NCBI RefSeq assembly: GCF_900112255.1
Contig: NZ_FOLE01000001.1
Span: forward strand, 620,001-684,000
Length of the DNA stretch: 64,000 nt
Direction: 5' to 3'
Source of the DNA: Flexibacter flexilis DSM 6793
GTDB lineage: Bacteria; Bacteroidota; Bacteroidia; Cytophagales; Flexibacteraceae
Within the stretch, counting starts at the first letter, position 1. Each line of letters opens with the position of its first letter. Below are positions 1-64,000 of this stretch, piece by piece. The translations under genes and the position numbers were made by a program. The notes beneath the pieces were generated by a model. It ran no database searches. It worked only from the letters and a program-made list of their open reading frames with translations, and was not told the DNA's origin.

Positions 1-146
1 TGGACTTTTTCGCAGGTAGTGGCTCTACCTTAATAGCTACTCTTGAGTTGTCACAAGAATACCCTAATATTCAATTTAATGGCTTAGGGTGTGAGATTGA
101 TAAAGGCTACTATGAAGATGCTAAGCAAAGAATAGATGGGATTTGA
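1..146 (+). CDS. DNA methyltransferase, C-terminal fragment (partial at window edge)
   Basis: An open frame enters from the left edge (first complete codon at base 3) and stops with TGA at 144-146. It starts DFFAGSGSTLIA, which carries the F-x-G-x-G S-adenosylmethionine-binding motif in the DFFxGSGST form typical of DNA N6-adenine/N4-cytosine methyltransferases. The rest resembles the usual C-terminal helix, with a CEID-type acidic residue and YYEDAKQRI. The N-terminal part with the catalytic (D/N)PP(Y/W) motif must lie outside the window. The next gene starts 11 bases before its stop, so the two are probably translationally coupled. In a phage such an enzyme would protect DNA from host restriction; the modified base cannot be told. 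Confidence 0.8.
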   Translation, partial: DFFAGSGSTLIATLELSQEYPNIQFNGLGCEIDKGYYEDAKQRIDGI

Positions 147-684
147 TAAGAATTTAAAACAATTGGCCACGCAATTAGTACGTGATTGCGTGGCAATTAC
201 CAGAGTAGAGCTGCTGAATGAGAGTGTTGGATCTTTTAAAAAACAAGGCTGGGATGGGAAACCGTGGGCTAAACGAAAAAATGACAAAGATGCAGGTCGC
301 GGCATATTGATTGGTAAAGGCTCTGGCCAGTTATGGCGCAGCCTTCGCACCGATTCGCGCGGACTGGATATTCGCGCATTTTCTGACAAGCCTTACGCAC
401 AAGCACACAATAAAGGCTTTGTCGGGCAAGTAGTACAGAATGTACCTGAGCACCAACGGCACAATATCAAGTCTATGCGAGTATCGCAAACCAGCCTTAA
501 GTCTCGTAAAACTTATACGATAAAAAAGAAAGTCGTCGGAAGTATTAGTACAGTTCGGGCGCATCAGCGCAAGCAGAACATCAAGCTCCCGAAACGCCAA
601 TTTTTAGGCTATACGGTCAATCTTGGCAATCGCATGAAAACACAAATGGAAGCACGATTTAACGAACTTTTCAACAATGTTTAA
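136..684 (+). CDS. phage virion morphogenesis protein (Mu gpG-like family)
   Basis: This 182-aa protein has the layout of the phage virion morphogenesis/tail completion family (Mu gpG, P2 gpS): a helical N-terminus, then a conserved stretch around residues 70-95 (GILIGKGSGQLWRSL followed by a beta hairpin and YAQAHNKG). The GxLxxSL and AxxHNxG pattern is the usual hallmark. The role in the family is completion or joining of heads and tails. ATG at 136 overlaps the methyltransferase stop by 11 bases, and the stop overlaps the next gene by 8 bases, so it belongs to a rightward structural operon. Assignment is by pattern only. Confidence 0.7.
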   Translation: MGFDKNLKQLATQLVRDCVAITRVELLNESVGSFKKQGWDGKPWAKRKNDKDAGRGILIGKGSGQLWRSLRTDSRGLDIRAFSDKPYAQAHNKGFVGQVVQNVPEHQRHNIKSMRVSQTSLKSRKTYTIKKKVVGSISTVRAHQRKQNIKLPKRQFLGYTVNLGNRMKTQMEARFNELFNNV

Positions 685-1255
685 ACATATTGTAAATCTA
701 TACAAAGCACTTGGCGCATACATTCTTAGCGAGTGCAAGGACGAAGACGGCAATTTGATTATCAAATACTTTGATGAATATCAAGGCCAAGATGATTGGG
801 AAGAAGACGAGTCGCCAGTTGATTACCCAGCCGTATTTTTCGAGCCATTGATTACGCCGAATGATATTGGCCGACTTCACCAAATCATGAATATAGACTT
901 CTCCCTGTACGTGGCGAATACGACACTGGAGGATACAAACATAGGAGCAAGCAATGTGGACGAAGCCTTAAAAGTGTACGACTATGCACAGGCTGTTTTG
1001 GCGTATGTAAATGGCTGGAAAAGTGATGAAGTCGGCAGCATTACGCTCAAGGAAATCAAGAAAAAAACGAGCCGTAGTAATGTGAATGTACTAATACTCA
1101 CATTTACTACTAAGCTCGTTGTGGCTGACAGCGAAACAATACATAAGCCTCGCACAACCATTACACTCGATGGCAATGTAACTATCTCGAAGACGGGCGG
1201 CTCGCCACCAGCACCATCTACGCCGCCGTTAGGCAGCTTGTACGATTTGTCGTGA
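677..1255 (+). CDS. putative phage tail completion/terminator protein
   Basis: A 192-aa acidic protein that directly follows the virion morphogenesis gene with an 8-base overlap. In Bacteroidota Mu-like prophages this position is usually held by a tail-terminator-like protein. What is visible is a helical N-terminus, an acidic patch (DDWEEDE near residues 40-46), a beta-rich middle and a proline-rich tail (PPAPSTPP). I recognise no diagnostic motif, so the function rests on synteny. It is the last rightward gene before the convergent early operon, and its last 27 bases overlap a small leftward gene. Confidence 0.5.
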   Translation: MFKHIVNLYKALGAYILSECKDEDGNLIIKYFDEYQGQDDWEEDESPVDYPAVFFEPLITPNDIGRLHQIMNIDFSLYVANTTLEDTNIGASNVDEALKVYDYAQAVLAYVNGWKSDEVGSITLKEIKKKTSRSNVNVLILTFTTKLVVADSETIHKPRTTITLDGNVTISKTGGSPPAPSTPPLGSLYDLS

Positions 1256-1426
1256 AAATAGTATGTCGTACACTGTACGATATGCCAAAAAAAAAGTATC
1301 AGCAATAAGCCCTACGATATACTCGGTAGTGTACATTTTGCGGCCATTATATTTTTTAGCCGAATACTCATCGTACATTTTTCGCAATTTCTGGTTTCTT
1401 TTAGCTAATTGTTCTTTGTTTCGCAT
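1229..1426 (-). CDS. small putative HTH phage protein (65 aa)
   Basis: A 65-aa basic protein whose C-terminal half (YTTEYIVGLIADTFFLAYRT, then VYDIL) reads like a helix-turn-helix: a helix, a tight turn, and a recognition-like helix ending in a T-x-x-x-I/L pattern. Support for it being a real gene comes from upstream: a near-ideal Bacteroidota promoter (TATTTTTG with TTG 20 bases further upstream) lies 21-52 bases before the ATG. It is downstream of the terminator of the early operon, so it is a separate transcription unit. Its 3' end overlaps the convergent structural gene by 27 bases. A regulator acting on the late genes is possible but is only inference. Confidence 0.5.
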   Translation of the reverse strand: MRNKEQLAKRNQKLRKMYDEYSAKKYNGRKMYTTEYIVGLIADTFFLAYRTVYDILFSRQIVQAA

Positions 1427-1447
1427 ATTTCGTGGAAGATTTTTCTA

Positions 1448-1478
1448 CAAAAATAGCAGATTGTCAGTTTTTTGTCAA
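1448..1478 (-). promoter_or_regulatory. Bacteroidota-type promoter for the small HTH gene
   Basis: On the minus strand the -7 element TATTTTTG (1455 to 1448) matches TAnnTTTG perfectly, and a TTG (1478 to 1476) sits 20 bases upstream, the spacing typical for the Bacteroidota major sigma factor. It faces the ATG at 1426. Confidence 0.6.
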
Positions 1479-1484
1479 TAAAAA

Positions 1485-1506
1485 AAGAGAGCTAAAAAGC
1501 TCTCTT
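1485..1506 (-). terminator. terminator of the leftward early operon
   Basis: A 9-bp perfect stem (AAGAGAGCT / AGCTCTCTT) with a 4-base loop lies 16 bases after the stop of the last early gene. On the minus strand it is followed by a run of T (complement of the A run at 1480-1486). It separates the early operon from the small gene at 1229-1426. Confidence 0.7.
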
Positions 1507-1521
1507 AGTTAAAAAAGTATG

Positions 1522-1725
1522 CTATTCCTTTTGTTCTGGCTTTTGAGATTCTTTAACCGCATCCCGAAGCAACCATAAAAATTCAAATAAGTCTGATTTA
1601 ATTGGCTTTTCTGCTTCCAAACTCACCAGTGTGTAGTGCATTACTATTTCGTCGATATATTGTTCGGCAACTTCTGGGTCAAAATTGCGCGTGAACACGT
1701 CTATTATTGGTTGCGGATTTAGCAT
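1522..1725 (-). CDS. hypothetical protein, last gene of the early operon
   Basis: A 67-aa acidic, helical protein (LNPQPIIDVFTRNFDPE at the N-terminus). I recognise no family. Its ATG overlaps the end of the Rha gene by 7 bases. Unusually for this genome it has a strong Shine-Dalgarno, AGGAGGTG, 4 bases before the ATG, encoded inside the last codons of the upstream gene (Glu-Glu-Gly-Gly-Val). This makes the start quite certain and suggests translation partly independent of the upstream gene. Confidence 0.55.
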   Translation of the reverse strand: MLNPQPIIDVFTRNFDPEVAEQYIDEIVMHYTLVSLEAEKPIKSDLFEFLWLLRDAVKESQKPEQKE

Positions 1726-2360
1726 GATACACCTCCTTCTTCCTGAAATGGAATATCTAATTGCATTTTACTTGCTTCTAACATTAGTTGTTTAGTTGCA
1801 TCGAGATGATTGGCGTAGTCTGCCGTAATAAACGTGCGGCCAAATACCTTGAAAAAATGCGTACCAAACTTTTTGCGGCGGCCATAAACCGAGCCGCTAC
1901 GTGTGCTAAACCCAACGGCTCTAAGCACGTCTATGTAGCAAAAGCATTTTACGCCCGTATGCACCACTGGTTGCAAACCTGCAAACTTACCTTGCTGCTC
2001 TGCTGGCAAAAAGTAGCTGTGCAATTGCGCCTCCATTTTATCGAAGGCTGCAATGTAGGCTTCTTTGAAGGCCATCGCATTTTCGCCAGTGTAACCCATG
2101 ACAAGCATCACGAAGCCATTTTTCGTTATCTGATACTCAGGACGTTCTTTCCCTTGTTTGTCAAGATAAGAGGTGGGTACAAAATTGTACCCGCCGAATT
2201 CTGGCGAGCAACCCAGTTCCCTGATGTCGCGCATTACTATTTTGTGTTCTTTCCCGAAGGCTTGGGCTACCTTGCGGCTGGTAGTGATGGGCTGCCCGTT
2301 GTTGGCAATTACCATTTGCTCGTTTTTTGTCGGAGCTGGACTTTCTTTCTTGTTAGGCAT
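1719..2360 (-). CDS. rha: Rha family phage regulatory protein
   Basis: A 213-aa protein whose N-terminal part (residues about 16-110) matches the Rha (pRha) domain: TTSRKVAQAFGKEHKIVMRD, RELGCSPEF, then YLDKQGKERPEYQITKNGF and MGYTGENAMAFKEAYIAAFD. The C-terminal 90 residues form a second domain that may be another DNA-binding module (RAVGFSTRSGSVYGRRKKFG). In the family, Rha of phage phi80 interferes with growth in cells lacking IHF, and related domains are common phage regulators. It is preceded by a 218-base leader with unusual inverted repeats that enclose the start codon. It is the penultimate gene of the leftward early operon. Confidence 0.85.
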   Translation of the reverse strand: MPNKKESPAPTKNEQMVIANNGQPITTSRKVAQAFGKEHKIVMRDIRELGCSPEFGGYNFVPTSYLDKQGKERPEYQITKNGFVMLVMGYTGENAMAFKEAYIAAFDKMEAQLHSYFLPAEQQGKFAGLQPVVHTGVKCFCYIDVLRAVGFSTRSGSVYGRRKKFGTHFFKVFGRTFITADYANHLDATKQLMLEASKMQLDIPFQEEGGVSC

Positions 2361-2530
2361 AAGAAAAGTTTTTGCACAAAAATACCATGTTACTTAGCTG
2401 TGCCTAACAATTACCGCCGAGGCGAGGAATCTGTACGGTCGTTTCCTATCGTACCAGCTTATAACATGGTATTAATGTTATTTTCGAGAAAATTTGTCGA
2501 GTTTTGAACCTCAACAGTAATTATTAGGCA
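2350..2530 (-). promoter_or_regulatory. structured leader of rha with competing inverted repeats
   Basis: Four helices can be drawn in the minus-strand RNA. H1 pairs 2530-2509 with 2422-2401: 22 consecutive pairs including 4 G-U pairs. H2 (7 bp, 2481-2475 with 2467-2461) is nested in H1. H3 pairs 2473-2462 with 2392-2381: 12 perfect pairs. H4 pairs 2410-2401 with 2359-2350: 10 perfect pairs covering bases 2 to 11 of the rha reading frame. H1 and H4 share an arm and exclude each other; H3 cannot nest with H1 or H4. This looks like a translational switch, but it is inferred from base complementarity alone. DNA operator use of the palindromes is the alternative. Confidence 0.5.
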
Positions 2531-2578
2531 TAGCAAATGTGAAAGGTAAATTTCAGAAATGCAAATGTTTGGGTAAAA

Positions 2579-2893
2579 TTATTTAGCTATTTTTTCTATA
2601 TCTGAAAATGTTGATTGGATAGGAGCTTGTACACATTCTTTTGATTTTGGCCAAACACCACGCGAAGTTCCATTTACACAAAAAACATTGCCATCTTTAT
2701 CAATCCAATAACACCAAGAACCATCAACGATTACACCTGTTCCATTTTCGACAGAAGCAATTTTAACATCATCGAATGGCAGCGATTTTCCGATGTTATT
2801 TTTAATTAAATTAGTTGCTCTATCTTTTTCTGGATTTCCGCCACAGGCTGTGGCCATAAGAGCCACAAGAGATAATATAATTACATTTTTCAT
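2579..2893 (-). CDS. prophage-encoded small lipoprotein
   Basis: A 104-aa protein with an SPII signal peptide: MKN start, hydrophobic stretch, and lipobox ATAC-GG with the lipidated Cys at residue 17. The mature part has two further Cys residues (SWCYW and NVFCVNG) and one near SKECVQ, consistent with a small extracytoplasmic fold. I recognise no family. A lipoprotein embedded in a phage early operon is reminiscent of superinfection-exclusion or lysogenic-conversion genes (for example phage T5 Llp), but no homology is claimed. It has an AT-rich leader with a CCC run 9-11 bases before the ATG, like several other genes of this operon. Confidence 0.7.
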   Translation of the reverse strand: MKNVIILSLVALMATACGGNPEKDRATNLIKNNIGKSLPFDDVKIASVENGTGVIVDGSWCYWIDKDGNVFCVNGTSRGVWPKSKECVQAPIQSTFSDIEKIAK

Positions 2894-2977
2894 AAAAATA
2901 AGGGATTATTTGAAGCTCAAATTTATAAAAAAGTGTATTACTTGCAATACTATTCGTAGTTTCATTTTGGTTTTTCC

Positions 2978-3005
2978 AAAGCCCACGCATTACACGTAGG
3001 CTTTG
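2978..3005 (-). terminator. hairpin after the 138-aa gene (copy 1 of a repeated hairpin)
   Basis: In the minus-strand RNA a 10-bp stem (AAAGCCTACG / CGTGGGCTTT with one G-U) closes a 7-base loop TGTAATG, about 18 bases after the stop of the gene at 3023-3439. A nearly identical hairpin follows the next upstream gene. It lacks a long T run, so it may be a processing or attenuation element more than a strong terminator. Confidence 0.45.
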
Positions 3006-3022
3006 GGGTGAGGGATTAGTGA

Positions 3023-3439
3023 TTAAAGCCAGTCGAAAGCCTGTGCAGCTATTTCGCCAATCGCTAATAAATCAGGTTGTTCTTCACTTTCTGACTCATA
3101 GCACGCCGCAATTTCATTAGAAAGCGCATCCCATTTTTCGGCCTTCTCTTTAATTGCGTTAAAGTCTCCTTTCACAGATTGCATTTCGACAAAAAGATTC
3201 CATAGATTATTATAGCTTTCATGCCATTCTTTCATCATTTGAATGTCTTCGTCAGTCCAGTTGTGTTTGACTTTCAGTTCTTCAAAAGATGCGTTATTCC
3301 AGCCTACTATAATTGCATATAGAAATGCTGTCCATTTATCTTGAGCGTTGTCTTGTGACGTACGGGAGAAAGTTTCTCTAATTCGTTGTAATGGGTTTGT
3401 CGGCACACCTTGTTGCCATGTCAAATTTTCGTTATTCAT
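3023..3439 (-). CDS. hypothetical protein, early operon (138 aa)
   Basis: An acidic, helical protein of 138 aa, rich in Trp and Glu (VGWNNASFEELKVKHNWTDE, MMKEWHESYNNLWNLF). Residues about 35-75 resemble the short conserved helix pattern in other small Mu-like early proteins of this window, but no family is recognised. Its leader carries CCCC 10 bases before the ATG. A conserved hairpin flanks it on each side (2978-3005 and 3458-3484). Confidence 0.5.
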   Translation of the reverse strand: MNNENLTWQQGVPTNPLQRIRETFSRTSQDNAQDKWTAFLYAIIVGWNNASFEELKVKHNWTDEDIQMMKEWHESYNNLWNLFVEMQSVKGDFNAIKEKAEKWDALSNEIAACYESESEEQPDLLAIGEIAAQAFDWL

Positions 3440-3457
3440 ATAATTAAGAGGGGATTA

Positions 3458-3484
3458 AAAGCCCACGCATTACAAGTAGGCTTG
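3458..3484 (-). terminator. hairpin at the end of the 87-aa gene (copy 2 of a repeated hairpin)
   Basis: Nearly the same sequence as the hairpin at 2978-3005: the stem AAGCCTAC / GTGGGCTT and the loop TGTAATG are conserved. Here it overlaps the last codons and the TAA stop of the gene at 3470-3733. Confidence 0.45.
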
Positions 3485-3733
3485 GCGTATTTCAAGAATC
3501 ATATTATACTCTTCATCAAGCCATTCATATTCAATGTCTTTGTTACCCGACAACTTTTCGCCGACGACAGCCACGAATATATTAAAGCTATTATCATTGA
3601 GTTCAATGTTGTAATGTGTCAATGATTTAAAAGCTCCAATTATCAGCCCACCGCATAGTGCTACTCTTATTTTTTGGGGAGAAAGCCTTAATATTTGCCT
3701 GCAAATCTTTTCAATTTCAACATCAGTTCTCAT
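3470..3733 (-). CDS. hypothetical protein, early operon (87 aa)
   Basis: An 87-aa protein with a helical N-terminus (RTDVEIEKICRQILRLSPQK) and a short hydrophobic stretch (VALCGGLIIGAF) that is too short and mixed to call a membrane segment. No family recognised. It starts 5 bases after the stop of the GemA-like gene, so it is co-transcribed and probably translationally coupled. Its stop codon lies inside a conserved hairpin. Confidence 0.45.
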   Translation of the reverse strand: MRTDVEIEKICRQILRLSPQKIRVALCGGLIIGAFKSLTHYNIELNDNSFNIFVAVVGEKLSGNKDIEYEWLDEEYNMILEIRQAYL

Positions 3734-3737
3734 GATT

Positions 3738-4172
3738 TTAAATTTGATTTAATTGTTGTTTTAAAATATTTTCAATGGCCGTCACCATCTTGCGAAGTTG
3801 CTCGGCGTTGGCTTGGTTGAGGGTTACACCTGCTCCGTACTTGATGCACCAGTTATTTAACCGTTCAATGTCTGCGCGGCCATCAGGCAGCTTCCACCTC
3901 AGTTGATGAGCGACACTTATTATTTTACTCCGCATTCGCTCTTCAGCCGTAATGGGTAGTTCGCCCGTAGTCTTCTCTACCAATTGTTTAATCAAGGACT
4001 GTGCCTCTTTGAGATACAAGTCGTCAGAACTCTCAGCTCTGCCTTCGCTTGCCGCACTGACCAGTTGCTTTTTCGCCTCCGCATCAATGCCATTTTTTTT
4101 GCACAACACGGCCAAATATTGTTTTTGGTCAGGCGTAGCGTACTTAACGTTCTCGCTTCCAGTCTGTTTCAT
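3738..4172 (-). CDS. GemA / DUF1018 family protein (Mu gp16-like)
   Basis: A 144-aa protein with the layout of the GemA (DUF1018) family. The N-terminal region has ATPDQKQYLAVLCKKNGIDA, and the C-terminal region has the motif K-I-I-S-x-A-H-x-L-R-W around residues 85-95, followed by D-I-x-R-L-N-N-W-C and a final helix for the last 30 residues. In Mu, GemA is an early protein that affects host gene expression and DNA relaxation. Its ATG lies inside the 3' end of the upstream gene (29-base overlap). The R-x-K-I-I...WC signature is clear; the exact function in this phage is not known. Confidence 0.7.
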   Translation of the reverse strand: MKQTGSENVKYATPDQKQYLAVLCKKNGIDAEAKKQLVSAASEGRAESSDDLYLKEAQSLIKQLVEKTTGELPITAEERMRSKIISVAHQLRWKLPDGRADIERLNNWCIKYGAGVTLNQANAEQLRKMVTAIENILKQQLNQI

Positions 4173-4590
4173 AATATCCTGCGTTTAGGTACTTCTCTGG
4201 GTCGGCCACACCCCGAAAACCAGTGCGTTTGCAGTATTCAAGGTATGGCGTTACTGTAGTGATGGCTTTGAGCTTATCCGCATCGCTGAGTTTTTCAAAG
4301 AGCTTAATACAGCGAGCTTTGTTCACTTTCTTGGTGTATTGGTCCCAAAAACGCTCAAAGCTCAAATCGTGAGGCACTTCAATTACTCTTGTGTGCGGTG
4401 ATGTTACGGCAGCGACAAAGTCTTGTAACTCTGTAGTGGTTCGGGGCAGATGCTCCAGTATCCATTCATGCGGTCCGACTGGCAAGCCAGCTTCGATGTG
4501 CAGGCCAACCAATAAGCCCGATTCTTCGTCGTACTCGAACACTACTTGCTCGGTGTACTTCGTGGTTTGGATAGCGTATTTTCGTGTCAT
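4144..4590 (-). CDS. phage replication-type protein with FW-x-x-Y-x-K C-terminal motif
   Basis: A 148-aa protein (start at ATG 4590, 2 bases after the preceding stop; an upstream TTG is less likely). The C-terminal 75 residues contain LSFERFWDQYTKKVNKARC, KLFEKL and a closing GVADPEKYLNAGYYETDW. This FxxFWxxYxKK...YLN...W arrangement is common at the C-terminus of phage replisome organiser or helicase-loader-like proteins. The N-terminal half is beta-rich and unrecognised. In a transposing phage such a protein could help recruit host replication to the transposition product; that is inference. Confidence 0.5.
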   Translation of the reverse strand: MTRKYAIQTTKYTEQVVFEYDEESGLLVGLHIEAGLPVGPHEWILEHLPRTTTELQDFVAAVTSPHTRVIEVPHDLSFERFWDQYTKKVNKARCIKLFEKLSDADKLKAITTVTPYLEYCKRTGFRGVADPEKYLNAGYYETDWKRER

Positions 4591-4592
4591 AA

Positions 4593-4982
4593 TCAATATT
4601 TTGAACGTAAATGTGTTGGCTTTAACTCACGATTATTGCGTTTGAAAACAATTCTAACACAATGCCTTTCGATGGCACTACGAATGAAATTCCAATCTTT
4701 GTATTTCTGGGAAAAATATTCATCTGCCAAAAAATCCAGTGATTTAGCTGACATGTTATCGTATTTCTTTAACCAAAGAACCTCAATATATATGTACACT
4801 GGGCAGACGTGCAAAAAAGCAAAAACAGACCCAAATAAAAGTATAATAGACAACATAACGAGTGCCGTAGAAACATTCGAGATAGTTGATTGAGTTGTAA
4901 GCTGATTTTCTTTATCGTTATAATACAAAAAGAAAAATACCAACAAGCCAAGTATCAAGTGAATTATAAGTGCGTATTTCAT
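4593..4982 (-). CDS. two-helix membrane protein, early operon
   Basis: A 129-aa protein with a first membrane segment at residues about 3-20 (ALIIHLILGLLVFFFLYY) and a second at about 38-62 (STALVMLSIILLFGSVFAFL). A basic, cytoplasm-like C-terminal domain follows (KSLDFLADEYFSQKYKDW, VFKRNNRELK). No family recognised. It sits between two coupled cytoplasmic genes, with a 4-base overlap to the upstream gene. Membrane proteins in phage early regions are sometimes exclusion factors, but there is no direct evidence here. Confidence 0.55.
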   Translation of the reverse strand: MKYALIIHLILGLLVFFFLYYNDKENQLTTQSTISNVSTALVMLSIILLFGSVFAFLHVCPVYIYIEVLWLKKYDNMSAKSLDFLADEYFSQKYKDWNFIRSAIERHCVRIVFKRNNRELKPTHLRSKY

Positions 4983-5641
4983 AATAAACCAAAAACTAAA
5001 CCGATAAAATGATCTTCATTGACATCCAGCAAGTCAATAGCACGTTCAATGTGTTCAAGTCCTAAAAAACCAAATTCGTTTATTTGCAATTCTTTAAAAC
5101 CACCGCCACTAATTGCATTGTACGCCACCAATTCCTTACGATTTATCGCAAAATACATTTGATAGTTTATTGGCCGCTGATGTTGATAGCCCGCCGCCAC
5201 TAAATCGCCAAACATGATGCACGAACATAGCTCTTTGATAAGGTAATCGCTGTGCGTCATCACAACTACTTTCCATGCCGTGAGATTAACCATTGCGGCG
5301 ATAAGATGCGCCATCTTTATCTGCTGCATCGGCGACAAGTCATGCTCTGGGCAAAACAGGTAAATCGTATTGAAGTCATTGTTACACAACAGAAGTCTGA
5401 TTTTGACCATCGCCAGTGTATCGGCTGAAAGCTCATCACATAACGCCTCCAATATCTGGCGGTTCGCTGGCTCTATCGGTGCGGGGCGTTTGTTATCGTG
5501 CAGATAACAATGTGTTTTTTGGGCAACATGAAAATCTTTTTCCGCCCAATAACACAAGCCTGTTGTGGTCGAAAAACTGCCATCATTAAAAACCAATACA
5601 AGGCGTTTATTGATTTCGGTGAAATTGAGTCTATTTTTCAT
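4979..5641 (-). CDS. hypothetical protein, early operon (220 aa)
   Basis: A soluble 220-aa protein (start MKNRLNF at 5641; an earlier ATG at 5665 would add 8 residues and overlap the upstream gene by 35 bases). The predicted order is a beta-rich N-terminus (RLVLVFNDGSFSTTTGLCYW), a helical middle (MQQIKMAHLIAAMVNLTAWK) and a beta-rich end (FLGLEHIERAIDLLDVNEDH). No catalytic motif or family recognised. It overlaps its neighbours by 4 and 11 bases. Confidence 0.5.
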   Translation of the reverse strand: MKNRLNFTEINKRLVLVFNDGSFSTTTGLCYWAEKDFHVAQKTHCYLHDNKRPAPIEPANRQILEALCDELSADTLAMVKIRLLLCNNDFNTIYLFCPEHDLSPMQQIKMAHLIAAMVNLTAWKVVVMTHSDYLIKELCSCIMFGDLVAAGYQHQRPINYQMYFAINRKELVAYNAISGGGFKELQINEFGFLGLEHIERAIDLLDVNEDHFIGLVFGLL

Positions 5642-5990
5642 CTTTAAGGTGTCTGAGAAGTTCATAGTCTATTTTATCGCAGATAGACAGCCAATCTTTT
5701 TGTTCATTGGGTTCTGCTTCATAACGCTGAAAAACATTACAAGCAAGCCCTAACTCTTCATTAGTTAGTTCGAGCTTCGCGTATGGCTGCGGCTCATCAA
5801 GTATTTTATTGATAGCATTACGAAGTGATACAAGCTCATTATTAGTAATAAGAATTAACTCTAAAGTACCATCACGATGTTTGACTGTAATACTATTCGC
5901 TGCTTTTGACAGAAGTAGCGCACATATCTGTTGCCCTTTGGCGTTTGAGAACATACAAGTATATGTCTCAGGGGTTAATTTTATTTCCAT
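5631..5990 (-). CDS. hypothetical protein, early operon (119 aa)
   Basis: A 119-aa protein with a beta-rich N-terminal half (KLTPETYTCMFSNAKGQQIC, SITVKHRDGTLELILITNNE) and a helical C-terminal half (LELTNEELGLACNVFQRYE). No family recognised. The leader has CCCC 7 bases before the ATG, and directly upstream is a GC-rich 10-bp hairpin (6005-6028) that separates it from the DUF3164 gene. Confidence 0.5.
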   Translation of the reverse strand: MEIKLTPETYTCMFSNAKGQQICALLLSKAANSITVKHRDGTLELILITNNELVSLRNAINKILDEPQPYAKLELTNEELGLACNVFQRYEAEPNEQKDWLSICDKIDYELLRHLKDEK

Positions 5991-6004
5991 TTTAGTAGGG
6001 GTTT

Positions 6005-6028
6005 AATTCCCCCGAAAACGGGGGAATT
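6005..6028 (-). promoter_or_regulatory. strong intercistronic hairpin
   Basis: A perfect 10-bp stem (AATTCCCCCG / CGGGGGAATT) with a 4-base loop lies 12 bases after the DUF3164 stop and 14 bases before the next ATG. There is no T run after it in the direction of transcription, so it is more likely an RNA processing or stability element, or a translation barrier, than a terminator. Confidence 0.6.
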
Positions 6029-6040
6029 GGGGTTTGAAAA

Positions 6041-6724
6041 TTAGGCGGCGGAAAAATTAAGATTGACCAGCGTGTATTTGTCTTGCTTGGTTGGGCGTTT
6101 GTAAAAACGCACGTAGCTTGCCACGTCGGTAGGCTGCCAAGACTCCTTCAGCAACTCAATGCCGCGTTTCCAGTTCTCGTCTTGATAGTCATTTTCCATC
6201 TTATAGAGCCTCTGAATCAGCTTAATATCTAAGCTGCCTTTTGTACGCTCAAGTAACGTAGTAATAATTTTTGCAGCGGGCTTATCCCCAAACTCGCTGT
6301 TGATAAACAGCATGATATGCTTTTCCGCTTCAATAGAAAGCTCGTTGAACTTGCTCTTTTCGTTGTTGGAAAAGATAATTTTTGCCAAACCATCAGGCGA
6401 CTCAATCGTGAAGTTGCCTTTGTCGTCGGCATTGTCTGCACGACCACTGTACTCTTTCATAATCTCCGCGAACGTATCAAGCTCGGCAATTGCTTGTGTT
6501 TTAAATGCGGTCATATCAGCAGATAATTTCTCCGCACGAGTCAGCAGCCCAACGATTAGCGAATCTCGCATTGAGCTATACGTTTCGCGCAGTCCATTTT
6601 GCTTAGCGGCCTTTTTCGCCGCCGCATCGCCAAGCAATATTTCTTGCTCTTCGCCAGTAAGTTGGTCAAATGGTTTGGCTTTAATCGCAGCCAATTGCTC
6701 TTGTGTTACTTGTGTCTTAGACAT
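6041..6724 (-). CDS. DUF3164 family Mu-like phage protein
   Basis: A 227-aa protein of the DUF3164 family found in the early region of Mu-like phages. The visible features are a helical Ala/Lys-rich N-terminus, a central E/L-rich helical region (LSADMTAFKTQAIAELDTFA) and the family's typical end: SWQPTDVASYVRFYKRP followed by KYTLVNLNFSA. Its molecular function is not established. The leader (6722-6751) is almost identical to the leader of the next upstream gene (7004-7032). Confidence 0.75.
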   Translation of the reverse strand: MSKTQVTQEQLAAIKAKPFDQLTGEEQEILLGDAAAKKAAKQNGLRETYSSMRDSLIVGLLTRAEKLSADMTAFKTQAIAELDTFAEIMKEYSGRADNADDKGNFTIESPDGLAKIIFSNNEKSKFNELSIEAEKHIMLFINSEFGDKPAAKIITTLLERTKGSLDIKLIQRLYKMENDYQDENWKRGIELLKESWQPTDVASYVRFYKRPTKQDKYTLVNLNFSAA

Positions 6725-7032
6725 TTTTTTTATTGTTAAAATTTGAAATTATACATTTTGCCATTTAAGGCGCAAACGGTAGTTTTAGGTTGATTTTTTA
6801 GCCTTTCTCGTAGGATTTTTTGGGTTTGCAGTTATGGCTTCAGCTTCTTTAATTCGTTCCTTAATAGCGTAGGCCACACTGCAACTTATCCCTTTTGGCC
6901 CAGAATTGGCATAGAACTCTAATGCGTCAAATATTACATCTTCAACCCATTCAGGGTGGGTCTGACTCTCAAGCTCATCTAATATAATTTGCTTAGCAAT
7001 CGACATTTTTTTATTGTTAAAATTTGAAATTA
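6722..7032 (-). repeat. duplicated translation leader (6722-6751 and 7004-7032)
   Basis: The 29-30 bases that precede and include the start codons of the DUF3164 gene and of the 73-aa gene are the same apart from one T in the poly-A/T tract. On the minus strand each reads TAATTTCAAATTTTAACAAT followed by A residues and ATG. This points to a copied ribosome-loading region; such A/T-rich leaders suit the Bacteroidota, which rarely use Shine-Dalgarno. Confidence 0.7.
6785..7006 (-). CDS. hypothetical protein, early operon (73 aa)
   Basis: A 73-aa protein with a helical body (MSIAKQIILDELESQTHPEW) and a strongly basic tail (NPKNPTRKAKKST), which could contact nucleic acid. No family recognised. 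Start is supported by the leader it shares with the DUF3164 gene. Confidence 0.45.
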   Translation of the reverse strand: MSIAKQIILDELESQTHPEWVEDVIFDALEFYANSGPKGISCSVAYAIKERIKEAEAITANPKNPTRKAKKST

Positions 7033-7080
7033 AAAACTGTGAATCAGATACTTAATGTGTATCAAAGACTGTTCCACTAA

Positions 7081-7239
7081 TCACGGAAGTATGTCTTCAG
7101 GGTCTTCTTCTTCTTCAGGTTCAAACCCTACGACCGAATCAACTTCGATGCACTTGCCATCACTTACATCTTCATACTCAATGTCGATGGTTTCAATAGC
7201 CCGACCTCCAAGGCTAATAATTATTGATGCCCATTTCAT
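7081..7239 (-). CDS. very small acidic protein (52 aa)
   Basis: A 52-aa frame starting at ATG 7239, 2 bases after the stop of the upstream gene. It has a hydrophobic first segment (MKWASIIISLGGRAIE) and a very acidic end (FEPEEEEDPEDILP). Tight spacing in the operon supports it being translated; no function can be assigned. Highly acidic small phage proteins sometimes mimic DNA, but that is speculation here. Confidence 0.4.
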   Translation of the reverse strand: MKWASIIISLGGRAIETIDIEYEDVSDGKCIEVDSVVGFEPEEEEDPEDILP

Positions 7240-7241
7240 CG

Positions 7242-7622
7242 CTACACTACCCAAGTCGTTAAAAACCAAACAGTAAACTCTTCATACATTGCCAGTGGCG
7301 TAGTCGTCTGATATACCATCGTCGTAGGACTTAGCGCAATAGCGTGCTTTTGAGTGGCGGGGCAATACCTTACATTTTTCAAAACATACGCATCGACCGC
7401 GTCGAGGTGTTCGCTAATGCCTGCCCATAATCGCTCTGATTGCATCGCTTGCCTGAACTTGTAGGTGTTTGAGCCTGCACATTCGTCTTCGAGGTAGCGT
7501 AATGCGCACTCTACTTTGAGCCAAAAAAGCTCTTCACGGCTGATACTAAGCCAATCAGCAATGGCATGTTGGTTCTGCACCAGCGACATTTCGCGTGCTG
7601 GCGGCTTAATTAGGGTTTCCAT
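7242..7622 (-). CDS. hypothetical protein, early operon (126 aa)
   Basis: A 126-aa protein starting at ATG 7622 (longer starts would run through the intergenic leader). It is helical and Trp-rich (HAIADWLSISREELFWLKVE, then CALRYLE), and ends in a region with ALSPTTMVYQTTTPLAMYEE and FTVWFLTTW. The leader has CCCC 11 bases before the start. The length and the terminal W-containing helix recall the 104-aa protein at 8366-8680. No family recognised. Confidence 0.5.
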   Translation of the reverse strand: METLIKPPAREMSLVQNQHAIADWLSISREELFWLKVECALRYLEDECAGSNTYKFRQAMQSERLWAGISEHLDAVDAYVLKNVRYCPATQKHAIALSPTTMVYQTTTPLAMYEEFTVWFLTTWVV

Positions 7623-7638
7623 GATATTTAATTGGGGT

Positions 7639-8010
7639 TTAAATCGTGATTGCTTGGGTGAATGCGACACTGGCCATGTCGGTGGCATTCGTAAGCTTAG
7701 TTTTAGCCGAAGTTCTAACGTAGTCGGCCAATTCCATTGATTGCGGTGTGTCTAAAAAATACAGCACTGATAGGATAGCTGACAATTGCGGCGCACTAAC
7801 TTTGAACTTATTATCTAATCGCAGCAGCATTAAGTTCGCGTAATTCGCTTGGTAAAAATCTATGAGCGTGAGATTCACCAATTGCCAGTACTGTCGCTTT
7901 GACTCTTCGGAGGCACATATCGCTTCAATGTCAGCCGCGATATGTTCAATCGCGCTGCGCAGTAGCAGCACTTCCTCCGCTTTCAGAATTATCGTTAGTC
8001 GCTTTTTCAT
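7639..8010 (-). CDS. hypothetical protein, early operon (123 aa)
   Basis: Mostly helical, 123 aa, starting MKKRLTIILKAEEVLLLRSA. Leu/Ala-rich helices continue to the end (LSAILSVLYFLDTPQSMELA). Its first 65 bases overlap the upstream 78-aa gene in another frame, a long overlap even for a phage. No family recognised. Confidence 0.5.
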   Translation of the reverse strand: MKKRLTIILKAEEVLLLRSAIEHIAADIEAICASEESKRQYWQLVNLTLIDFYQANYANLMLLRLDNKFKVSAPQLSAILSVLYFLDTPQSMELADYVRTSAKTKLTNATDMASVAFTQAITI

Positions 8011-8182
8011 ACTGAGCATCAAGTTGCTTTAGTTGATTTTCAAGTTTGGCCAAATCTGACCGACACAAGGCCTGCGTTTCGGCATCTGCGTAATGCTTGG
8101 CTACAAGTTCTCTCGCCTTCTCTATTTTCGAAATCAAGAAATTTAGTTGAGCGTTATAATTAGTGGCTTCTTGCGTAGTCAT
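7946..8182 (-). CDS. hypothetical coiled-coil protein (78 aa)
   Basis: A 78-aa protein that is nearly all helix with heptad-like spacing (LNFLISKIEKARELVAKHYA, LAKLENQLKQLDAQYEKA) and a disordered Ser/Gly/Asn tail. It overlaps the upstream gene by 4 bases (ATGA type) and the downstream gene by 65 bases. No family recognised. Confidence 0.45.
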   Translation of the reverse strand: MTTQEATNYNAQLNFLISKIEKARELVAKHYADAETQALCRSDLAKLENQLKQLDAQYEKATNDNSESGGSAATAQRD

Positions 8183-8373
8183 ACATTTGTCAGGTTATAT
8201 TTTTCGCGGTATTCCTGCAAACGTGCATTAGCTCTATCAGCTTCATCGTACAATTCGCGAGCCGTGCGGCCGTCTCCTTTCGCCCGTGCTTGCTCGGCCT
8301 TGCGCTTGTAGTATTTACAATCGCTTTTGGCAGTGTAAATACCGAGCATATCTAATTCTTCAATCCTAAGCAT
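8179..8373 (-). CDS. hypothetical small helical protein (64 aa)
   Basis: Start is taken at ATG 8373, which overlaps the upstream stop by 8 bases; an earlier start would lie deep inside that gene. The 64-aa product is highly charged and helical (YYKRKAEQARAKGDGRTARE, RANARLQEYREKY), likely coiled-coil. No family recognised. Confidence 0.45.
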   Translation of the reverse strand: MLRIEELDMLGIYTAKSDCKYYKRKAEQARAKGDGRTARELYDEADRANARLQEYREKYNLTNV

Positions 8374-8680
8374 AATTGATAATGTTGTGAGGTGGAAAAA
8401 ACGAATTGTTAAGAATACTGTGTGTAGCGAGATACTTATCTTCTCGCTCAAGCGTCGGGATTTGGCTGATACTGAGCAAAAACCGCTCGTCTCTCATATC
8501 CCACTGGTTGCGAAACCATGCCCAAAACACCTTGTTATCAGCATATTCAGGCAGGCTATATAGTTGCAAAAACTGTAACCCTGTTTCAAGTTGCAACTCA
8601 TTGTACTGCTCTTCTGACCAGCCAAGTTTTCGGCATACTTCAGCCTGATTGACTTGCATCAATAATTTTCTGATGTTCAT
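8366..8680 (-). CDS. conserved-looking Mu-like early protein (104 aa)
   Basis: A 104-aa protein with an N-terminal helical LGWSEEQYNELQLETGLQFL region and a Trp-rich core (KVFWAWFRNQWDMRDERFL). The FW.WF..QW..RDE pattern recurs in small proteins of Bacteroidota Mu-like prophages, as far as I can recall, but has no known function. It overlaps the upstream ATPase gene by 4 bases. Confidence 0.5.
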   Translation of the reverse strand: MNIRKLLMQVNQAEVCRKLGWSEEQYNELQLETGLQFLQLYSLPEYADNKVFWAWFRNQWDMRDERFLLSISQIPTLEREDKYLATHSILNNSFFPPHNIINYA

Positions 8681-9330
8681 TGCTGTAAGATGTTTTGGCC
8701 GTGAAACAATGCTGCTCGCTCTTCGTCAATGATTAGGTTTCCGCCTTTGCACCTGCCACCGACATTGGCAGCAAGACCCTGCACGCGCACTATGATTTTA
8801 GCCAACTTTTTAATGAGCTTACCCGTTGCAGTCGTCGGCTCGTTGCGCTCTTCGTGGGCTAAAAACACAAATAGTACGCTTGGGAAATCATGCAACAACT
8901 TGCGAAAAACACCATTCTTGAGTTCGTCGGCATAAATTGTGACGTTGTCGATGAACACTACCTTAGCCGCTTGCCGCCGTGAAAGTCTTACACGCAGTTC
9001 GTCGATGGATTCGTATTCCAAAAACAAAATGTTGCTTGTTTTGTCTGTAATTCCTGCACGCCCAACGGCTTGGCAGAACGCTGCCCCAGTACCCTCTTCC
9101 GCCGACACATATAACACTTGCTGAAATTGAGCTAAGTGCTTGGCAAGCAGCAAGGCAAACCATGTCTTGCCGTTTTTTTCATTTCCGTAAATTATCCAAG
9201 CTCCGAACTGTTCGGGCTGCCCGAATACCTCCGCCCACTGGTTACCGAACTCGAATAACTTGTGTGTTTTGTCAAGCAAATTTTTCGGCGACAAGGCGCG
9301 AGACAGTGTGACTCTGTTAATATCTGTCAT
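8677..9330 (-). CDS. second P-loop ATPase of the prophage (RecA-like fold)
   Basis: A 217-aa protein starting at ATG 9330, which overlaps the MuB-like gene by 14 bases. Walker A is YGNEKNGKTWFA (G-x4-GKT, about residues 49-56) and Walker B is KVVFIDN (about 123-129), with AEEGT after the second strand (about 77-81). The order A, EE, B, then a sensor-like strand ending in AHEERNEP, resembles RecA/DnaB/RadA-type ATPases more than AAA+ loaders. It could be a phage helicase-loader or DNA-remodelling ATPase working beside MuB; the role is not established. Next to a MuB-like gene it makes a tandem of two different ATPases. Confidence 0.65.
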   Translation of the reverse strand: MTDINRVTLSRALSPKNLLDKTHKLFEFGNQWAEVFGQPEQFGAWIIYGNEKNGKTWFALLLAKHLAQFQQVLYVSAEEGTGAAFCQAVGRAGITDKTSNILFLEYESIDELRVRLSRRQAAKVVFIDNVTIYADELKNGVFRKLLHDFPSVLFVFLAHEERNEPTTATGKLIKKLAKIIVRVQGLAANVGGRCKGGNLIIDEERAALFHGQNILQQ

Positions 9331-10234
9331 TTTGCTGCTGATTTTCAAGGATTAGTAACAAACTTTCAGCCCGACGCAACCCGCCAATCTCACCCTGCGA
9401 ATCATTCTCCAAGCACTTATTGACAATCATACTCATGTGATTACTGTCGCTCATGTTGGCGGCCAATACATCAGTAATGAGTTTCTTGTAAAATGCTCGG
9501 CGGTCTTGCACACCCGTCGGCACTGTCGTAGTATAGCGTTCAGAGAATCTTGAGAACAATTCGCGATAGCCTACTTTACGAGTCCTGATTCCCGATGTGA
9601 TTTTTTGGCGAAGGCCATCTGCACCCATCAAATACCAACCGCAAGCATTTTCGGTAGCATTCCATAGCTCCTTTAGCTCAAGGAAGGCTGGGTAGTCCAA
9701 ATCTCCAGCCTCATCTATGATAATCACTGGCTCAATCAGCTGCTTGGTGTAATACTTTAGGTTAGCCTTCACCTCAGAATACTTACCTGTTGAGTCGATG
9801 CCTATTGTTTTGGCCAACAGTCGGATAAACAATTGCTTTGTTTTAGCTTGGCTGGCATCAACATAGAAGCAATTTTGGCGTGTTTTAGCTAAGTATTTGG
9901 CCGAAAAAGTCTTGCCAATGCCGCAATCATCTACACAGATGCGTGCTTTCGCATTTTGCTGACAGAATACAATGTCTTCGGATATGATTTTGAAAACATC
10001 TGTCTCGGCCACACTCCACTTACGTTCGCGCAAATCAATTCCAAGCTCGCGGCCAATATTAAGCAGCACACTTTCGGCAATAATATTAGCGCGTTCACCA
10101 TTTTTCAAGCGCGAATATATCGCGGGCGATATACCGTAACGCTTGGCGTAAGCGGCATCTGAGCCGCCAAAATTTTCGCGCTGCTCCATCAGAGCCACAA
10201 TTACTTTTTCTTTAAATTCTTCGGAAAGTTTCAT
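9317..10234 (-). CDS. MuB-like transposition ATPase (AAA+) with N-terminal HTH
   Basis: A 305-aa homologue-type of phage Mu B, the ATP-dependent target-DNA selector and transposase activator. Residues about 24-45 form an HTH (SDAAYAKRYGISPAIYSRLK), as in MuB. Walker A is DDCGIGKTF (residues 102-110, Lys108, Thr109) and Walker B is VIIIDEAGD (170-178, Asp174, Glu175). An arginine-rich region follows (KITSGIRTRKVGYRELFSRF), as expected for the AAA+ sensor/arginine finger area. It lies 18 bases after the transposase stop, in the same order as Mu A-B. The leader has CCCC 7 bases before the ATG. Confidence 0.85.
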   Translation of the reverse strand: MKLSEEFKEKVIVALMEQRENFGGSDAAYAKRYGISPAIYSRLKNGERANIIAESVLLNIGRELGIDLRERKWSVAETDVFKIISEDIVFCQQNAKARICVDDCGIGKTFSAKYLAKTRQNCFYVDASQAKTKQLFIRLLAKTIGIDSTGKYSEVKANLKYYTKQLIEPVIIIDEAGDLDYPAFLELKELWNATENACGWYLMGADGLRQKITSGIRTRKVGYRELFSRFSERYTTTVPTGVQDRRAFYKKLITDVLAANMSDSNHMSMIVNKCLENDSQGEIGGLRRAESLLLILENQQQNDRY

Positions 10235-10252
10235 GTTTGTAGGGGTTGTTAA

Positions 10253-12286
10253 TTAAAATCTTTCAAATAATGTTATCCTAGGAAAAGCAGGCACTAACAC
10301 TTCGTCATCGTCTGGTGGCGGTGGCAAAATTGCTGCACGCTCACTGCTGACTGTTGCTTTAGGTTTGTTATTGCCCGTGATACTGAAGTCATTAAATCGT
10401 CTCTTTGATTCGTCGATAAAAATCACTTGCTCAATTGCATTGCGTTTGTTTCGCCCGTAGGCTTCGATTGTGGCGACGTACGCAGACATTATTTCGCGTT
10501 GCGCCAAATCGTCTGGCGTTTGTTCCAGCACCGCACGAGCATATCTTGGTTTGGCTACGGCCTCGCACATGAGCGTTGAGCCGCCGCGTAAGTACACCAG
10601 TGCTTTGATTACTTCGCCGTCGTTGCCGTCCAGCCAATAGATGTCTAAGTCTTGGCCTTCGCATCTGCTCATCAGCGTAATAAGCTCATCGCCTAATGCT
10701 ACTTTGCCGTTATTTCCAAGCAAAAACAGCTTATTATTAAGCCTGATTTGGCCTGCATTGCAGCTTGTTTGGGTCTTAAAGCCCAAGTGCGGCAATATGC
10801 CTTTCCAGTTCGTTGGCTTGAGCTTCGGGTGCTGATTTTCCAAAAACACCTGCCAGCGGCTTTTGTCTGTGTGTACGCTGTGAGGCGAATTGTTCCACTC
10901 TTCGATGTCTGCCAAACAACCATCTACGATTGTTTGATACAAGAGCTTCGGTTGCTTGTCTGGTCCTGCCTGATTGGCTTCTGAAAGTGCGAATGGTCTT
11001 GCCAGCCAACCAGTTCGCTGCTTTTCGTAGCGGTAGCGCAATTCGCCGTAGTAGCGTTCTATGCGTTTTCCGCGTGCGTTGTTCGCCTCGATGCGCACTT
11101 CCTGAAACATTGCACCTTTTTTCAAGAAAGTATCTACGAATGAAGAGTTTAACGCGCTTTCTGCCTCTATCTCATGCGGCATCGGCAAGCCCCATTCGTG
11201 ATAATTGCGCACCAACTGGCGATAGAAATCAACGATAATTCCCTCTTTCGATTTCCCGTGTACCCAGCACGTGAAGGCTTCGCTTCCTAAATCAATTGCG
11301 TTGTAGAACCAGATGCGTTCACCATCAATTTCCAAGCACTTAAACGGCGGTTGGCGGTCATCTACCGAGATTATCGAACCTGCATACTTTGGTTTTTCCA
11401 AGCTATGTGGCGTTTTGAAGGCCGTCATAAACTTCTGACGGTCGCCGCTTCTAATGCCATAAGTCGCAATCTTCGATTTCCACGACTTCAGATAATTATG
11501 CACTGTCGCTTGGCTTAACTCCTTGAACATGGACGGGTTATACTCCTCGCCTGTATCTGTGTTGATTAGCTTGGCCGAGCCTGCCAAAAACAACGAATAT
11601 CGTCTGTGTATTTCAGTGGCCGTTGGCTTCTGTGAGTCTTTCGCGAACATCGCCTCAAGCACTTCCAGCACTGTATCGGTTACTTTTTGGGCGTTTTTCT
11701 TGCCCAATTTCTGCGACACCAGTACCACATATCCCTCTGATTGATAGCTTTTAAACGTCTCTTTAAAGCGTTTTTCGCTTTCGGGCAAGTTGTGCTGCAC
11801 CTGATACTTTGCTTTAAGCACCTCGTTAAAGCTCGCTACATCGCTGCATATCGTGGCCATGATGCCAGTCGTCTTGCCACCTTTCGTAATTCGCTCCTGA
11901 CGGCGAGCGGCCATGAGCTTAATCGCGGCATTTAGCACACAGGCATTAGTGATGTAAAGCTCCTGATGCTCATCGGATAAGGCTCTCGCGTCATCGAATC
12001 GGTAATCTGAGAAGAATCTCACGGCCTCAGCATCGACCGTGTAAAATCGCTCCATGATATGATTCAGCTTGCGAGGGTCGCCCAGTGCCTCACGTATTTC
12101 TATCGGCAGGCTATCGAAGGCAATCAATAATTGGCGGCCATTACCTCCAGACTGCAATCGCTTAATCCCGTAAGACTTATCTTTATAGCGTTGTATCTCA
12201 CTTTTCAGCGTATTCCATGTAGCAAAAAAACTTGGTACAAGTTCATCTTTCGTTACGACAACTATATTATTCCAGAAATGAGGCAT
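10253..12286 (-). CDS. MuA-like DDE transposase
   Basis: A 677-aa transposase. The N-terminal 300 residues contain the end-binding helical domains. The catalytic RNase H-like core follows: ISVDDRQPPFK (Asp309/310), then IEAESALNSSF (Glu374), then RIEANNARGKRIERYYGELR (Glu410). The 36-residue spacing from Glu374 to Glu410 and the NNARGKRIE signature fit the third catalytic Glu. At the second catalytic position MuA has Asp in the sequence IDN, while here the aligned residue is Glu. The C-terminus has a Mu-type beta domain (LNNKLFLLGNNGKVALGDEL) and a Pro/Asp tail (PPPPDDDE) that may contact the MuB-like ATPase. It cuts and joins the phage ends during integration and replication. Confidence 0.88.
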   Translation of the reverse strand: MPHFWNNIVVVTKDELVPSFFATWNTLKSEIQRYKDKSYGIKRLQSGGNGRQLLIAFDSLPIEIREALGDPRKLNHIMERFYTVDAEAVRFFSDYRFDDARALSDEHQELYITNACVLNAAIKLMAARRQERITKGGKTTGIMATICSDVASFNEVLKAKYQVQHNLPESEKRFKETFKSYQSEGYVVLVSQKLGKKNAQKVTDTVLEVLEAMFAKDSQKPTATEIHRRYSLFLAGSAKLINTDTGEEYNPSMFKELSQATVHNYLKSWKSKIATYGIRSGDRQKFMTAFKTPHSLEKPKYAGSIISVDDRQPPFKCLEIDGERIWFYNAIDLGSEAFTCWVHGKSKEGIIVDFYRQLVRNYHEWGLPMPHEIEAESALNSSFVDTFLKKGAMFQEVRIEANNARGKRIERYYGELRYRYEKQRTGWLARPFALSEANQAGPDKQPKLLYQTIVDGCLADIEEWNNSPHSVHTDKSRWQVFLENQHPKLKPTNWKGILPHLGFKTQTSCNAGQIRLNNKLFLLGNNGKVALGDELITLMSRCEGQDLDIYWLDGNDGEVIKALVYLRGGSTLMCEAVAKPRYARAVLEQTPDDLAQREIMSAYVATIEAYGRNKRNAIEQVIFIDESKRRFNDFSITGNNKPKATVSSERAAILPPPPDDDEVLVPAFPRITLFERF

Positions 12287-12294
12287 AGCAGTAA

Positions 12295-12477
12295 TTAAAA
12301 TGGGTGCGGTTCGTCTTGCTTGGGTGCTGGCACAGGGATATAGACCTGTACAAGTAGCGGTTTATCCGTCCAGACACGTATATAATAGCCTTTGGCGGTA
12401 GCGGCGGCAATGGCCTCGTTGAGTGCTTCGGCTAACTCATACACGCGGGCGGCTTCGGGAGTGGCTTTGTCATTCAT
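12295..12477 (-). CDS. hypothetical protein upstream of the transposase (60 aa)
   Basis: A 60-aa protein with an Ala-rich helix (ARVYELAEALNEAIAAATAK) followed by two strands (YYIRVWTDKPLLVQVYIPV) and a polar tail. The helix-strand-strand pattern could form a small alpha-beta fold. No family recognised. Its start overlaps the upstream gene by 8 bases and its stop is 8 bases before the transposase. Confidence 0.45.
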   Translation of the reverse strand: MNDKATPEAARVYELAEALNEAIAAATAKGYYIRVWTDKPLLVQVYIPVPAPKQDEPHPF

Positions 12478-12802
12478 GGACTAAGTAGCAAACGCCGTCA
12501 GCATCACATATTACAGCCGCCGCAACTTCTACCCCTCGCACGACGACCGTTCTATCGGATTTTGGAGCAGCATCACCGCCGATAGGTAATTCACATTCAA
12601 GAAATCCTCCTTCCTCTTGATGGTAGTAGACGGCCTGAATTCTATTAAGTTTATCGGCATTATCTACCTTATTAGCAAGGTACTCGCGAGCATCCCATTC
12701 AATATCTTCCCACGATTGCAACGACTCGTCGCATGGCCAACCTGCTTTGGTGGCTTTTTTCAACAGGCTCATTCTTGGCTCTAAAAAGCTATTTGTTTTC
12801 AT
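12470..12802 (-). CDS. hypothetical protein, early operon (110 aa)
   Basis: A 110-aa protein with an N-terminal basic region (MSLLKKATKAGWPCDESLQS), a WEDIEWDAREYL helix, and a C-terminal beta part (RTVVVRGVEVAAAVICDADG). No family recognised. Start and stop overlap the neighbours by 4 and 8 bases, as expected for a tightly coupled operon. Confidence 0.45.
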   Translation of the reverse strand: MKTNSFLEPRMSLLKKATKAGWPCDESLQSWEDIEWDAREYLANKVDNADKLNRIQAVYYHQEEGGFLECELPIGGDAAPKSDRTVVVRGVEVAAAVICDADGVCYLVHE

Positions 12803-13107
12803 TGGATTGGTGTTTTGGAAGTTGATTCAAAAGAAAGGGTGTACATAATTGCCTTGACATCACCCAACACATTGAGTTTTGCAATCTTGAGTGTTTTGCC
12901 CCATTCGTCATTCGTAAACGTCCGATACATCAAGTCAGCGGAATATTTATTAGCACGAGGAATTTCGGCCAACCTGCTTTTAAATTCGTCAATGAATGAC
13001 CCAGCGTAAGTGATGTATGTCTTGTGTTCTATGATTTCTTTAATCATAGCTAATACCATAATGTCTTGGCGACTTTTGGCCTCTTTATGCTCGGTGATTT
13101 TCCACAT
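12799..13107 (-). CDS. hypothetical protein, early operon (102 aa)
   Basis: Start chosen at ATG 13107 (MWKITEHKEAKSRQD), 4 bases after the stop of the HTH gene; an ATG at 13134 would overlap that gene. The product is helical and basic at the N-terminus and mixed after that (ADLMYRTFTNDEWGKTLKIA). No family recognised. Confidence 0.45.
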   Translation of the reverse strand: MWKITEHKEAKSRQDIMVLAMIKEIIEHKTYITYAGSFIDEFKSRLAEIPRANKYSADLMYRTFTNDEWGKTLKIAKLNVLGDVKAIMYTLSFESTSKTPIQ

Positions 13108-13111
13108 TAGA

Positions 13112-13306
13112 TTACAGGGTTTTGATTTTTTCAAATTTCATTTCAAACACTTCGCAGCACTTGGCTGCTGTATCGGAGTGCCGCTTATTGTTGAGCGAAA
13201 GCCTAACCATGTGTGGCGTTACTTTAAGCTCCTGTGCTGTCCTGATTATCGCAGCAGCTCGCAGCGTAGCTATTTCATGTAATTGTTTGGGTGGATTGTC
13301 TGACAT
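13112..13306 (-). CDS. small HTH protein, first early gene (Ner-like role)
   Basis: A 64-aa protein starting MSDNPPKQ. Residues about 12-36 form a helix-turn-helix (LRAAAIIRTAQELKVTPHMV followed by RLSLNNKR). It is the first gene of the leftward early operon and lies divergent from the CI-like repressor across a 65-bp switch. This is the position of ner in Mu, a negative regulator of early transcription, and of cro in lambdoid phages. The role is inferred from position and HTH; it is not a clear sequence match to Ner. Confidence 0.6.
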   Translation of the reverse strand: MSDNPPKQLHEIATLRAAAIIRTAQELKVTPHMVRLSLNNKRHSDTAAKCCEVFEMKFEKIKTL

Positions 13307-13371
13307 TGTTATTATTGTGTTACGTTTGACGTTACAAATATGGACAATATATTTACTAAAATCCAAATTTT
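13307..13371. promoter_or_regulatory. divergent early/repressor switch region
   Basis: The repressor promoter (+) has TTG at 13326-13328 and TATATTTA at 13348-13355, 19 bases apart (consensus TTG-N19-TAnnTTTG, one mismatch). On the minus strand the best early promoter has CATATTTG (13342-13335) with TTG at 13366-13364. The two overlap, so binding of one regulator can block either. TGGAC (13341-13345) and TCCAAAT (13362-13368) recur in a palindrome downstream of the repressor gene (13822-13835), so they are candidate operator half-sites. Confidence 0.5.
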
Positions 13372-13803
13372 ATGGAAAATAAATTTACCAATATCAAAGA
13401 GCGAGTACTTCTTATTGCTGAAAATAAAGGAGTTAGCAAAGAAATTTTTTTTGCTAATATAGGTATGACCTATGGCAGTTTTAAGGGAGAGGCGAAAAAG
13501 ACACCACTAAATTCTGATGCAATAGCCAATATATTGACCATATATTCAGACATTAGTGCTACATGGTTATTAACTGGCAAAGGTTCGATGCTTATTGATG
13601 CAGATTCAGCCAGCCCCGCCGTAGAACCTTCATCAATAAGTACCGCACAGCAACAGACGATAGAGGCACAGCAGCAAACCATAGAAGCGCAGCAGCAGAC
13701 TATTGCGCAGCAGGCTATGATGGTTCAGATGCTCATGGCTCAGTTGGAGGAATGCAAAAAAAGTAGCACGACTACTCGTATTCATGTTACCCAGCCATCT
13801 TAA
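13372..13803 (+). CDS. CI-like phage repressor with C-terminal heptad repeat
   Basis: A 143-aa protein. Residues 5-75 form the HTH domain common in Bacteroidota prophage repressors (FTNIKERVLLIAENKGVSKE, GMTYGSFKGEAKKTPLNSDA, then SATWLLTGKGSML). There is no LexA/CI-type peptidase domain. In its place there are three heptads of the type QQQTIEA (residues about 93-113), encoded by three 21-bp repeats at 13648-13710, and then a Met/Leu helix (MMVQMLMAQLEE). The tail is probably a coiled coil that mediates dimer or higher assembly. It is divergent from the early operon, in the position of Mu c. A short 5' leader of about 10 bases is expected. Confidence 0.75.
   Translation: MENKFTNIKERVLLIAENKGVSKEIFFANIGMTYGSFKGEAKKTPLNSDAIANILTIYSDISATWLLTGKGSMLIDADSASPAVEPSSISTAQQQTIEAQQQTIEAQQQTIAQQAMMVQMLMAQLEECKKSSTTTRIHVTQPS
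13648..13710 (+). repeat. three 21-bp coding repeats (heptads of the repressor)
   Basis: Units start at 13648, 13669 and 13690 with CAGCAACAGAC, CAGCAGCAAAC and CAGCAGCAGAC. Each encodes QQQTIEA or a close variant. Slippage could change the coiled-coil length in steps of one heptad without a frameshift. Confidence 0.8.
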
Positions 13804-13821
13804 TTAGCTTCTGTTTTTACT

Positions 13822-13835
13822 GTCCAAATCTGGAC
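13822..13835. promoter_or_regulatory. palindrome GTCCA-AATC-TGGAC, possible operator
   Basis: A 5-bp arm palindrome 18 bases after the repressor stop. It shares TGGAC and TCCAAAT with the switch region at 13341-13368. A downstream operator allowing looping by the coiled-coil repressor is possible but unproven. Confidence 0.35.
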
Positions 13836-13973
13836 GGCAAAAAACGACAACTATAAACTATTGATTATCAACCATATTATTTGCACGCCAAATTTGACGA
13901 GCAAACATATTGGTACATACTCGGTATGTTTAAGCATGTAGTCTTTGGCTTTTTTATGGGGTAGTACCCTAAT

Positions 13974-14006
13974 AAACCGCGAGAATTATAGTAGTTCACG
14001 CGGTTT
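13974..14006. repeat. inverted repeat AAACCGCG / CGCGGTTT
   Basis: Perfect 8-bp arms (13974-13981 and 13999-14006) with a 17-base spacer. It could be the repressor-transcript terminator or a protein-binding site; the T run after it is short. Confidence 0.45.
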
Positions 14007-14200
14007 TGCGAAGCTGTGTGCGCATTTTTTGCATAACAATTACACTAAAAATCATTCAAATATCTGATATTCAATCAGTTATGACAAATAAATACATTCA
14101 TACGCCTGTAATAAAGGGGTATCTATATTAGTATTACGCGCTTTTTATGGCTGTTTTTATACATTATACCTATTCGTACACGTATTTTAAAACAGTGATT

Positions 14201-14236
14201 TGCGTACCCAACTGCGTACCCAACTGCGTACCCAAC
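14201..14236. repeat. three perfect 12-bp tandem repeats (TGCGTACCCAAC)
   Basis: Copies at 14201-14212, 14213-14224 and 14225-14236 are identical. They lie in the non-coding prophage end, about 340-370 bp from the inferred terminus, where iterons for a DNA-binding protein would make sense. Confidence 0.85.
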
Positions 14237-14278
14237 TATTTTTTGGGTCATTTTTGGGCTATTTTTCAGGGCATAAAA

Positions 14279-14320
14279 AAGCCTCATTACATCGGCTTTA
14301 TACAGCGTGTAATGAGGCTT
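14279..14320. repeat. 13-bp perfect inverted repeat, terminator-like
   Basis: Arms AAGCCTCATTACA (14279-14291) and TGTAATGAGGCTT (14308-14320) with a 16-base spacer. An A run precedes it (14274-14280) and TTTAATTT follows, so it could stop transcription in both directions between the host operon and the phage. Confidence 0.6.
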
Positions 14321-14485
14321 TAATTTCGGTTTAAACGGCCTATAATTTCGGCGTTAATATGGTTGTTTTACAGCGTTTTAGGTTAATATACGGGCTTTAT
14401 GCCTGTTGGTAGGTTAATCGCTGTTTTACGGGCTTTTTTATGGGTTAATTGTACCGTTACAAGGTAGATGTATTATAGCGGCGCA

Positions 14486-14577
14486 TGGACATTTCATTTT
14501 TTCATAAAACCGCCAAAAACTGCATTTCTGTGCAAATTTCGCACATTTTTCTTTTTCTCTCTTGGACATTTCATTTT
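14486..14577. repeat. 15-bp direct repeat, candidate phage end / transposase sites
   Basis: TGGACATTTCATTTT occurs at 14486-14500 and, 77 bp away, at 14563-14577. On the minus strand the core reads TGAAATGTCCA, beginning with the 5'-TG typical of Mu-type ends. The outer copy abuts the coding end of the host efflux adaptor (its TGA stop is 14573-14571). I take the terminus to be between 14573 and 14574 and the inner copy to be a second transposase-binding site. Confidence 0.5.
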
Positions 14578-15638
14578 ATACCCCTTACTTCTTTTACTCG
14601 CTGTATTCCTTCATAAATAAATTTGTCGGAAGGAGAAAGTCCCGCACCAATGGCATACAGATGCGGCCAACGAACCGTTGGAGTGATTTTGCGCATTTGT
14701 ACTACATTGTTTTTATCCACTACATACACGTACACATTGCCCTGAATCTCGAAAGTTGATTTTTGGGAAATAAGCATGGCATTTTTCAACGCTGTACTTA
14801 CTTGTACTTTGCCAGTTGCGCCGTGTTTGAGGATTTGTTCGGGATTCGGGAATTTGGCACGAAAAGCAATATTGCCTGTGCTTTTGTCAAACTCGCTTTC
14901 TGTCGTTTCAATAATGCCTTTGTGCGCATAAACACTGCCATTGGCCAATACTAAATCTACTTCTTTGGATTTTCCGCCGCCTTTCGTGATTACATAATCC
15001 AAATAATCTTTCTCCGCAACATTGAAATACGCGTACACTTCTTTGTTGTTGGAAAGAGTTGTAAGCAATGTTCCTTCTTCTACCAAACTTCCTGTTTTGT
15101 ATGGAATGCGGTTAATAATCCCGTCGAAAGGAGCTTTTATTTCGGCAAAAGACAAATTGAGTTTGGCCTGTGCCTCTTCCGATTCGGCCTCTTCGAGCTT
15201 GGCGTTGAGCGCATCTACTTTGGCCGCCGCCAAATCGTATTCGGTTTGGGCAATGATATTTTTTTTGAGCAATGTTCGGGAACTTTCCAGTTCTATTTCA
15301 GCGGATTTTAGCTCGGCCAACACGCTTTTCAGATTGGCTTTGGCTTTGCGCAAATCTTGCTGATAACGCCGACTGCTCACCGAAAACAGCGTTTGCCCTT
15401 TCTTTACGTTCTGGCCTTCATCTACCCGAATCGTTTCGATGTAGCCTTTTATTCGTGTGCGAATTTCCACGTTCTGAATGGCATTCAGCTCGGCTACATA
15501 TTCGCTGGTGTAAACCGTATCTTTTACCAACGGACTGGCCACCTTAAATTTTTCTTCTTTTTGATGCTGAATTTTAGTTGAGCAGGCTGCTAAAACGACA
15601 ATAGCAAACAGGCTCAAAATCAATGCTATATTTTTCAT
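14571..15638 (-). CDS. RND efflux periplasmic adaptor (MexA/AcrA type), probably truncated at its 3' end by the prophage
   Basis: A 355-aa lipoprotein adaptor with SPII signal (VVLAACS, lipid Cys at residue 19), a barrel-sandwich hybrid half (IRTRIKGYIETIRVDEGQNV), a coiled-coil hairpin (residues about 100-165), the second half (KAPFDGIINRIPYKTGSLVE) and a beta-barrel domain. It would link an inner-membrane RND pump to a TolC-type channel. It ends GIQRVKEVRGIK, right after the YEGIQ motif, where relatives continue for 10-30 residues. The TGA coincides with the inferred prophage terminus. The RND pump gene that normally follows is absent; phage DNA follows. Confidence 0.85.
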   Translation of the reverse strand: MKNIALILSLFAIVVLAACSTKIQHQKEEKFKVASPLVKDTVYTSEYVAELNAIQNVEIRTRIKGYIETIRVDEGQNVKKGQTLFSVSSRRYQQDLRKAKANLKSVLAELKSAEIELESSRTLLKKNIIAQTEYDLAAAKVDALNAKLEEAESEEAQAKLNLSFAEIKAPFDGIINRIPYKTGSLVEEGTLLTTLSNNKEVYAYFNVAEKDYLDYVITKGGGKSKEVDLVLANGSVYAHKGIIETTESEFDKSTGNIAFRAKFPNPEQILKHGATGKVQVSTALKNAMLISQKSTFEIQGNVYVYVVDKNNVVQMRKITPTVRWPHLYAIGAGLSPSDKFIYEGIQRVKEVRGIK

Positions 15639-15679
15639 TGTTTTTGAGGGATGTTAATAATGAAACAAAAGAATATTGA

Positions 15680-15740
15680 GTAGGCCATCGGAAGGAGATG
15701 CCTACGCTACGCCAAGCCCCGCACGTATCAGGGTCGGATA
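15680..15740. repeat. GC-rich hairpin element between two co-oriented genes
   Basis: The intergenic stretch between 15638 and 15761 contains a hairpin GTAGGC-c-ATC (15680-15689) / GATGCCTAC (15697-15705) with a 7-base loop, followed by a GC-rich run (GCTACGCCAAGCCCCGCACG). This composition stands out from the AT-rich intergenic DNA elsewhere in the window, which suggests a dispersed palindromic repeat or a structured RNA leader for the adaptor gene. Confidence 0.4.
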
Positions 15741-15760
15741 ATACAGAATGTCAAAAAAAA

Positions 15761-16153
15761 TTAGGCTTTGGGCGGAGGGGGAATTATTTCAGCATTAAAC
15801 TGTTCAAAAAATTGCTCCGTATAAGTTGAAAGAAAAGTAATGTCGCGATAACAAGGGCAACCAATTACTACTTTGATGAATTTGTGGCACACGAATACAT
15901 CAAATGTTCTTTTTTTGGAAAAACTACTGCCACTTTCGTCGTCATCTTCGTCGTGTTCGGCCATGGCATCGTCTATGTCCAGAAATTGTTCCAACACAAT
16001 TTCTGCAATACTTTCCATGTCGTTATAACTCAAATCTTCGGGAACGTAATTGGGTTGCTTATCGGGACTGTCCACACTGTAATTGAGTATGTGTAAGCCC
16101 ATTAGCAGCCACAATACTCTAAATGCGATATGTTCCCTCATGAATTTTAGCAT
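15761..16153 (-). CDS. conserved-type small protein associated with RND efflux operon
   Basis: A 130-aa protein (ATG at 16153; an ATG at 16141 is also possible). It has an N-terminal hydrophobic helix (AFRVLWLLMGLHILNYSVDS), an acidic Asp/Glu stretch (AMAEHDEDDDESGSS) and a C-terminal region ending IIPPPPK. Proteins of this shape, with the LHI.NYSVD.PD motif, occur beside efflux operons in Bacteroidota as far as I recall; the function is unknown. It is 123 bp upstream of the adaptor gene on the same strand and likely in the same transcript. Confidence 0.6.
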   Translation of the reverse strand: MLKFMREHIAFRVLWLLMGLHILNYSVDSPDKQPNYVPEDLSYNDMESIAEIVLEQFLDIDDAMAEHDEDDDESGSSFSKKRTFDVFVCHKFIKVVIGCPCYRDITFLSTYTEQFFEQFNAEIIPPPPKA

Positions 16154-16283
16154 AGCAACCTAATTCTTTTTACTGCGATTCGCTTAATCGTTTTGATTGA
16201 GCAAATTACAATTCACTTTATATAGAACGTTACAATGATACTGGATTATTGCCTGTTTGACAAGAAAACATTCGGATAAAAGC

Positions 16284-16323
16284 AAAAACGCCTGCCTTTC
16301 TGAGCCGAAAAGCAGGCGTTTTT
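16284..16323. terminator. bidirectional rho-independent terminator
   Basis: Twelve perfect base pairs (AAAAACGCCTGC / GCAGGCGTTTTT) with a 16-base loop, 29 bases after the stop of the OmpA/TPR lipoprotein gene. T runs are present on both strands. Confidence 0.85.
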
Positions 16324-16351
16324 TTATTTGAAGAAAGCAAAATGCTATTGA

Positions 16352-18154
16352 TTAGCGAATTGCATCTTTGAATTTTTGGCTTGAAGCGAAACCAGCAAAT
16401 TCCAAATCGTTGATAGCGCGTGCACGCAAGTTAGAATCAACGCTGATGGCTTTTGCAAGGTTAGCTGCCAACACGTCTTCTTTCTTTTGACGAGCAGCCG
16501 ACACAGCAGCAGCGTAGTAAGCAACTGCCAATTGAGGATTAGCTTTAGTTGCTTCCTCGAAGCTTGCCGAAGCGTTAGCGAAATCTTGGTTAAGCAATTG
16601 CGCCAAACCTTTGTTGTAGCTTACAAGCGCATCGTTTAGGCCGTTTGTGAAGCTAGAAACAGCCGTTTGGTATTGTGCTTTTTTGATCTGTAACACACCC
16701 GCCATGCTGTTTACAGCTTTGCGAGCATCGTCCGAAGGAGAAAGTGTTTGTGCTTTTTGGAACGATTGTTCGGCAGCCGTAACATTTCCTTTCATGAGTT
16801 GCGCAGTACCCAAGTTAGCGTAAACTTCCGCAGATTCTTGTTTTGCTTTTGCAATGTCGAAGTGTGTAACGGCTTTGTCCACGTATTGGTTGCGTTCTGC
16901 TGGAGAAGCTGCTTTTTTAGCAAACTCCAAGTACACAGCACCTAAGTTGTTGTGCGAAGCCCAGCTATCGTTTTTCTTAGTAGCAGCCAAGTAGATCGCT
17001 TCTTTTTCGCTCAAAATTGGCGTAAGCGTTGCCGCGTAAGCCAATTCTTTGTCTGTAAGAACTTTTGCGTCTGCTTTGCTTTCAGTGATATTTTTAGCCA
17101 AAACCGAAATTTGAGCATCTGTCTTTTTAGGAAGAACCGTCAAAATTTCAGTGCCTGCATTACGCAATTTTGGATAAATGTCGTTGAAAACTTTTTTGTA
17201 CGATGGCAACGCGTGCAATTTTTGTTCTTTTGCTACGAAATCGCCTTCGCCGTTATCAATTACAGCCAAGATTTCTTGTTTCTCAGACTCAGACAATTTT
17301 TTGTATGTTGCCAACGAATCTTTGAAAGCTGTCCAATCTTGTACTACGGATTTTGTAACAAACTCAATTGAGTCTGCTTTTTTGCCATAATCAAATTTTT
17401 TGAGGCGTGCGCGGTAGTATTTTTCGATTGCGCCAGCGCGTTGCTCAGCCAACGAAACGTTTTTCGCTTCACGGCCTTCTGGCGAGTGCGCACCCGTTAC
17501 GGTTACGGTACGTGTTACGTTTTTGTGTGCGATGAAAGCGTCCAAGAATTTACCACGTTTGCCACCCGTTTCTACCACGCGCAATTTGGCACTGCCTTGC
17601 TCGAAATAGAAAGCTACATTGGTTGGCGTAAGCTCTTCAGCATTGTTATAACCGTGGTCAGCATATACAGGATAATACGCATCTTGTACGAGGCGCGAAG
17701 TAGTGATAAGACCTTGTGCAATGGTCATATCTGGCGCAGGTGTCGTTTTAGATTTGCCGTTAAGGTTTGCCGCAGTACCTTTTACAGTAAGCGTACCTTT
17801 GTTCATGGCTTCGCCGCCATAAGCAAACGCAAATTTGCGTGTTACTTTCGGCTGCTCTACTTTTGAATTAGGGAAGTCAGAGGCTTTAAATTGTACGTCG
17901 CCTACTGCTACTTTTTGGTCGCCGTAGTTGTACGTCGGATATACTGTGTAAACAGTATTTTTCTTCAACATTTTTAGAGGCAAAAGCGCCGAAGCTTCAA
18001 ACTTTACCGAGTCACCATGTAGCTCCAAAGGAGAAGGCGTAATGGTAAGTTGCTGGTCTTTAGCCATTTTGATCATCTTGCTCAAGGTACAGCTCGAAAA
18101 TGAAGCTGCCGAGCCAAGAAGCAAAGCACCGGAAATCAGTTTTTTAGAAATCAT
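16352..18154 (-). CDS. OmpA-like and TPR outer-membrane lipoprotein
   Basis: A 600-aa protein with a lipoprotein signal (SAASFSSC, lipid Cys at residue 22). After a beta-rich domain (residues about 35-170) comes an OmpA-C-like peptidoglycan-binding segment: VAFYFEQGSAKLR, then VTVTGAHSPEGREAKNVSLA with the EQRAGAIEKYY helix, about residues 180-250. The C-terminal 230 residues hold tetratricopeptide repeats (SAEVYANLGTAQLMKGNVTA, NPQLAVAYYAAAVSAARQKK). The combination anchors a protein-protein scaffold to the cell wall at the outer membrane. A possible link to envelope or T9SS function is inferred from similar OmpA/TPR proteins in Bacteroidota; no neighbour confirms it. Confidence 0.75.
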   Translation of the reverse strand: MISKKLISGALLLGSAASFSSCTLSKMIKMAKDQQLTITPSPLELHGDSVKFEASALLPLKMLKKNTVYTVYPTYNYGDQKVAVGDVQFKASDFPNSKVEQPKVTRKFAFAYGGEAMNKGTLTVKGTAANLNGKSKTTPAPDMTIAQGLITTSRLVQDAYYPVYADHGYNNAEELTPTNVAFYFEQGSAKLRVVETGGKRGKFLDAFIAHKNVTRTVTVTGAHSPEGREAKNVSLAEQRAGAIEKYYRARLKKFDYGKKADSIEFVTKSVVQDWTAFKDSLATYKKLSESEKQEILAVIDNGEGDFVAKEQKLHALPSYKKVFNDIYPKLRNAGTEILTVLPKKTDAQISVLAKNITESKADAKVLTDKELAYAATLTPILSEKEAIYLAATKKNDSWASHNNLGAVYLEFAKKAASPAERNQYVDKAVTHFDIAKAKQESAEVYANLGTAQLMKGNVTAAEQSFQKAQTLSPSDDARKAVNSMAGVLQIKKAQYQTAVSSFTNGLNDALVSYNKGLAQLLNQDFANASASFEEATKANPQLAVAYYAAAVSAARQKKEDVLAANLAKAISVDSNLRARAINDLEFAGFASSQKFKDAIR

Positions 18155-18250
18155 CGTTTTGCAATGTTTATTAACTTAAAATTAAATTCGACATTAAAGA
18201 TTTGATTGCACTAACAAAGCCGCAATAATACGAATTTATATTTTTTTTCC

Positions 18251-18258
18251 TACATTTG
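18251..18258 (+). promoter_or_regulatory. -7 element (TACATTTG) upstream of the PspC gene
   Basis: Perfect match to TAnnTTTG, 55 bases before the ATG at 18313. No clear TTG sits at the -33 position. Confidence 0.4.
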
Positions 18259-18312
18259 TGCCGAGTTATTAACAAAATAATCTTAGTTACTCACCCTGAT
18301 TTATAGAAAGCA

Positions 18313-18534
18313 ATGACGAAGAAAATTCAAATTTTTTGCGAAAAACAAGCCTTTGGAGTTTGCGCTCGTTTGGGCGACTACATGGGCATTTCGTCGGGGG
18401 GTATTCGCTTATTTTTTGTTTATACTTCCTTCCTGACAATGGGTTCGCCCGTGATTTTGTATCTCATTTTGGCCTTCGTGATGGATATGCGAAAGCATTT
18501 CAGACGCGGCAATAGTTCCATTTGGGATTTTTAA
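18313..18534 (+). CDS. PspC domain membrane protein
   Basis: A 73-aa single-domain PspC family protein: basic N-terminus, FGVCARLGDYMGISSGGIRL (the GVxxGLxxxxGxxxxxxR-type motif in degenerate form), then a transmembrane helix (VILYLILAFVMDM). PspC proteins sense or respond to membrane stress in some bacteria; stand-alone PspC genes are common in Bacteroidota. It is followed by a terminator, so it is monocistronic. Confidence 0.8.
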   Translation: MTKKIQIFCEKQAFGVCARLGDYMGISSGGIRLFFVYTSFLTMGSPVILYLILAFVMDMRKHFRRGNSSIWDF

Positions 18535-18583
18535 CAAAACACATGGTTGGGACTCATTTTGCAATCCTAACATTTTTACTCAG

Positions 18584-18614
18584 AGACGTAAGCCACGCGG
18601 CTACGTCTTTTTTG
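18584..18614 (+). terminator. terminator after the PspC gene
   Basis: AGACGTA-AGCC / GGC-TACGTCT stem with a short loop, followed by TTTTTTG. It lies about 50 bases after the stop. Confidence 0.7.
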
Positions 18615-18666
18615 TTGGGCGGATTTGTCTATCTTTGCCCCTTATTTTGAGGCTAATACAGTTTTG

Positions 18667-19551
18667 ATGAACGTGAAAATATCATTTTTAGGGCTAATTG
18701 GTTTGGGAATAGGATTGTTGGGCTGCCAAAAGCAAGCAGAGCAAGCCGCCCAATCGCCGAGCATTGACCCACAACAAGTTGTAGCCAAAGTGGGAACGAA
18801 AACGCTCACTTACGCAGAGCTTGCCGATGTGCTCGCGCCTAACATTTCGCACACAGACAGCGTGCAACGCATCACGCGCTACGCCGAAGCGTGGGTACGC
18901 CAACAACTTTGGGAGAAAGAAGCTAACAATCAAGGTTTTACACCCACTGACTTAGAAGAAAAAGTGGAGCAATATCGCCGCGATTTGCTCGTAGAGGCTT
19001 TCAAACAAAAATACATTACCGAGCATCTGGACACGAACCTGACCGAAGCCGACATCAATAAATTTTATACCGAAAACCAAACTAATTTCTTGCTGCGCTC
19101 TCCCATCGTGCAAGCCCAGTGGGTGCAACTGCCCAAAGGAACGCCCAAGCAAGACAAGGCAATGGACTGGTTCAAGTCGCGCAAAGAGGCTGACCGCCAA
19201 GAGTTTCGCTCTTATTGCATACGCTTTGCCACCACCTACCAACTGCAAGACACGGTTTGGACTAATTTTGAAGAATTGGTGCGCGGTACGCCCTTTTCCG
19301 AAATCACTAACAAAAACGATTTTGTAAGCAAAAATACTTTTAGTCAAAAACAAGACGAAGATTTTGTTTATTTGCTCAAAATAAGTGCTTATAAAATATC
19401 GGGGCAGACTGCACCGTTAGCTTACGTGCAAGCACAAGTAAAAGGAATTATTCTTAATCAAAGAAAAACAGAATTGCTCAATACACTTTCCAACGATGTT
19501 TACAAACAAGCCCAAAAACAACAAGAATTTGAAATATTGGTTAAACCTTAG
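18667..19551 (+). CDS. lipoprotein foldase-related protein (SurA N-domain/peptidylprolyl isomerase-like)
   Basis: A 294-aa protein starting MNVKISF with an SPII signal (GIGLLGC, lipid Cys at residue 18). Residues about 34-70 (VVAKVGTKTLTYAELADVLA) have the (V)A.VG...LT..EL pattern of the SurA/PpiC chaperone N-terminal domain. A long helical region with DLEEKVEQYRRDLLVEAFKQ and the LTEADINKFYTENQ motif follows, as in parvulin-type foldases. A clear rotamase core is not visible, so it may act only as chaperone. It overlaps the next gene, a SurA-like isomerase, by 56 bases. An ATG at 18625 would precede the signal peptide and is unlikely. Confidence 0.7.
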   Translation: MNVKISFLGLIGLGIGLLGCQKQAEQAAQSPSIDPQQVVAKVGTKTLTYAELADVLAPNISHTDSVQRITRYAEAWVRQQLWEKEANNQGFTPTDLEEKVEQYRRDLLVEAFKQKYITEHLDTNLTEADINKFYTENQTNFLLRSPIVQAQWVQLPKGTPKQDKAMDWFKSRKEADRQEFRSYCIRFATTYQLQDTVWTNFEELVRGTPFSEITNKNDFVSKNTFSQKQDEDFVYLLKISAYKISGQTAPLAYVQAQVKGIILNQRKTELLNTLSNDVYKQAQKQQEFEILVKP

Positions 19552-20896
19552 TGCCTTGTGCGTGGCATTGTTGGCGGCATCTGCCCCACGCGCCAACGCC
19601 CAACTCAAAGGCCAAAGCATTGATAAAATTATTGCAAAAGTAGATAACTACATCGTTCTCAGATCTGATTTGGAAGTAGCATATTTGCAAGCCAGCCAAA
19701 ACAACCAACGCCAACGCCCTGATATGCGCTGCAAAGTGTTGGAAAATTTGGTGATTAATAAACTTATGTTGGCCAAAGCCGACATCGACTCGGTAACGGT
19801 AGAAGAGAAAATGGTAAACGAACAACTCGACCGCCGTATGCAATACATGATTTCGACGATTGGCTCACGCGAAAAGCTCGAAGCCTATTACAAGAAAACC
19901 GTAGAGCAGTTCAAAGTAGAGTTGCGCAAGCAAGTAAAAGAAATGATGTTGGCTGAAAAAATGCAGAACAGCATTACGGCAGACGTAAAAGTTACGCCTG
20001 CGCAAGTGAAGCGTTTCTTCAATGAAATTCCGACCGACAGCTTGCCGTTTTTCTCGACGGAAGTGGAAATCGGGCAAATTATCCTGACTCCAAAAGTTGG
20101 TAAAGACCGCAAAGCCGAAGCCCGCGCCCAACTCGAAACGCTGAAAGGCCGCATCGAAAAAGGCGAAGATTTCGGAACGTTGGCGCGTGTGTATTCGCAA
20201 GACCCTGCCTCTGCTGCCGAAGGTGGCGACTTAGGTTTTTGGGGACGTGGCGCAATGGTGCCAGAGTATGAGCAAGCCGCTTTGCAACTCAAACCCAATG
20301 AGTTGTCGGGGATTGTAGAATCTCAATTTGGTTTGCACTTGATTCAACTTATCGAAAAACGTGGCACAGAATATCGTTCGCGCCACATTTTGTTACGCCC
20401 GACTTCTTCGGCACAAGATTTGGAAGATGCACGCACACGCCTCGACAGCATCCGCACGGCGATTATGCAAGACAGTATTACATTTGAAAAAGCAGCTAAG
20501 AAATTTTCTAGCGACGAAACCACTAAAAATAATGGCGGTTATTTCACGGATGCCACCACCAACAGCACGCACATTGCTACCGAAAATCTTGACCCTGTGA
20601 TTTATTTTATCACGGATACCATGAAAATTGGTCAGATTACTAAGCCGCTACCCGTGCGCACCGACGACGGCAAAGACGCTTTGCGCCTGATTTATTTCAA
20701 ATCAAAAACACCGCCGCACGCTGCCAACCTCAAAGACGATTATCAGAAAATACAACACGCGGCACTGCAAGAGAAAAAAGCAGAAGCCATGAACAAGTGG
20801 TTCGACAAAACGAAAGGCGAAGTATTTATTAACATTGACCCCGAATATTCCGAATGTAAAATCTTGCAAGGTGAAACCACCATGCTCGACGAATAA
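19496..20896 (+). CDS. surA: SurA-like periplasmic peptidylprolyl cis-trans isomerase
   Basis: A 466-aa periplasmic foldase with a Sec signal peptide (LNLSALCVALLAASAPRANA, cleaved near residue 35). The SurA N-domain follows (IDKIIAKVDNYIVLRSDLEV, with MVNEQLDRRMQYM). Two parvulin domains come next: the first has EVEIGQIILTPKVG, EDFGTLARVYSQDPASAAEG and GDLGFWGRGAMVPEYEQAAL (about residues 180-265); the second has SRHILLRPTSSAQDLEDART and FEKAAKKFSSDETTKNNGG. It assists folding of outer-membrane proteins. Its first 56 bases, coding for the start of the signal peptide, overlap the upstream foldase gene, which implies coupled translation. Confidence 0.88.
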   Translation: MFTNKPKNNKNLKYWLNLSALCVALLAASAPRANAQLKGQSIDKIIAKVDNYIVLRSDLEVAYLQASQNNQRQRPDMRCKVLENLVINKLMLAKADIDSVTVEEKMVNEQLDRRMQYMISTIGSREKLEAYYKKTVEQFKVELRKQVKEMMLAEKMQNSITADVKVTPAQVKRFFNEIPTDSLPFFSTEVEIGQIILTPKVGKDRKAEARAQLETLKGRIEKGEDFGTLARVYSQDPASAAEGGDLGFWGRGAMVPEYEQAALQLKPNELSGIVESQFGLHLIQLIEKRGTEYRSRHILLRPTSSAQDLEDARTRLDSIRTAIMQDSITFEKAAKKFSSDETTKNNGGYFTDATTNSTHIATENLDPVIYFITDTMKIGQITKPLPVRTDDGKDALRLIYFKSKTPPHAANLKDDYQKIQHAALQEKKAEAMNKWFDKTKGEVFINIDPEYSECKILQGETTMLDE

Positions 20897-20903
20897 AAAT
20901 ACG

Positions 20904-20933
20904 AAAGCCGCTCAAGATTGGGCGGCTTTTTTT
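20904..20933 (+). terminator. terminator after surA
   Basis: AAAGCCGC / GCGGCTTT stem, 10-base loop, and a T run (20927-20933), 7 bases after the stop. Confidence 0.85.
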
Positions 20934-20944
20934 GTGTAAAATGC

Positions 20945-21838
20945 TTAAACTAATTTTTTCAAAAACGTATATTTTGGGGTTGGCCTCGCGCCTAAAGCCG
21001 TTTGCTTAAAATGCGCTACACCTTCATTTACAATGCCTTGCAGCGAGGCTGTACCTAAATCCAAATACCCGAAACCTTGTGCTTGCGCATACGCATAAAT
21101 GCCCGCGTGTAGCAGCAACACAGGGCTTAAAGCCCGTGCTTGCGGCGCATCTGCCGTATAAAAAACATACAATACCTGTTCCGATACGGCCAACGTAACG
21201 GCATTGGCCAACAGTTCGCCCGCCGCGTTGCGCACTTCAAAAACTTGGTAGTCGTGCGGAAATTGCGTGCATTGCGCCACAAAATCCGCTTGGCTCATAC
21301 TCAACTCAAAACCTTTGCGCGCGCGACTGGCCAAAATAAAATCGTAGGTTTTGGCCAAATCGGGGTTGCTGACACGCGTTACAGTCCAGCCCATGCGCTG
21401 CGACTTGCTCAACTTCCAACGCGCCTGCCCCGACCAGCGCGTTTGCACGGGTTCGGGCGTTATTTCCCAATGAAAATTAAGGTCTTGGTACAACAACTCA
21501 AAGCCCAGTTCCCGCAAAATCTCTGCTTGCCAAGCCACATTCGGCGCGTAACACTCTGGCGGTAACACTACCTTGATTTGCGTTGCGCCTTGCGCCTTAG
21601 CCCAGTCGAGCAACTGGCCGTACAAATACTGATGCGTTGCAAAATTGGCGTGAGTGGTCGCTTCTATTCCCCCAAAAGAAGCCCGAACGGTGCTTGTAAG
21701 TTGCTTTTTATCAGTGTTATACCAAGCCAAAAGACAGGCCTCTGGCGTTTGCCAACGTTGCAATTGCTGCGGGATTTGAGCACGTAACCAATCCGTATAG
21801 CGAGGCGAATAAAAGAAAAATGTAGGCGCGTAAGGCAT
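20945..21838 (-). CDS. GNAT/FemAB-type acyltransferase
   Basis: A 297-aa protein with the overall layout of FemAB-like or GNAT-fold transferases: a first half-domain (residues 1-130) and a second half containing WKLSKSQRMGWTVTRVSNPD, a SRARKGFELSMS segment, a central sheet (LLANAVTLAVSEQVLYVFYT) and SPVLLLHAGIYAYAQAQGFG, YLDLGTASLQGIVN. The SPVLLLHAGI...G...LDLG motif is typical of the acceptor site. Substrates are unknown; related proteins transfer amino acids or acyl groups to peptidoglycan or cell-envelope molecules. It lies 9 bases after scpA on the same strand, so the two are co-transcribed. Confidence 0.65.
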   Translation of the reverse strand: MPYAPTFFFYSPRYTDWLRAQIPQQLQRWQTPEACLLAWYNTDKKQLTSTVRASFGGIEATTHANFATHQYLYGQLLDWAKAQGATQIKVVLPPECYAPNVAWQAEILRELGFELLYQDLNFHWEITPEPVQTRWSGQARWKLSKSQRMGWTVTRVSNPDLAKTYDFILASRARKGFELSMSQADFVAQCTQFPHDYQVFEVRNAAGELLANAVTLAVSEQVLYVFYTADAPQARALSPVLLLHAGIYAYAQAQGFGYLDLGTASLQGIVNEGVAHFKQTALGARPTPKYTFLKKLV

Positions 21839-21847
21839 CAGATAATT

Positions 21848-22609
21848 TTATTCGGCTAAAATTTCTACTTCGCTCGTGGCGGGGCGTTCCACCCAAAACT
21901 GATTAAAACCCTCTTCGATGTGCAACCCGATTTGGCCTAATTGCAGCAGTTCCAGAATAGCCAGAAAATTAAAAACAGCCGCAATTTTGTTGGGAAACTC
22001 CGTGAGCAACTCGCCAAAGCCAATGCGCGTTTTGAAAAATAATTGACCCAAAATATGCTCTTTTTGCTGCTCAATGCTGTACGGATATTGCACCACCGTA
22101 TGCACGGGGCGTTGCTGTTCCAGCTCAAAACGTTTCATGACGCGCTGATACACTTTGAGCAATTTGTACAAATCCAAATGCTGTAATTCGGCTTCGTCGT
22201 TGTTCTGTTCGGCTAGTTGCAGCACTTCGGCCAAGGCATTGCCGCGCGAAAACTGATTGGAACGGTCGTCTTCCATTTGGGCGAGTGTCTGTACTACGGA
22301 TTTGTATTTTTTATATTCCAACAAATGCCTTACCAACTCTTCACGCGGGTCTATTTCGTTGCCTTTAGCGTCGAGGTCGGGGCGCGGCAGCAATGTTTTC
22401 GCTTTAATTCGCATGAGCGTAGAAGCCACCAAAATAAATTCGCTGGCCATTTCAATATTTATTTTTTCTAAGTGTTTGACATATTCCAAGAACTCGTCCG
22501 TAATGCGTGCAATCGGAATATCGTAAATATCTAACTCGTCGCGTTCGATGAAAAACAGTAGCAAATCGAAAGGCCCTTCAAACAAAGGCAATTTTATTTC
22601 AAAGCTCAT
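21848..22609 (-). CDS. scpA: segregation and condensation protein A (ScpA)
   Basis: A 253-aa kleisin. It begins with the signature FEGPFDLLLFFIERDELDIY and IARITDEFLEYVKH, followed by ASEFILVASTLMRIKAKTLL, all hallmarks of ScpA. The C-terminus ends with the winged-helix part (FLAILELLQLGQIGLHIEEG). ScpA bridges the SMC dimer and, with ScpB, forms the bacterial condensin that organises and segregates the chromosome. scpB and smc are not in the window. A -7-like TATCTTTG lies on the minus strand at 22643-22636. Confidence 0.92.
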   Translation of the reverse strand: MSFEIKLPLFEGPFDLLLFFIERDELDIYDIPIARITDEFLEYVKHLEKINIEMASEFILVASTLMRIKAKTLLPRPDLDAKGNEIDPREELVRHLLEYKKYKSVVQTLAQMEDDRSNQFSRGNALAEVLQLAEQNNDEAELQHLDLYKLLKVYQRVMKRFELEQQRPVHTVVQYPYSIEQQKEHILGQLFFKTRIGFGELLTEFPNKIAAVFNFLAILELLQLGQIGLHIEEGFNQFWVERPATSEVEILAE

Positions 22610-22794
22610 GGTTGGGCAATTTTCGTATCAAATCCCAAAGATAAAGTTAATTTTGATAGCAGTTTACAAGTTTTCGTGTAGGAAAACTTTCGTTTTGAGA
22701 GATTAAAAGCTATTATCCAATCGCTTTTTTGTGTTCTTTTGCAGGTGTTTTTTGTTGCGCACCAACAATGTGCAAATTTTCATATTGAATTTAG

Positions 22795-23898
22795 ATGAAT
22801 CTATCCAAAAATATTGTATTGTCGTTGGCGATGAGTGCGGCACTGATGCAAGGTTGCCTCAATCGCGAAAAACCCATTCATCCTTCGCGCCGCGACGTAA
22901 CGCAAGCGATTTATGCTTCAGGAAAAGTATATCCGCTTAACTATTACCGCGCCAACAGCAGCGTGGGCGGTTATTTACAAAAATTATACGTGCAAGTAGG
23001 CGACTCTGTACGTGAAGGCCAACCGTTATTTAGTATCAAAAATGAGCTTTCGGACTATAACATTAGCGTAGCTCGCAACAATATGGCTTTGGCCAAATCC
23101 AATTTGGCGGAAAACTCATCTATGATGAAAGCGGCACGCGAAGAAATTGCAGCGGCTTATACCAAATTCCGTTTGGACTCCACTAACTACGTGCGTTACA
23201 AGAATTTGTGGGCAGAGCAAGCCACTACGCAAGTAGCCTTAGACCAAGCCCGTACGTTGTCGGAAACCTCTTTCCAAAACTACCAACGCGCTCAAGAAAC
23301 CTACAAAAGCACACGCCAAAAGCTCCGCACGGACGTGGCCAATGCCGAGCAGGTTTATAAGTCGCAGCAAGTGGGCAAAGATAATTTTACGATTAATTCG
23401 GCGATCAATGGTCGCGTGTACGACATTGCAGGCCGTTTGGGGGAACTAATTGCTCCTCAGGTAGTTGTCATGGAAATTGGGCAAGCGGGAGCGTATGAAG
23501 TAGAACTGGCCATCGACGAAACGGACATCAACTGGATTCGCGAAGGGCAAGAGGTCGTCTATTCGAGCGATGCATTTCCGAACCGTTATTTTTCGGGCAA
23601 AATCAAAAAGATTTACCCAAAAATTGGTTTGGTAAACAAGAGTATCAAGGCTTTGGCTACAATCGAAATGCCTACCGACGTGAAATTTTATGCAGGCTCA
23701 ACCATCGAAGCCAACATTATTTTTGAAAAACAAAAAAATGTGTTGGTGCTGCCGAAGTTTTATGTACACAACGATTCGGTACGTGTGAACCGCGACGGCA
23801 AAGCGCAACGCATCAAAATTAAGACAGGTCTCAACGACGTGGAATTTGTGCAAATCGTGGAAGGCCTCAGCGAACAAGACGAGGTTTTCAAACCATAG
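22795..23898 (+). CDS. orphan membrane-fusion/efflux periplasmic adaptor
   Basis: A 367-aa lipoprotein adaptor (signal ending ALMQGC, lipid Cys at residue 20). It has the first biotinyl-lipoyl half (SVGGYLQKLYVQVGDSVREG), a long coiled-coil hairpin (residues about 90-185), the second half (NSAINGRVYDIAGRLGELIA) and beta-barrel/membrane-proximal domains (ETDINWIREGQEVVYSSDAF). Architecture is that of RND/MacA-type adaptors. No permease or ABC gene is adjacent: a terminator follows and the next gene is DUF3078. Its partner must be encoded elsewhere. Confidence 0.85.
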   Translation: MNLSKNIVLSLAMSAALMQGCLNREKPIHPSRRDVTQAIYASGKVYPLNYYRANSSVGGYLQKLYVQVGDSVREGQPLFSIKNELSDYNISVARNNMALAKSNLAENSSMMKAAREEIAAAYTKFRLDSTNYVRYKNLWAEQATTQVALDQARTLSETSFQNYQRAQETYKSTRQKLRTDVANAEQVYKSQQVGKDNFTINSAINGRVYDIAGRLGELIAPQVVVMEIGQAGAYEVELAIDETDINWIREGQEVVYSSDAFPNRYFSGKIKKIYPKIGLVNKSIKALATIEMPTDVKFYAGSTIEANIIFEKQKNVLVLPKFYVHNDSVRVNRDGKAQRIKIKTGLNDVEFVQIVEGLSEQDEVFKP

Positions 23899-23919
23899 AT
23901 TTATTGCCATTATCAATAC

Positions 23920-23961
23920 CAATCCTCAAACTATTCTTGTATAAGTTCAGTTTGGGGATTG
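23920..23961 (+). terminator. terminator-like hairpin after the orphan adaptor
   Basis: CAATCCTCAAACT / AGTTTGGGGATTG with one wobble pair and a 16-base loop, 21 bases after the stop. Confidence 0.6.
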
Positions 23962-24076
23962 TTTGCGTTTATAAGCTAACAAGTTGATAACAAAATACAT
24001 ATACTCTATAACAATAAATACATTTCATTCATATCACAAACAAAAATCATCTAAATTATTTTCTATCAAAATAACG

Positions 24077-24964
24077 ATGCAAACCAAAATTACTATGCTC
24101 ATATTGGGGCTTATACTCAGTGCTACGGCTTTTGCCGCGCCAACAGACAGCCTAAAAGTAAGCCACTGGAAATCTGATATACAAACAGGGACAAACCTTA
24201 ACCAAGCTTCTTTTAGTAGCAACTGGAAGGGCGGCGGTGTAAACTCTATTGCGGTGGGGCTTTTCTTTAACGGCCATGCCAACTACGAAAATACGCGTCT
24301 TTCTTTCAACAATGATTTGCAGTTGCAATACGGTTTTCTGAAAAATGACGGCCAATCTTTACGCAAAAATGCCGACCGCATTTTCTTAGATTCAAAATTG
24401 GGTTATAAAATTTCGCCGCACTGGAACTTGTTTGCCTCTACCAACTTCGCGGCGCAGTTCGACAAAGGCTACGAGTATAAAAAAGATGCGGTTACGGGTG
24501 AAGAAAAATCGTATCTGATTTCTCGTTTTTTTGCGCCTGCCTACCTTACCAACTCCATCGGGGCGGAATACAAACCTGTGAGTTATTTTTGGTTGCGCTT
24601 CGGCACAGGAACACTGCGCCAAACTTTTGTAACTGATACCACGCTTTACCACAACGTCCCCAAAAATTATGGGGTTGATATCGGCTCGAAAGTTCGTAAC
24701 GAAATCGCCTTTCAGTTTATCGCTAGTTTTGATAAAGATATTGCCAAAAACATGAACTTGAAAGTACGTTATGCGGCTTTTGCCAACTACGAAACCCTAC
24801 GCGCCATTGACAACCGTTTGGATGTGCTGCTGGCCGCCAAAATCAATAAATTTGTGAGCGTAAATCTTTCTGGAACATTGCTTTATGACGAAGACATGGA
24901 CTATCATATCCAGACAAGTCAAACACTTGCCATAGGCCTTTTGTACAGCATTTCCAGTAAATAA
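24077..24964 (+). CDS. DUF3078 family outer-membrane-type beta protein
   Basis: A 295-aa protein (start MQTKITMLILGLILSATAFA; an in-frame ATG at 23984 precedes a non-signal-like stretch). After the Sec signal it has WKSDIQTGTNLNQASFSSNW, then KGGGVNSIAVGLFFNGHANY, the typical start of DUF3078 proteins, followed by alternating strands with aromatic girdles to the C-terminus (QTLAIGLLYSISSK). It is probably a small outer-membrane beta barrel, restricted to Bacteroidota. Function unknown. Confidence 0.8.
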   Translation: MQTKITMLILGLILSATAFAAPTDSLKVSHWKSDIQTGTNLNQASFSSNWKGGGVNSIAVGLFFNGHANYENTRLSFNNDLQLQYGFLKNDGQSLRKNADRIFLDSKLGYKISPHWNLFASTNFAAQFDKGYEYKKDAVTGEEKSYLISRFFAPAYLTNSIGAEYKPVSYFWLRFGTGTLRQTFVTDTTLYHNVPKNYGVDIGSKVRNEIAFQFIASFDKDIAKNMNLKVRYAAFANYETLRAIDNRLDVLLAAKINKFVSVNLSGTLLYDEDMDYHIQTSQTLAIGLLYSISSK

Positions 24965-24983
24965 AATATAATATGATTTTGGT

Positions 24984-25019
24984 AAAGGGTAAGTATTTGA
25001 TTACTTGCCCTTTATTTTT
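24984..25019 (+). terminator. terminator after the DUF3078 gene
   Basis: AAAGGGTAAGTA / TACTTGCCCTTT (one wobble) with a 6-base loop, followed by ATTTTTT, 20 bases after the stop. Confidence 0.8.
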
Positions 25020-25055
25020 TATGTAAAATCGCTGTTTTTAAAAAAATGCTTTTCG

Positions 25056-25063
25056 TAAGTTTG
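25056..25063 (+). promoter_or_regulatory. -7 element (TAAGTTTG) of the Ivy-like lipoprotein gene
   Basis: Perfect TAnnTTTG, 42 bases before the ATG at 25105. A CTG at 25032-25034 could serve as a weak -33 element (21-base spacer). Confidence 0.5.
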
Positions 25064-25104
25064 AATCAATAATCTTTTAGCATATTATCTATTCTTTATT
25101 ATTT

Positions 25105-25623
25105 ATGAAAAAGTTTACCCAAACAATTCTGATTAGCAGTTTTATTTACTTGTTTGCCGCTTGTGCCAACGAAAAAACAATTACAGAACAACCACTTAGC
25201 GCAGAAAAAGCGGCCGAAATTCCAGCCATGCCACACGCCGCCGACCCTCACTCAGAACGCGCACCTGCCGAAGATTTAGAATTTCTAAAGAAACTAAACG
25301 GAAAGTATCCGTACGAGGTAAAGTTGCTCAATTCACCACAACTCACCACGCGTTTGCAAAAACTAATGGGCGAAAATTATAATGCGCTCAAAGAATTTTG
25401 GGAAGTAGAAGAACCGATAAAAGTAGATGAAAATCAGTTTGTTGCCTCGGCTTGTCAAGCGCATAACTGCGACAATACAAACTTTATTATTGTTTATAAC
25501 TTTAAAGAAAATATGCTGTATGTTGGTGTGCGCCAAGAGCAACAAGTACAAACCTATTCCGAAGATGGTAACACTTGTCCCACACTAAAAAAATGGATAG
25601 GAGAAGGCAATACATCCGAATAA
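25105..25623 (+). CDS. lipoprotein resembling inhibitor of vertebrate lysozyme (Ivy)
   Basis: A 172-aa lipoprotein (FIYLFAAC, lipid Cys at residue 20) with a Pro/His/Ala-rich linker (AAEIPAMPHAADPHSERAPA). The C-terminal domain contains ASACQAHNCDNTNFIIVYNF at about residues 112-131. E. coli Ivy has the same local design: a strand, then SACKPHDC, whose disulfide loop inserts its His into the lysozyme active site, then a beta strand. The preceding layout (LQKLMGENYNALKEFW, then a strand) also matches. So it may protect the cell wall against C-type lysozymes at the outer membrane. Recognition is by the CxxHxC loop and its context, not by an alignment score. Confidence 0.6.
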   Translation: MKKFTQTILISSFIYLFAACANEKTITEQPLSAEKAAEIPAMPHAADPHSERAPAEDLEFLKKLNGKYPYEVKLLNSPQLTTRLQKLMGENYNALKEFWEVEEPIKVDENQFVASACQAHNCDNTNFIIVYNFKENMLYVGVRQEQQVQTYSEDGNTCPTLKKWIGEGNTSE

Positions 25624-25759
25624 ATAACCGATTTTGCCTATGCAATTTTTTTATCACGCTTATTTGCTTGTCGAAAAATTCCGTTCAAACACAGATTTTT
25701 TCAATTCGAGTAAAACACTCTGACGAATTATGGCTTACGTAATGGCAATTTTAAATAAA

Positions 25760-25808
25760 AAATACCCTTCAATTTTTCTAAAGCTATAAGAGAAATTGAA
25801 GGGTATTT
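25760..25808. terminator. bidirectional terminator between Ivy-like and dehydrogenase genes
   Basis: Perfect 16-bp arms AAATACCCTTCAATTT / AAATTGAAGGGTATTT. It serves the leftward dehydrogenase gene (18 bases after its stop) and may also end the rightward lipoprotein transcript. Confidence 0.85.
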
Positions 25809-25825
25809 CGTTTGAAATCAATCAA

Positions 25826-26905
25826 TTATAATGCTGTTGGAGCTGGTACAGCAAATTTTTCGGCCAACTGTCCCAAATCTTTTACCACAGGTTCGAGCAA
25901 ATAAATGCCGTCGCGCAAACGCTCTGCGGTAGCTTGGCGTTCCACATCACCAGGGATTAACACTTGGTCGGCTTCGGACGTGGTTTTGGCCTTGCGGAAA
26001 GTTTCTATCCAGTTGTCCATGTGCGATTTAAACTCACTGGCAGGGCGAAACGCATCTACGCGCATTGCCCCAAAAAAGTGCCCAAGTCCTTCTCCAACGG
26101 GGTTAGGGTGCAACGGAACATAGCTGACAAACGGCGGCACAAATGGTCCGTAATTCGCACCCGAAAGCACCGCCGAAAAAATATCGACAATCGCACCCAG
26201 TGCATAACCTTTGTGGCTTCCGTGTTGGCGGTCACCACCGAGCGGCAACAACGCACCGCCATTTTTCACGGTATTTGAGTCGGTAGCAGGTTGTCCGTCA
26301 GCGGTTTGCATCCAGCCAGTAGGCGCGTCTTGGTTTTTGCGTTGCAAAATTTCCAGCTTGCCGTTAGCGGCAGTCGTGGTAGCAAAATCCGCTACAAAAG
26401 CAGGTTGTTTGTCGGCGGGAATAGCAATGGCAATCGGGTTTGTACCCAATAATCTTTCGGCGGCAAAAGTCGGCGCAACCAAAGGACTGGCGTTGGTCAT
26501 TGCCCAACCGATTTGGTCGTGTTCGAGGGCTTGCATAGCGTATTGGCCTGCAATGCCGTAATGGTTGGAGTTGCGCACCGAAACCCAACCCGTGCCCGCT
26601 ACTTTGGCTTTTTCGATGGCAACTTTCATAGCAAAATCCGCGACCACCATGCCCAGTCCCGCATCGCCGTCCACTACCGCCGTACTGGGGCTTTCGTGTA
26701 CGATGCGAATGTTGGGGGTTGGGTTAATGCGACCCGCTTCCCAGAGGCGCACGTAGCCCGACAAACGCGCCACGCCGTGCGAGTCCACACCGCGCAAGTC
26801 CGCCGACAGCAAATTGGTGGCCGTCGTCTCGGCGTGTGTTTCCGAGCAGCCCATTTTTAGGAATATTTGTTTGGCAAAATGTTTGAGTTCTGCGTATGAA
26901 TACAT
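25826..26905 (-). CDS. malate/L-lactate dehydrogenase family (Ldh_2) oxidoreductase
   Basis: A 359-aa protein (start MYSYAELKHFAKQIFLKMG). It carries the family's signatures: LLSADLRGVDSHGVARLSGY, VSVRNSNHYGIAGQYAMQAL, GWAMTNASPLVAPTFAAERL, LGTNPIAIAIP, and HKGYALGAIVDIFSAVLSGA. The DSHG and NHYG motifs hold the catalytic His and NAD(P) site of this non-Rossmann dehydrogenase family, which reduces 2-oxoacids such as oxaloacetate, pyruvate or ureidoglycolate-type substrates. The exact substrate cannot be told. Flanking terminators make it monocistronic. Confidence 0.9.
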   Translation of the reverse strand: MYSYAELKHFAKQIFLKMGCSETHAETTATNLLSADLRGVDSHGVARLSGYVRLWEAGRINPTPNIRIVHESPSTAVVDGDAGLGMVVADFAMKVAIEKAKVAGTGWVSVRNSNHYGIAGQYAMQALEHDQIGWAMTNASPLVAPTFAAERLLGTNPIAIAIPADKQPAFVADFATTTAANGKLEILQRKNQDAPTGWMQTADGQPATDSNTVKNGGALLPLGGDRQHGSHKGYALGAIVDIFSAVLSGANYGPFVPPFVSYVPLHPNPVGEGLGHFFGAMRVDAFRPASEFKSHMDNWIETFRKAKTTSEADQVLIPGDVERQATAERLRDGIYLLEPVVKDLGQLAEKFAVPAPTAL

Positions 26906-26982
26906 GATTTTGTATTGGTTAGAATAAAAGCGTAGGCGCAACAGGCCAACGTTTTTTGTTTGGATTGTAATAAAAACAAAAA

Positions 26983-27022
26983 ACATCGGTTCTCGCGCAG
27001 GTTGCCGACGAAAACCGATGTT
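26983..27022 (-). terminator. terminator after pheT
   Basis: AACATCGGTT / AACCGATGTT arms with a 20-base loop, 15 bases after the pheT stop; on the minus strand it is followed by GTTTTTTGTTTTT. Confidence 0.75.
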
Positions 27023-27036
27023 CTGAAAAGCATTGA

Positions 27037-29487
27037 TTATTTACGAATTACCGCGCCTAATTCTTTTTCAAAAACTTCCATGAGGCGTGTCATGGTTTTG
27101 TCAATGACGGCATCGGTCAGCGTTTGGGCTTCGTCCTGAAGCGTGAAACTTACCGAATACGACTTCTTGCCCGCGCCAATATTGTCGCCTTCGTACACGT
27201 CAAACACATTGACTTGTTGCAAGATTTTTTTCTCAGTACGCAAGGCCAATTTCTTGATTTGGTCGAAAGAAACTTGCTTGTCCAGCACCAACGACAAATC
27301 GCGGCGAACCTCTGGGAACTTGGCCACGTCTTGGAATTTGTGTTTGGCCGAATATTTTTTGAGCAAATAATCCCAAGCAATATCCGCAAAGAAAACCGTT
27401 TGTTTTACTTCGGCAGCTTTGGCCAATTTCGGATTTACCAAACCAACCGTTGCAACGGCTCTGTTGTTGAGCATGAAAGCCAAACCGTAGCTAAAAATAT
27501 CATTCTGAACGGCTTGTTGCTCGGCATTGATGCCCAAACGCGCCAAAATTTGCTGCACCGCACCCGCCAACACAAAGAAGTCGGTTTTTTCGGCTTTGGC
27601 CTGCCACGATTCTGGGTGTTTGTCGCCCGTAACCAACAACGCCAAATGCAATTCTTCTTGATACGCTTTTTGACCTTCACCGCCTTCAGGTTTGCGGCTA
27701 TACACTTTCCCAAATTCAAATACTTTCAGGTCTTTTTGGCGGCGGTTAATGTTATACGCTAATGCCTCCAAACCCGAAAACAACAAAGTTTGACGCATTA
27801 CGCCCAAATCTTCACTCAAACGATTGAGAATCGGCACGTTAAGTTCGGATTTAAACGACTCTGTCAGGTCCGTGTAAGTGGCTTTGGTCAAAGAATTAGT
27901 TAAAATTTCATTGAAACCATTGGCCGCCAACAAACGCGCTACATCGGTTTGCAAACGCTCTTTGTCGGGTTGCGGAAACGATGCCAAAAAGTCCGTGCTC
28001 AAATGCTCGGAAATCTCCACATTTTCAAAGCCATAAATTCTCAAAATTTCTTCGATAATGTCAGCTTCGCGCTGCACGTCCACGCGATACGGCGGCACAC
28101 TTACGCGGAAACTTTCCTCAAAACCTTCGTGTCCGTAATTGCTTTCTTGCGTGATTTTTATGTCAAGATTTTGCAAAATACGGTGAATGAAATGGCGGTC
28201 TATGCTTTTACCGATGAGTCTATCAATGTTTTTGTATTTAACTTCAAAGTCAAACGGCTGTATGGCTTGCGGATAAATGTCCGTCACAGACGAAGCGATT
28301 TTGCCGCCCGCCACTTCCAAAATCAACAAAGCGGCACGCTTAAGCGCGTAAATATTGCCGTCTGGATTTACGCCGCGCTCGAAACGGAACGAAGCATCGG
28401 TTTTGATACCCAGCACTTGCGAGGTTTTGCGCACCGACACAGGCGAGAAGTAGGCACTTTCCAAGAAAATGCGCGTTGTGCTGTCTTTTACGCCTGATTT
28501 TGAACCACCAAAAACGCCCGCAATCGCCATTGGCTCTGTGGCGTTGGAAATGGTCAGGTTGGTGGCCTGAAGCGTTCTTTCTTGTCCGTCTAAGGTTACG
28601 AATTTCGCGCCTTCGGCTGCATTTTTTACAATCACTTGGTTACCTGCAATCGCTGCCGCGTCAAAAGCATGAAGCGGTTGGCCTAACTCGTGCATCACGT
28701 AATTGGTTACGTCCACGATGTTATTTATTGGCGATAAACCAATGGAAATCAAGGCTTTTTGCAACCATTCTGGCGACTCGCCCACCGTTACGCCATCTAT
28801 CACCACGCCACCGAAACGCGGACACGCTTCCGAGTTTTCGACGGTTACGGCAATCGGAAATTCATTTTCGGGAGCTTTGAAAGCCTCCACCGACGGCAAA
28901 TGCAAATCGCGGTTGAGTAGCGCACGCAAATCACGCGCCACGCCCCAATGCGAAGCTGCATCAGCGCGGTTGGGCGTAAGGCCTATTTCAAATACAAAAT
29001 CTTTTTCGAGGTTAAAATATTTGGCGGCTGGCGTACCTGCTGGCAAGTTGGTATCCAGCACCATAATGCCTGCGTGCGATTTGCCCAACCCGATTTCGTC
29101 TTCGGCGCAAATCATGCCTTCGGAGGCTTCGCCGCGAATTTTGGCTTTCTTGATTTTGAAAGGTTCGCCTTCGGCAGGGTAAAGTGTCGCGCCAACGGTG
29201 GCCACGATAACTTTCTGACCAGCAGCTACATTTGGTGCACCGCACACAATCGGTACGATAATATCGCTGCCAATGTCCACCGTCGTTTTGCTGAGTTTGT
29301 CGGCATCGGGGTGTTTTTCGCAAGTAACCACGTAACCAACTACCATGCCTTCCAAGCCGCCGCGTACAGGTTCGATTTCCTCCACGCTTTCCACTTCCAA
29401 ACCCGAACGAGTAAGGAGTTTGCCAATATAGTCGGGGTCTTCAGGCAAATCTATAATTTTCTTGAGCCAAGAATATGATATTTTCAT
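27037..29487 (-). CDS. pheT: phenylalanyl-tRNA synthetase beta subunit
   Basis: An 816-aa synthetase subunit of normal length. Domains in order: N-terminal MKISYSWLKKIIDLPEDPD, EMAP/tRNA-binding domain (VVGYVVTCEKHPDADKLSKT), B3/B4 editing region (LTPNRADAASHWGVARDLRA, LGQPLHAFDA), B5 domain (residues about 400-480), core catalytic-like domain (LTKATYTDLTESFKSELNVP), and FDX-ACB anticodon-binding domain at the end (FPEVRRDLSLVLDKQVSFDQ). With PheS it charges tRNA-Phe. pheS is not adjacent, which is common in Bacteroidota. Confidence 0.97.
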   Translation of the reverse strand: MKISYSWLKKIIDLPEDPDYIGKLLTRSGLEVESVEEIEPVRGGLEGMVVGYVVTCEKHPDADKLSKTTVDIGSDIIVPIVCGAPNVAAGQKVIVATVGATLYPAEGEPFKIKKAKIRGEASEGMICAEDEIGLGKSHAGIMVLDTNLPAGTPAAKYFNLEKDFVFEIGLTPNRADAASHWGVARDLRALLNRDLHLPSVEAFKAPENEFPIAVTVENSEACPRFGGVVIDGVTVGESPEWLQKALISIGLSPINNIVDVTNYVMHELGQPLHAFDAAAIAGNQVIVKNAAEGAKFVTLDGQERTLQATNLTISNATEPMAIAGVFGGSKSGVKDSTTRIFLESAYFSPVSVRKTSQVLGIKTDASFRFERGVNPDGNIYALKRAALLILEVAGGKIASSVTDIYPQAIQPFDFEVKYKNIDRLIGKSIDRHFIHRILQNLDIKITQESNYGHEGFEESFRVSVPPYRVDVQREADIIEEILRIYGFENVEISEHLSTDFLASFPQPDKERLQTDVARLLAANGFNEILTNSLTKATYTDLTESFKSELNVPILNRLSEDLGVMRQTLLFSGLEALAYNINRRQKDLKVFEFGKVYSRKPEGGEGQKAYQEELHLALLVTGDKHPESWQAKAEKTDFFVLAGAVQQILARLGINAEQQAVQNDIFSYGLAFMLNNRAVATVGLVNPKLAKAAEVKQTVFFADIAWDYLLKKYSAKHKFQDVAKFPEVRRDLSLVLDKQVSFDQIKKLALRTEKKILQQVNVFDVYEGDNIGAGKKSYSVSFTLQDEAQTLTDAVIDKTMTRLMEVFEKELGAVIRK

Positions 29488-29617
29488 TGTATAGATAAAA
29501 TTTTACAGAATCAACGCAAAGCGGCAAATATGACCGAATTTAGCCTTTTTTCAAAGCATTTAAGCATAATCTTAAACCTATGGATTTGGGAAATCTAAAG
29601 GTTTTGGGCACAAAAAA

Positions 29618-29641
29618 GCCCCAAACTTATCTATCTGGGGC
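29618..29641 (-). terminator. terminator after the DUF2752 gene
   Basis: GCCCCA / TGGGGC stem with a 12-base loop; on the minus strand followed by TTTTTTG. Confidence 0.7.
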
Positions 29642-29656
29642 ATTGATTTAGTCGGC

Positions 29657-29983
29657 TCATTTTGTACAAAAACGCCAAAAATCTTGAAGCAAATAAAAGC
29701 TTGCGGCAGGCAGCACTACATAAATGAGTTTGTTGGTTTGCCAAGCGGCCAGCCAATCGGCACGCAACAAGCACACAAACGAAGTCGTAAGTCCGCAACT
29801 GGGGCAAGAAGTCTCAAACAAAGTTTTCCAAAGACACGGAATACCAATGTCTATGCTGGTGATAGCTTGCAAAATACTGGAAATCAGCAAATAAAAAACA
29901 ACTAAACTGGGGATCCAATTTTCTTTGCAATAGCTTAAAAGTTTAAACGGCAGTGTTTTGAGTAATAACATTACCTTGTGCAT
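29657..29983 (-). CDS. DUF2752 membrane protein
   Basis: A 108-aa protein (ATG 29983; a second Met 4 codons later is also possible). It contains the DUF2752 motif [20 protein letters not shown] between two hydrophobic segments ([14 protein letters not shown] and [14 protein letters not shown]). Family function is unknown. Its start overlaps the preceding TM2 gene by 41 bases, so both are translated from one message; TM2 and DUF2752 genes often travel together. Confidence 0.8.
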
Positions 29984-30278
29984 CTTTGAAATTGCCCGTA
30001 ACAATCATAACAAAATCAATAATAGTCCAGATGCCGCAACCACCAAGCGTGATGAGTTGCAAAATACCTATTCCTGTATGGCCAGTATAAAAACGATGAA
30101 CTCCGAAGCCCCCCAAAAAGAAGCAAAGTAGCAAACAAGTAAGCCAGCGATTTTCTCCTGTAGCAACTACTTGCGGCGGCGTTTGGCGAACCCCACAACG
30201 CGGACATATTTCTGCTTTTTTATTGATAAGCGAACCGCATTCGGTACAATATTTTTCGTTATCTTTCTTTAAATCCAT
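29943..30278 (-). CDS. zinc-ribbon and TM2 domain membrane protein
   Basis: A 111-aa protein. Residues 11-29 form a zinc ribbon ([19 protein letters not shown]), and residues about 45-95 a TM2 domain: [20 protein letters not shown], then [20 protein letters not shown] with a membrane-buried GxWxxxD. TM2 proteins are small membrane proteins of unknown function. Confidence 0.85.
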
Positions 30279-30302
30279 AAATCAATGAGCTAAAAAATAA
30301 GT

Positions 30303-30329
30303 TTGGGTTAGCGAACAACACTAACCCAA
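30303..30329 (-). terminator. terminator between the two TM2 genes
   Basis: TTGGGTTAG / CTAACCCAA arms with a 9-base loop; on the minus strand followed by ACTTATTTTTT. It separates the 70-aa TM2 gene from the downstream TM2/DUF2752 pair. Confidence 0.65.
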
Positions 30330-30357
30330 GTTGATTTTCTTTTAAAAGTAGTTTTTA

Positions 30358-30570
30358 TTAAGCTAAATCACGGCCATCTGCCATTTTTAGACTTCCCGTA
30401 ATAATACGAATAAAGTCTATCAAAGACCAAATACCACAGCCGCCCAAAGTGATAAGCATTAACCACCAATTAGAATAGCCCATTAGTAAACGGTGAATAC
30501 CCAAGCCGCCCAAAAAGAAGCTAATCAAAATCATGGTGGTTTTAGATTGTAGAGGTTTTTGCTCTGCCAT
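30358..30570 (-). CDS. TM2 domain protein (short paralogue)
   Basis: A 70-aa protein consisting only of a TM2 domain: [40 protein letters not shown]. It is a paralogue of the neighbouring zinc-ribbon TM2 protein without the ribbon, suggesting a local duplication. Confidence 0.85.
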   Translation of the reverse strand: MAEQKPLQSKTTMILISFFLGGLGIHRLLMGYSNWWLMLITLGGCGIWSLIDFIRIITGSLKMADGRDLA

Positions 30571-30851
30571 ATTATTATTGTTTTTATTTAATTGTTTCGC
30601 CTACTCTATATTTAGTTTTCGGCACCCCTATTGTTTATAAAACCAACCTCAATATTATACCAAAAAAAACAATAAGCAAATCTTTTGGTAAAATAATAAC
30701 ATACAATCAGTCTTAGTTGTGGACTTCTCCATGACTAAATGCAGATGTTTGGATAAATTTTATACCTTTATGGCCTCAGAAAAATGTACTATGAGCCGCT
30801 GGCTGCACGTTAGAAAAGGCAACAGAAATAGGTTCTAAACATTGCACGATA

Positions 30852-31391
30852 ATGAAACGAAACAACATATATATTCTATTAGTAGGGTTTTTAGCTACGC
30901 TTTCGGGTTGCTTCGGTAAGCCTAATTTTTCGGACACGCCTTCCATTTCGTACCGCACCATGGCATTTATAGAAGGTGGTGATTTTAAGCAAGATACTAT
31001 CGCCATCACGCTCAACTACCGCGACGGAAACGGCGATTTGGGGCTGAACGCTGCGGACACGAATGCGCCTTATCAAAGACTTTCGAGCAACGGAAGTTTC
31101 AATCCTGATTACTTTAATATTACGGTGGACTGCTTTCAGCGCAAAGCCAATGGCCGCATAGATTCGATCCCAATGCCTTCGCTTTCGAGCATCGACGGCA
31201 CTTTTTACGGGCGTTTTCCGCGTATTCGGCCCGAAAAAAGCGGTGCGTTGGAAGGCACACTGCGCTACGACCTCAAATCTTTCTACTTCTTCGACGATAC
31301 GGTGTCGGAAGTTTGTTTCAAAGTGCAAATCAAAGACCGTAATTTACAGAAAAGTGAACGAATTATCACGCCTTTTATTAAAATAAAATAA
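30852..31391 (+). CDS. hypothetical lipoprotein (179 aa)
   Basis: A lipoprotein with signal ATLSGC (lipid Cys at residue 20) and an all-beta-looking body: an ISYRTMAFIEGG strand, the acidic segment LNYRDGNGDLGLNAADTNAP, and a closing CFKVQIKDRNLQKSERIITP. The NYRDGNGDLG segment recurs in Bacteroidota lipoproteins and may bind calcium. Function unknown. The gap upstream (30571-30851) shows no gene. Confidence 0.65.
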   Translation: MKRNNIYILLVGFLATLSGCFGKPNFSDTPSISYRTMAFIEGGDFKQDTIAITLNYRDGNGDLGLNAADTNAPYQRLSSNGSFNPDYFNITVDCFQRKANGRIDSIPMPSLSSIDGTFYGRFPRIRPEKSGALEGTLRYDLKSFYFFDDTVSEVCFKVQIKDRNLQKSERIITPFIKIK

Positions 31392-31464
31392 TTATAAAAG
31401 ACTGAATAATAAACTTTTATAATTTTATTTATTTTCTTAAATCAAGAAAATATTTTTTTGGCAT

Positions 31465-31472
31465 TATATTTG
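31465..31472 (+). promoter_or_regulatory. -7 element (TATATTTG) of the DUF4476 gene
   Basis: Perfect TAnnTTTG, 61 bases before the ATG at 31533. No clear -33 TTG. Confidence 0.45.
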
Positions 31473-31532
31473 AAAAAGAGCTTTTATAAAACAAAAACCA
31501 TACATTCACTTGATACACACTTACTCAATTTT

Positions 31533-32471
31533 ATGAAAAAGCTATTCACTTTTTTGCTCATCTGTTTGGCCGCTCAAACAATAGCATTTGCCCAAACTGC
31601 TAACGCTATTTTATTTACAGAAAATGGCGAAAGATTCACAATAATTCTGAACGGTGTTCGCCAAAATCAACGCCCAGAAACAAACGTAAAACTCACGGGA
31701 CTCACTTCCGAAAATTACAAAATGCGTGTCATTTTTGAAGATAAACGCTTGGGGGTAATGGACAATACTTTATACGTTTATTATGGCGAAGAAATTACTT
31801 ATGCTATTCGCAAAAAGAAATCAAAATACGTGTTGCGTTTTGTAAGTCAAAATCAAATTGGTGGCGGTGCAGCCAATGCCAATAATTACAATAATAATAG
31901 TGGCGGAAATGGCTACAATAATAATGGTGGTTACAACAATAACGGCGGCTACAACCCAACGCCTAATCCACCACGCCCGAACGGAAGTACCACCACCACG
32001 ACTACTACCAACGGCGGTGTAGCCGTAAACGGTCAAATCAGCGTAGGCGGCGTAACCATTGGAGGCCAGGTAAATACAGGAAATTCGACTACGACAACCA
32101 CCAACGGTGGTGTAGTACCTCCTCCAACGCCACAACCTTACGTTTTGCCTGGTTATACTGGTGTGTACGGTTGCCCTTATCCGATGCAACCTGATGCGTT
32201 TCAGGCCGCGAAAAACTCTATCGCCAAGCAGCCTTTTGACGACAACAAACTCATGATTGCCAAGCAAGTAATTACATCAAACTGTTTGCTTACTTCACAA
32301 GTAAAAGAGCTTGCCAAAATGTTTACTTTTGAGGATAGAAGATTAGATTTTGCAAAATTTGCATACGGTTATACACTCGATATTAACAATTATTTTGTGA
32401 TAAATGACGTGTTTACATTTCCGAGCAGCGTAGAAGATTTGAACGACTATATTGTATCGTATCGTCGTTAA
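31533..32471 (+). CDS. secreted DUF4476 domain protein with Asn/Gly/Thr-rich linker
   Basis: A 312-aa protein with Sec signal (KKLFTFLLICLAAQTIAFAQ). An N-terminal beta domain (residues about 22-115) is followed by a low-complexity linker of Asn/Gly/Tyr repeats (GYNNNGGYNNNGGYNP) and Thr runs with the imperfect repeat TTTTTTNGGV. The C-terminal DUF4476 domain (residues about 225-312) has MQPDAFQAAKNSIAKQPFDD, KLMIAKQVITSNCLLTSQVK and FTFEDRRLDFAKFAYGYTLD. DUF4476 is widespread in Bacteroidota, function unknown. Confidence 0.85.
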   Translation: MKKLFTFLLICLAAQTIAFAQTANAILFTENGERFTIILNGVRQNQRPETNVKLTGLTSENYKMRVIFEDKRLGVMDNTLYVYYGEEITYAIRKKKSKYVLRFVSQNQIGGGAANANNYNNNSGGNGYNNNGGYNNNGGYNPTPNPPRPNGSTTTTTTTNGGVAVNGQISVGGVTIGGQVNTGNSTTTTTNGGVVPPPTPQPYVLPGYTGVYGCPYPMQPDAFQAAKNSIAKQPFDDNKLMIAKQVITSNCLLTSQVKELAKMFTFEDRRLDFAKFAYGYTLDINNYFVINDVFTFPSSVEDLNDYIVSYRR

Positions 32472-32490
32472 TTTTTTCCGTAATTTATTC

Positions 32491-32531
32491 TAAAAAAGCC
32501 TTTCAGTATGTGCAAAACTGAGAGGCTTTTT
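32491..32531 (+). terminator. terminator after the DUF4476 gene
   Basis: AAAAAAGCCTTTCAGT / ACTGAGAGGCTTTTTT with one wobble pair and a 9-base loop, 19 bases after the stop. Confidence 0.85.
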
Positions 32532-32588
32532 TACATAAAATATACTTTTTTATTTTCATACAACAGCCAACTAACAAAATCAAAAAAA

Positions 32589-35500
32589 ATGAAACGACAC
32601 CCTTTATTACTGTTTGTTTTATGCGTGTGGGCATGGGCAAACACTAGTTTCGCACAAACAAAAACACCAACCATGAAAAACACCAGTTATGAAAGCCTTT
32701 GGGCCGAAACCGACAAACTCATGGGCAAAGGCCTGCCCGAATCGGCACGCAAAAAAGTAGAAGAAATCGAGCGAAAAGCCATTGCCGAAAAAAACGAAGT
32801 GCAACAAATCAAAGTGTTGTTCTATCTGGCTTCTATTTCCGCTTCCAAAGACGAAGATTATGAGGCGAGCAACATTATTGCTTTAGAACAACAGCTTCAA
32901 AACAAAAAGATTTCGGTTGCCAAAAGTGGTGTTTTGCATTCAGTTTTGGGGCAATATTACCAACAATATTTGGACAATAACCGTTGGCGAATTTATGAAA
33001 TGAGTGCGCCAAAAGACGTGGAACTCAAGGGCAAAGTGCCGACCATCGAGACACTGGCAACCCTGAACATCAACCAGTTGTCCGAAATAATAATTACGCA
33101 TTACGAACAGTCTATGCAAAATGCCAAGCAACTACAACAGTTGCCGATGGCGCAGTTTGAGACGCTCACGACGGGAGGCAAGCAAAACCGCCATTTGTAC
33201 CCGACGCTTTTTGATATTTTGGCTATGCGTGCGCTGGACGCACTCAACAACGACGAACTTTTTAACACGCGTCCGCACGAGCAATTTTATATCAACAATC
33301 CCGCGTATTTTGGGTTGGCCAAAGAATTTGTAAAGCTCAACATCGGCACGCCCGACAGCCTTTCGGTGAAATGGCGAATGTTGCGCACGTATCAGCAACT
33401 TGCCGCTTTCCATTTGCAAGACCCAAAAAATGACGCGTTGATTAATTTGGAGAAAAAGCGCATCGAATTTGTGCTAAACAATTACACCGACTCCAATACC
33501 AAAACGGAACTTTACGAAAAAAGCCTGTTGGCCGCTGCCGACACCTACAAAAACAACGAACAAGTTACGGAGTTTTTGGCCACAGTAGCCCAACAACGAC
33601 AAGCCGCAGGCAAACCGCACGAGGCCATCAAAATCGCGCAGCAAGGCATTAGCCTTTATCCAAAGTCAAGAGGCGCGGCACTTTGCCAAAACATTATTAA
33701 CGCCATACAGCAACCCGAACTTTCGGTTACGAACCTCAATATTACGCCTTCGGGACTGCCGCAACTGGCTTTGTTGAGTTACCGCAATCTCAAATCTACG
33801 CGTTTGAGCATTTACAAAATTTCGGGCAACGACTACAAGTGGTTCAAAGACTACCATTATTACAACAACAAAGAACATTTGAGTAAAATTTTGGATTTGC
33901 TCGAAAAGAAAAAACCTGTAAATGAGCAAGTTGTTAATTTACCAGACAGCAACGACTACAAAACCCACAGCACAGAAGCCAAAATCCCTGCCTTAGACTT
34001 AGGTTATTATATTATTGCTGTCGCCAACGACGCGGATTTGAGCAAAGCCCAACAACTGCAATTAGATGCGTTTCAGGTATCGGATTTGAGCTTTTTTGTG
34101 CGTAACCAAGAAAAAGAAATACGTGTGTTGCATCGCGAAACAGGCAAGCCAATAGCAGGCGTAAAAGTGATGGCAGAATACAAATATTACGACAGTCATA
34201 CGGGCAAAGAAGTAGTTCGCGAAACTAAATACCTGACTACCAGTGCAGACGGTAGAGCAAATGTTCCACCAATGCAGAATCATCACATTGCAATTTCTTT
34301 GCAAAGCAACCATGACACGTTAAGCAATTGTACCAGCTTTGGTGGAGACATTCACAAGCCACAGCCGCCACAGACCCAAACGCAAATGTTTTTGTTTGCC
34401 GACCGCGCCATTTATCGCCCAACCCAAACGGTTTATTTTAAGGGAATAATGATAGAAAAAGGCCTGCGCGACAAAGCCAAAGTATTGGCCGACAAGGAAA
34501 TATGGATAAAATTGCTTGACCCTAACGACGAAGAAGTTTTTTCTAAAAGCTACAAAACCAACCAATACGGCAGCCTGAGCGGTTCGGTGGCCTTGCCGTC
34601 GGGTGTACTGAACGGAAGTTTTAGATTGGTGGCTAATCATGCGGAAACCGACGAATATCGTTGGAATTATGGCAGTTTGGCGGAACTGAACATACAAGTA
34701 GAAGAATACAAACGCCCGAAATTTGAAGCTACTTTCGAGCCGATTACGGGCAGTTTCCGACTCGGCGACACGATTAGCGTAACGGGTGTGGCCAAAGCCT
34801 TCGCGGGTTACGGCTTGGACGGCGCGAAAGTAGTGTTAAGCATCGAACGCCAAGCCTACAAACCAATTTACTGGTGGTGTTGGTGGGTGCCGCCTGCTTC
34901 CAAAACTTCGACGGTGGTACTGAATCAGACGCTTAAAACCGACCAAAACGGCAAATTTGTAGTTCGTTTCCCTGCGCTGCCCGACCTTGCCGAGTCGGAC
35001 GGAACGGAATTTATTTACAACATCAAAGCCGACGTAATAGACCAAAACGGTGAAACGCACACGGCCAACACTTCCGTACAAGTCGGCAAAACATCGTTGC
35101 GCCTGACGGCCAATATCGGCGAGGAAGTGAACAAAGAACAAAAAATTAACCTTACCGTCAGCAGTACCAACACCGTTGGGCAAGCCGTTGGCGCACAGGT
35201 AACCGCACGCCTTTACCGCGTACAAACGGGCACAAAGGCCACGCACAGCCGCTATTGGACTTTGCCCGACGCGCCTACGATTTCGGATAGTGATTTTGCC
35301 AAAGATTTCCCGTCCGATGCGCCATATCATTTGCAAGAACCCAAAACGCTTTTGCAAACCATTAGTTTTGATACAAAAACAACGACTGCACTCACTTTCA
35401 AGGATTTAGAGAAATTGCCTGTCGGGGTTTATTGGGTGGAATTGGAAACAAAAGACCAACACCAAACACCCGTAAAAGCCGAGTATATGTTCAAACTCAT

Positions 35501-38500
35501 TGCGCCAAAAGGCAAAGAAATAGCCAAACCGTTGGTGTTTGAGGCTAAACTTTTGCGCAGCAGCGTAGAGCCTTTGGAAAATGCCGAAATTTTGGTGGTA
35601 AGCAGTGAAAAAGATTTTGTGGTACTCTACGAAGTGGAACACGAAGGCCGCATTATCAGCTCCGAACAACTCACACTCAACGCCGAACAACGCGTTCTTT
35701 CTTTGCCTATCAAAGAAGAATACAGAGGCAATGTGGGCATACACCTGACCGCCGTGCGCCACAATCACACGTATTCGCAAACCCTGACGGTATATGTTCC
35801 GTACACGAACAAAGACCTGAAAATCAGTTTCGAGACGTTCAGAAGTAAACTTTTGCCCAACGAAAAAGAAACTTGGAAGCTCAAAATTTCGGGTTATAAA
35901 TCCGAGAAAGTAGCCGCCGAAATGTTGGCTACGCTGTACGATGCTTCTTTGGATGCTTTCGCGCCTAACAGTTTCTATATGAGTGTGTTTAATAGCTATT
36001 ATCCGTACTTGAATTGGGGCGGCAATACTACTTTTGCCCAAGCCCTAAACTCGTACCGTTGGCCTGCCACGCACTACGAAAGATATACGTCTGATGACAG
36101 TTACGAGGATTTCCGAATCCATGTACCACGCCGCTACAGATACGGAGCGGTGCGCAAAGGCATGGCACCAACTGCCGCGTATGAGTCGATGAGTGATGCT
36201 TCCGTAGAAATGAAAACTGCCGCTGCACCTGCTCCAGCCATGAAAGCGAAGAAAGTAGCAGAGCAAACGCTTATGGCTGGAAATATAGCCAAAGAAGAAG
36301 CCGCAGATACGGACAACAGCGTTGCACCGCCGAAGCCACAAGCCCAAGCCGCCGCACCGCTAGAAGTGAAAGCACGTAGTAATTTCAATGAAACGGCCTT
36401 TTTCTTGCCGCACTTGCAAACCAACGACAAAGGCGAGATTTTGGTTAATTTCACGATACCCGAATCGCTGACACGCTGGAAAATGTTGGGCTTGGCGCAC
36501 ACCAAAGACGTGAGTTTCGGGACGGTAACCAATGAATTGGTAACTCAAAAAACGCTTATGGTCGTGCCAAATATGCCGCGTTTCTTGCGCGAAAGCGACA
36601 CTATTTTTCTTTCTACCAAAATTAAAAACCTCTCAGACAAGGCTTTGCAAGGCAAAGTGCAGCTACAACTTTTTGATGCGCTTACGCAAAAGTCCATTGA
36701 TGAGCAGTTAGGCAACAAGGCCAACACATTTGATTTTAGTTGCCCAGCCGCCGAGAGCAGCACGGCCACTTGGAAAATAATTGTGCCAGCAGGTTTGGAA
36801 GCTGTGCAATACAAAATTGTGGCGCAAGCGGGCACGTATTCGGACGGCGAAGAAGCCGTTTTGCCTGTGCTGACCAACCGCATTTTGGTAACCGAAGCCC
36901 TGCCGCTACCGATTCGCGGCAAGCAGACCAAAACGTTTGAATTGGAAAAATTGACCAAGAAAGCCAGCCCGACGGCACGCAATCACAGCCTTACGTTGGA
37001 GTTTACGCAAAATCCTGCGTGGTATGCCGTGCAAGCCTTGCCGTACTTGATGGAATATCCGTATGAGTGTGCCGAACAGACATTTAGCCGCTATTATGCC
37101 AACAGTTTGGCCGCGCACATTGTAGGCAGCAACCCGAAAATTAAGGCGGTTTTTGAGCAATGGAAACAGTCGGACAGCTCGGCGTTTTTGTCGAATTTGC
37201 AGAAAAACCAAGAACTCAAAAGTTTGCTTTTGCAAGAAACGCCTTGGGTGCTGCAAGCCAAAAACGAGTCGGAAAACAAACGCCGCATTGCTTTTTTGTT
37301 TGACATGATAAAAATGGGCGAAGGCTTGGACGCGGCCATTGCCAAACTCGAACAAATGCAAATGGCCAGCGGTGCGTTTCCGTGGTTTAAGGGCATGAAC
37401 GAAAACCCGTACATTACGCAATACATTGTGGCGGGCATCGGGCATTTGCAACAGTTGGGCGTGATTAGCATCGAAAAAGATGCACGCATTGCGGCCATTG
37501 CTGAAAAAGCCATTGCGTATCTGGACAACAAAATGCGCGAAGACTACGAGTATTTGAAAAAATTGCATAAAGTAAATCTTAAAGAACAACACGTAGGCGG
37601 TTTGCACATTCATTACCTCTATACGCGCAGTTTCTTTAAACAAGAAATGGAAGCCCGCAACCGCGAAGCGTTTAGTTATTATTTGGGTCAAAGTAAAAAA
37701 TATTGGCTCAGTCAACCGCTTTATACGCAAGGGTTGGCGGCGTTGGCTTTGCATCGCTACAACGAAAAGGAAACGGCCAAAAGCATCGTAGCTTCTTTGT
37801 CGGAAAAGGCGTTGCATTCGGAAGAAATGGGAATGTATTGGCGTGCTAATTCGGGTTATTTCTGGTACGAAGCTCCCATCGAACGCCAAGCCATTATGAT
37901 TGAGGTGTTTGATGAAGTAGCCCAAAACGCCAAAGCCGTTGAAGACCTCAAAGTTTGGCTTTTGAAAAACAAACAAACGACCAACTGGGAAACCACCAAA
38001 GCCACCGCCGAAGCTTGCTACGCGCTGTTGCTCAGAGGCGGCAATTGGCTGACCGATACGCAACCCATCGAAATTAGTGTAGGTTCTCAAAAAATTGATT
38101 TGAGCAAAATAAAACAAGAAGCGGGAACGGGTTATTTCAAAACTACGTTTGAGGCCGAGCAAATCAAGCCAGAAATGGGGCGCGTAACCGTGACCAAACG
38201 CGATGAGGGCGTAGCGTGGGGCGCGTTGTATTGGCAATATTTCGAGCAACTCGACCACATCACGAAAGCCGAAAACAATCCGTTGGTTATCCGCAAAAAG
38301 CTCTACAAAAAACAAGCAGGTGCACGCGGAACGGAGCTTTTGCCTATCACGACACAAACGTTAGAAGTCGGCGATATGGTGCAAGTGCGTGTAGAAATCA
38401 CTACCGACCGCGATTTGGAATATGTACATCTGAAAGATTTGCGTGCGTCGGGTTTTGAGCCAGCCGAAACGCTTTCGGGCTACGAATGGCGCAACGGTTT

Positions 38501-38696
38501 GGGTTATTACCAAAGCATCAAAGATGCGTCGGCTAACTTCTTTATTGGCTATTTGCCGAAAGGTACGTTTGTGTTTGAATACGATTTGCGCGTGGCGCAA
38601 GCGGGTAGTTTCTCCAATGGCATCACGAGCATACAATGTATGTACGCGCCAGAGTTCACTACACACTCGGAGGGCATTCGCGTAAATATTAAGTAA
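32589..38696 (+). CDS. bacterial alpha-2-macroglobulin with intact thioester motif
   Basis: A 2035-aa protein (start MKRHPLLLFVLCVWAWANTS, Sec signal ending SFAQ). A helical N-terminal region is followed by MG1-type domains (FLFADRAIYRPTQTVYFKGI is the conserved MG motif), then carboxypeptidase-like and MG domains, a linker rich in Ala/Lys/Pro (residues about 1205-1260), the A2M family motif (LTRWKMLGLAHTKDVSFG), and the thioester domain with PYECAEQTFSRYY. Cys1494 and Gln1497 can form the internal thioester. The C-terminal receptor-binding-like domain closes the protein. Bacterial A2Ms trap proteases in the periplasm. The usual partner, penicillin-binding protein 1C, is not adjacent. Confidence 0.92.
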   Translation: MKRHPLLLFVLCVWAWANTSFAQTKTPTMKNTSYESLWAETDKLMGKGLPESARKKVEEIERKAIAEKNEVQQIKVLFYLASISASKDEDYEASNIIALEQQLQNKKISVAKSGVLHSVLGQYYQQYLDNNRWRIYEMSAPKDVELKGKVPTIETLATLNINQLSEIIITHYEQSMQNAKQLQQLPMAQFETLTTGGKQNRHLYPTLFDILAMRALDALNNDELFNTRPHEQFYINNPAYFGLAKEFVKLNIGTPDSLSVKWRMLRTYQQLAAFHLQDPKNDALINLEKKRIEFVLNNYTDSNTKTELYEKSLLAAADTYKNNEQVTEFLATVAQQRQAAGKPHEAIKIAQQGISLYPKSRGAALCQNIINAIQQPELSVTNLNITPSGLPQLALLSYRNLKSTRLSIYKISGNDYKWFKDYHYYNNKEHLSKILDLLEKKKPVNEQVVNLPDSNDYKTHSTEAKIPALDLGYYIIAVANDADLSKAQQLQLDAFQVSDLSFFVRNQEKEIRVLHRETGKPIAGVKVMAEYKYYDSHTGKEVVRETKYLTTSADGRANVPPMQNHHIAISLQSNHDTLSNCTSFGGDIHKPQPPQTQTQMFLFADRAIYRPTQTVYFKGIMIEKGLRDKAKVLADKEIWIKLLDPNDEEVFSKSYKTNQYGSLSGSVALPSGVLNGSFRLVANHAETDEYRWNYGSLAELNIQVEEYKRPKFEATFEPITGSFRLGDTISVTGVAKAFAGYGLDGAKVVLSIERQAYKPIYWWCWWVPPASKTSTVVLNQTLKTDQNGKFVVRFPALPDLAESDGTEFIYNIKADVIDQNGETHTANTSVQVGKTSLRLTANIGEEVNKEQKINLTVSSTNTVGQAVGAQVTARLYRVQTGTKATHSRYWTLPDAPTISDSDFAKDFPSDAPYHLQEPKTLLQTISFDTKTTTALTFKDLEKLPVGVYWVELETKDQHQTPVKAEYMFKLIAPKGKEIAKPLVFEAKLLRSSVEPLENAEILVVSSEKDFVVLYEVEHEGRIISSEQLTLNAEQRVLSLPIKEEYRGNVGIHLTAVRHNHTYSQTLTVYVPYTNKDLKISFETFRSKLLPNEKETWKLKISGYKSEKVAAEMLATLYDASLDAFAPNSFYMSVFNSYYPYLNWGGNTTFAQALNSYRWPATHYERYTSDDSYEDFRIHVPRRYRYGAVRKGMAPTAAYESMSDASVEMKTAAAPAPAMKAKKVAEQTLMAGNIAKEEAADTDNSVAPPKPQAQAAAPLEVKARSNFNETAFFLPHLQTNDKGEILVNFTIPESLTRWKMLGLAHTKDVSFGTVTNELVTQKTLMVVPNMPRFLRESDTIFLSTKIKNLSDKALQGKVQLQLFDALTQKSIDEQLGNKANTFDFSCPAAESSTATWKIIVPAGLEAVQYKIVAQAGTYSDGEEAVLPVLTNRILVTEALPLPIRGKQTKTFELEKLTKKASPTARNHSLTLEFTQNPAWYAVQALPYLMEYPYECAEQTFSRYYANSLAAHIVGSNPKIKAVFEQWKQSDSSAFLSNLQKNQELKSLLLQETPWVLQAKNESENKRRIAFLFDMIKMGEGLDAAIAKLEQMQMASGAFPWFKGMNENPYITQYIVAGIGHLQQLGVISIEKDARIAAIAEKAIAYLDNKMREDYEYLKKLHKVNLKEQHVGGLHIHYLYTRSFFKQEMEARNREAFSYYLGQSKKYWLSQPLYTQGLAALALHRYNEKETAKSIVASLSEKALHSEEMGMYWRANSGYFWYEAPIERQAIMIEVFDEVAQNAKAVEDLKVWLLKNKQTTNWETTKATAEACYALLLRGGNWLTDTQPIEISVGSQKIDLSKIKQEAGTGYFKTTFEAEQIKPEMGRVTVTKRDEGVAWGALYWQYFEQLDHITKAENNPLVIRKKLYKKQAGARGTELLPITTQTLEVGDMVQVRVEITTDRDLEYVHLKDLRASGFEPAETLSGYEWRNGLGYYQSIKDASANFFIGYLPKGTFVFEYDLRVAQAGSFSNGITSIQCMYAPEFTTHSEGIRVNIK

Positions 38697-38717
38697 TTGA
38701 CATTTAATTCAATAAAT

Positions 38718-38756
38718 AAAAAAGGACTTCGCCGCAATGGTTAGAAGTCCTTTTTT
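38718..38756. terminator. bidirectional terminator between A2M and SPFH genes
   Basis: Perfect 13-bp arms AAAAAAGGACTTC / GAAGTCCTTTTTT with a 13-base loop, between two convergent genes. Confidence 0.9.
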
Positions 38757-38777
38757 ATTTACTCAAAAATATATCAT

Positions 38778-39542
38778 TTATACATCATTATTCTTCTTCG
38801 CTACCAGCTCCGTGAAGCTTCTGGCGGCATTGCTGAAGTCGGATGGAACTAATACGATGGTTGTTGTATTGTTGTCGATGCCAATTTCGGAAAGCATTTG
38901 CATACGTCGGAGTTCGAGGGCAATCGGGCTGCCTTCCATCTCTTTCGCGCCTTGCGTGAGCTTGATAGATGCGTCCAACTCGGCTTCCGCTTTTACCATT
39001 CTGGCGCGTTTTTCGCGAATGGCTTCGGCTTCTCTGGCCATGGCGCGTTGCATTCCTTCAGGAATTTCTACGTCTTTCATTTCTACCATTTCGATTTTGA
39101 CACCCCACGGCTCTGTGGTTTGATCCACGATTTTTTGTAGTGTCGCGTTGATTTGCTCCCGCTCGCGTAAGACCTCATCTAAAGTATGTTGGCCGATAAT
39201 ATTGCGCAGCGCGGAGACAGAAAACTGATACACGGCTTTATTATAGTCCACTACCTTCAAAATTGCGCCTTCGGGGTTGATGATTTTGAACCATAACACC
39301 GCATTTACTTTGATGGTAACGCTATCTTTAGTAATGGTTTCTTGTTGTTCTAAATCAACGGTCTTGGTACGAATATCCACGACTTGCTGCCGCTCAATGA
39401 TGGGGATAATCCAATACAAACCCGGCCCTTTGATGGCATTAAAGCGGCCAAGCCTGAAAACAATGGCGCGTTGATACTCTTGCGCTACTCTAATGCCCGA
39501 TATAAGGACTACTAACGCAAATACAATTATTGGATATAACAT
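38778..39542 (-). CDS. stomatin/SPFH (slipin) membrane protein
   Basis: A 254-aa protein with an N-terminal membrane anchor (MLYPIIVFALVVLISGI), then the SPFH domain: VAQEYQRAIVFRLGRFNAIK, GPGLYWIIPIIERQQVVDIR, KDSVTIKVNAVLWFKI. A coiled-coil follows (MQRAMAREAEAIREKRARMV). This is the slipin type of prokaryotic stomatin, normally paired with an NfeD membrane protease; no NfeD gene is adjacent. It is thought to organise membrane microdomains. Confidence 0.9.
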   Translation of the reverse strand: MLYPIIVFALVVLISGIRVAQEYQRAIVFRLGRFNAIKGPGLYWIIPIIERQQVVDIRTKTVDLEQQETITKDSVTIKVNAVLWFKIINPEGAILKVVDYNKAVYQFSVSALRNIIGQHTLDEVLREREQINATLQKIVDQTTEPWGVKIEMVEMKDVEIPEGMQRAMAREAEAIREKRARMVKAEAELDASIKLTQGAKEMEGSPIALELRRMQMLSEIGIDNNTTTIVLVPSDFSNAARSFTELVAKKNNDV

Positions 39543-39707
39543 AAATTTGTTTGTTTTATTTTAATTTTAGAAGTGTAATTGCCTACTGCAATTGCCCGAA
39601 ACTAAAATAAAATAGTTTGTTTTTGCAACTGTGTATTGATATATGTATAGCAACGGTTGTTTTGCGTGATAGACGACATTTATTAATACAAAAAGGTTTG
39701 ATTTAAT

Positions 39708-39727
39708 AGACGCATTTCAATGCGTCT
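39708..39727. repeat. short palindromic repeat (AGACGCATT-TC-AATGCGTCT)
   Basis: A perfect 9-bp inverted repeat with a 2-base loop in the 300-bp gap between the SPFH gene and the hydrolase gene. It resembles REP-like dispersed palindromes; copy number elsewhere cannot be judged. The rest of the gap (39543-39843) shows no gene. Confidence 0.5.
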
Positions 39728-39805
39728 CTATGTTAAAAAAGACAACTTGATAAATATTGTCATTATTAAAATACACAAGACTGTGCGCATGTACAGAAAC
39801 GCCAA

Positions 39806-39827
39806 AACCCGCCACGTTTGGCAGGTT
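39806..39827 (-). terminator. terminator after the hydrolase gene
   Basis: AACCCGCCA / TGGCAGGTT stem (one wobble) with a 4-base loop, 17 bases after the stop of the gene on the minus strand. Confidence 0.55.
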
Positions 39828-39843
39828 CTGACGCTCTTCTTCA

Positions 39844-41133
39844 CTAACTCCAAAAACTATACAGTTCCCAGTATCCAAACAACACGACTAACACACAATA
39901 TATAATTACATTGGTAGTCAGTAGCATTCGGGCAAAAATGCCCCATTCGTTATTTTTCCAAGTTCTAACGCTTGCCAAGCTCAAGGGAATAAGCAAACCC
40001 AACAAAGCAAAAGGAATGTAAGATGATGCCGTAACCCATTGATTATAAAAGTCTTTATATGGAGCTTTGAAATAAAATAAATTAGGATTTGTACAAAGCA
40101 CTACCATATATCCAAATAAAATCAGACCTAATGGCACTAATAATAATTGTAATTTCAAACCACGATATTTAGCATAATGCAAACCGAAGAAGAAAGCAGT
40201 AAACAAAAACAAACCACCGCAAGCAATCAGAAAAAGCATGAGGGATAAATTATTTTTGGGCGTTTTGTAAGTAGCCAATTTTTCAAATTCGGGATTTGGG
40301 GCAAACAATGGCGCAACCGCAATGATATGATTGCCTTTGGCTAATTCTTGTTTCAAATCGAATGCCGCCGTTTGGTTGTATTGATGATAAAAATACAGAT
40401 TCACTGTTTTGGCTTTGGTATTCCAGATAGAAGTAAGCAATGTTCCGTCTCCAATTTTGGGGCGACAAACGTGCATTGTGTCCGATACTGCCCTGCAAAA
40501 CGCCAGCGTCGTATCTATTTTATTGGCCAGAAATGACGCTCCGTTGGCATAGCGTTTAAACTCTTTTTTGCGGTCGTCGGGTGTGATGCTGGGACAGAAA
40601 TTTGCTAACACGTATTTGGAATCGTGGCCGATGGTCAGGGCAAAAGATTCGACCAGTAGATATTTGCCAGAAGTATCTACATAAATAAAAACATCGTCCA
40701 GAAAAAAACTGTAATCATACTGACTGATGTACGCTTTGGCTTCCTCGACGGTTTGGCAATGGTGCAAGATGTCTTTGAGATATTGCGTGGGGTTGTTGAT
40801 GGGCTTTTTGTCCCGAAAAGAAACTCTCGCTTCTGGTGGCGTGTAGGAAGCAAGACGCGAAAACACCAAGCCTTTTTCGTTCATGCCCGACTGCGGCGCG
40901 TAACCATTGTGGCCATCGTAGCGCGAACCCGTAAAAGCTGCGCCATAAGTTTGCGGGGTTTTGGCCGTCTCGAACCAAATATGTGGCGTAGTGCGCCAAG
41001 CATCTTCATTGCACCCGACCATTGTTTGGCGGCCAAGCGTTACTTTGTACATACTGCAAGCCAGTGTGTTAGCCCAAAAAATCAATATGAGTAAGGCTGT
41101 GCCTATTAGTGAAAGCAAATGGCGTTTTTTCAT
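39844..41133 (-). CDS. Ntn-type amide hydrolase fused to a C-terminal membrane domain
   Basis: A 429-aa protein (start MKKRHLLSLIGTALL). After a signal-like helix comes LACSMYKVTLGRQTMVGCNE with DAW, the pattern of choloylglycine/penicillin-V acylase-type Ntn hydrolases, where a Cys becomes the N-terminal nucleophile (Cys26 here) followed by G...GRN.D. Further family-like segments are GYAPQSGMNEKGLVFSRLAS and VEEAKAYISQYDYSFFLDDV. The catalytic domain spans about residues 26-280. The last 150 residues carry four to five membrane helices (LMLFLIACGGLFLFTAFFF, LLLVPLGLILFGYMVVL, YIPFALLGLLIPLSL, LLTTNVIIYCVLVVLFGYW). It likely cleaves an amide outside the cytoplasmic membrane; the substrate is unknown. 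Confidence 0.7.
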   Translation of the reverse strand: MKKRHLLSLIGTALLILIFWANTLACSMYKVTLGRQTMVGCNEDAWRTTPHIWFETAKTPQTYGAAFTGSRYDGHNGYAPQSGMNEKGLVFSRLASYTPPEARVSFRDKKPINNPTQYLKDILHHCQTVEEAKAYISQYDYSFFLDDVFIYVDTSGKYLLVESFALTIGHDSKYVLANFCPSITPDDRKKEFKRYANGASFLANKIDTTLAFCRAVSDTMHVCRPKIGDGTLLTSIWNTKAKTVNLYFYHQYNQTAAFDLKQELAKGNHIIAVAPLFAPNPEFEKLATYKTPKNNLSLMLFLIACGGLFLFTAFFFGLHYAKYRGLKLQLLLVPLGLILFGYMVVLCTNPNLFYFKAPYKDFYNQWVTASSYIPFALLGLLIPLSLASVRTWKNNEWGIFARMLLTTNVIIYCVLVVLFGYWELYSFWS

Positions 41134-41262
41134 CTTTGCGGGGTGTGGGGAATGTGCTAAAAACCACATTGCAAAGGTGCGCCGAAGTATCCTAAACAGA
41201 AATTCCGTTATGCCAACGCCGTGTATTTGTCTGCAAAAATGGCGTTTGCGGCTGCGAAATCC

Positions 41263-41949
41263 TTAGCCGCCGATACGTTGAAAAAATGCGTCGCGGTAAG
41301 TTTCGGAAATGGGAATGAGTTGGTCGGCGATGCGAATGCGACCACGCTCCACCGAATCTATTTTACTGATAGCCAACATGTAAGACTTATGTACGCGACA
41401 AATTTGGTTGGCGGGAATGAGTTGTTCGAACTCCGAAAAGTTTTGCAAAGTCATTATCTTTTTGGTGGTGGTATGGATACGGCGATAGTCGCGCATTCCT
41501 TCAATGAATAAAATGTCGTCGATATTAACTTTTTCGAGTCGGTTTTCGGTTTTTATAAATAGAAATTGTGGCGCGGCGGCTAATGTTGCGGGCTTTTTGT
41601 CCTGAATCTTATTAACCGACTGCAAGAAACGTTCAAAAGTAAAAGGCTTTAGTAGATAATCGGTTACGTTGAGTTCGTAGCCCTTGAGTGCGTAGTTGGG
41701 GTAAGCGGTCGTGATAATTACTTGCGCCTCTATTCGGAAGGTTTCCAGTAATTCGATGCCTGAAATTTCGTCCATGTTTATATCCAAAAACAAGACTTCT
41801 ACTTTATTCGCTTTGAGAAAAGCCACGCCTTCCAGTGCGTTTTCAAAACAGGCGAGAAGTTGTAAAAAAGGCGTTTTTTCGACAAACATTTTAGTGCGTT
41901 CCATTGCCAAAGGTTCGTCTTCAATAATAATACAGGTGTATTTAATCAT
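41263..41949 (-). CDS. LytTR family response regulator
   Basis: A 228-aa regulator. The receiver domain has IIIEDEPLA (acidic pocket at residues 10-11), phosphorylated Asp56 in VLFLDINM, and TTAYPNYALKGYELN with the conserved Lys after LL. The C-terminal LytTR DNA-binding domain begins near residue 125 (LFIKTENRLEKVNIDDILFI, EGMRDYRRIHT) and contains ICRVHKSYMLAISKIDSVER. Its start overlaps the histidine kinase gene by 8 bases; both form one two-component system. Confidence 0.95.
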   Translation of the reverse strand: MIKYTCIIIEDEPLAMERTKMFVEKTPFLQLLACFENALEGVAFLKANKVEVLFLDINMDEISGIELLETFRIEAQVIITTAYPNYALKGYELNVTDYLLKPFTFERFLQSVNKIQDKKPATLAAAPQFLFIKTENRLEKVNIDDILFIEGMRDYRRIHTTTKKIMTLQNFSEFEQLIPANQICRVHKSYMLAISKIDSVERGRIRIADQLIPISETYRDAFFQRIGG

Positions 41950-42979
41950 GCGTAATTAATAGTTTTACCGTATAAATATTATTCTTGTTTTTTATTTCGA
42001 GTTTGTGCCTGTGTTTATAAATAAATTCTAATCGTTTTTGAATTAGATTTTGACCTAAACCATTGTATTCTTTTTCTGTTTTTTTGTCGGGATTAAATTT
42101 ATTTTTACACTCAAAATAAATGTTTTTTTCTTCGGTGCGAATTGTCATAACGATGGCATCAGGTTCTTTTTTGTTGGTAGAGTGTTTGAAGGCGTTTTCT
42201 ACAAAAGTAATCAAGGCCATTGGCGCAATGGTGTGATTGTTTGTGTCGCCGATGACGGAAAATGTTACAAAATTGGTGTTAGACGTTCGGATTTTTTGTA
42301 AGGCTATGTATTGCTGGATATATTCTATTTCTCTGCTCAACGGAATGGTTTCTTGCTTGGTTTCGTAAAGCATAAAACGCAGGATATCAGAAAGTTTATT
42401 CAAATAAACTGAAGCAATTTGGGCATCTTTTAGGATAAGTACATCAATATTGTTAATCGTATTAAACAAAAAATGTGGGTCTAACTGCGACTTTACCAAA
42501 GCCAGCTCGATTTGATGATTTTTTAAAGTGAGTGCTTCTTTAATGCGCATTTCGTCGTACCATGTTACGAAGCCTTTTATGGCAACCCCCATCAGGCCAG
42601 TGGCCAACGCAATGGCCATCATGGAAATAATTTTGAAAAAAAATTGGTCAGACTGCTGATTAAACAACATCTTGTAGCCAAACAAAAGCACAACGAAAAG
42701 CACGCTTAAAAGTCCCAAAAACAACGCGGTAATGAGCGCACCCGTAAGCGATTGTTTAACCTTTTTTGTCTTGATGTATTTGGGAAATAAAACGACATAG
42801 AATAAATAAAACCCGCTGACCGACGGCAAAAACACAAAAGCCATTCCCACTTTAAAAATATACCGCAAATTATAGTTTTCGGCGAAGCCATTGGTAGCTG
42901 CGGCGACTACAATTAATAATAAAATGGTATAAAATATCCAAAAAGCAATTTGAATAAGTAAGTCAGTGGATTTATTCAT
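41942..42979 (-). CDS. LytS/YehU-type sensor histidine kinase
   Basis: A 345-aa membrane kinase with four predicted helices (residues about 10-30, 42-63, 78-101, 116-138). The His_kinase domain has LVKSQLDPHFLFNTINNIDV with phosphorylated His169, and a degenerate HATPase_c domain with PMALITFVENAFKHSTNKKE and YNGLGQNLIQKRLEFIYKHR. It signals to the LytTR regulator directly downstream. The stimulus is unknown. Confidence 0.95.
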   Translation of the reverse strand: MNKSTDLLIQIAFWIFYTILLLIVVAAATNGFAENYNLRYIFKVGMAFVFLPSVSGFYLFYVVLFPKYIKTKKVKQSLTGALITALFLGLLSVLFVVLLFGYKMLFNQQSDQFFFKIISMMAIALATGLMGVAIKGFVTWYDEMRIKEALTLKNHQIELALVKSQLDPHFLFNTINNIDVLILKDAQIASVYLNKLSDILRFMLYETKQETIPLSREIEYIQQYIALQKIRTSNTNFVTFSVIGDTNNHTIAPMALITFVENAFKHSTNKKEPDAIVMTIRTEEKNIYFECKNKFNPDKKTEKEYNGLGQNLIQKRLEFIYKHRHKLEIKNKNNIYTVKLLITHD

Positions 42980-43004
42980 TGGTCAGTAGTTTTTTAACAC
43001 AAAA

Positions 43005-43053
43005 AAAGTATCGGAAATATTTATTTTTTAGGATAAAATATCTCCGATACTTT
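43005..43053 (-). terminator. terminator after the glycosyltransferase gene
   Basis: AAAGTATCGGA / TCCGATACTTT arms (11 bp) with a 27-base AT-rich loop; a T run follows on the minus strand. It separates the glycosyltransferase from the LytS/LytTR operon. Confidence 0.75.
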
Positions 43054-43081
43054 CGGTTATTGTGAAGGTATTTTTGGGGCT

Positions 43082-44074
43082 TTAATTCTTGATTTCGACC
43101 CCAACGGCATCCGAAATCAAATATTCGTTGCGACGTGCGCCCGCCAAAGAAATCATTTCGCCCAAAAAGCCCGCCAAGAACAGTTGCATGCCCAAAATGA
43201 TGGCCACCAGAGCCAAGAAAAACAGTGGTTGGTCGGTGATGTTGCGCAACTGACGCGCCGACATTCCTTGTCCGTAGATGTAATACATTTTTTCGGCAAT
43301 CAGGTAAAAGGAAATGAGAAAGCCGACAAAAAACGAAAGCGACCCCCACGTTCCGAAGAAGTGCATCGGGCGGCGGCGGAATTTGGAGACGAACATAATG
43401 GACATCAAGTCCAAGAAACCGTACACGAAGCGTTCCAATCCGAATTTGGTAACACCGTATTTGCGCGCGCGGTGCTCTACTACCTTCTCCCCTATTTTCT
43501 CAAAACCGTTCCATTTGGCAATGACAGGAATGTAGCGGTGCATTTCGCCGTACACCTCGATACTTTTCACGACTTTGGACTGGTAAGCTTTGAGGCCGCA
43601 GTTAAAATCATGAAGTTTTATGCCTGATGCCCAACTGGTTACACCATTGAATAATTTGGTCGGGATGGTTTTGGAAAGTGGGTCGTAGCGTTTTTTCTTC
43701 CAGCCCGAAATCATGTGATAGCCTTGCCTTTTGATAAGGTCGTAGAGTTCGGGAATCTCGTCGGGGCTGTCTTGCAAGTCGGCATCCATCGTAATCACGA
43801 CCTCGCCGAGGCAATGACGAAAACCCGTGTTCAGGGCTGCCGACTTGCCATAATTGCGCGTAAAACTAATGCCTTTAACGTTAGGATTTTGGGCGGCAAT
43901 TTGCCCAATTACCTGCCACGAATTGTCGCGGCTGCCGTCATTAACCAGCAAAACTTCATAAGAAAAGTTGTTGGCTTTCATTACGCGGTCAATCCATTGG
44001 CAAAGTTCTGGCAAGGATTCTTCCTCGTTGAAAAGCGGTACAACTACCGAAATATCAATTGTATAAGGATTCAT
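43082..44074 (-). CDS. GT2 glycosyltransferase, GtrB/DPM1-like
   Basis: A 330-aa protein: GT2 fold with ISVVVPLFNEEESLPELCQW, LLVNDGSRDNSW, the DxD-type VVITMDADLQDSPDEIPELY, and DFNCGLKAYQSKVVKSIEVY. Two C-terminal membrane helices follow (FFGTWGSLSFFVGFLISFYL and PLFFLALVAIILGMQLFLAG). This is the architecture of polyprenyl-phosphate glycosyltransferases that build lipid-linked sugar for envelope polymers. It is 54 bases downstream of the DUF4199 gene on the same strand. Confidence 0.92.
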   Translation of the reverse strand: MNPYTIDISVVVPLFNEEESLPELCQWIDRVMKANNFSYEVLLVNDGSRDNSWQVIGQIAAQNPNVKGISFTRNYGKSAALNTGFRHCLGEVVITMDADLQDSPDEIPELYDLIKRQGYHMISGWKKKRYDPLSKTIPTKLFNGVTSWASGIKLHDFNCGLKAYQSKVVKSIEVYGEMHRYIPVIAKWNGFEKIGEKVVEHRARKYGVTKFGLERFVYGFLDLMSIMFVSKFRRRPMHFFGTWGSLSFFVGFLISFYLIAEKMYYIYGQGMSARQLRNITDQPLFFLALVAIILGMQLFLAGFLGEMISLAGARRNEYLISDAVGVEIKN

Positions 44075-44128
44075 TGTAAAACTAAAAACGTCGGCCTTTT
44101 TGGGAAGGACAACGTTTATTAAGGTTAA

Positions 44129-44680
44129 TTATTTTTTATCTAAATCGAAAGGGCTGTTTTGGGGAGCTTTCTTAATCACCAAAGCGGCAATAGAAGCCAT
44201 TACCAAACCTATCACCATATAAATACCTAAACTTTGTCCGAGTTTGAATATCGTAAAAGCATAATCTTCTTTTTCTACGCGCTCCATTGCTTTATCAATT
44301 TCGCCTTCTGGTGTTCCGAATTTCTCCATCATGGCGCGTGTTTTTTCGATGGAAACATCTTTAACGGTTTGCGATAATTCGGGATCTACAAAATTGAATA
44401 TCACGTAGTTGCCAATATGCCAAACCACTTCAGCAGACACATACATTACCATTAGCACTAACAAAGCTTCTCCAAAAGTAAAAGTATTGTCATTGTTTTT
44501 TCGCAGTTGAACCGTAAAATAAATAATAGCTGCCCAAACTAACGCATAAACTCCCGCGCGGGCAAAGCCTAAAAAGACTTCCACGCCCATCAAATAGAGC
44601 ATAAACAAGGCAACAGTATAGGCCAAGCCTACCATAATTCCGTATTGAATGGCTACAAAATTGAAACTTTTGTTTTGCAT
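44129..44680 (-). CDS. DUF4199 membrane protein
   Basis: A 183-aa protein with four membrane segments (YGIMVGLAYTVALFMLYLM, GVYALVWAAIIYFTV, FTFGEALLVLMVMYVSAEVV, IYMVIGLVMASIAALVI) and a soluble acidic loop between helices 3 and 4 that includes FGTPEGEIDKAMERVE. This is the DUF4199 pattern, a Bacteroidota family often encoded next to GT2 glycosyltransferases. Probably co-transcribed with the GT2 gene. Confidence 0.85.
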   Translation of the reverse strand: MQNKSFNFVAIQYGIMVGLAYTVALFMLYLMGVEVFLGFARAGVYALVWAAIIYFTVQLRKNNDNTFTFGEALLVLMVMYVSAEVVWHIGNYVIFNFVDPELSQTVKDVSIEKTRAMMEKFGTPEGEIDKAMERVEKEDYAFTIFKLGQSLGIYMVIGLVMASIAALVIKKAPQNSPFDLDKK

Positions 44681-44821
44681 ATTAAGTACCTAAATGGTTA
44701 AAAATGATAAATGTGTTCTTGATAAGTGTTTGTGCAAAAAGATAAAGAAATGTGCTATTAGCGAAGAATATTTACAGAAATTATCTTCAAAACATTGCTT
44801 TTTTATTGGCCTAACTGCGAA

Positions 44822-44854
44822 CAAATATACAAGGTAATTTGTGATAAAATACAA
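44822..44854 (-). promoter_or_regulatory. promoter candidate for the DUF4199-GT2 operon
   Basis: On the minus strand TATATTTG (44829-44822) with TTG (44854-44852) 22 bases upstream. It is about 140 bases before the ATG at 44680. Confidence 0.4.
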
Positions 44855-44889
44855 GTGGGACGTAACAGGTTCAAGGGTTTTGAGATAAA

Positions 44890-44923
44890 AATAAAAGCTA
44901 CCCCAAAAAGAGTAGCTTTTATT
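44890..44923 (-). terminator. terminator after the giant repeat gene
   Basis: Perfect 12-bp arms AATAAAAGCTAC / GTAGCTTTTATT with a 10-base loop, 24 bases after the stop. Confidence 0.85.
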
Positions 44924-44947
44924 GTATAAAGTTTATTCAAATGCTAA

Positions 44948-47900
44948 TTATTGGCGCACTACCACCAATTGGCGTGTATAGCGTTGGCCATCAGCAACCA
45001 AATTGACAAAGTAAGTACCCGAAGGCAAGGTATCTAGTGTAATTGGTAAGGTACTTAAGCCTTTTTCTTTCTCGTAAGAAGTCTTAAATACTGGCACGCC
45101 ATTTACGTCGATAATCACCACTTGCACTTTTTCGACAGCCTCCGAGCTAAACGAAACATAAACCTTGTCGGTAGTGGCTACGTTTGGATAAATGCTGAAT
45201 TTCTCGGCAGCTTTATCGCTCAACACGGCAGTATGCGAATACTCTTGCTTGCCATCAAAATCTACTTCTTTGATGCGGTAGTAAACCACTCCTTCGAGGG
45301 CTTGCGGGTCTTGCCAATCGTAAGTATTGATGCTACTTAAGGTCTTGCCTTTGGCCTTCACACGTCCCATGTACAAGAAATCGCGACCGTTATAACTTTT
45401 TTCTATTTCAAAATGACTTACATTTTGTTCGTTGGTGGTTTTCCATTCCAAGAACGCAAATTTGTCTTTTTTGATCGCATAGAAAGACAGGAAGTTCAGC
45501 GGCAAAATCACGATGTCTGAGTTATCGCGAATGTTAATATTTCCGTCGCCGTCATTGTCTGGCTCGCCAGCCACAGCACCGTAAGCAATACCACCGCTAG
45601 TTACATCAAACAAATCAATGAGTCCATCACCATCGGTATCGTGATAAATAGAGCTATCAACATCCAAATAGTTTGGTATGCCGTCGCCGTCTGCATCGTC
45701 GAGCCAGTCAGGTGTGCCATCCAAATCGCTGTCAGAGCTTGGGTACATATTCGGGAAGCCATGATTTGCTTCAAAGTCGTAAACTCTTGCTTTGAGGTCG
45801 TCGTAAGCATCGCCGTTTTCATTATCGTCAAAACCTTCTACCCTATCCAACGCGGCATCACCGTCTGCATCTGGCGAATGGAAATCCAGCACCCCATCGC
45901 CATCAGTATCGAATGGCGCAGTATCCCCATTATCACCGTAAGCACTTGTATTACCATCGGCAGCGTTTACGATACCATCATTGTCGGTATCAGTACCTGT
46001 GAGGCGGCCATCGTTGTCGGTATCCAGTGCCGTGAGAGAAGTTTCTTTTACGTCTGTAATACCGTCGTTGTCGGAATCTAAATCGCGATAATCAGGCACA
46101 CCATCGTTATCTGTATCCAACACATTACTAGCCACATCGCCAAAGCCAGCAGCATTTCCGTCTGTGGCGTTAATAATACCGTCTTGATCTGTGTCCGCGC
46201 CATCTACCATGCCGTCATTGTTTGTATCAAAAGCCGCATTGTTGTTTTCGCGTACATCATTGATACCGTCATTGTCCGAGTCAAGGTCTAAATAGTTTGG
46301 AACGGCATCGCCGTCGCTATTCAACACCGTCGCATCACTCAAATCTCCGAACGCCGAGCTATTGCCGTCAGCATCGTCAAGGATACCATCGCCGTCAGCG
46401 TCCGAACCATCTACAATACCGTCACTGTTTGTATCAATATCAGTAAGTGAAGCCTCTTTTACATCATTGATGCCGTCGTTATCGGAGTCTAGATCTTTGT
46501 AGTTTGGCGCACCGTCCGAATCTGTATCTACAATAGCAGGATCTCCGCTATCACCGAAAGCCGCTTCGTTTCCGTCCACAGAGCTACGCAAGCCATCATT
46601 ATCCGCATCTACGCCATCAGCAATGCCATTGTTATCGGCATCGGCGGCAGTATTTCCGCCTTCCCTTATGTCATTGATACCGTCATTGTCCGAATCCAAA
46701 TCGCGGAAATCAGGCGTTGAATCGCCGTCTGTATCAGGCTGGGCAGGGTCTGCACTATCGCCAAAACCACTTAAGCCGTCAGCAGCATTGCGCAAGCCAT
46801 CGCCATCAGAATCAACACCATCTAATATACCATCATTATTGGCATCGTTGGCTGTGAAACCACCTTCACGTACATCTGTAATACCGTCGTTGTCCGAATC
46901 CAAATCCACATAATTTGGTCTTGTGTCTCCATCTGTATTGCTCGGAGCAGACGTAGCCAAAGCCACCACGCCATTTACATTGATGGCAGGAATTGCACCC
47001 GACCCCACAATACCGTTATTGTCCGAATCTGTTAGGCCAGCTTCGCGTACATCTGTGATACCATCGTTGTCTGAATCCAAATCACGGAAGTTTGGCGTAA
47101 TATCTCCATCTACATTGCCGCCTACATACGCCGTTGGTACACTACCAACCGTACCCGTAGAACGTACCAATGCCGTCCCGCCCGAAGAACCATCTACAGT
47201 ATTGAGCCAACCATTATTGTTGATGTCATTGCTGGCAAATGTGCCAGTAAAATCGAATCGGCCATTGTTATCAGCATCTATCCCGAAGGCTTCGGCCACA
47301 TCAAAAATACCGTCGTTGTCAGAGTCAAGATCAAGGAAATCCGCAATACCATCGCCATCCGTATCTAAAGCACTATTAGTTGGCTTATAAAAACCACCAG
47401 CAGGAACACCTGCGGTAAGTTTAGAAGCGGTAGCAACATTAGCCTGAATATTATCAATAATACCGTTATTGTCGGCATCGGCAGCATCTGGATCTAAAGC
47501 CGAATAGTCGATTACACCATCGCCATTGGCATCTACGCCACCAGCTTCTACAACGTCAGGAACACCGTCATTATCCGAATCAAGGTCTAACTGGTTTGGT
47601 ACACCGTCTAGGTCTTTATCAAAATTATCATTTACACCATCGCCGTTAGTATCCACATATCCAGCAAAAGAAGCATCCGCATAATTTGGCAAACCATCAG
47701 CATCAGCATCAGCACTTGGATCTGTACCGTTGCCTTCTATGAGGTCAGGAATACCGTCGTTATCGTCGTCGTAATCTGCAATGTTACCGATACCATCATC
47801 GTCGGAGTCATTGCTATCGCCATAACCCGCAGGATTTCCGTCCGCAGCACCCACGATGCCATCGCCATCGCTGTCAGAAGTGTTATCCATTTTTCCATCG

Positions 47901-50900
47901 CCATTCGCATCAAAAATCGTATTGCCAGCTTCTACGATATCTCTCATGCCATCACCGTCCGAATCTAGGTCGCGGTAATTCGGGATACCATCACCGTCCG
48001 TGTCGGTTGGTGCTGGATCTGCGGCATCACCAATACTGGAATTGTTGCCATCTACTAAATTGCGAATACCGTCGTTATCTGTATCAACACCATCAACAAT
48101 AGCATCGCCATTGGCATCAGCCGAAGCATATCCAGCTTCCTCTATGTCGTTGAGACTATCATTATCCGAATCCAAATCCCGATAATCCGCCAAGCCATCG
48201 CTGTCCGTATCTGTCGGGATAGCATCAGTAGTTTCACCAAATCCAGATTTAGAATCTACGCCCGCCAAAATACCATCACCGTCCGTGTCTGTACCGTCTA
48301 TCATCCCATCATTATTGGTGTCAAAAGATTGGTTTAAAGCCTCACGAACATCATTGATACCGTCATTATCCGAATCCAAATCCCAATAATCAGCAGATCC
48401 GTCACCATCTGTATTGTGGAGAGCTGGATCATTTTTATCGCCGAAAGCAAGGTCATTATCATCTATATTATCCAAAATACCGTCGCCATCAGAGTCCGAA
48501 CCATCTACAGTTCCGTCGCCATTGCTATCATTGTTAGTAGAAAATACTTCTCTTACATCATTGATGCCGTCATTATCCGAATCTAGATCTATATAGTTGG
48601 CAACACCATCTGAGTCTCTATCCCTCAAAGCGGGGTCAGTACTATCACCAAATGCAGAAGTTGCCCCATCTACGCCATTTCGAATGCCATCACCATCGGT
48701 ATCAGTACCGTCAACAATGCCATCATTATTGGTATCAAGCGAGATATTTCCATTTTCACGCACATCATTAATTCCGTCATTATCGGAATCCAAATCGCGG
48801 AAATTAGCTACACCATCGCCATCAGTATCTTTCAAAACGGGGTCTGAAGCGTCGCCAAAACCAGCTTTAGCATCTGCACCATTCAAAATACCATCGCCAT
48901 CAGTATCAGTAGAGCCATCTACCAAACCATTGTTGTCAGCATCCAAACTAATCAGCCCATTTTCGCGAATATCATTGATACCATCATCATCCGAATCAAG
49001 GTCTAAATAGTCGGCTACTGCATCAAAATCAGTTGCACGCGGGTTAGAAGTAGCCGCAGCCACTTTTCCGTTAGCATCTATGGCAGGCGTTCCTGTTCCA
49101 ATACGGCCATCATTATCACCGTCGGCATTGCCTGCTTCACGTACATCATTGATACCGTCATTATCCGAATCCAAATCGCGGAAGTTTGGTGTATTGTCCC
49201 CATCGTTATTTGCCCCTCTGTTAGAAGTAGAGCCAGTATAAGCGGAAGGCATCGAACCAATCGTACCCGAAGATTTTACAGGTGAAGTACCTCCAATCAG
49301 GCCATCTTTTGTATCCATCCAACCATTGCTATTGGCATCATTGGCCGAGAAATAACCTACATAATCCAAAATACCATCATTATTGGCATCAATGCCAGCG
49401 GCTTCAGCCACATCCGTAATACCATCATTATCCGAATCTAAATCCAAATAATCAGGAATGGCATCGCCATCCGTATCTAAGGCCGCATTGGCCGTAGCAT
49501 AGAAACCACCAGCAGCAGTACCCGCAGTAAGTTTGGTTGTGCTTGTACTTGTGGCCTGAATATTATCAATAATACCATTGTTATCGGCATCAGCAGCGTC
49601 CGCACTGGCTTCCGCATAATCCAAAATACCGTCGCCATTGGCATCAATACCACCCGCTTCGATTACGTCGGCAATACCGTCGTTGTCCGAATCAAGATCT
49701 AAGAAGTTTGGCACACCGTCGCGGTCTTGGTCAAAGTTATCATTGATACCGTCCAAGTTAATATCCGTAAAGCCAGCAAATGAAGGATCAATATAGTTAG
49801 GCAAGCCATCTCCGTCGGCATCCGCACTTGGGTCAGTACCTTTTCCTTCGATAATGTCGGTGATACCATCATTGTCCGAATCAAGGTCTGTGGTATTATC
49901 AATACCGTCGCCATCGTTGTCGGATTTGTCGCCAAACGAAGCCGTATTTCCGTCCGAAGCACCAACCAACCCGTCGCCATCGCCGTCTGTGAGATTATCA
50001 ATTCTACCATCATTGTTAGGGTCTAAAGAGCCATTTCCAGCACTGACAATATCTTTAACTCCATCATTATTAGAATCCAAATCGCGGTAATCAGGTACGC
50101 CATCACTATCTGTATCCGTTGGCAAAGGGTTGGACGATTCGCCCACCGCAAGACTACTATTGTCCACCGACGAACGAATACCATCGCCATCAGAATCCGA
50201 ACCATTGGCAATGCCATCACCATCAGGGTCGGCGGCGGCGTTTCCGCCTTCTATCACGTCGTTTACACTGTCGTTGTCCGAATCCAAATCGCGATAATCA
50301 GGAATATTATCACCATCCGTGTCCGTAGCGATAGGGTCTGAGTTATCTCCAAAACCTACGAAAGCATCAGCAGAAGACAAAATACCATCACCGTCCGTAT
50401 CTGAGCCATCAACCATACCGTTGCGGTTAGCGTCTGTAAGATTGGCCTCATCTACGTCATTGATACCGTCATTGTCCGAATCTAGATCCACAAAATCAGG
50501 TGCGCTATCCTTATCCGTATTACGTTGTAGTGCATCGGCCAAATCGCCATAAACTGAGTCGTTGCCGTCCACCACATCGCGGATACCGTCGCCGTCCACG
50601 TCTGCACCATCTACCAAACCATCGTGGTTGTCGTCTTGCGCAGCATAGCCACCTTCAATAATATCATTGATACCGTCATTGTCCGAATCCAAATCCAAAT
50701 AATTAGGAACTGCATCGGAATCTCTATTTCTCAAAGAAGCATCAGCCAAATCACCAAAGGCATTGATATTTCCATCTGCGCCATTTTGAATACCATCGCC
50801 GTCTGTATCATTGTTATCAATCATACCGTCTTCGTTGGTATCCAGCGAATTAAGGATATTATCAGCAATAATATTTTCTCTCAAATCATTGATCCCGTCA

Positions 50901-53900
50901 TTGTCCGAATCCAAATCGCGGAAGTTCGGGAAGCCATCCAAATCAGTATCAGGAAGTGTAGGGTCTGCACTATCGCCGAAACCTACAAATGTATCTTCTG
51001 TATCACGAATACCGTCATTGTCTGTATCTGCACCATCCAAAGTACCGTCGCTGTTCGTATCAGAGAATGAAGTAGCACTTGTTGTACGTTCGCGCACATC
51101 ATTGATACCGTCATTATCCGAATCCAAATCCAAATAATCGGCAACCAAATCACCATCTGTATTTCGAGGAGAGGCCGTAGCACCCGTTACCACACCATTG
51201 GTATTTACCGTAGGCACAGCCCCCGAACCAATCACACCGTTTCCATCTGAATCCGAAAGATTAGCTTCGCGTACATCATTGATACCGTCATTATCCGAAT
51301 CTAAATCGCGGAAGTTTGGTACATAATCCGCATCTGCATTAGCTCCCAAATATGTACTTGGCGCACTGCCCAACGTACCACTGGAAGTAACAGGCGAAAC
51401 GCCACCCGCACCACCATCTTTAGACGACAGCCAACCGTTTTGGTTTGCATCATTGGCTACAAATGTCCCCGCATAGTCCTGACGACCATCACCATTGGCA
51501 TCTGTTCCTTTTGCTTCAATTACATCAAAAATACCATCATTGTCCGCATCGAGGTCGAGGAAGTCGGCCACACCATCACCGTCTGTATCCAGAGCAGCAT
51601 TGGTATTAGTATAAAAACCACCCGCCGCAGTACCTGCCGTCATTTTAGAGGTATTCGGATTGGTAGCCTGAATATTATCAATGACCCCATTATTATTGGC
51701 ATCGGCAACGTCTGAGTTTGCTTCCGCAAAATCTACTACACCATCGCCGTTGGCATCAATCCCACCCGCTTCGATTACGTCGGCGATACCGTCATTATCG
51801 GAATCCAAATCAAGGTGGTTCGGAATACCGTCCAAATCTTTATCAAATGGGTCGTGTACACCATCGCCATTAGTATCCGTAAAGCCTGGGTAAGTTGGGT
51901 CGGCATAATTAACAATACCATCACCGTTCAAGTCTGCACTTGGGTTCACGCCATTGCCTTCTATCAAATTCGGAATACCGTCGTTGTCGGCATCGTAATC
52001 CAAGATATTGGCCACACCGTCCATATCATTATCCGACAAATCACCATAGCCCGCCGCGTTTCCGTCAGCTGCCCCAACGATACCATCTTTATCATTATCA
52101 ATGGTATTATCCATCTTGCCATCCGCATTAGCATCATAAACACCATTGCCAATTTCTACAATATCAAAAATACCATCATTATCCGAATCTAAATCCAAAT
52201 AATCAGGAATTACATCACCATCTGTATCTATAGGCGCAGGGTCAGAAGCATCAGCCCAAGCCGCCGAGCCATCTACTGCCGACAAAATACCGTCGTTGTC
52301 CGCATCAGTGCCATTGACAATACCGTCTTCATTTGTGTCAGTGGCCAACAAACCAGCCTCTTTAATGTCGTTTTCGCTGTCATTATCCGAATCCAAATCG
52401 CGGAAATTCGGGTTATCTGCGCCGTCCGTGTTCACCAAATCAGGGTCAGCCGTATCGCCAAGCCCCACAAAACCATCAGCACTACTCAAAATACCATCGC
52501 CATCCGCGTCTGTGCCATCCACCAAACCATTGTTATTGGCATCAAGGCTTGCAAAACCGTTTTCACGCACATCATTGATGCCATCATTATCCGAATCTAA
52601 ATCCAAATAATCAGGCACATTGTCGTTGTCCGTATTCGGTACGCTTTCATTCAAGTCCCCGAAAGCCGTAGGGTTGCCGTCCGCTGAATTGGGAATACCG
52701 TCGTTGTCCGTATCTCCGCCATTGGTATCGGCAGAAGTAATGCGGCCATCGTCATTGGTATCCAAATCTGTAATAGAACCTTCGCGTACGTCATTGATGC
52801 CGTCGTTGTCCGAATCCAAATCTTTGTAATTGACTACGCCGTCATTGTCCGTATCGATGGGTAAAGTATCGTTTTGGTCTCCAAAAGAAACATCATTGCC
52901 ATCAGCACCATCCAAAATACCGTCTGCATCAGCATCACCACCATCTACCACTCCATCATTGTTGGCATCAAGGGCAATGTTTCCACTTTCACGAATATCA
53001 TTAATCCCATCATTATCCGAATCTAAATCCAAAAAATCGGGGCGAGTAAGTCCGTCGGAATTGGCCACCGTATAAATAGGCGTGCCATTATCTACGGCAG
53101 TTTCTGCGCCATTATCATAACCATTTACTCCAAAAATTCCGTCCAAAATACCATTGTTATCAGTATCCAAGGTGAATATTTGGGTAGCAGTAAGGCCGCT
53201 TTCGCGCAAATCATTGATACCATCATTGTCCGAGTCGAGGTCGTAATGATTCGGGACTCCGTCCAGATCTTGGTCAAAACTATCGTTCAAACCATCGTTA
53301 TTAATATCTGTACTGGCTGTAATGTTATCATAACAATTCGGGATACCGTCTGAGTCGTCATCAGCACTTGGATTCGTGCCCAAGCCTTCCACTGTATCCA
53401 ATATACCGTCATTGTCATCGTCGATGTCCAAATTATCAGCAATACCGTCATTGTCATAATCGCCCACCAACAAATTATCCATGTTATTGGTATAGTCACA
53501 CTCTGCCTGATTGTAATTGTCAATGGTAATCGGCGTAACGGCTCCATCTGTATTGATTACAGCATACAAATTAATAGCACCACCTGGGTAAGTCAGTGTT
53601 TTTAAAGCATTAATGTATGCACCAGGAACAAGCGGCGCAGTAGTAGTATAAGTACCCAAGAGCGTACCACCCGAAGAAGGGCTATTATTAAAAAACGAAA
53701 TGACCGTTCCTGCCGCCAAGTTGATGGCTGCCACGCTATTGTTCGTTATACGGAAATTAATAGTAAGAGTCGTACCAATTCCACTTACCACCCCACTAAT
53801 AATTTTGACGGTTGCATCTGCCGCAGGATAAATTTGTGTTCCGTCTTTATCGAAAAGCGTAGCTTGTACCAGCGCATTATTCAGCGGCAAACCTGCTGAA

Positions 53901-55543
53901 AAAGCAATTGCATGGTTTTGTTGCGTTTTGGGAACACTCAAATTATCGTTGATATTGACTACATTATAATTGTACTGATTCCAAACCCTACGCGCAGGAG
54001 CCCAAGGGCGTTTGTCGGACTGGAAAGAACGCAATGTACCGCGACTAATGTCTATGGTCTGGCAGGTTACACAAATCTCTGCTGCACCGTCGCCGTCCAA
54101 GTCGGCCACTACGGGCATTTCCGCACCTGTCCCCGACCCACACGCAATAGATACTTTAGTAACCGCCGAACTACCACTACCATCCAAGATACGAAGCGTG
54201 CTTTCGTCGCGATACACCATTTCATAAACGCCGTCTTGATTAAAATCGAACATCGTAATGCCCGTAAAACCAGAGCCATCGGTAGTAGCTAATTCCCATT
54301 TTTTAGATAATGTAGCAGTATTATTAAATTCATAAGCTAGCACTTTTAAGGAACGCGTAAGCCCAATTTCAGGTTTTTTATCATTATCCATATCCCCGAT
54401 AAAAGGAATACCTGCTTGGCTGGAACGGTTATCTGTCGTAGATGCAATAACGGTTAATGTACGTGGATTCCAGACATAAACCGATTTGTCAGAACCACCC
54501 GTAGCTCCTGTAACTACTACCACATCCAACTGATTATCTCCATCCATGTCGGCAGTGGCTGTAAAGCCATCTTTGCAAGTAGCGTCAGGCAAACGCACAG
54601 CCGTCATGGTATTGCCAGCCGTTCCCGCAGTATTAGTTATATTCACATTATAGACTACATTACCACACGCCAATTCTATCCCTGCATCTGCCGTCAGATC
54701 CGCAGCCGTAGGCGAAGCCATCGCCCCCCAAGCAAAATTACCCATCAAAGCAGTAGAATAAGGGGCTACCGTCGGGGTGGCCAACTTTACGCCTGTGCGT
54801 GCATTAAAAATCTCATCATATACATATACTTCAGGAATACCATCACTATTAAAATCAGCAACGCCCAAAGCTGAACCAAATTTTACAGAAGCATGCACGC
54901 CAAACTGGCTATCAGACATCCATTTTTGCACCCAAGTATTGGGGGATGTTTCTTCATAACAAACCAAACGACCACGTACCAATGCCGAATTAGGACCATT
55001 GTCTATCGCCGCCACAATTATTTCCCCTTTTCCGTCGTCATCTACATCTGCTACTACAATAGGATGCGGAGATACCCACGCCATAGACACAGTGGCAAAC
55101 GAGGTCTTCAGCGTCCCCGTGCTTCCATTAAATATCTGAATACCAGACGTTCTACGTGGATCTGCCGCTACATAGCCTGTCATATCCATCATAATTACTT
55201 CAGGAAGTCCATCGCCGTCCAAATCTGCTACAATAGGTGTATTGTAGGTCGGAACAGTGGTGGAGGTAGCCCATTGCTGCTCCATCGAAAAGGCACTAAA
55301 ACCTTCTGTATAAAGACAAGCAGGAGTACACCAACCAAAATAATTACTATTGTTACAAGAACAATCTGGATCGTAATAGTCAATAAAATTATCTCCATCA
55401 TTGTCGATACCGTCGTCACAAACTTCTGTTTGTGCTTGTACCTGCCAAGACGTTAGCAACGCCAAGAAAATGAATGCAACTTTTTTTAACCAACTACCAT
55501 AAATACTCGTGATTTGTGATAAAGACTGGTACTTTTTTTTCAT
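44948..55543 (-). CDS. giant secreted thrombospondin type 3 repeat protein with T9SS sorting domain
   Basis: A 3531-aa secreted protein. It has a Sec signal (VAFIFLALLTSWQVQA), a short Asp-rich calcium-binding motif (CDDGIDNDGDNFIDYYDPDC), and a FG-GAP/VCBS-type propeller (residues about 80-530, repeated DLDGDGLPEV-like blades). A CARDB-like beta domain comes next (about 565-690), then about 2640 residues of thrombospondin type 3 repeats. More than 30 copies of DLDSDNDGINDVRE or variants were counted, each with DxDxDGxxD calcium sites. A beta domain (LSFYAIKKDKFAFLEWKTTN) and a type A sorting domain (about 3445-3531, FSIYPNVATTDKVYVSF to LPSGTYFVNLV) close it. The protein should be exported by T9SS and anchored or released at the surface as a calcium-stiffened rod. 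An adhesive role is inferred. Confidence 0.93.
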   Translation of the reverse strand: MKKKYQSLSQITSIYGSWLKKVAFIFLALLTSWQVQAQTEVCDDGIDNDGDNFIDYYDPDCSCNNSNYFGWCTPACLYTEGFSAFSMEQQWATSTTVPTYNTPIVADLDGDGLPEVIMMDMTGYVAADPRRTSGIQIFNGSTGTLKTSFATVSMAWVSPHPIVVADVDDDGKGEIIVAAIDNGPNSALVRGRLVCYEETSPNTWVQKWMSDSQFGVHASVKFGSALGVADFNSDGIPEVYVYDEIFNARTGVKLATPTVAPYSTALMGNFAWGAMASPTAADLTADAGIELACGNVVYNVNITNTAGTAGNTMTAVRLPDATCKDGFTATADMDGDNQLDVVVVTGATGGSDKSVYVWNPRTLTVIASTTDNRSSQAGIPFIGDMDNDKKPEIGLTRSLKVLAYEFNNTATLSKKWELATTDGSGFTGITMFDFNQDGVYEMVYRDESTLRILDGSGSSAVTKVSIACGSGTGAEMPVVADLDGDGAAEICVTCQTIDISRGTLRSFQSDKRPWAPARRVWNQYNYNVVNINDNLSVPKTQQNHAIAFSAGLPLNNALVQATLFDKDGTQIYPAADATVKIISGVVSGIGTTLTINFRITNNSVAAINLAAGTVISFFNNSPSSGGTLLGTYTTTAPLVPGAYINALKTLTYPGGAINLYAVINTDGAVTPITIDNYNQAECDYTNNMDNLLVGDYDNDGIADNLDIDDDNDGILDTVEGLGTNPSADDDSDGIPNCYDNITASTDINNDGLNDSFDQDLDGVPNHYDLDSDNDGINDLRESGLTATQIFTLDTDNNGILDGIFGVNGYDNGAETAVDNGTPIYTVANSDGLTRPDFLDLDSDNDGINDIRESGNIALDANNDGVVDGGDADADGILDGADGNDVSFGDQNDTLPIDTDNDGVVNYKDLDSDNDGINDVREGSITDLDTNDDGRITSADTNGGDTDNDGIPNSADGNPTAFGDLNESVPNTDNDNVPDYLDLDSDNDGINDVRENGFASLDANNNGLVDGTDADGDGILSSADGFVGLGDTADPDLVNTDGADNPNFRDLDSDNDSENDIKEAGLLATDTNEDGIVNGTDADNDGILSAVDGSAAWADASDPAPIDTDGDVIPDYLDLDSDNDGIFDIVEIGNGVYDANADGKMDNTIDNDKDGIVGAADGNAAGYGDLSDNDMDGVANILDYDADNDGIPNLIEGNGVNPSADLNGDGIVNYADPTYPGFTDTNGDGVHDPFDKDLDGIPNHLDLDSDNDGIADVIEAGGIDANGDGVVDFAEANSDVADANNNGVIDNIQATNPNTSKMTAGTAAGGFYTNTNAALDTDGDGVADFLDLDADNDGIFDVIEAKGTDANGDGRQDYAGTFVANDANQNGWLSSKDGGAGGVSPVTSSGTLGSAPSTYLGANADADYVPNFRDLDSDNDGINDVREANLSDSDGNGVIGSGAVPTVNTNGVVTGATASPRNTDGDLVADYLDLDSDNDGINDVRERTTSATSFSDTNSDGTLDGADTDNDGIRDTEDTFVGFGDSADPTLPDTDLDGFPNFRDLDSDNDGINDLRENIIADNILNSLDTNEDGMIDNNDTDGDGIQNGADGNINAFGDLADASLRNRDSDAVPNYLDLDSDNDGINDIIEGGYAAQDDNHDGLVDGADVDGDGIRDVVDGNDSVYGDLADALQRNTDKDSAPDFVDLDSDNDGINDVDEANLTDANRNGMVDGSDTDGDGILSSADAFVGFGDNSDPIATDTDGDNIPDYRDLDSDNDSVNDVIEGGNAAADPDGDGIANGSDSDGDGIRSSVDNSSLAVGESSNPLPTDTDSDGVPDYRDLDSNNDGVKDIVSAGNGSLDPNNDGRIDNLTDGDGDGLVGASDGNTASFGDKSDNDGDGIDNTTDLDSDNDGITDIIEGKGTDPSADADGDGLPNYIDPSFAGFTDINLDGINDNFDQDRDGVPNFLDLDSDNDGIADVIEAGGIDANGDGILDYAEASADAADADNNGIIDNIQATSTSTTKLTAGTAAGGFYATANAALDTDGDAIPDYLDLDSDNDGITDVAEAAGIDANNDGILDYVGYFSANDANSNGWMDTKDGLIGGTSPVKSSGTIGSMPSAYTGSTSNRGANNDGDNTPNFRDLDSDNDGINDVREAGNADGDNDGRIGTGTPAIDANGKVAAATSNPRATDFDAVADYLDLDSDDDGINDIRENGLISLDADNNGLVDGSTDTDGDGILNGADAKAGFGDASDPVLKDTDGDGVANFRDLDSDNDGINDVRENGNISLDTNNDGIVDGTDTDGDGIRNGVDGATSAFGDSTDPALRDRDSDGVANYIDLDSDNDGINDVREVFSTNNDSNGDGTVDGSDSDGDGILDNIDDNDLAFGDKNDPALHNTDGDGSADYWDLDSDNDGINDVREALNQSFDTNNDGMIDGTDTDGDGILAGVDSKSGFGETTDAIPTDTDSDGLADYRDLDSDNDSLNDIEEAGYASADANGDAIVDGVDTDNDGIRNLVDGNNSSIGDAADPAPTDTDGDGIPNYRDLDSDGDGMRDIVEAGNTIFDANGDGKMDNTSDSDGDGIVGAADGNPAGYGDSNDSDDDGIGNIADYDDDNDGIPDLIEGNGTDPSADADADGLPNYADASFAGYVDTNGDGVNDNFDKDLDGVPNQLDLDSDNDGVPDVVEAGGVDANGDGVIDYSALDPDAADADNNGIIDNIQANVATASKLTAGVPAGGFYKPTNSALDTDGDGIADFLDLDSDNDGIFDVAEAFGIDADNNGRFDFTGTFASNDINNNGWLNTVDGSSGGTALVRSTGTVGSVPTAYVGGNVDGDITPNFRDLDSDNDGITDVREAGLTDSDNNGIVGSGAIPAINVNGVVALATSAPSNTDGDTRPNYVDLDSDNDGITDVREGGFTANDANNDGILDGVDSDGDGLRNAADGLSGFGDSADPAQPDTDGDSTPDFRDLDSDNDGINDIREGGNTAADADNNGIADGVDADNDGLRSSVDGNEAAFGDSGDPAIVDTDSDGAPNYKDLDSDNDGINDVKEASLTDIDTNSDGIVDGSDADGDGILDDADGNSSAFGDLSDATVLNSDGDAVPNYLDLDSDNDGINDVRENNNAAFDTNNDGMVDGADTDQDGIINATDGNAAGFGDVASNVLDTDNDGVPDYRDLDSDNDGITDVKETSLTALDTDNDGRLTGTDTDNDGIVNAADGNTSAYGDNGDTAPFDTDGDGVLDFHSPDADGDAALDRVEGFDDNENGDAYDDLKARVYDFEANHGFPNMYPSSDSDLDGTPDWLDDADGDGIPNYLDVDSSIYHDTDGDGLIDLFDVTSGGIAYGAVAGEPDNDGDGNINIRDNSDIVILPLNFLSFYAIKKDKFAFLEWKTTNEQNVSHFEIEKSYNGRDFLYMGRVKAKGKTLSSINTYDWQDPQALEGVVYYRIKEVDFDGKQEYSHTAVLSDKAAEKFSIYPNVATTDKVYVSFSSEAVEKVQVVIIDVNGVPVFKTSYEKEKGLSTLPITLDTLPSGTYFVNLVADGQRYTRQLVVVRQ
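45535..53460 (-). repeat. thrombospondin type 3 array with 2112-bp higher-order repeat
   Basis: Within the array, the marker GCCTGAATATTATCA occurs at 51666, 49554 and 47442, exactly 2112 bp apart each time. A second marker (CCGTC in the DLDG-PN-LDLDSD block) occurs at 51828, 49716 and 47604, again exactly 2112 bp apart. So a 704-residue unit is present three times (the last slightly modified at its end). An earlier, shorter unit starts near 53259, only 1431 bp before the next. Each unit contains an IEGxGxxPSAD block, an AGTAAGGFY block, a NxNGWL...GGxSPVxSxGT block and a run of plain repeats. Confidence 0.9.
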
Positions 55544-55648
55544 GTGCTTTTAGAATGAATTAAAACTTTGTTGTAATCTGAGTCCAATAATGCTTGTATA
55601 GTCGTTGTAAAATAATGTAAGATTAACCAGAGAGTTTTAATTATTCGG

Positions 55649-55680
55649 CAAATATACTACTTAACACGATGAAATAACAA
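55649..55680 (-). promoter_or_regulatory. promoter of the giant repeat gene
   Basis: On the minus strand TATATTTG (55656-55649) matches TAnnTTTG perfectly, and TTG (55680-55678) is 21 bases upstream. The leader would be about 100 bases. Confidence 0.55.
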
Positions 55681-55766
55681 TATTATTAGGGTTAATTGAT
55701 AATCAAACCGTTATTTTTTCAAAGCAAGATAAACACTAAGTGCACATCTGATTGGTTATAAAATAA

Positions 55767-55802
55767 TAAAGGTTACACGGGAAAATCACCATGTAACCTT
55801 TA
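55767..55802 (-). terminator. terminator after gltB
   Basis: TAAAGGTTACA / TGTAACCTTTA arms (11 bp), 26 bases after the gltB stop; a TTATTATTTT tract follows on the minus strand. Confidence 0.75.
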
Positions 55803-55827
55803 CAGCAAAAAGCAATTGCTTTTTTTA

Positions 55828-58800
55828 TTAGTTGCCTTCAAATGGATTAATGAGAGGAGATGTTAGGCCTTTGGGCGTAACCAACCAGAAGAAGCGAAGT
55901 TCTCCTAAAAAGTTGTCTAACAATGCTTTGGCACGCGGACTTTGCGTATGCTGATAGAATGTTTTGAGCATTTCTTTGAGATAGCGACGTGCCTCCTCTC
56001 CGTCCTCAGTATCTATACGTTCGAGCTTTACAAGCTCCATATTCACCCTATCAAAAAACGTAAGATTCGCATCATAAACGAAAGCCGCCCCGCCTGTCAT
56101 GCCTGCCCCAAAATTATAGCCAGTTTCACCCAAAATCACAACTGTTCCGCCCGTCATGTACTCGCAAGCGTGGTCGCCAGTACCTTCCACCACCGCCAAC
56201 GCTCCCGAATTGCGCACCGCAAAACGTTCGCCAGCCTTGCCCGCAATGAACACTTGCCCGCCCGTCGCACCATACAAACACGTGTTGCCCGCAATGGCTT
56301 TTTCTTTGCGCACATCTTCGGGCACTACCACGATGCGGCCTCCGCTCATGCCTTTGCCCACATAATCGTTGGCGTTGCCTGTGAGCGAAATATTCAAACC
56401 TTCTATCAAAAACACGCCCAACGACTGCCCCGCATTTCCTTTCAGGCTAATGTTAATCGTGTTTTTGGGCAAACCTTTATCGCCGTATTTCTCAGCGATT
56501 ACACCACTAATATACGCCCCAAAACTACGGTTTGTGTTGCTAATGCTATATTCTGTAAATATCTGTTGCTTAGGATTTTGAATCGCTTTCTTTACGTCTT
56601 CGTACACGTATTTTTCAAACAAATGCTTGTCGAAAGGCTCGTTGCGCCAATGCTGTTGCGTGTTCGTGCCGTTGAGATTGCTCAACAAAAACGAGAAATC
56701 AAACTTGGCGGCTTTCGGGTGATTCACCACCTCCAAAAGCTCTGTGCGGCCTACGATTTCGTCCAAAGATTTATAACCCAATTCCGCCAAAATTTCGCGG
56801 ACTTCCTGCGCCACTTGTCGCAAATATTGGATAATGCCTTCCGTCGTGCCTTTGAAATGCTCGCGCAAGGTTGTCTCTTGCGTGGCGATGCCCACACTAC
56901 ATTTGTTCAGGTGACAAACGCGCAAAATTTTGCAACCAATCGTAGAAAGTAGCACCGTACCGAATCCAAACGATTCTGCGCCCAAAATGGCCGCTTTCAC
57001 CACGTCCAAACCTGTTTTGAGGCCGCCATCTACTTGCAACTCTACCATTTTGCGCAAATTATTTGCTTTCAGGGCGTTATGTGCTTCCACAATTCCCAGT
57101 TCCCAAGGGTTGCCAGCGTGTTTTATGGACGAGAGTTGCGCCGCACCCGTACCGCCATCGTAGCCCGAAATAATAATTTTGTCGGCGTAGGCTTTGGCCA
57201 CACCCGCCGCAATCGTCCCGACACCCAACGAAGAAACCAGTTTCACGCTTACGCGTGCTTGCGGATTCACTTGTTTTAGGTCAAAAATCAATTGCGCCAA
57301 ATCTTCGATAGAATAAATATCGTGATGCGGCGGCGGCGAAATCAGCGTAATGCCCGGTATCGTGTAGCGCAACGAAGCGATAAGCGGCGTTACTTTATTG
57401 CCAGGCAACTGCCCGCCTTCGCCAGGTTTTGCGCCTTGCGCCAACTTGATTTGCAACTCTTTCGCGCTGCGCAAATATTCGGGTGTAACGCCAAAACGTC
57501 CAGAAGCAATTTGCTTAATGCTGCTGTTGCGCAACGTGCCGTAACGTTTTTTGTCCTCGCCACCCTCGCCCGAATTGGACATACCGCCCAAACGGTTCAT
57601 GGCTTCGGCAATAGCTTCATGCGCTTCGGGGGAAATAGAACCCAAACTCATGGCCGCCGAATTGAAACGACGCGTAATATTTTCGATTGGCTCAACTTCA
57701 CTCAGCGGCAAAGGTTGAGGCGTTTTTTTCAAAGACAAAAAGTCGCGAATCATAAACAATTCGCGTTTGTTCACGCGCTGACGAATGGCCTCGTAGTCGG
57801 CTGCCGAATGGCTCACCGCAAATTTGCGGATACCCTGCGACACGTCGGGCGAATAGTCGTGATACTCGCCTTTTGGCATAAATTTGTAATAGCTACCCAC
57901 TTCGAGTGCGTATTGTTTTTGATATTCAACTTTCGGGAAAGTTTTGGTATGATATTCCCAAATTTTTTGTTCTATATCGCTGTACGTCAGGCCGTGCAGA
58001 ATGGAATTGGCATGTTCAAAACAATCTTCCGTAACGTCTTTACCCAAACCAATAATATCAAACAAATTACTGTGATGATAGCTGTCTATGGCGCAAATGC
58101 CCATTTTGGACATAATCTTGAGCAAACCCGCATTCATGGCTTTGTTCACGTTTTTGAGGGCTTCTTTTTTGCGGCGATTCAGCGTACCGTTATACAAATT
58201 CGCTTTGCGTTCTACCAAAGAAAGCGTCGAAGCAAAAAGCAAATACGGATACACCGCCGTCGCGCCTAAAGCTATCATCACGGCGCAAGAGTGCGCGTCG
58301 TGTACTTCGCCCGAAATCACCATCAAAGACACCAAGCCGCGTATTTTTTGCTTAAACAAAGCCGCGTTCACGTAGCCAATCACCATTGGCATTGGCATAA
58401 GTGCTTCATTGGCAGACAAATGACGGTCGTCCAGAATCACCAAACGCACGCCATCGTTTCGCACGGCACTCACAATACTTTCGGCCAAATCATGCAACGA
58501 AGCACGCAAATCCCCTGCAAAATTCGTGTAAAAAACACGGTTTTTGTAATGCGGCTGATACTGCGGCATACTGCTATTGCCGAAGCTGGAAATCACGTCC
58601 AAACGTTCTTTGGACAAAATCGGGCTGCTCAAACGAATCCCAATCGCATTTTCGGGCGACTCTTTCAGGATATTGCCGCGCTGCCCCAACGTAATGGACG
58701 AAGACATAATCAGTTTTTCGCGCAACGGGTCAAGTGGCGGGTTGGTTACCTGCGCAAATCGTTGGCGGAAATAGTCCGTAAAATGACGACGAATATTGCT

Positions 58801-60270
58801 AAAACAAGCCATTGGCGTATCGTCGCCCATCGAACCCGTTTCTTCTTTTCCTTGCTCGGCCATTGGGCTGATAATGCTCTCCATCACCTCGTTAGTGTAG
58901 TTGTGATAGCGTTGCATTCGCACCAAATCGGCATATTGGTAGTCGGTGTGGTCAGCAAAATTTTCTTCCACGTGTTCCACCACATAAATTTGGTGCTTGT
59001 TGAGCCATTCTTGATACGGCTGCGAGTTTTTCACGTAGTCCCGAATGTCATCGTTAGAAAGGATTTGGCCGTAGCGTGTGTCTAAGGCGATCATTTCACC
59101 GCCGTTGAGTTTACCTTGTTTCAAGATTTTTTCTTCTGGAATATCCAAAACACCCAACTCACTGGCAATAAGCATTCTATCATCCGAAGTAATCACGTAT
59201 TTGGCAGGGCGAAGGCCGTTTCTGTCCATTACCGTCGCCAAATAACGCCCGTCGGTGATGTTTACCGCCGCAGGGCCGTCCCAAGCCTCAAAGTTGGTAC
59301 TTTTGTATTCGTAAAAAGCGCGAATATCGGCATCGTTTTTGGGCAAATTTTGCCAAGCTGGCGGGAACATACAGCGCACAGCCTTGAAAAAGTCCACACC
59401 ATTTTCCAACAAAAACTCAAACATATTGTCCACCGAGCCGCTGTCGCTGGTGCGTGTGTCCAGAATCGGCAAAATATTTTGCATTTCCTCTTGGCTAAAC
59501 ACATCACTTTCAACACTTTCCGTACTTACTTGCATAATGTAACGGTTGGCTTCAATGGAATTTATCTCGCCATTGTGCGCCAACATTCTGAACGGCTGCG
59601 CCAAAGCCCATTTGGGCAAAGTATTGGTAGAAAATCGCTGGTGAAACATCACGAAACCCGTTTCGAAAGTCCTTTCTTGCAAATCCAAATAAAAAGTTTC
59701 GAGTTTGTCGGGCATCACCAAACCCTTATAACTGATTACTTTATCCGAAAAAGAAGCCACATAAAAGCGGTCGTCTTGGGAAAATGTATGTTCGATGTGC
59801 TTGCGCACCAAGTACAGCACCGACGCAAAACGGCGTGCCGCCATCAGCGAATTGGGCACAATAAACGCCTGCGTAATGAGTGGCAAATCGGCCAAAGCCT
59901 GTTCGCCCAACACGTCCGTATTGAGGGGTACAGGTCTGTAAAACAATAGTTTAAGATCGTATTCGGCGCAAATATTGCTTACTATATCCTTTTGCGACTC
60001 ATCGGAAAAGAAAAGCATAGCTACCGCAAATTTTTCGGGTAAATCGTAGCCATAATCTTTGGCGATTTGCTGCATAAAAGCCCTTGGCATCGAAAACAAA
60101 AAGCCACAACCGTCGCCGCTCTTACCGTCGGCAGCTATCGCGCCACGGTGTACCATGCGACTCAGTGCCGTGATGGCATCATCTGTAATTCCGCGAGAAG
60201 GTTTGTTATAAATATTGGCAATAAAGCCGCAACCGCAACTGTCTTTAAAGTCGTAAAATAACTTGCTCAT
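55828..60270 (-). CDS. gltB: glutamate synthase large subunit
   Basis: A 1480-aa enzyme of full length. It starts with a short propeptide followed by CGFIANIYNKPSR, so Cys14 becomes the N-terminal glutamine amidotransferase nucleophile. Class II amidotransferase motifs follow (FHQRFSTNTLPKWALAQPFR, MLAHNGEINS). The central and FMN-binding synthase domains contain GAKPGEGGQLPGNKVTP and IISGYDGGTGAAQLSSIKHA, and the iron-sulfur cluster Cys1113, Cys1119 and Cys1124 (CKILRVCHLNKCSVGIATQ). The C-terminal beta-helix has GNTCLYGATGGQVFIAG. It makes glutamate from glutamine and 2-oxoglutarate. The small subunit gltD is not adjacent on either side; an unlinked subunit or another electron donor is implied. 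Confidence 0.97.
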   Translation of the reverse strand: MSKLFYDFKDSCGCGFIANIYNKPSRGITDDAITALSRMVHRGAIAADGKSGDGCGFLFSMPRAFMQQIAKDYGYDLPEKFAVAMLFFSDESQKDIVSNICAEYDLKLLFYRPVPLNTDVLGEQALADLPLITQAFIVPNSLMAARRFASVLYLVRKHIEHTFSQDDRFYVASFSDKVISYKGLVMPDKLETFYLDLQERTFETGFVMFHQRFSTNTLPKWALAQPFRMLAHNGEINSIEANRYIMQVSTESVESDVFSQEEMQNILPILDTRTSDSGSVDNMFEFLLENGVDFFKAVRCMFPPAWQNLPKNDADIRAFYEYKSTNFEAWDGPAAVNITDGRYLATVMDRNGLRPAKYVITSDDRMLIASELGVLDIPEEKILKQGKLNGGEMIALDTRYGQILSNDDIRDYVKNSQPYQEWLNKHQIYVVEHVEENFADHTDYQYADLVRMQRYHNYTNEVMESIISPMAEQGKEETGSMGDDTPMACFSNIRRHFTDYFRQRFAQVTNPPLDPLREKLIMSSSITLGQRGNILKESPENAIGIRLSSPILSKERLDVISSFGNSSMPQYQPHYKNRVFYTNFAGDLRASLHDLAESIVSAVRNDGVRLVILDDRHLSANEALMPMPMVIGYVNAALFKQKIRGLVSLMVISGEVHDAHSCAVMIALGATAVYPYLLFASTLSLVERKANLYNGTLNRRKKEALKNVNKAMNAGLLKIMSKMGICAIDSYHHSNLFDIIGLGKDVTEDCFEHANSILHGLTYSDIEQKIWEYHTKTFPKVEYQKQYALEVGSYYKFMPKGEYHDYSPDVSQGIRKFAVSHSAADYEAIRQRVNKRELFMIRDFLSLKKTPQPLPLSEVEPIENITRRFNSAAMSLGSISPEAHEAIAEAMNRLGGMSNSGEGGEDKKRYGTLRNSSIKQIASGRFGVTPEYLRSAKELQIKLAQGAKPGEGGQLPGNKVTPLIASLRYTIPGITLISPPPHHDIYSIEDLAQLIFDLKQVNPQARVSVKLVSSLGVGTIAAGVAKAYADKIIISGYDGGTGAAQLSSIKHAGNPWELGIVEAHNALKANNLRKMVELQVDGGLKTGLDVVKAAILGAESFGFGTVLLSTIGCKILRVCHLNKCSVGIATQETTLREHFKGTTEGIIQYLRQVAQEVREILAELGYKSLDEIVGRTELLEVVNHPKAAKFDFSFLLSNLNGTNTQQHWRNEPFDKHLFEKYVYEDVKKAIQNPKQQIFTEYSISNTNRSFGAYISGVIAEKYGDKGLPKNTINISLKGNAGQSLGVFLIEGLNISLTGNANDYVGKGMSGGRIVVVPEDVRKEKAIAGNTCLYGATGGQVFIAGKAGERFAVRNSGALAVVEGTGDHACEYMTGGTVVILGETGYNFGAGMTGGAAFVYDANLTFFDRVNMELVKLERIDTEDGEEARRYLKEMLKTFYQHTQSPRAKALLDNFLGELRFFWLVTPKGLTSPLINPFEGN

Positions 60271-60490
60271 TTGTCCATAGGTGTTAGAAGTCCCAACAGA
60301 TATACAATGTTTAGCTGAAATTTACGATTATTTCCCAACAAAAACAGCATTACGTTACGATTTTACTAAAAAGAAAAAGACATCTCACTCTATTTGAATT
60401 TTTCTAATAGATAAAAGCTACAAAAATTAAACGTCAAAAATCGCAGGAAGAATAACGTTTAATTAGGATCGCTAAAAAGATTTTCAAAAA

Positions 60491-60518
60491 AAAGACTGAC
60501 TTAAAAAGCCAGTCCTTT
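60491..60518 (-). terminator. terminator-like hairpin after the RND pump gene
   Basis: AAAGACTG-AC / GC-CAGTCCTTT with a small internal mismatch and a 6-7-base loop; on the minus strand followed by TTTTTTTGAAAA. Confidence 0.6.
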
Positions 60519-60557
60519 TAGAATTTAGTAAAAATATTAACTCTACTACTGTGTTTT

Positions 60558-63500
60558 TTATTCGTCAATGCTTACGTGTTTCGTGCGATAGAACACCCAA
60601 TAAATAATCGGGAAAACAAGCAAAGTAAGTACGGTGGCCGTCGCCAAACCGCCTATAATTACGATAGCCAAAGGCTTTTGAGATTCTGAACCAATGCCCG
60701 TGCTAATAGCGGCAGGAAGCAAGCCAATCGAGGCCATGAGTGCGGTCATTACCACGGGTCGCGTACGTGCTTTGATGGCTTCTTTGATGGCCAATTCCAG
60801 TTTCATGCGGTCGCGGGTATTTTTATGAAATTCCGAAATCAAGATTACGCCATTCTGAATACAAATCCCGAACAAGGCAATAAAGCCCACGCCTCCCGAA
60901 ATACCGAAGTTCATGCCCGTAACGTGCAGCGCAATGATGCCGCCCACAATCGCAAAAGGCACATTGGCCAACACCAATAGCGAATCTTTGGCATTACCGA
61001 ACATGATGAACAGCAACACAAAAATTCCAATCAAACTAATAGGTACCATTTGCGCCAAACGGCCAGTGGCACGCACCTGATTTTCAAACTCGCCCGTCCA
61101 GCCAATCGTGCAGCCTGTCGGCAATTTGATATTTTTGAACACTTTAGCTTGCGCTTCAGCAATCGTGCTTCCCAAATCGCGGTCGCGTACCGAGAATTTC
61201 ACGCCAATAAAACGTTTGGTATTGTCGCGATAAATAAAAGCTGGCCCCGTGATTCGCCGAATCGTTGAGATGGATTTTAGTGGAATTTTCGCGCCCTGAA
61301 TCGTCGGTACTTTCAGGTTTGCAATGTCATTTTCATCTTTTCTATACTCTTTTTCATAGCGCACGCGCACATCAAATTTACGTTCGCCTTCATATTTTTG
61401 CGTGGCGGTTTTGCCCCCAAAAGCCATTTCCAAAACGGCCTGCGCATCCGAAACATTCACGCCGTAAGCCGCCATTTTCTCGCGGTCAAGCAGTACACTT
61501 ATTTCGGGTTGTCCCACGTTGCGCAAAATGCCCACATCCTTGATGCCCTCAATGCCCTGAATTTGCTTAATTACTTGCGTGGCCAACTCATCCAATTGAT
61601 TGAGGTCATCACCATAAATTTTGATAGCATTAGAGGCTTTAATCCCTGCGGCAGCTTCCGCCACATTGTCCATGATTGGCTGCGAATAATTATAGACAAT
61701 TCCCTGATAATTAGCGAGATTACTATCAATTTCACGAATAATATCATCTACTGTTTTGCCTCCCCATTGGTCTTTGGACTTCAAATCCACTTGAAATTGC
61801 AGAAAGTTAAACCCGTTCGGATCTGTACCATCATTAGAACGCCCTTCTTGAAACAAAACACTATTGACTTCTTTGGTTTTTCGGATTTCAGTCGAAATAA
61901 TTTTAGCCCATTGTACCGATGGTTCTTGTCCATAACTAATTGGAAGTTCGGCAGTTACCCACAAAGCTCCTTCATTTAATTGTGGCAAAAATTCCGTTCC
62001 CAAAAATTTGGCAGAAAAGCAAATAATGGCAATAAATACACTAGAAGCAATTAACGTTATTTTCTTATGTGCAAACGTCCAATTAAAGCCTTTTTCTACA
62101 ATGCTATTCCAGAAATTAACGAATTTATTATCCTTTTCTCTTACGTTTTTATCTAAGAAAATATGACAAAGTACAGGCACTAAAGTAAGCGTAAATATCA
62201 AAGCTCCCAGCAACGCAAAACCGAGTGTATAAGCCAGCGGCGAAAACATTTTTCCTTCTACTTTTTGGAAAGAAAAAATAGGCAATAATGCTGTAATAAT
62301 AATGAGTTTTGAAAAGAAAATAGCCTTGCCTAATTCCGAACCAGTTCGTTTAATTATGCTACCAATCGCCAATTTATTATAATTGTCCATGCCACGCTTG
62401 TGCGCAATATGGTCAAGTGCCACAAAAATTCCTTCCACCATTACCACCGCACCATCTATAATAATTCCGAAATCTACCGCACCCAAAGAAAGTAAATTCG
62501 CACTCATTCCTTTGAGTTTTAGACACAAAAAAGCAAATAATAATGCCAATGGAATAATAATAGAAACTGTAATTGTAGTGCGCCAGTCAGCCATAAAAAG
62601 AAACACAATTACCGTAACGAAAATGATGCCTTCTAACATATTATGCATTACAGTAGATGTGGTATATTCCATCAAATTATCACGATCATAAAACGTTTCC
62701 ATTTTGACATCTTTTGGCAAAATTTCAGTATTCAATTCTTCTATTTTTGCCTTTACACGTGCCAAGACTTCTTGTGGATTTTCATCCTTTCGCATCACTA
62801 CAATGCCTTCTACCACATCATCATTATCATTTAATCCAGTTTGGCCAACACGTGGATAAGAACTTTCCTTTACATCAGCTACATTTTTTACCAAAATTGG
62901 ATTTTCTCCCGCTTCATCTACAATAATATTTTCAATATCTTGTATGGATTTAATTAAACCCACGCCACGCACTACATAAGCCTGTGAATTTTTCTCAATA
63001 ATATCGCCCCCGACGTTGATATTACTCTGATTTACGGCCTGAAAAACTTGCAAAGGCGTGATATTATATTTCGATAAACGATTAGGATCCACGCTCACAT
63101 CGTAGGTCTTGGTTTGTCCGCCAAAAGCCACAATATCCGCCACGCCCGAAACGGCACGTAATTGCCTGTCTATCATCCAATTTTGAATGGTTAGCAAGTC
63201 GCGCGTATCGCGGTCTTTACTCTTGAGTGTATAGCGAAAAATCTCGCCAGTTGGGCCGTAAGGTGGTTGCACATCAGGCTCTACACCATCTGGCAAAGAC
63301 ACATTTCGGAGCTGATTATTTACCTGTTGCCGCGCAAAAAAATCACCAATACCATCTTCAAAAATGATCTTAATTACGGACAATCCAAACATAGTAACAC
63401 TTCGAACACTTGTCTTTTTTTGGACAGGATTCATCGCAATTTCGATGGGGGTCGTTACAAAACGTTCTATCTCTTCTGCACTACGTCCATTCCATTCTGC

Positions 63501-63659
63501 TACAATAATTATTTGCGTATTGGTAACATCAGGAAACGCCTCAATTGGCATATTTTTGAACGCAAAAAATCCAGAAATAACTAAGATAGCAACCCAGAAA
63601 AAAGTAAAGCCTTTATGTTTGAGCGAAAAGGCTATAATATTTTTGATTATTTTATTCAT
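60558..63659 (-). CDS. heavy-metal efflux RND pump (CzcA/CusA family)
   Basis: A 1033-aa RND permease with 12 membrane helices in the usual 1+5+1+5 order. It has the heavy-metal efflux hallmark in TM4: LGAVDFGIIIDGAVVMVEG around residues 393-411, with both Asp residues. The N-terminus (FKNMPIEAFPDVTNTQIIIV) and the periplasmic segments (GPTGEIFRYTLKSKDRDTRD, PNRLSKYNITPLQVFQAVNQ) fit the CzcA/CusA branch more than drug exporters. It exports divalent or monovalent metal ions with an adaptor (directly upstream, 3 bases away) and an outer-membrane channel. The metal cannot be told from sequence alone. Confidence 0.93.
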   Translation of the reverse strand: MNKIIKNIIAFSLKHKGFTFFWVAILVISGFFAFKNMPIEAFPDVTNTQIIIVAEWNGRSAEEIERFVTTPIEIAMNPVQKKTSVRSVTMFGLSVIKIIFEDGIGDFFARQQVNNQLRNVSLPDGVEPDVQPPYGPTGEIFRYTLKSKDRDTRDLLTIQNWMIDRQLRAVSGVADIVAFGGQTKTYDVSVDPNRLSKYNITPLQVFQAVNQSNINVGGDIIEKNSQAYVVRGVGLIKSIQDIENIIVDEAGENPILVKNVADVKESSYPRVGQTGLNDNDDVVEGIVVMRKDENPQEVLARVKAKIEELNTEILPKDVKMETFYDRDNLMEYTTSTVMHNMLEGIIFVTVIVFLFMADWRTTITVSIIIPLALLFAFLCLKLKGMSANLLSLGAVDFGIIIDGAVVMVEGIFVALDHIAHKRGMDNYNKLAIGSIIKRTGSELGKAIFFSKLIIITALLPIFSFQKVEGKMFSPLAYTLGFALLGALIFTLTLVPVLCHIFLDKNVREKDNKFVNFWNSIVEKGFNWTFAHKKITLIASSVFIAIICFSAKFLGTEFLPQLNEGALWVTAELPISYGQEPSVQWAKIISTEIRKTKEVNSVLFQEGRSNDGTDPNGFNFLQFQVDLKSKDQWGGKTVDDIIREIDSNLANYQGIVYNYSQPIMDNVAEAAAGIKASNAIKIYGDDLNQLDELATQVIKQIQGIEGIKDVGILRNVGQPEISVLLDREKMAAYGVNVSDAQAVLEMAFGGKTATQKYEGERKFDVRVRYEKEYRKDENDIANLKVPTIQGAKIPLKSISTIRRITGPAFIYRDNTKRFIGVKFSVRDRDLGSTIAEAQAKVFKNIKLPTGCTIGWTGEFENQVRATGRLAQMVPISLIGIFVLLFIMFGNAKDSLLVLANVPFAIVGGIIALHVTGMNFGISGGVGFIALFGICIQNGVILISEFHKNTRDRMKLELAIKEAIKARTRPVVMTALMASIGLLPAAISTGIGSESQKPLAIVIIGGLATATVLTLLVFPIIYWVFYRTKHVSIDE

Positions 63660-63662
63660 TAC

Positions 63663-64000
63663 TTAGTCATTTAGCGCATCGTATATTAGCAATTGATTAG
63701 CAGTTATTACCTGCTCTCCCTCCTTTAAACCAGAAGAAATATAAGTAGTATTACCAAGCTGTCTGAATACTTCTACTTGCTTTGTAGTTATATTATTTCT
63801 GTCCTTAAATATCATTACAAAATTTTTGCTTTTATCAAAAATAATAGCAGCAGAAGGAACTGCAATCATTTGGTCATTATCTGTATAAGACAATTTAATA
63901 TTTGCGCGCATTTCTGGCTTCAACAGAAATTTATTATTATGTAATTTAATCCGTACTTTCATGGATTTTGTTTCGGGATCAATTACACTATAAATTTTAT
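63663..64000 (-). CDS. CzcB/CusB-type efflux adaptor (partial at window edge)
   Basis: The reading frame stays open to the window edge, so the real start is outside. The visible C-terminal 112 residues contain YSVIDPETKSMKVRIKLHNN and KFLLKPEMRANI, the beta-barrel signature of metal-efflux adaptors, then the membrane-proximal domain (AVPSAAIIFDKSKNFVMIFK) and GLKEGEQVITANQLLIYDA at the end. It lies 3 bases before the RND gene, in the usual adaptor-pump order. Confidence 0.9.
   Translation of the reverse strand, partial: KIYSVIDPETKSMKVRIKLHNNKFLLKPEMRANIKLSYTDNDQMIAVPSAAIIFDKSKNFVMIFKDRNNITTKQVEVFRQLGNTTYISSGLKEGEQVITANQLLIYDALND

Follow-up and report, generated by a model that had tools for sequence, protein, structure and literature searches.

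A probable c4-type antisense RNA control unit for the antirepressor-like gene rha in a Mu-like prophage of Flexibacter flexilis

How is the start codon of rha, an antirepressor-like gene carried by a prophage of Flexibacter flexilis DSM 6793, covered or exposed? The gene is preceded by a 218-nt gap containing complementary arms that cannot all pair at once, and the original prediction saw in these arms a logic like that of a riboswitch or a translational attenuator. The window analyzed here is a stretch of 64,000 nucleotides (contig NZ_FOLE01000001.1, positions 620,001 to 684,000); its left 14 kb belongs to a Mu-like prophage in a genome of 4.25 Mb. The locus probably controls rha through a c4-type antisense RNA. 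Its parts and the prophage genes mentioned below are listed in Table 1.

Table 1. Features of the rha locus and selected prophage genes (positions in the window)
Feature	Coordinates	Strand	Remarks
Predicted Bacteroidota promoter	2534-2565	-	TTTG (2565-2562), 20 nt, CACATTTG (2541-2534)
Target copy 1 (a1), a1b1-like, 5' arm of helix 1	2509-2530	-	Predicted transcript 5' end; 22 contiguous pairs with 2422-2401 (18 Watson-Crick, 4 G-U)
c4-2-like antisense RNA domain	2381-2471	-	Closing stem, inner stem, GNRA-capped hairpin, antisense loop
Closing stem P1, 5' strand (helix 3)	2462-2473	-	12 pairs, all Watson-Crick; P1 of the c4-2 model
Closing stem P1, 3' strand	2381-2392	-	Pairs with 2473-2462; followed by a short U run
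c4 hairpin P2	2433-2454	-	GUACG/CGUAC with a GAAA loop; GGAAAC conserved in c4-2
Antisense segment a'b' in the c4 loop	2401-2422	-	Partners: a1 (22 bp) or rha start (10 bp)
Target copy 2 (a2), a2-like half site	2350-2359	-	Spans rha start codon and codons 2-4 (rha bases 2-11); 10 pairs with 2410-2401 (helix 4), all Watson-Crick
rha, Rha-family antirepressor-like regulator	1719-2360	-	213 aa; PF09669, E = 7.9e-30; regulated gene
Transposition ATPase	9317-10234		PHROG
Transposase	10253-12286		PHROG
Repressor-like gene	13372-13803	+	PHROG

Complementary arms and promoter upstream of rha

Recomputation reproduced all of the coordinates and pair counts that had been given for helices 1, 3 and 4. 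The four G-U pairs of helix 1 turn into A-C mismatches on the opposite strand, and helix 1 therefore forms in the minus-strand RNA only, as had been proposed. Helices 1 and 4 are mutually exclusive because one inner arm is common to both. Helix 3 had also been described as conflicting with these two helices. It does no more than cross both of them, and with loops of 35, 39 and 8 nt a pseudoknot of helix 3 with the crossing helix should be sterically possible.

The complementary arms are real and go beyond chance. The longest helix in the gap has 23 pairs, compared with a maximum of 14 in shuffled sequences (n = 300). Folding of the minus strand gave a z-score of -5.4, which none of 200 shuffles equaled, whereas the plus strand gave -2.2. 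A helix of 10 bp at the rha start was matched by 3 of 5000 shuffles when Watson-Crick pairs were counted and by 356 of 5000 once G-U pairs were allowed. The states containing helix 1, helix 3 and helix 4 have energies of -51.3, -49.6 and -48.7 kcal/mol, respectively (positions 2531-2320, pseudoknots excluded). These three states lie within about 2.6 kcal/mol, so that near-equal states are predicted for the rha leader; the original prediction had named such states as a check.

The upstream arm contains a duplicate of the rha start (ATGCCTAATAA / ATGCCTAACAA), and a CCTAA core is kept in both copies. The presence of this duplicate had been recognized correctly, but its description as a decoy is replaced here, as it corresponds to the a1b1 target site of phage P1.

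A promoter is predicted upstream of every arm, and the arms are thus expected to be transcribed. The pattern TTTG-N19-21-YANNTTTG was scanned across the 64 kb and gave 10 matches versus 4.35 expected, another of which (13335-13367) is located before the phage early operon. The -7 box ends 3 nt before target copy 1. Of 23 c4-2 loci in another genus, 18 have the same box, with a gap of 3-4 nt between its end and their first target copy. Transcription is predicted from these signals to start near 2531-2528, at about 2530, which is the first base of a1.

A c4-2-like RNA and its relatives

Scanning 501 bases against all Rfam families with cmscan identified a c4-2 RNA (RF02944) on the minus strand at 2471-2381, with 36.2 bits, E = 4.4e-6 and model positions 1-79 covered. 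This was the sole meaningful match, and it falls short of the RF02944 gathering score of 41. Matches to MIR2646 and MIR5272 were rejected as chance. No riboswitch family was matched in the region, and the C4 family (RF01695) was not listed by cmscan, which reduces overlapping clan members to the best one.

An independent model (R1) was built without the window sequence from 18 aligned c4-2 RNAs; another genus supplied 17 of them and a viral contig the remaining one. In its training alignment 96.7% of the cells are paired, and 19 of the 25 stem pairs show two-sided changes (0 of 500 shuffles). A search of the 64 kb with R1 returned the same minus-strand interval with 34.6 bits and E = 1.1e-6, the next match having an E-value of 1.7. 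That second match (2979-3001) is a small repeated hairpin and not a c4 RNA. In the whole 4.25-Mb genome the single R1 match is again 2471-2381 (E = 7.4e-5); at this scale RF02944, with its stricter filters, passes over the genome's own copy.

The Rfam match and the independent R1 match identify helix 3 as a c4-type closing stem and 2422-2401 as the antisense loop. Folded alone, the domain has an energy of -32.6 kcal/mol and a z-score of -4.05. The closing stem, a 4-bp inner stem, the GNRA-capped hairpin and an AGG...CUAA linker are present in the order of c4-2. The P3 region, which in c4-2 is a small hairpin presenting the variable antisense loop, is longer and diverged (20 versus 11 positions in c4-2), and the local hairpin drawn there by RNAfold differs. 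The locus probably works like C4. As its score stays below the gathering threshold and one of its two targets is incomplete, it is not formally assigned to RF02944.

Relatives of this RNA were found in a genus of the same class (f74 g102), where c4-2 is present two to six times per genome in most carriers. Nearly all of these loci share one layout: TATnTTTG, 3-4 nt, TCCTAA with a variable stretch of 7-9 nt, the c4-2 RNA, TCCTAA with the identical variable stretch, and the ATG of a gene of 77-79 aa. At every such locus (about 20) the c4 loop is complementary to this variable stretch, and the loop is the most variable part among c4-2 relatives. Pairing of the loop with its own a1 scored 16.2 and with swapped a1 sequences 10.0; the corresponding values for a2 were 16.4 and 9.8. 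Neither difference was reached in 20,000 permutations of the 19 distinct alleles. The same layout of promoter, a1, c4 and a2 was detected in a viral contig and in a second genus from the taxonomic order of F. flexilis, where at least two of the six genomes have it. The arms are kept and covary in relatives, at c4-2 loci with other target genes. Loss of the arms, absence of covariation or a promoter downstream of 2400 had been named as refuting; the relatives and the predicted promoter position instead speak for a function.

The other c4-2 loci of Bacteroidota found in this analysis precede proteins of 77-88 aa of unknown function, whereas rha is the downstream gene here. The 77-aa gene of genus f74 g102 (...WLNELAEILDPYLDVE) has no Pfam or PHROG match. 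One chromosomal c4-2 site adjoins an AsmA-like gene, and the convergent cargo varies by species (C5 methylases, Vsr, HNH_2). Other sites have a KAP NTPase, NsnB/QueC-like genes or ordinary housekeeping genes as neighbors. A tandem pair of c4-2 RNAs (L021/L043, G578:C4:20366-20566) has no recognizable 77-aa gene and no good targets, and these may be orphan or trans-acting copies. A pattern scan of viral contigs gave four chance matches in coding sequence and the one true c4-2 RNA mentioned above.

No second Bacteroidota prophage with both c4 and rha was found, and covariation was accordingly tested on relatives with other target genes. A nucleotide search of phages and of the genome itself revealed no copies of the locus. 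A search with the Rha protein in 395 genomes of the class returned one other close match and two weak ones with PF09669; no c4 fold is obvious in the upstream regions, and cmscan of five upstream regions detected none. Two viral contigs with MuA relatives contain neither rha nor c4.

A broader reading can be put forward tentatively. The c4-2 RNAs of Bacteroidota might constitute a general, reprogrammable antisense module, in which the loop co-evolves with two copies of an initiation region, the first copy being the transcript 5' end. Such a module might act at start codons without Shine-Dalgarno pairing and serve both phage antirepressors and chromosomal genes for 77-88-aa proteins, several of which are located beside restriction-modification or defense cargo.

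Control of rha and alternative explanations

In the record of phage P1 the promoter P1c4 is followed by a1, b1, the C4 RNA, a2, b2 and icd-ant. The order is the same here, with the promoter, the upstream arm, the c4 domain, the start-codon site and rha. Rfam names RF03163 'a1, b1 targets of C4 antisense RNA', and the site that a P1-type system requires between promoter and c4, complementary to the loop, is present as target copy 1. A P1-type C4 also requires an antirepressor as the regulated gene, and it acts in trans as a processed RNA of about 77 nt. The rha product matches Rha-like and anti-repressor families of PHROG (best 1.3e-47) and, together with PF09669, these families point to an antirepressor. 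The C4 RNA of P1 and P7 (RF01695) is likewise a small multi-stem RNA with an antisense loop that pairs with both targets and controls an antirepressor. Unlike RF01695, the present RNA has no sequence match to that family, and its target lies on the start codon and not on a ribosome-binding site. The locus also differs from P1 in that a2 is a half site only, in place of the bipartite a2b2 target, no icd-like open reading frame is present, and the host phage is a Mu-like phage of Bacteroidota.

Canonical C4 RNAs directly precede rha in two other phages, Vibrio phage 10N.286.54.F9_PE001 (69 bits) and Aeromonas phage LPM4 (74 bits), and C4-type control of rha is therefore not unique to this prophage. 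The c4-a1b1 matches before C4 in these two phages are below the gathering score. A further example is sar of phage P22, an antisense RNA whose pairing at initiation silences an antirepressor (PMC12197685). In Comamonas aquatica, sRNA-Xcc1 (RF02221, 71 bits, outside the C4 clan) is located upstream of rha (L002:833-919). Its fold resembles C4, and its loop pairs almost equally well with an upstream segment (-25.4 kcal/mol) and with a part of the rha leader that includes AGGAG (-26.8 kcal/mol); sRNA-Xcc1 may thus be a C4-type antisense RNA. In integron cassettes, sRNA-Xcc1 has been reported to precede the toxin gene symE (PMC12444791).

In P1 and P7, RNase P releases the C4 RNA from the leader, and the loops of the freed RNA choose the target and bind it around the initiation site (PMC5320573; PMC12197685). 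By analogy, the rha transcript would begin at a1, and its leader would carry the c4 RNA and end with target copy 2 at the start codon of rha. The c4 RNA, once released by processing, would fold via helix 3 and expose the antisense loop. Acting in trans, the loop would pair with the start codon of rha and the three codons that follow it, so that initiation would be blocked and rha would be off in the lysogen, with a presumed effect on the phage repressor through Rha. Because the loop can also be captured through helix 1 by the 5'-terminal a1, the c4 RNA of a new transcript may be sequestered, which would impose a delay or a threshold ahead of silencing. Switching would occur when new transcripts outnumber the c4 RNA, releasing rha from repression. 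RNA-level control at the rha start, as originally proposed, is supported.

The two targets are unequal, which is unusual. The duplex of the loop with a1 has an energy of -40.9 kcal/mol and that with a2 -19.3 kcal/mol, whereas the pairs are balanced in P1 (-35.8/-35.5 kcal/mol), the Vibrio phage (-23.3/-25.4 kcal/mol) and Aeromonas phage LPM4 (-38.7/-34.5 kcal/mol). The rha site is a half site, with 10 bp at the start codon versus 22 bp for a1. Its helix is the longest uninterrupted one among 319 open reading frame starts; by duplex energy rha is not the best partner. This inequality offers a clean test of the role of the upstream copy.

The strength of a1 as a partner also fits a rather unlikely alternative modeled on IsrK of the Salmonella prophage Gifsy-1. 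Competing long helices and an upstream complementary segment precede the antirepressor there (orf45-anrP), and the short, terminated IsrK RNA binds its own long transcript and activates its translation (PMC4825925). Applied to rha, a short a1 RNA from the same promoter would capture the c4 loop of the long transcript in trans and turn on translation from an otherwise inactive leader. Matches to isrK overlap a1b1 upstream of C4 in P1, Vibrio phage PE001 and LPM4. No terminated short RNA is evident at the rha locus, however, and a terminator between a1 and c4 is not prominent, one terminator-like site (2516-2495) being found versus 2.2 expected in the region.

Transcription attenuation of the pT181 type is unlikely. 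The closing stem and its U residues would form a terminator, pairing of a1 with the loop would allow read-through, and c4 RNA bound to a1 in trans would favor the stem. The 12-bp stem is followed by a U run at 2381, and GGGUUUUA directly follows the stem in most c4-2 loci. A stem loop of about 70 nt, however, is unlike an intrinsic terminator, and the closing stem is not called by the terminator scan. For P1, Rho-dependent polarity is described instead.

The c4 RNA could act mainly elsewhere, on another phage or a superinfecting relative, with the match at rha being a decayed half site. The short rha helix, the far stronger a1 and the unexceptional rha duplex energy are consistent with this idea. 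Against it, the genome itself contains no site other than a1 within 3 mismatches of the loop, the position and order of the parts agree with P1 and with the c4-2 loci, and the 10-bp helix lies on the start codon, which makes the idea improbable. Control by a riboswitch or translational attenuator in cis only, with the arms of one leader switching upon binding of a ligand, a protein or a ribosome, accounts for the three near-equal states but is very improbable, since the inner domain has been identified as a c4-type antisense RNA whose P1 precedent is processed and acts in trans, the loop of the relatives varies allele by allele with its targets as antisense specificity would, no conserved ligand pocket is present and Rfam gives no riboswitch match.

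The c4-type antisense unit thus favored would represent a P1-style lysogeny switch in a Mu-like phage of Bacteroidota, where masking of a ribosome-binding site should not work in the way that it does in E. coli. It would also provide the c4-2 family, for which a literature search found no described target, with a likely target and a layout.

Neighboring features of the prophage

The prophage contains the transposition and repressor-like genes listed in Table 1, and DUF3164 was also found in this region. To the left of the window, the sequences of several open reading frames look like those of terminase, portal, capsid, sheath and tape-measure proteins. A pair of 36-nt AT-rich direct repeats (6725-6760 and 7006-7041, 89% identical) is located upstream of two consecutive early genes; the repeats may represent promoters that were duplicated, or protein sites. 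A 26-nt hairpin-forming repeat, AAAGCCCACGCATTACACGTAGGCTT, occurs at 2978-3003 and 3458-3483 (96% identical) after two small early genes, and the copies are possibly terminators. Flanked by the early genes and the c4 promoter, a small lipoprotein-like open reading frame (MKNVIILSLVALMATACGG..., 2579-2893) is a possible moron gene.
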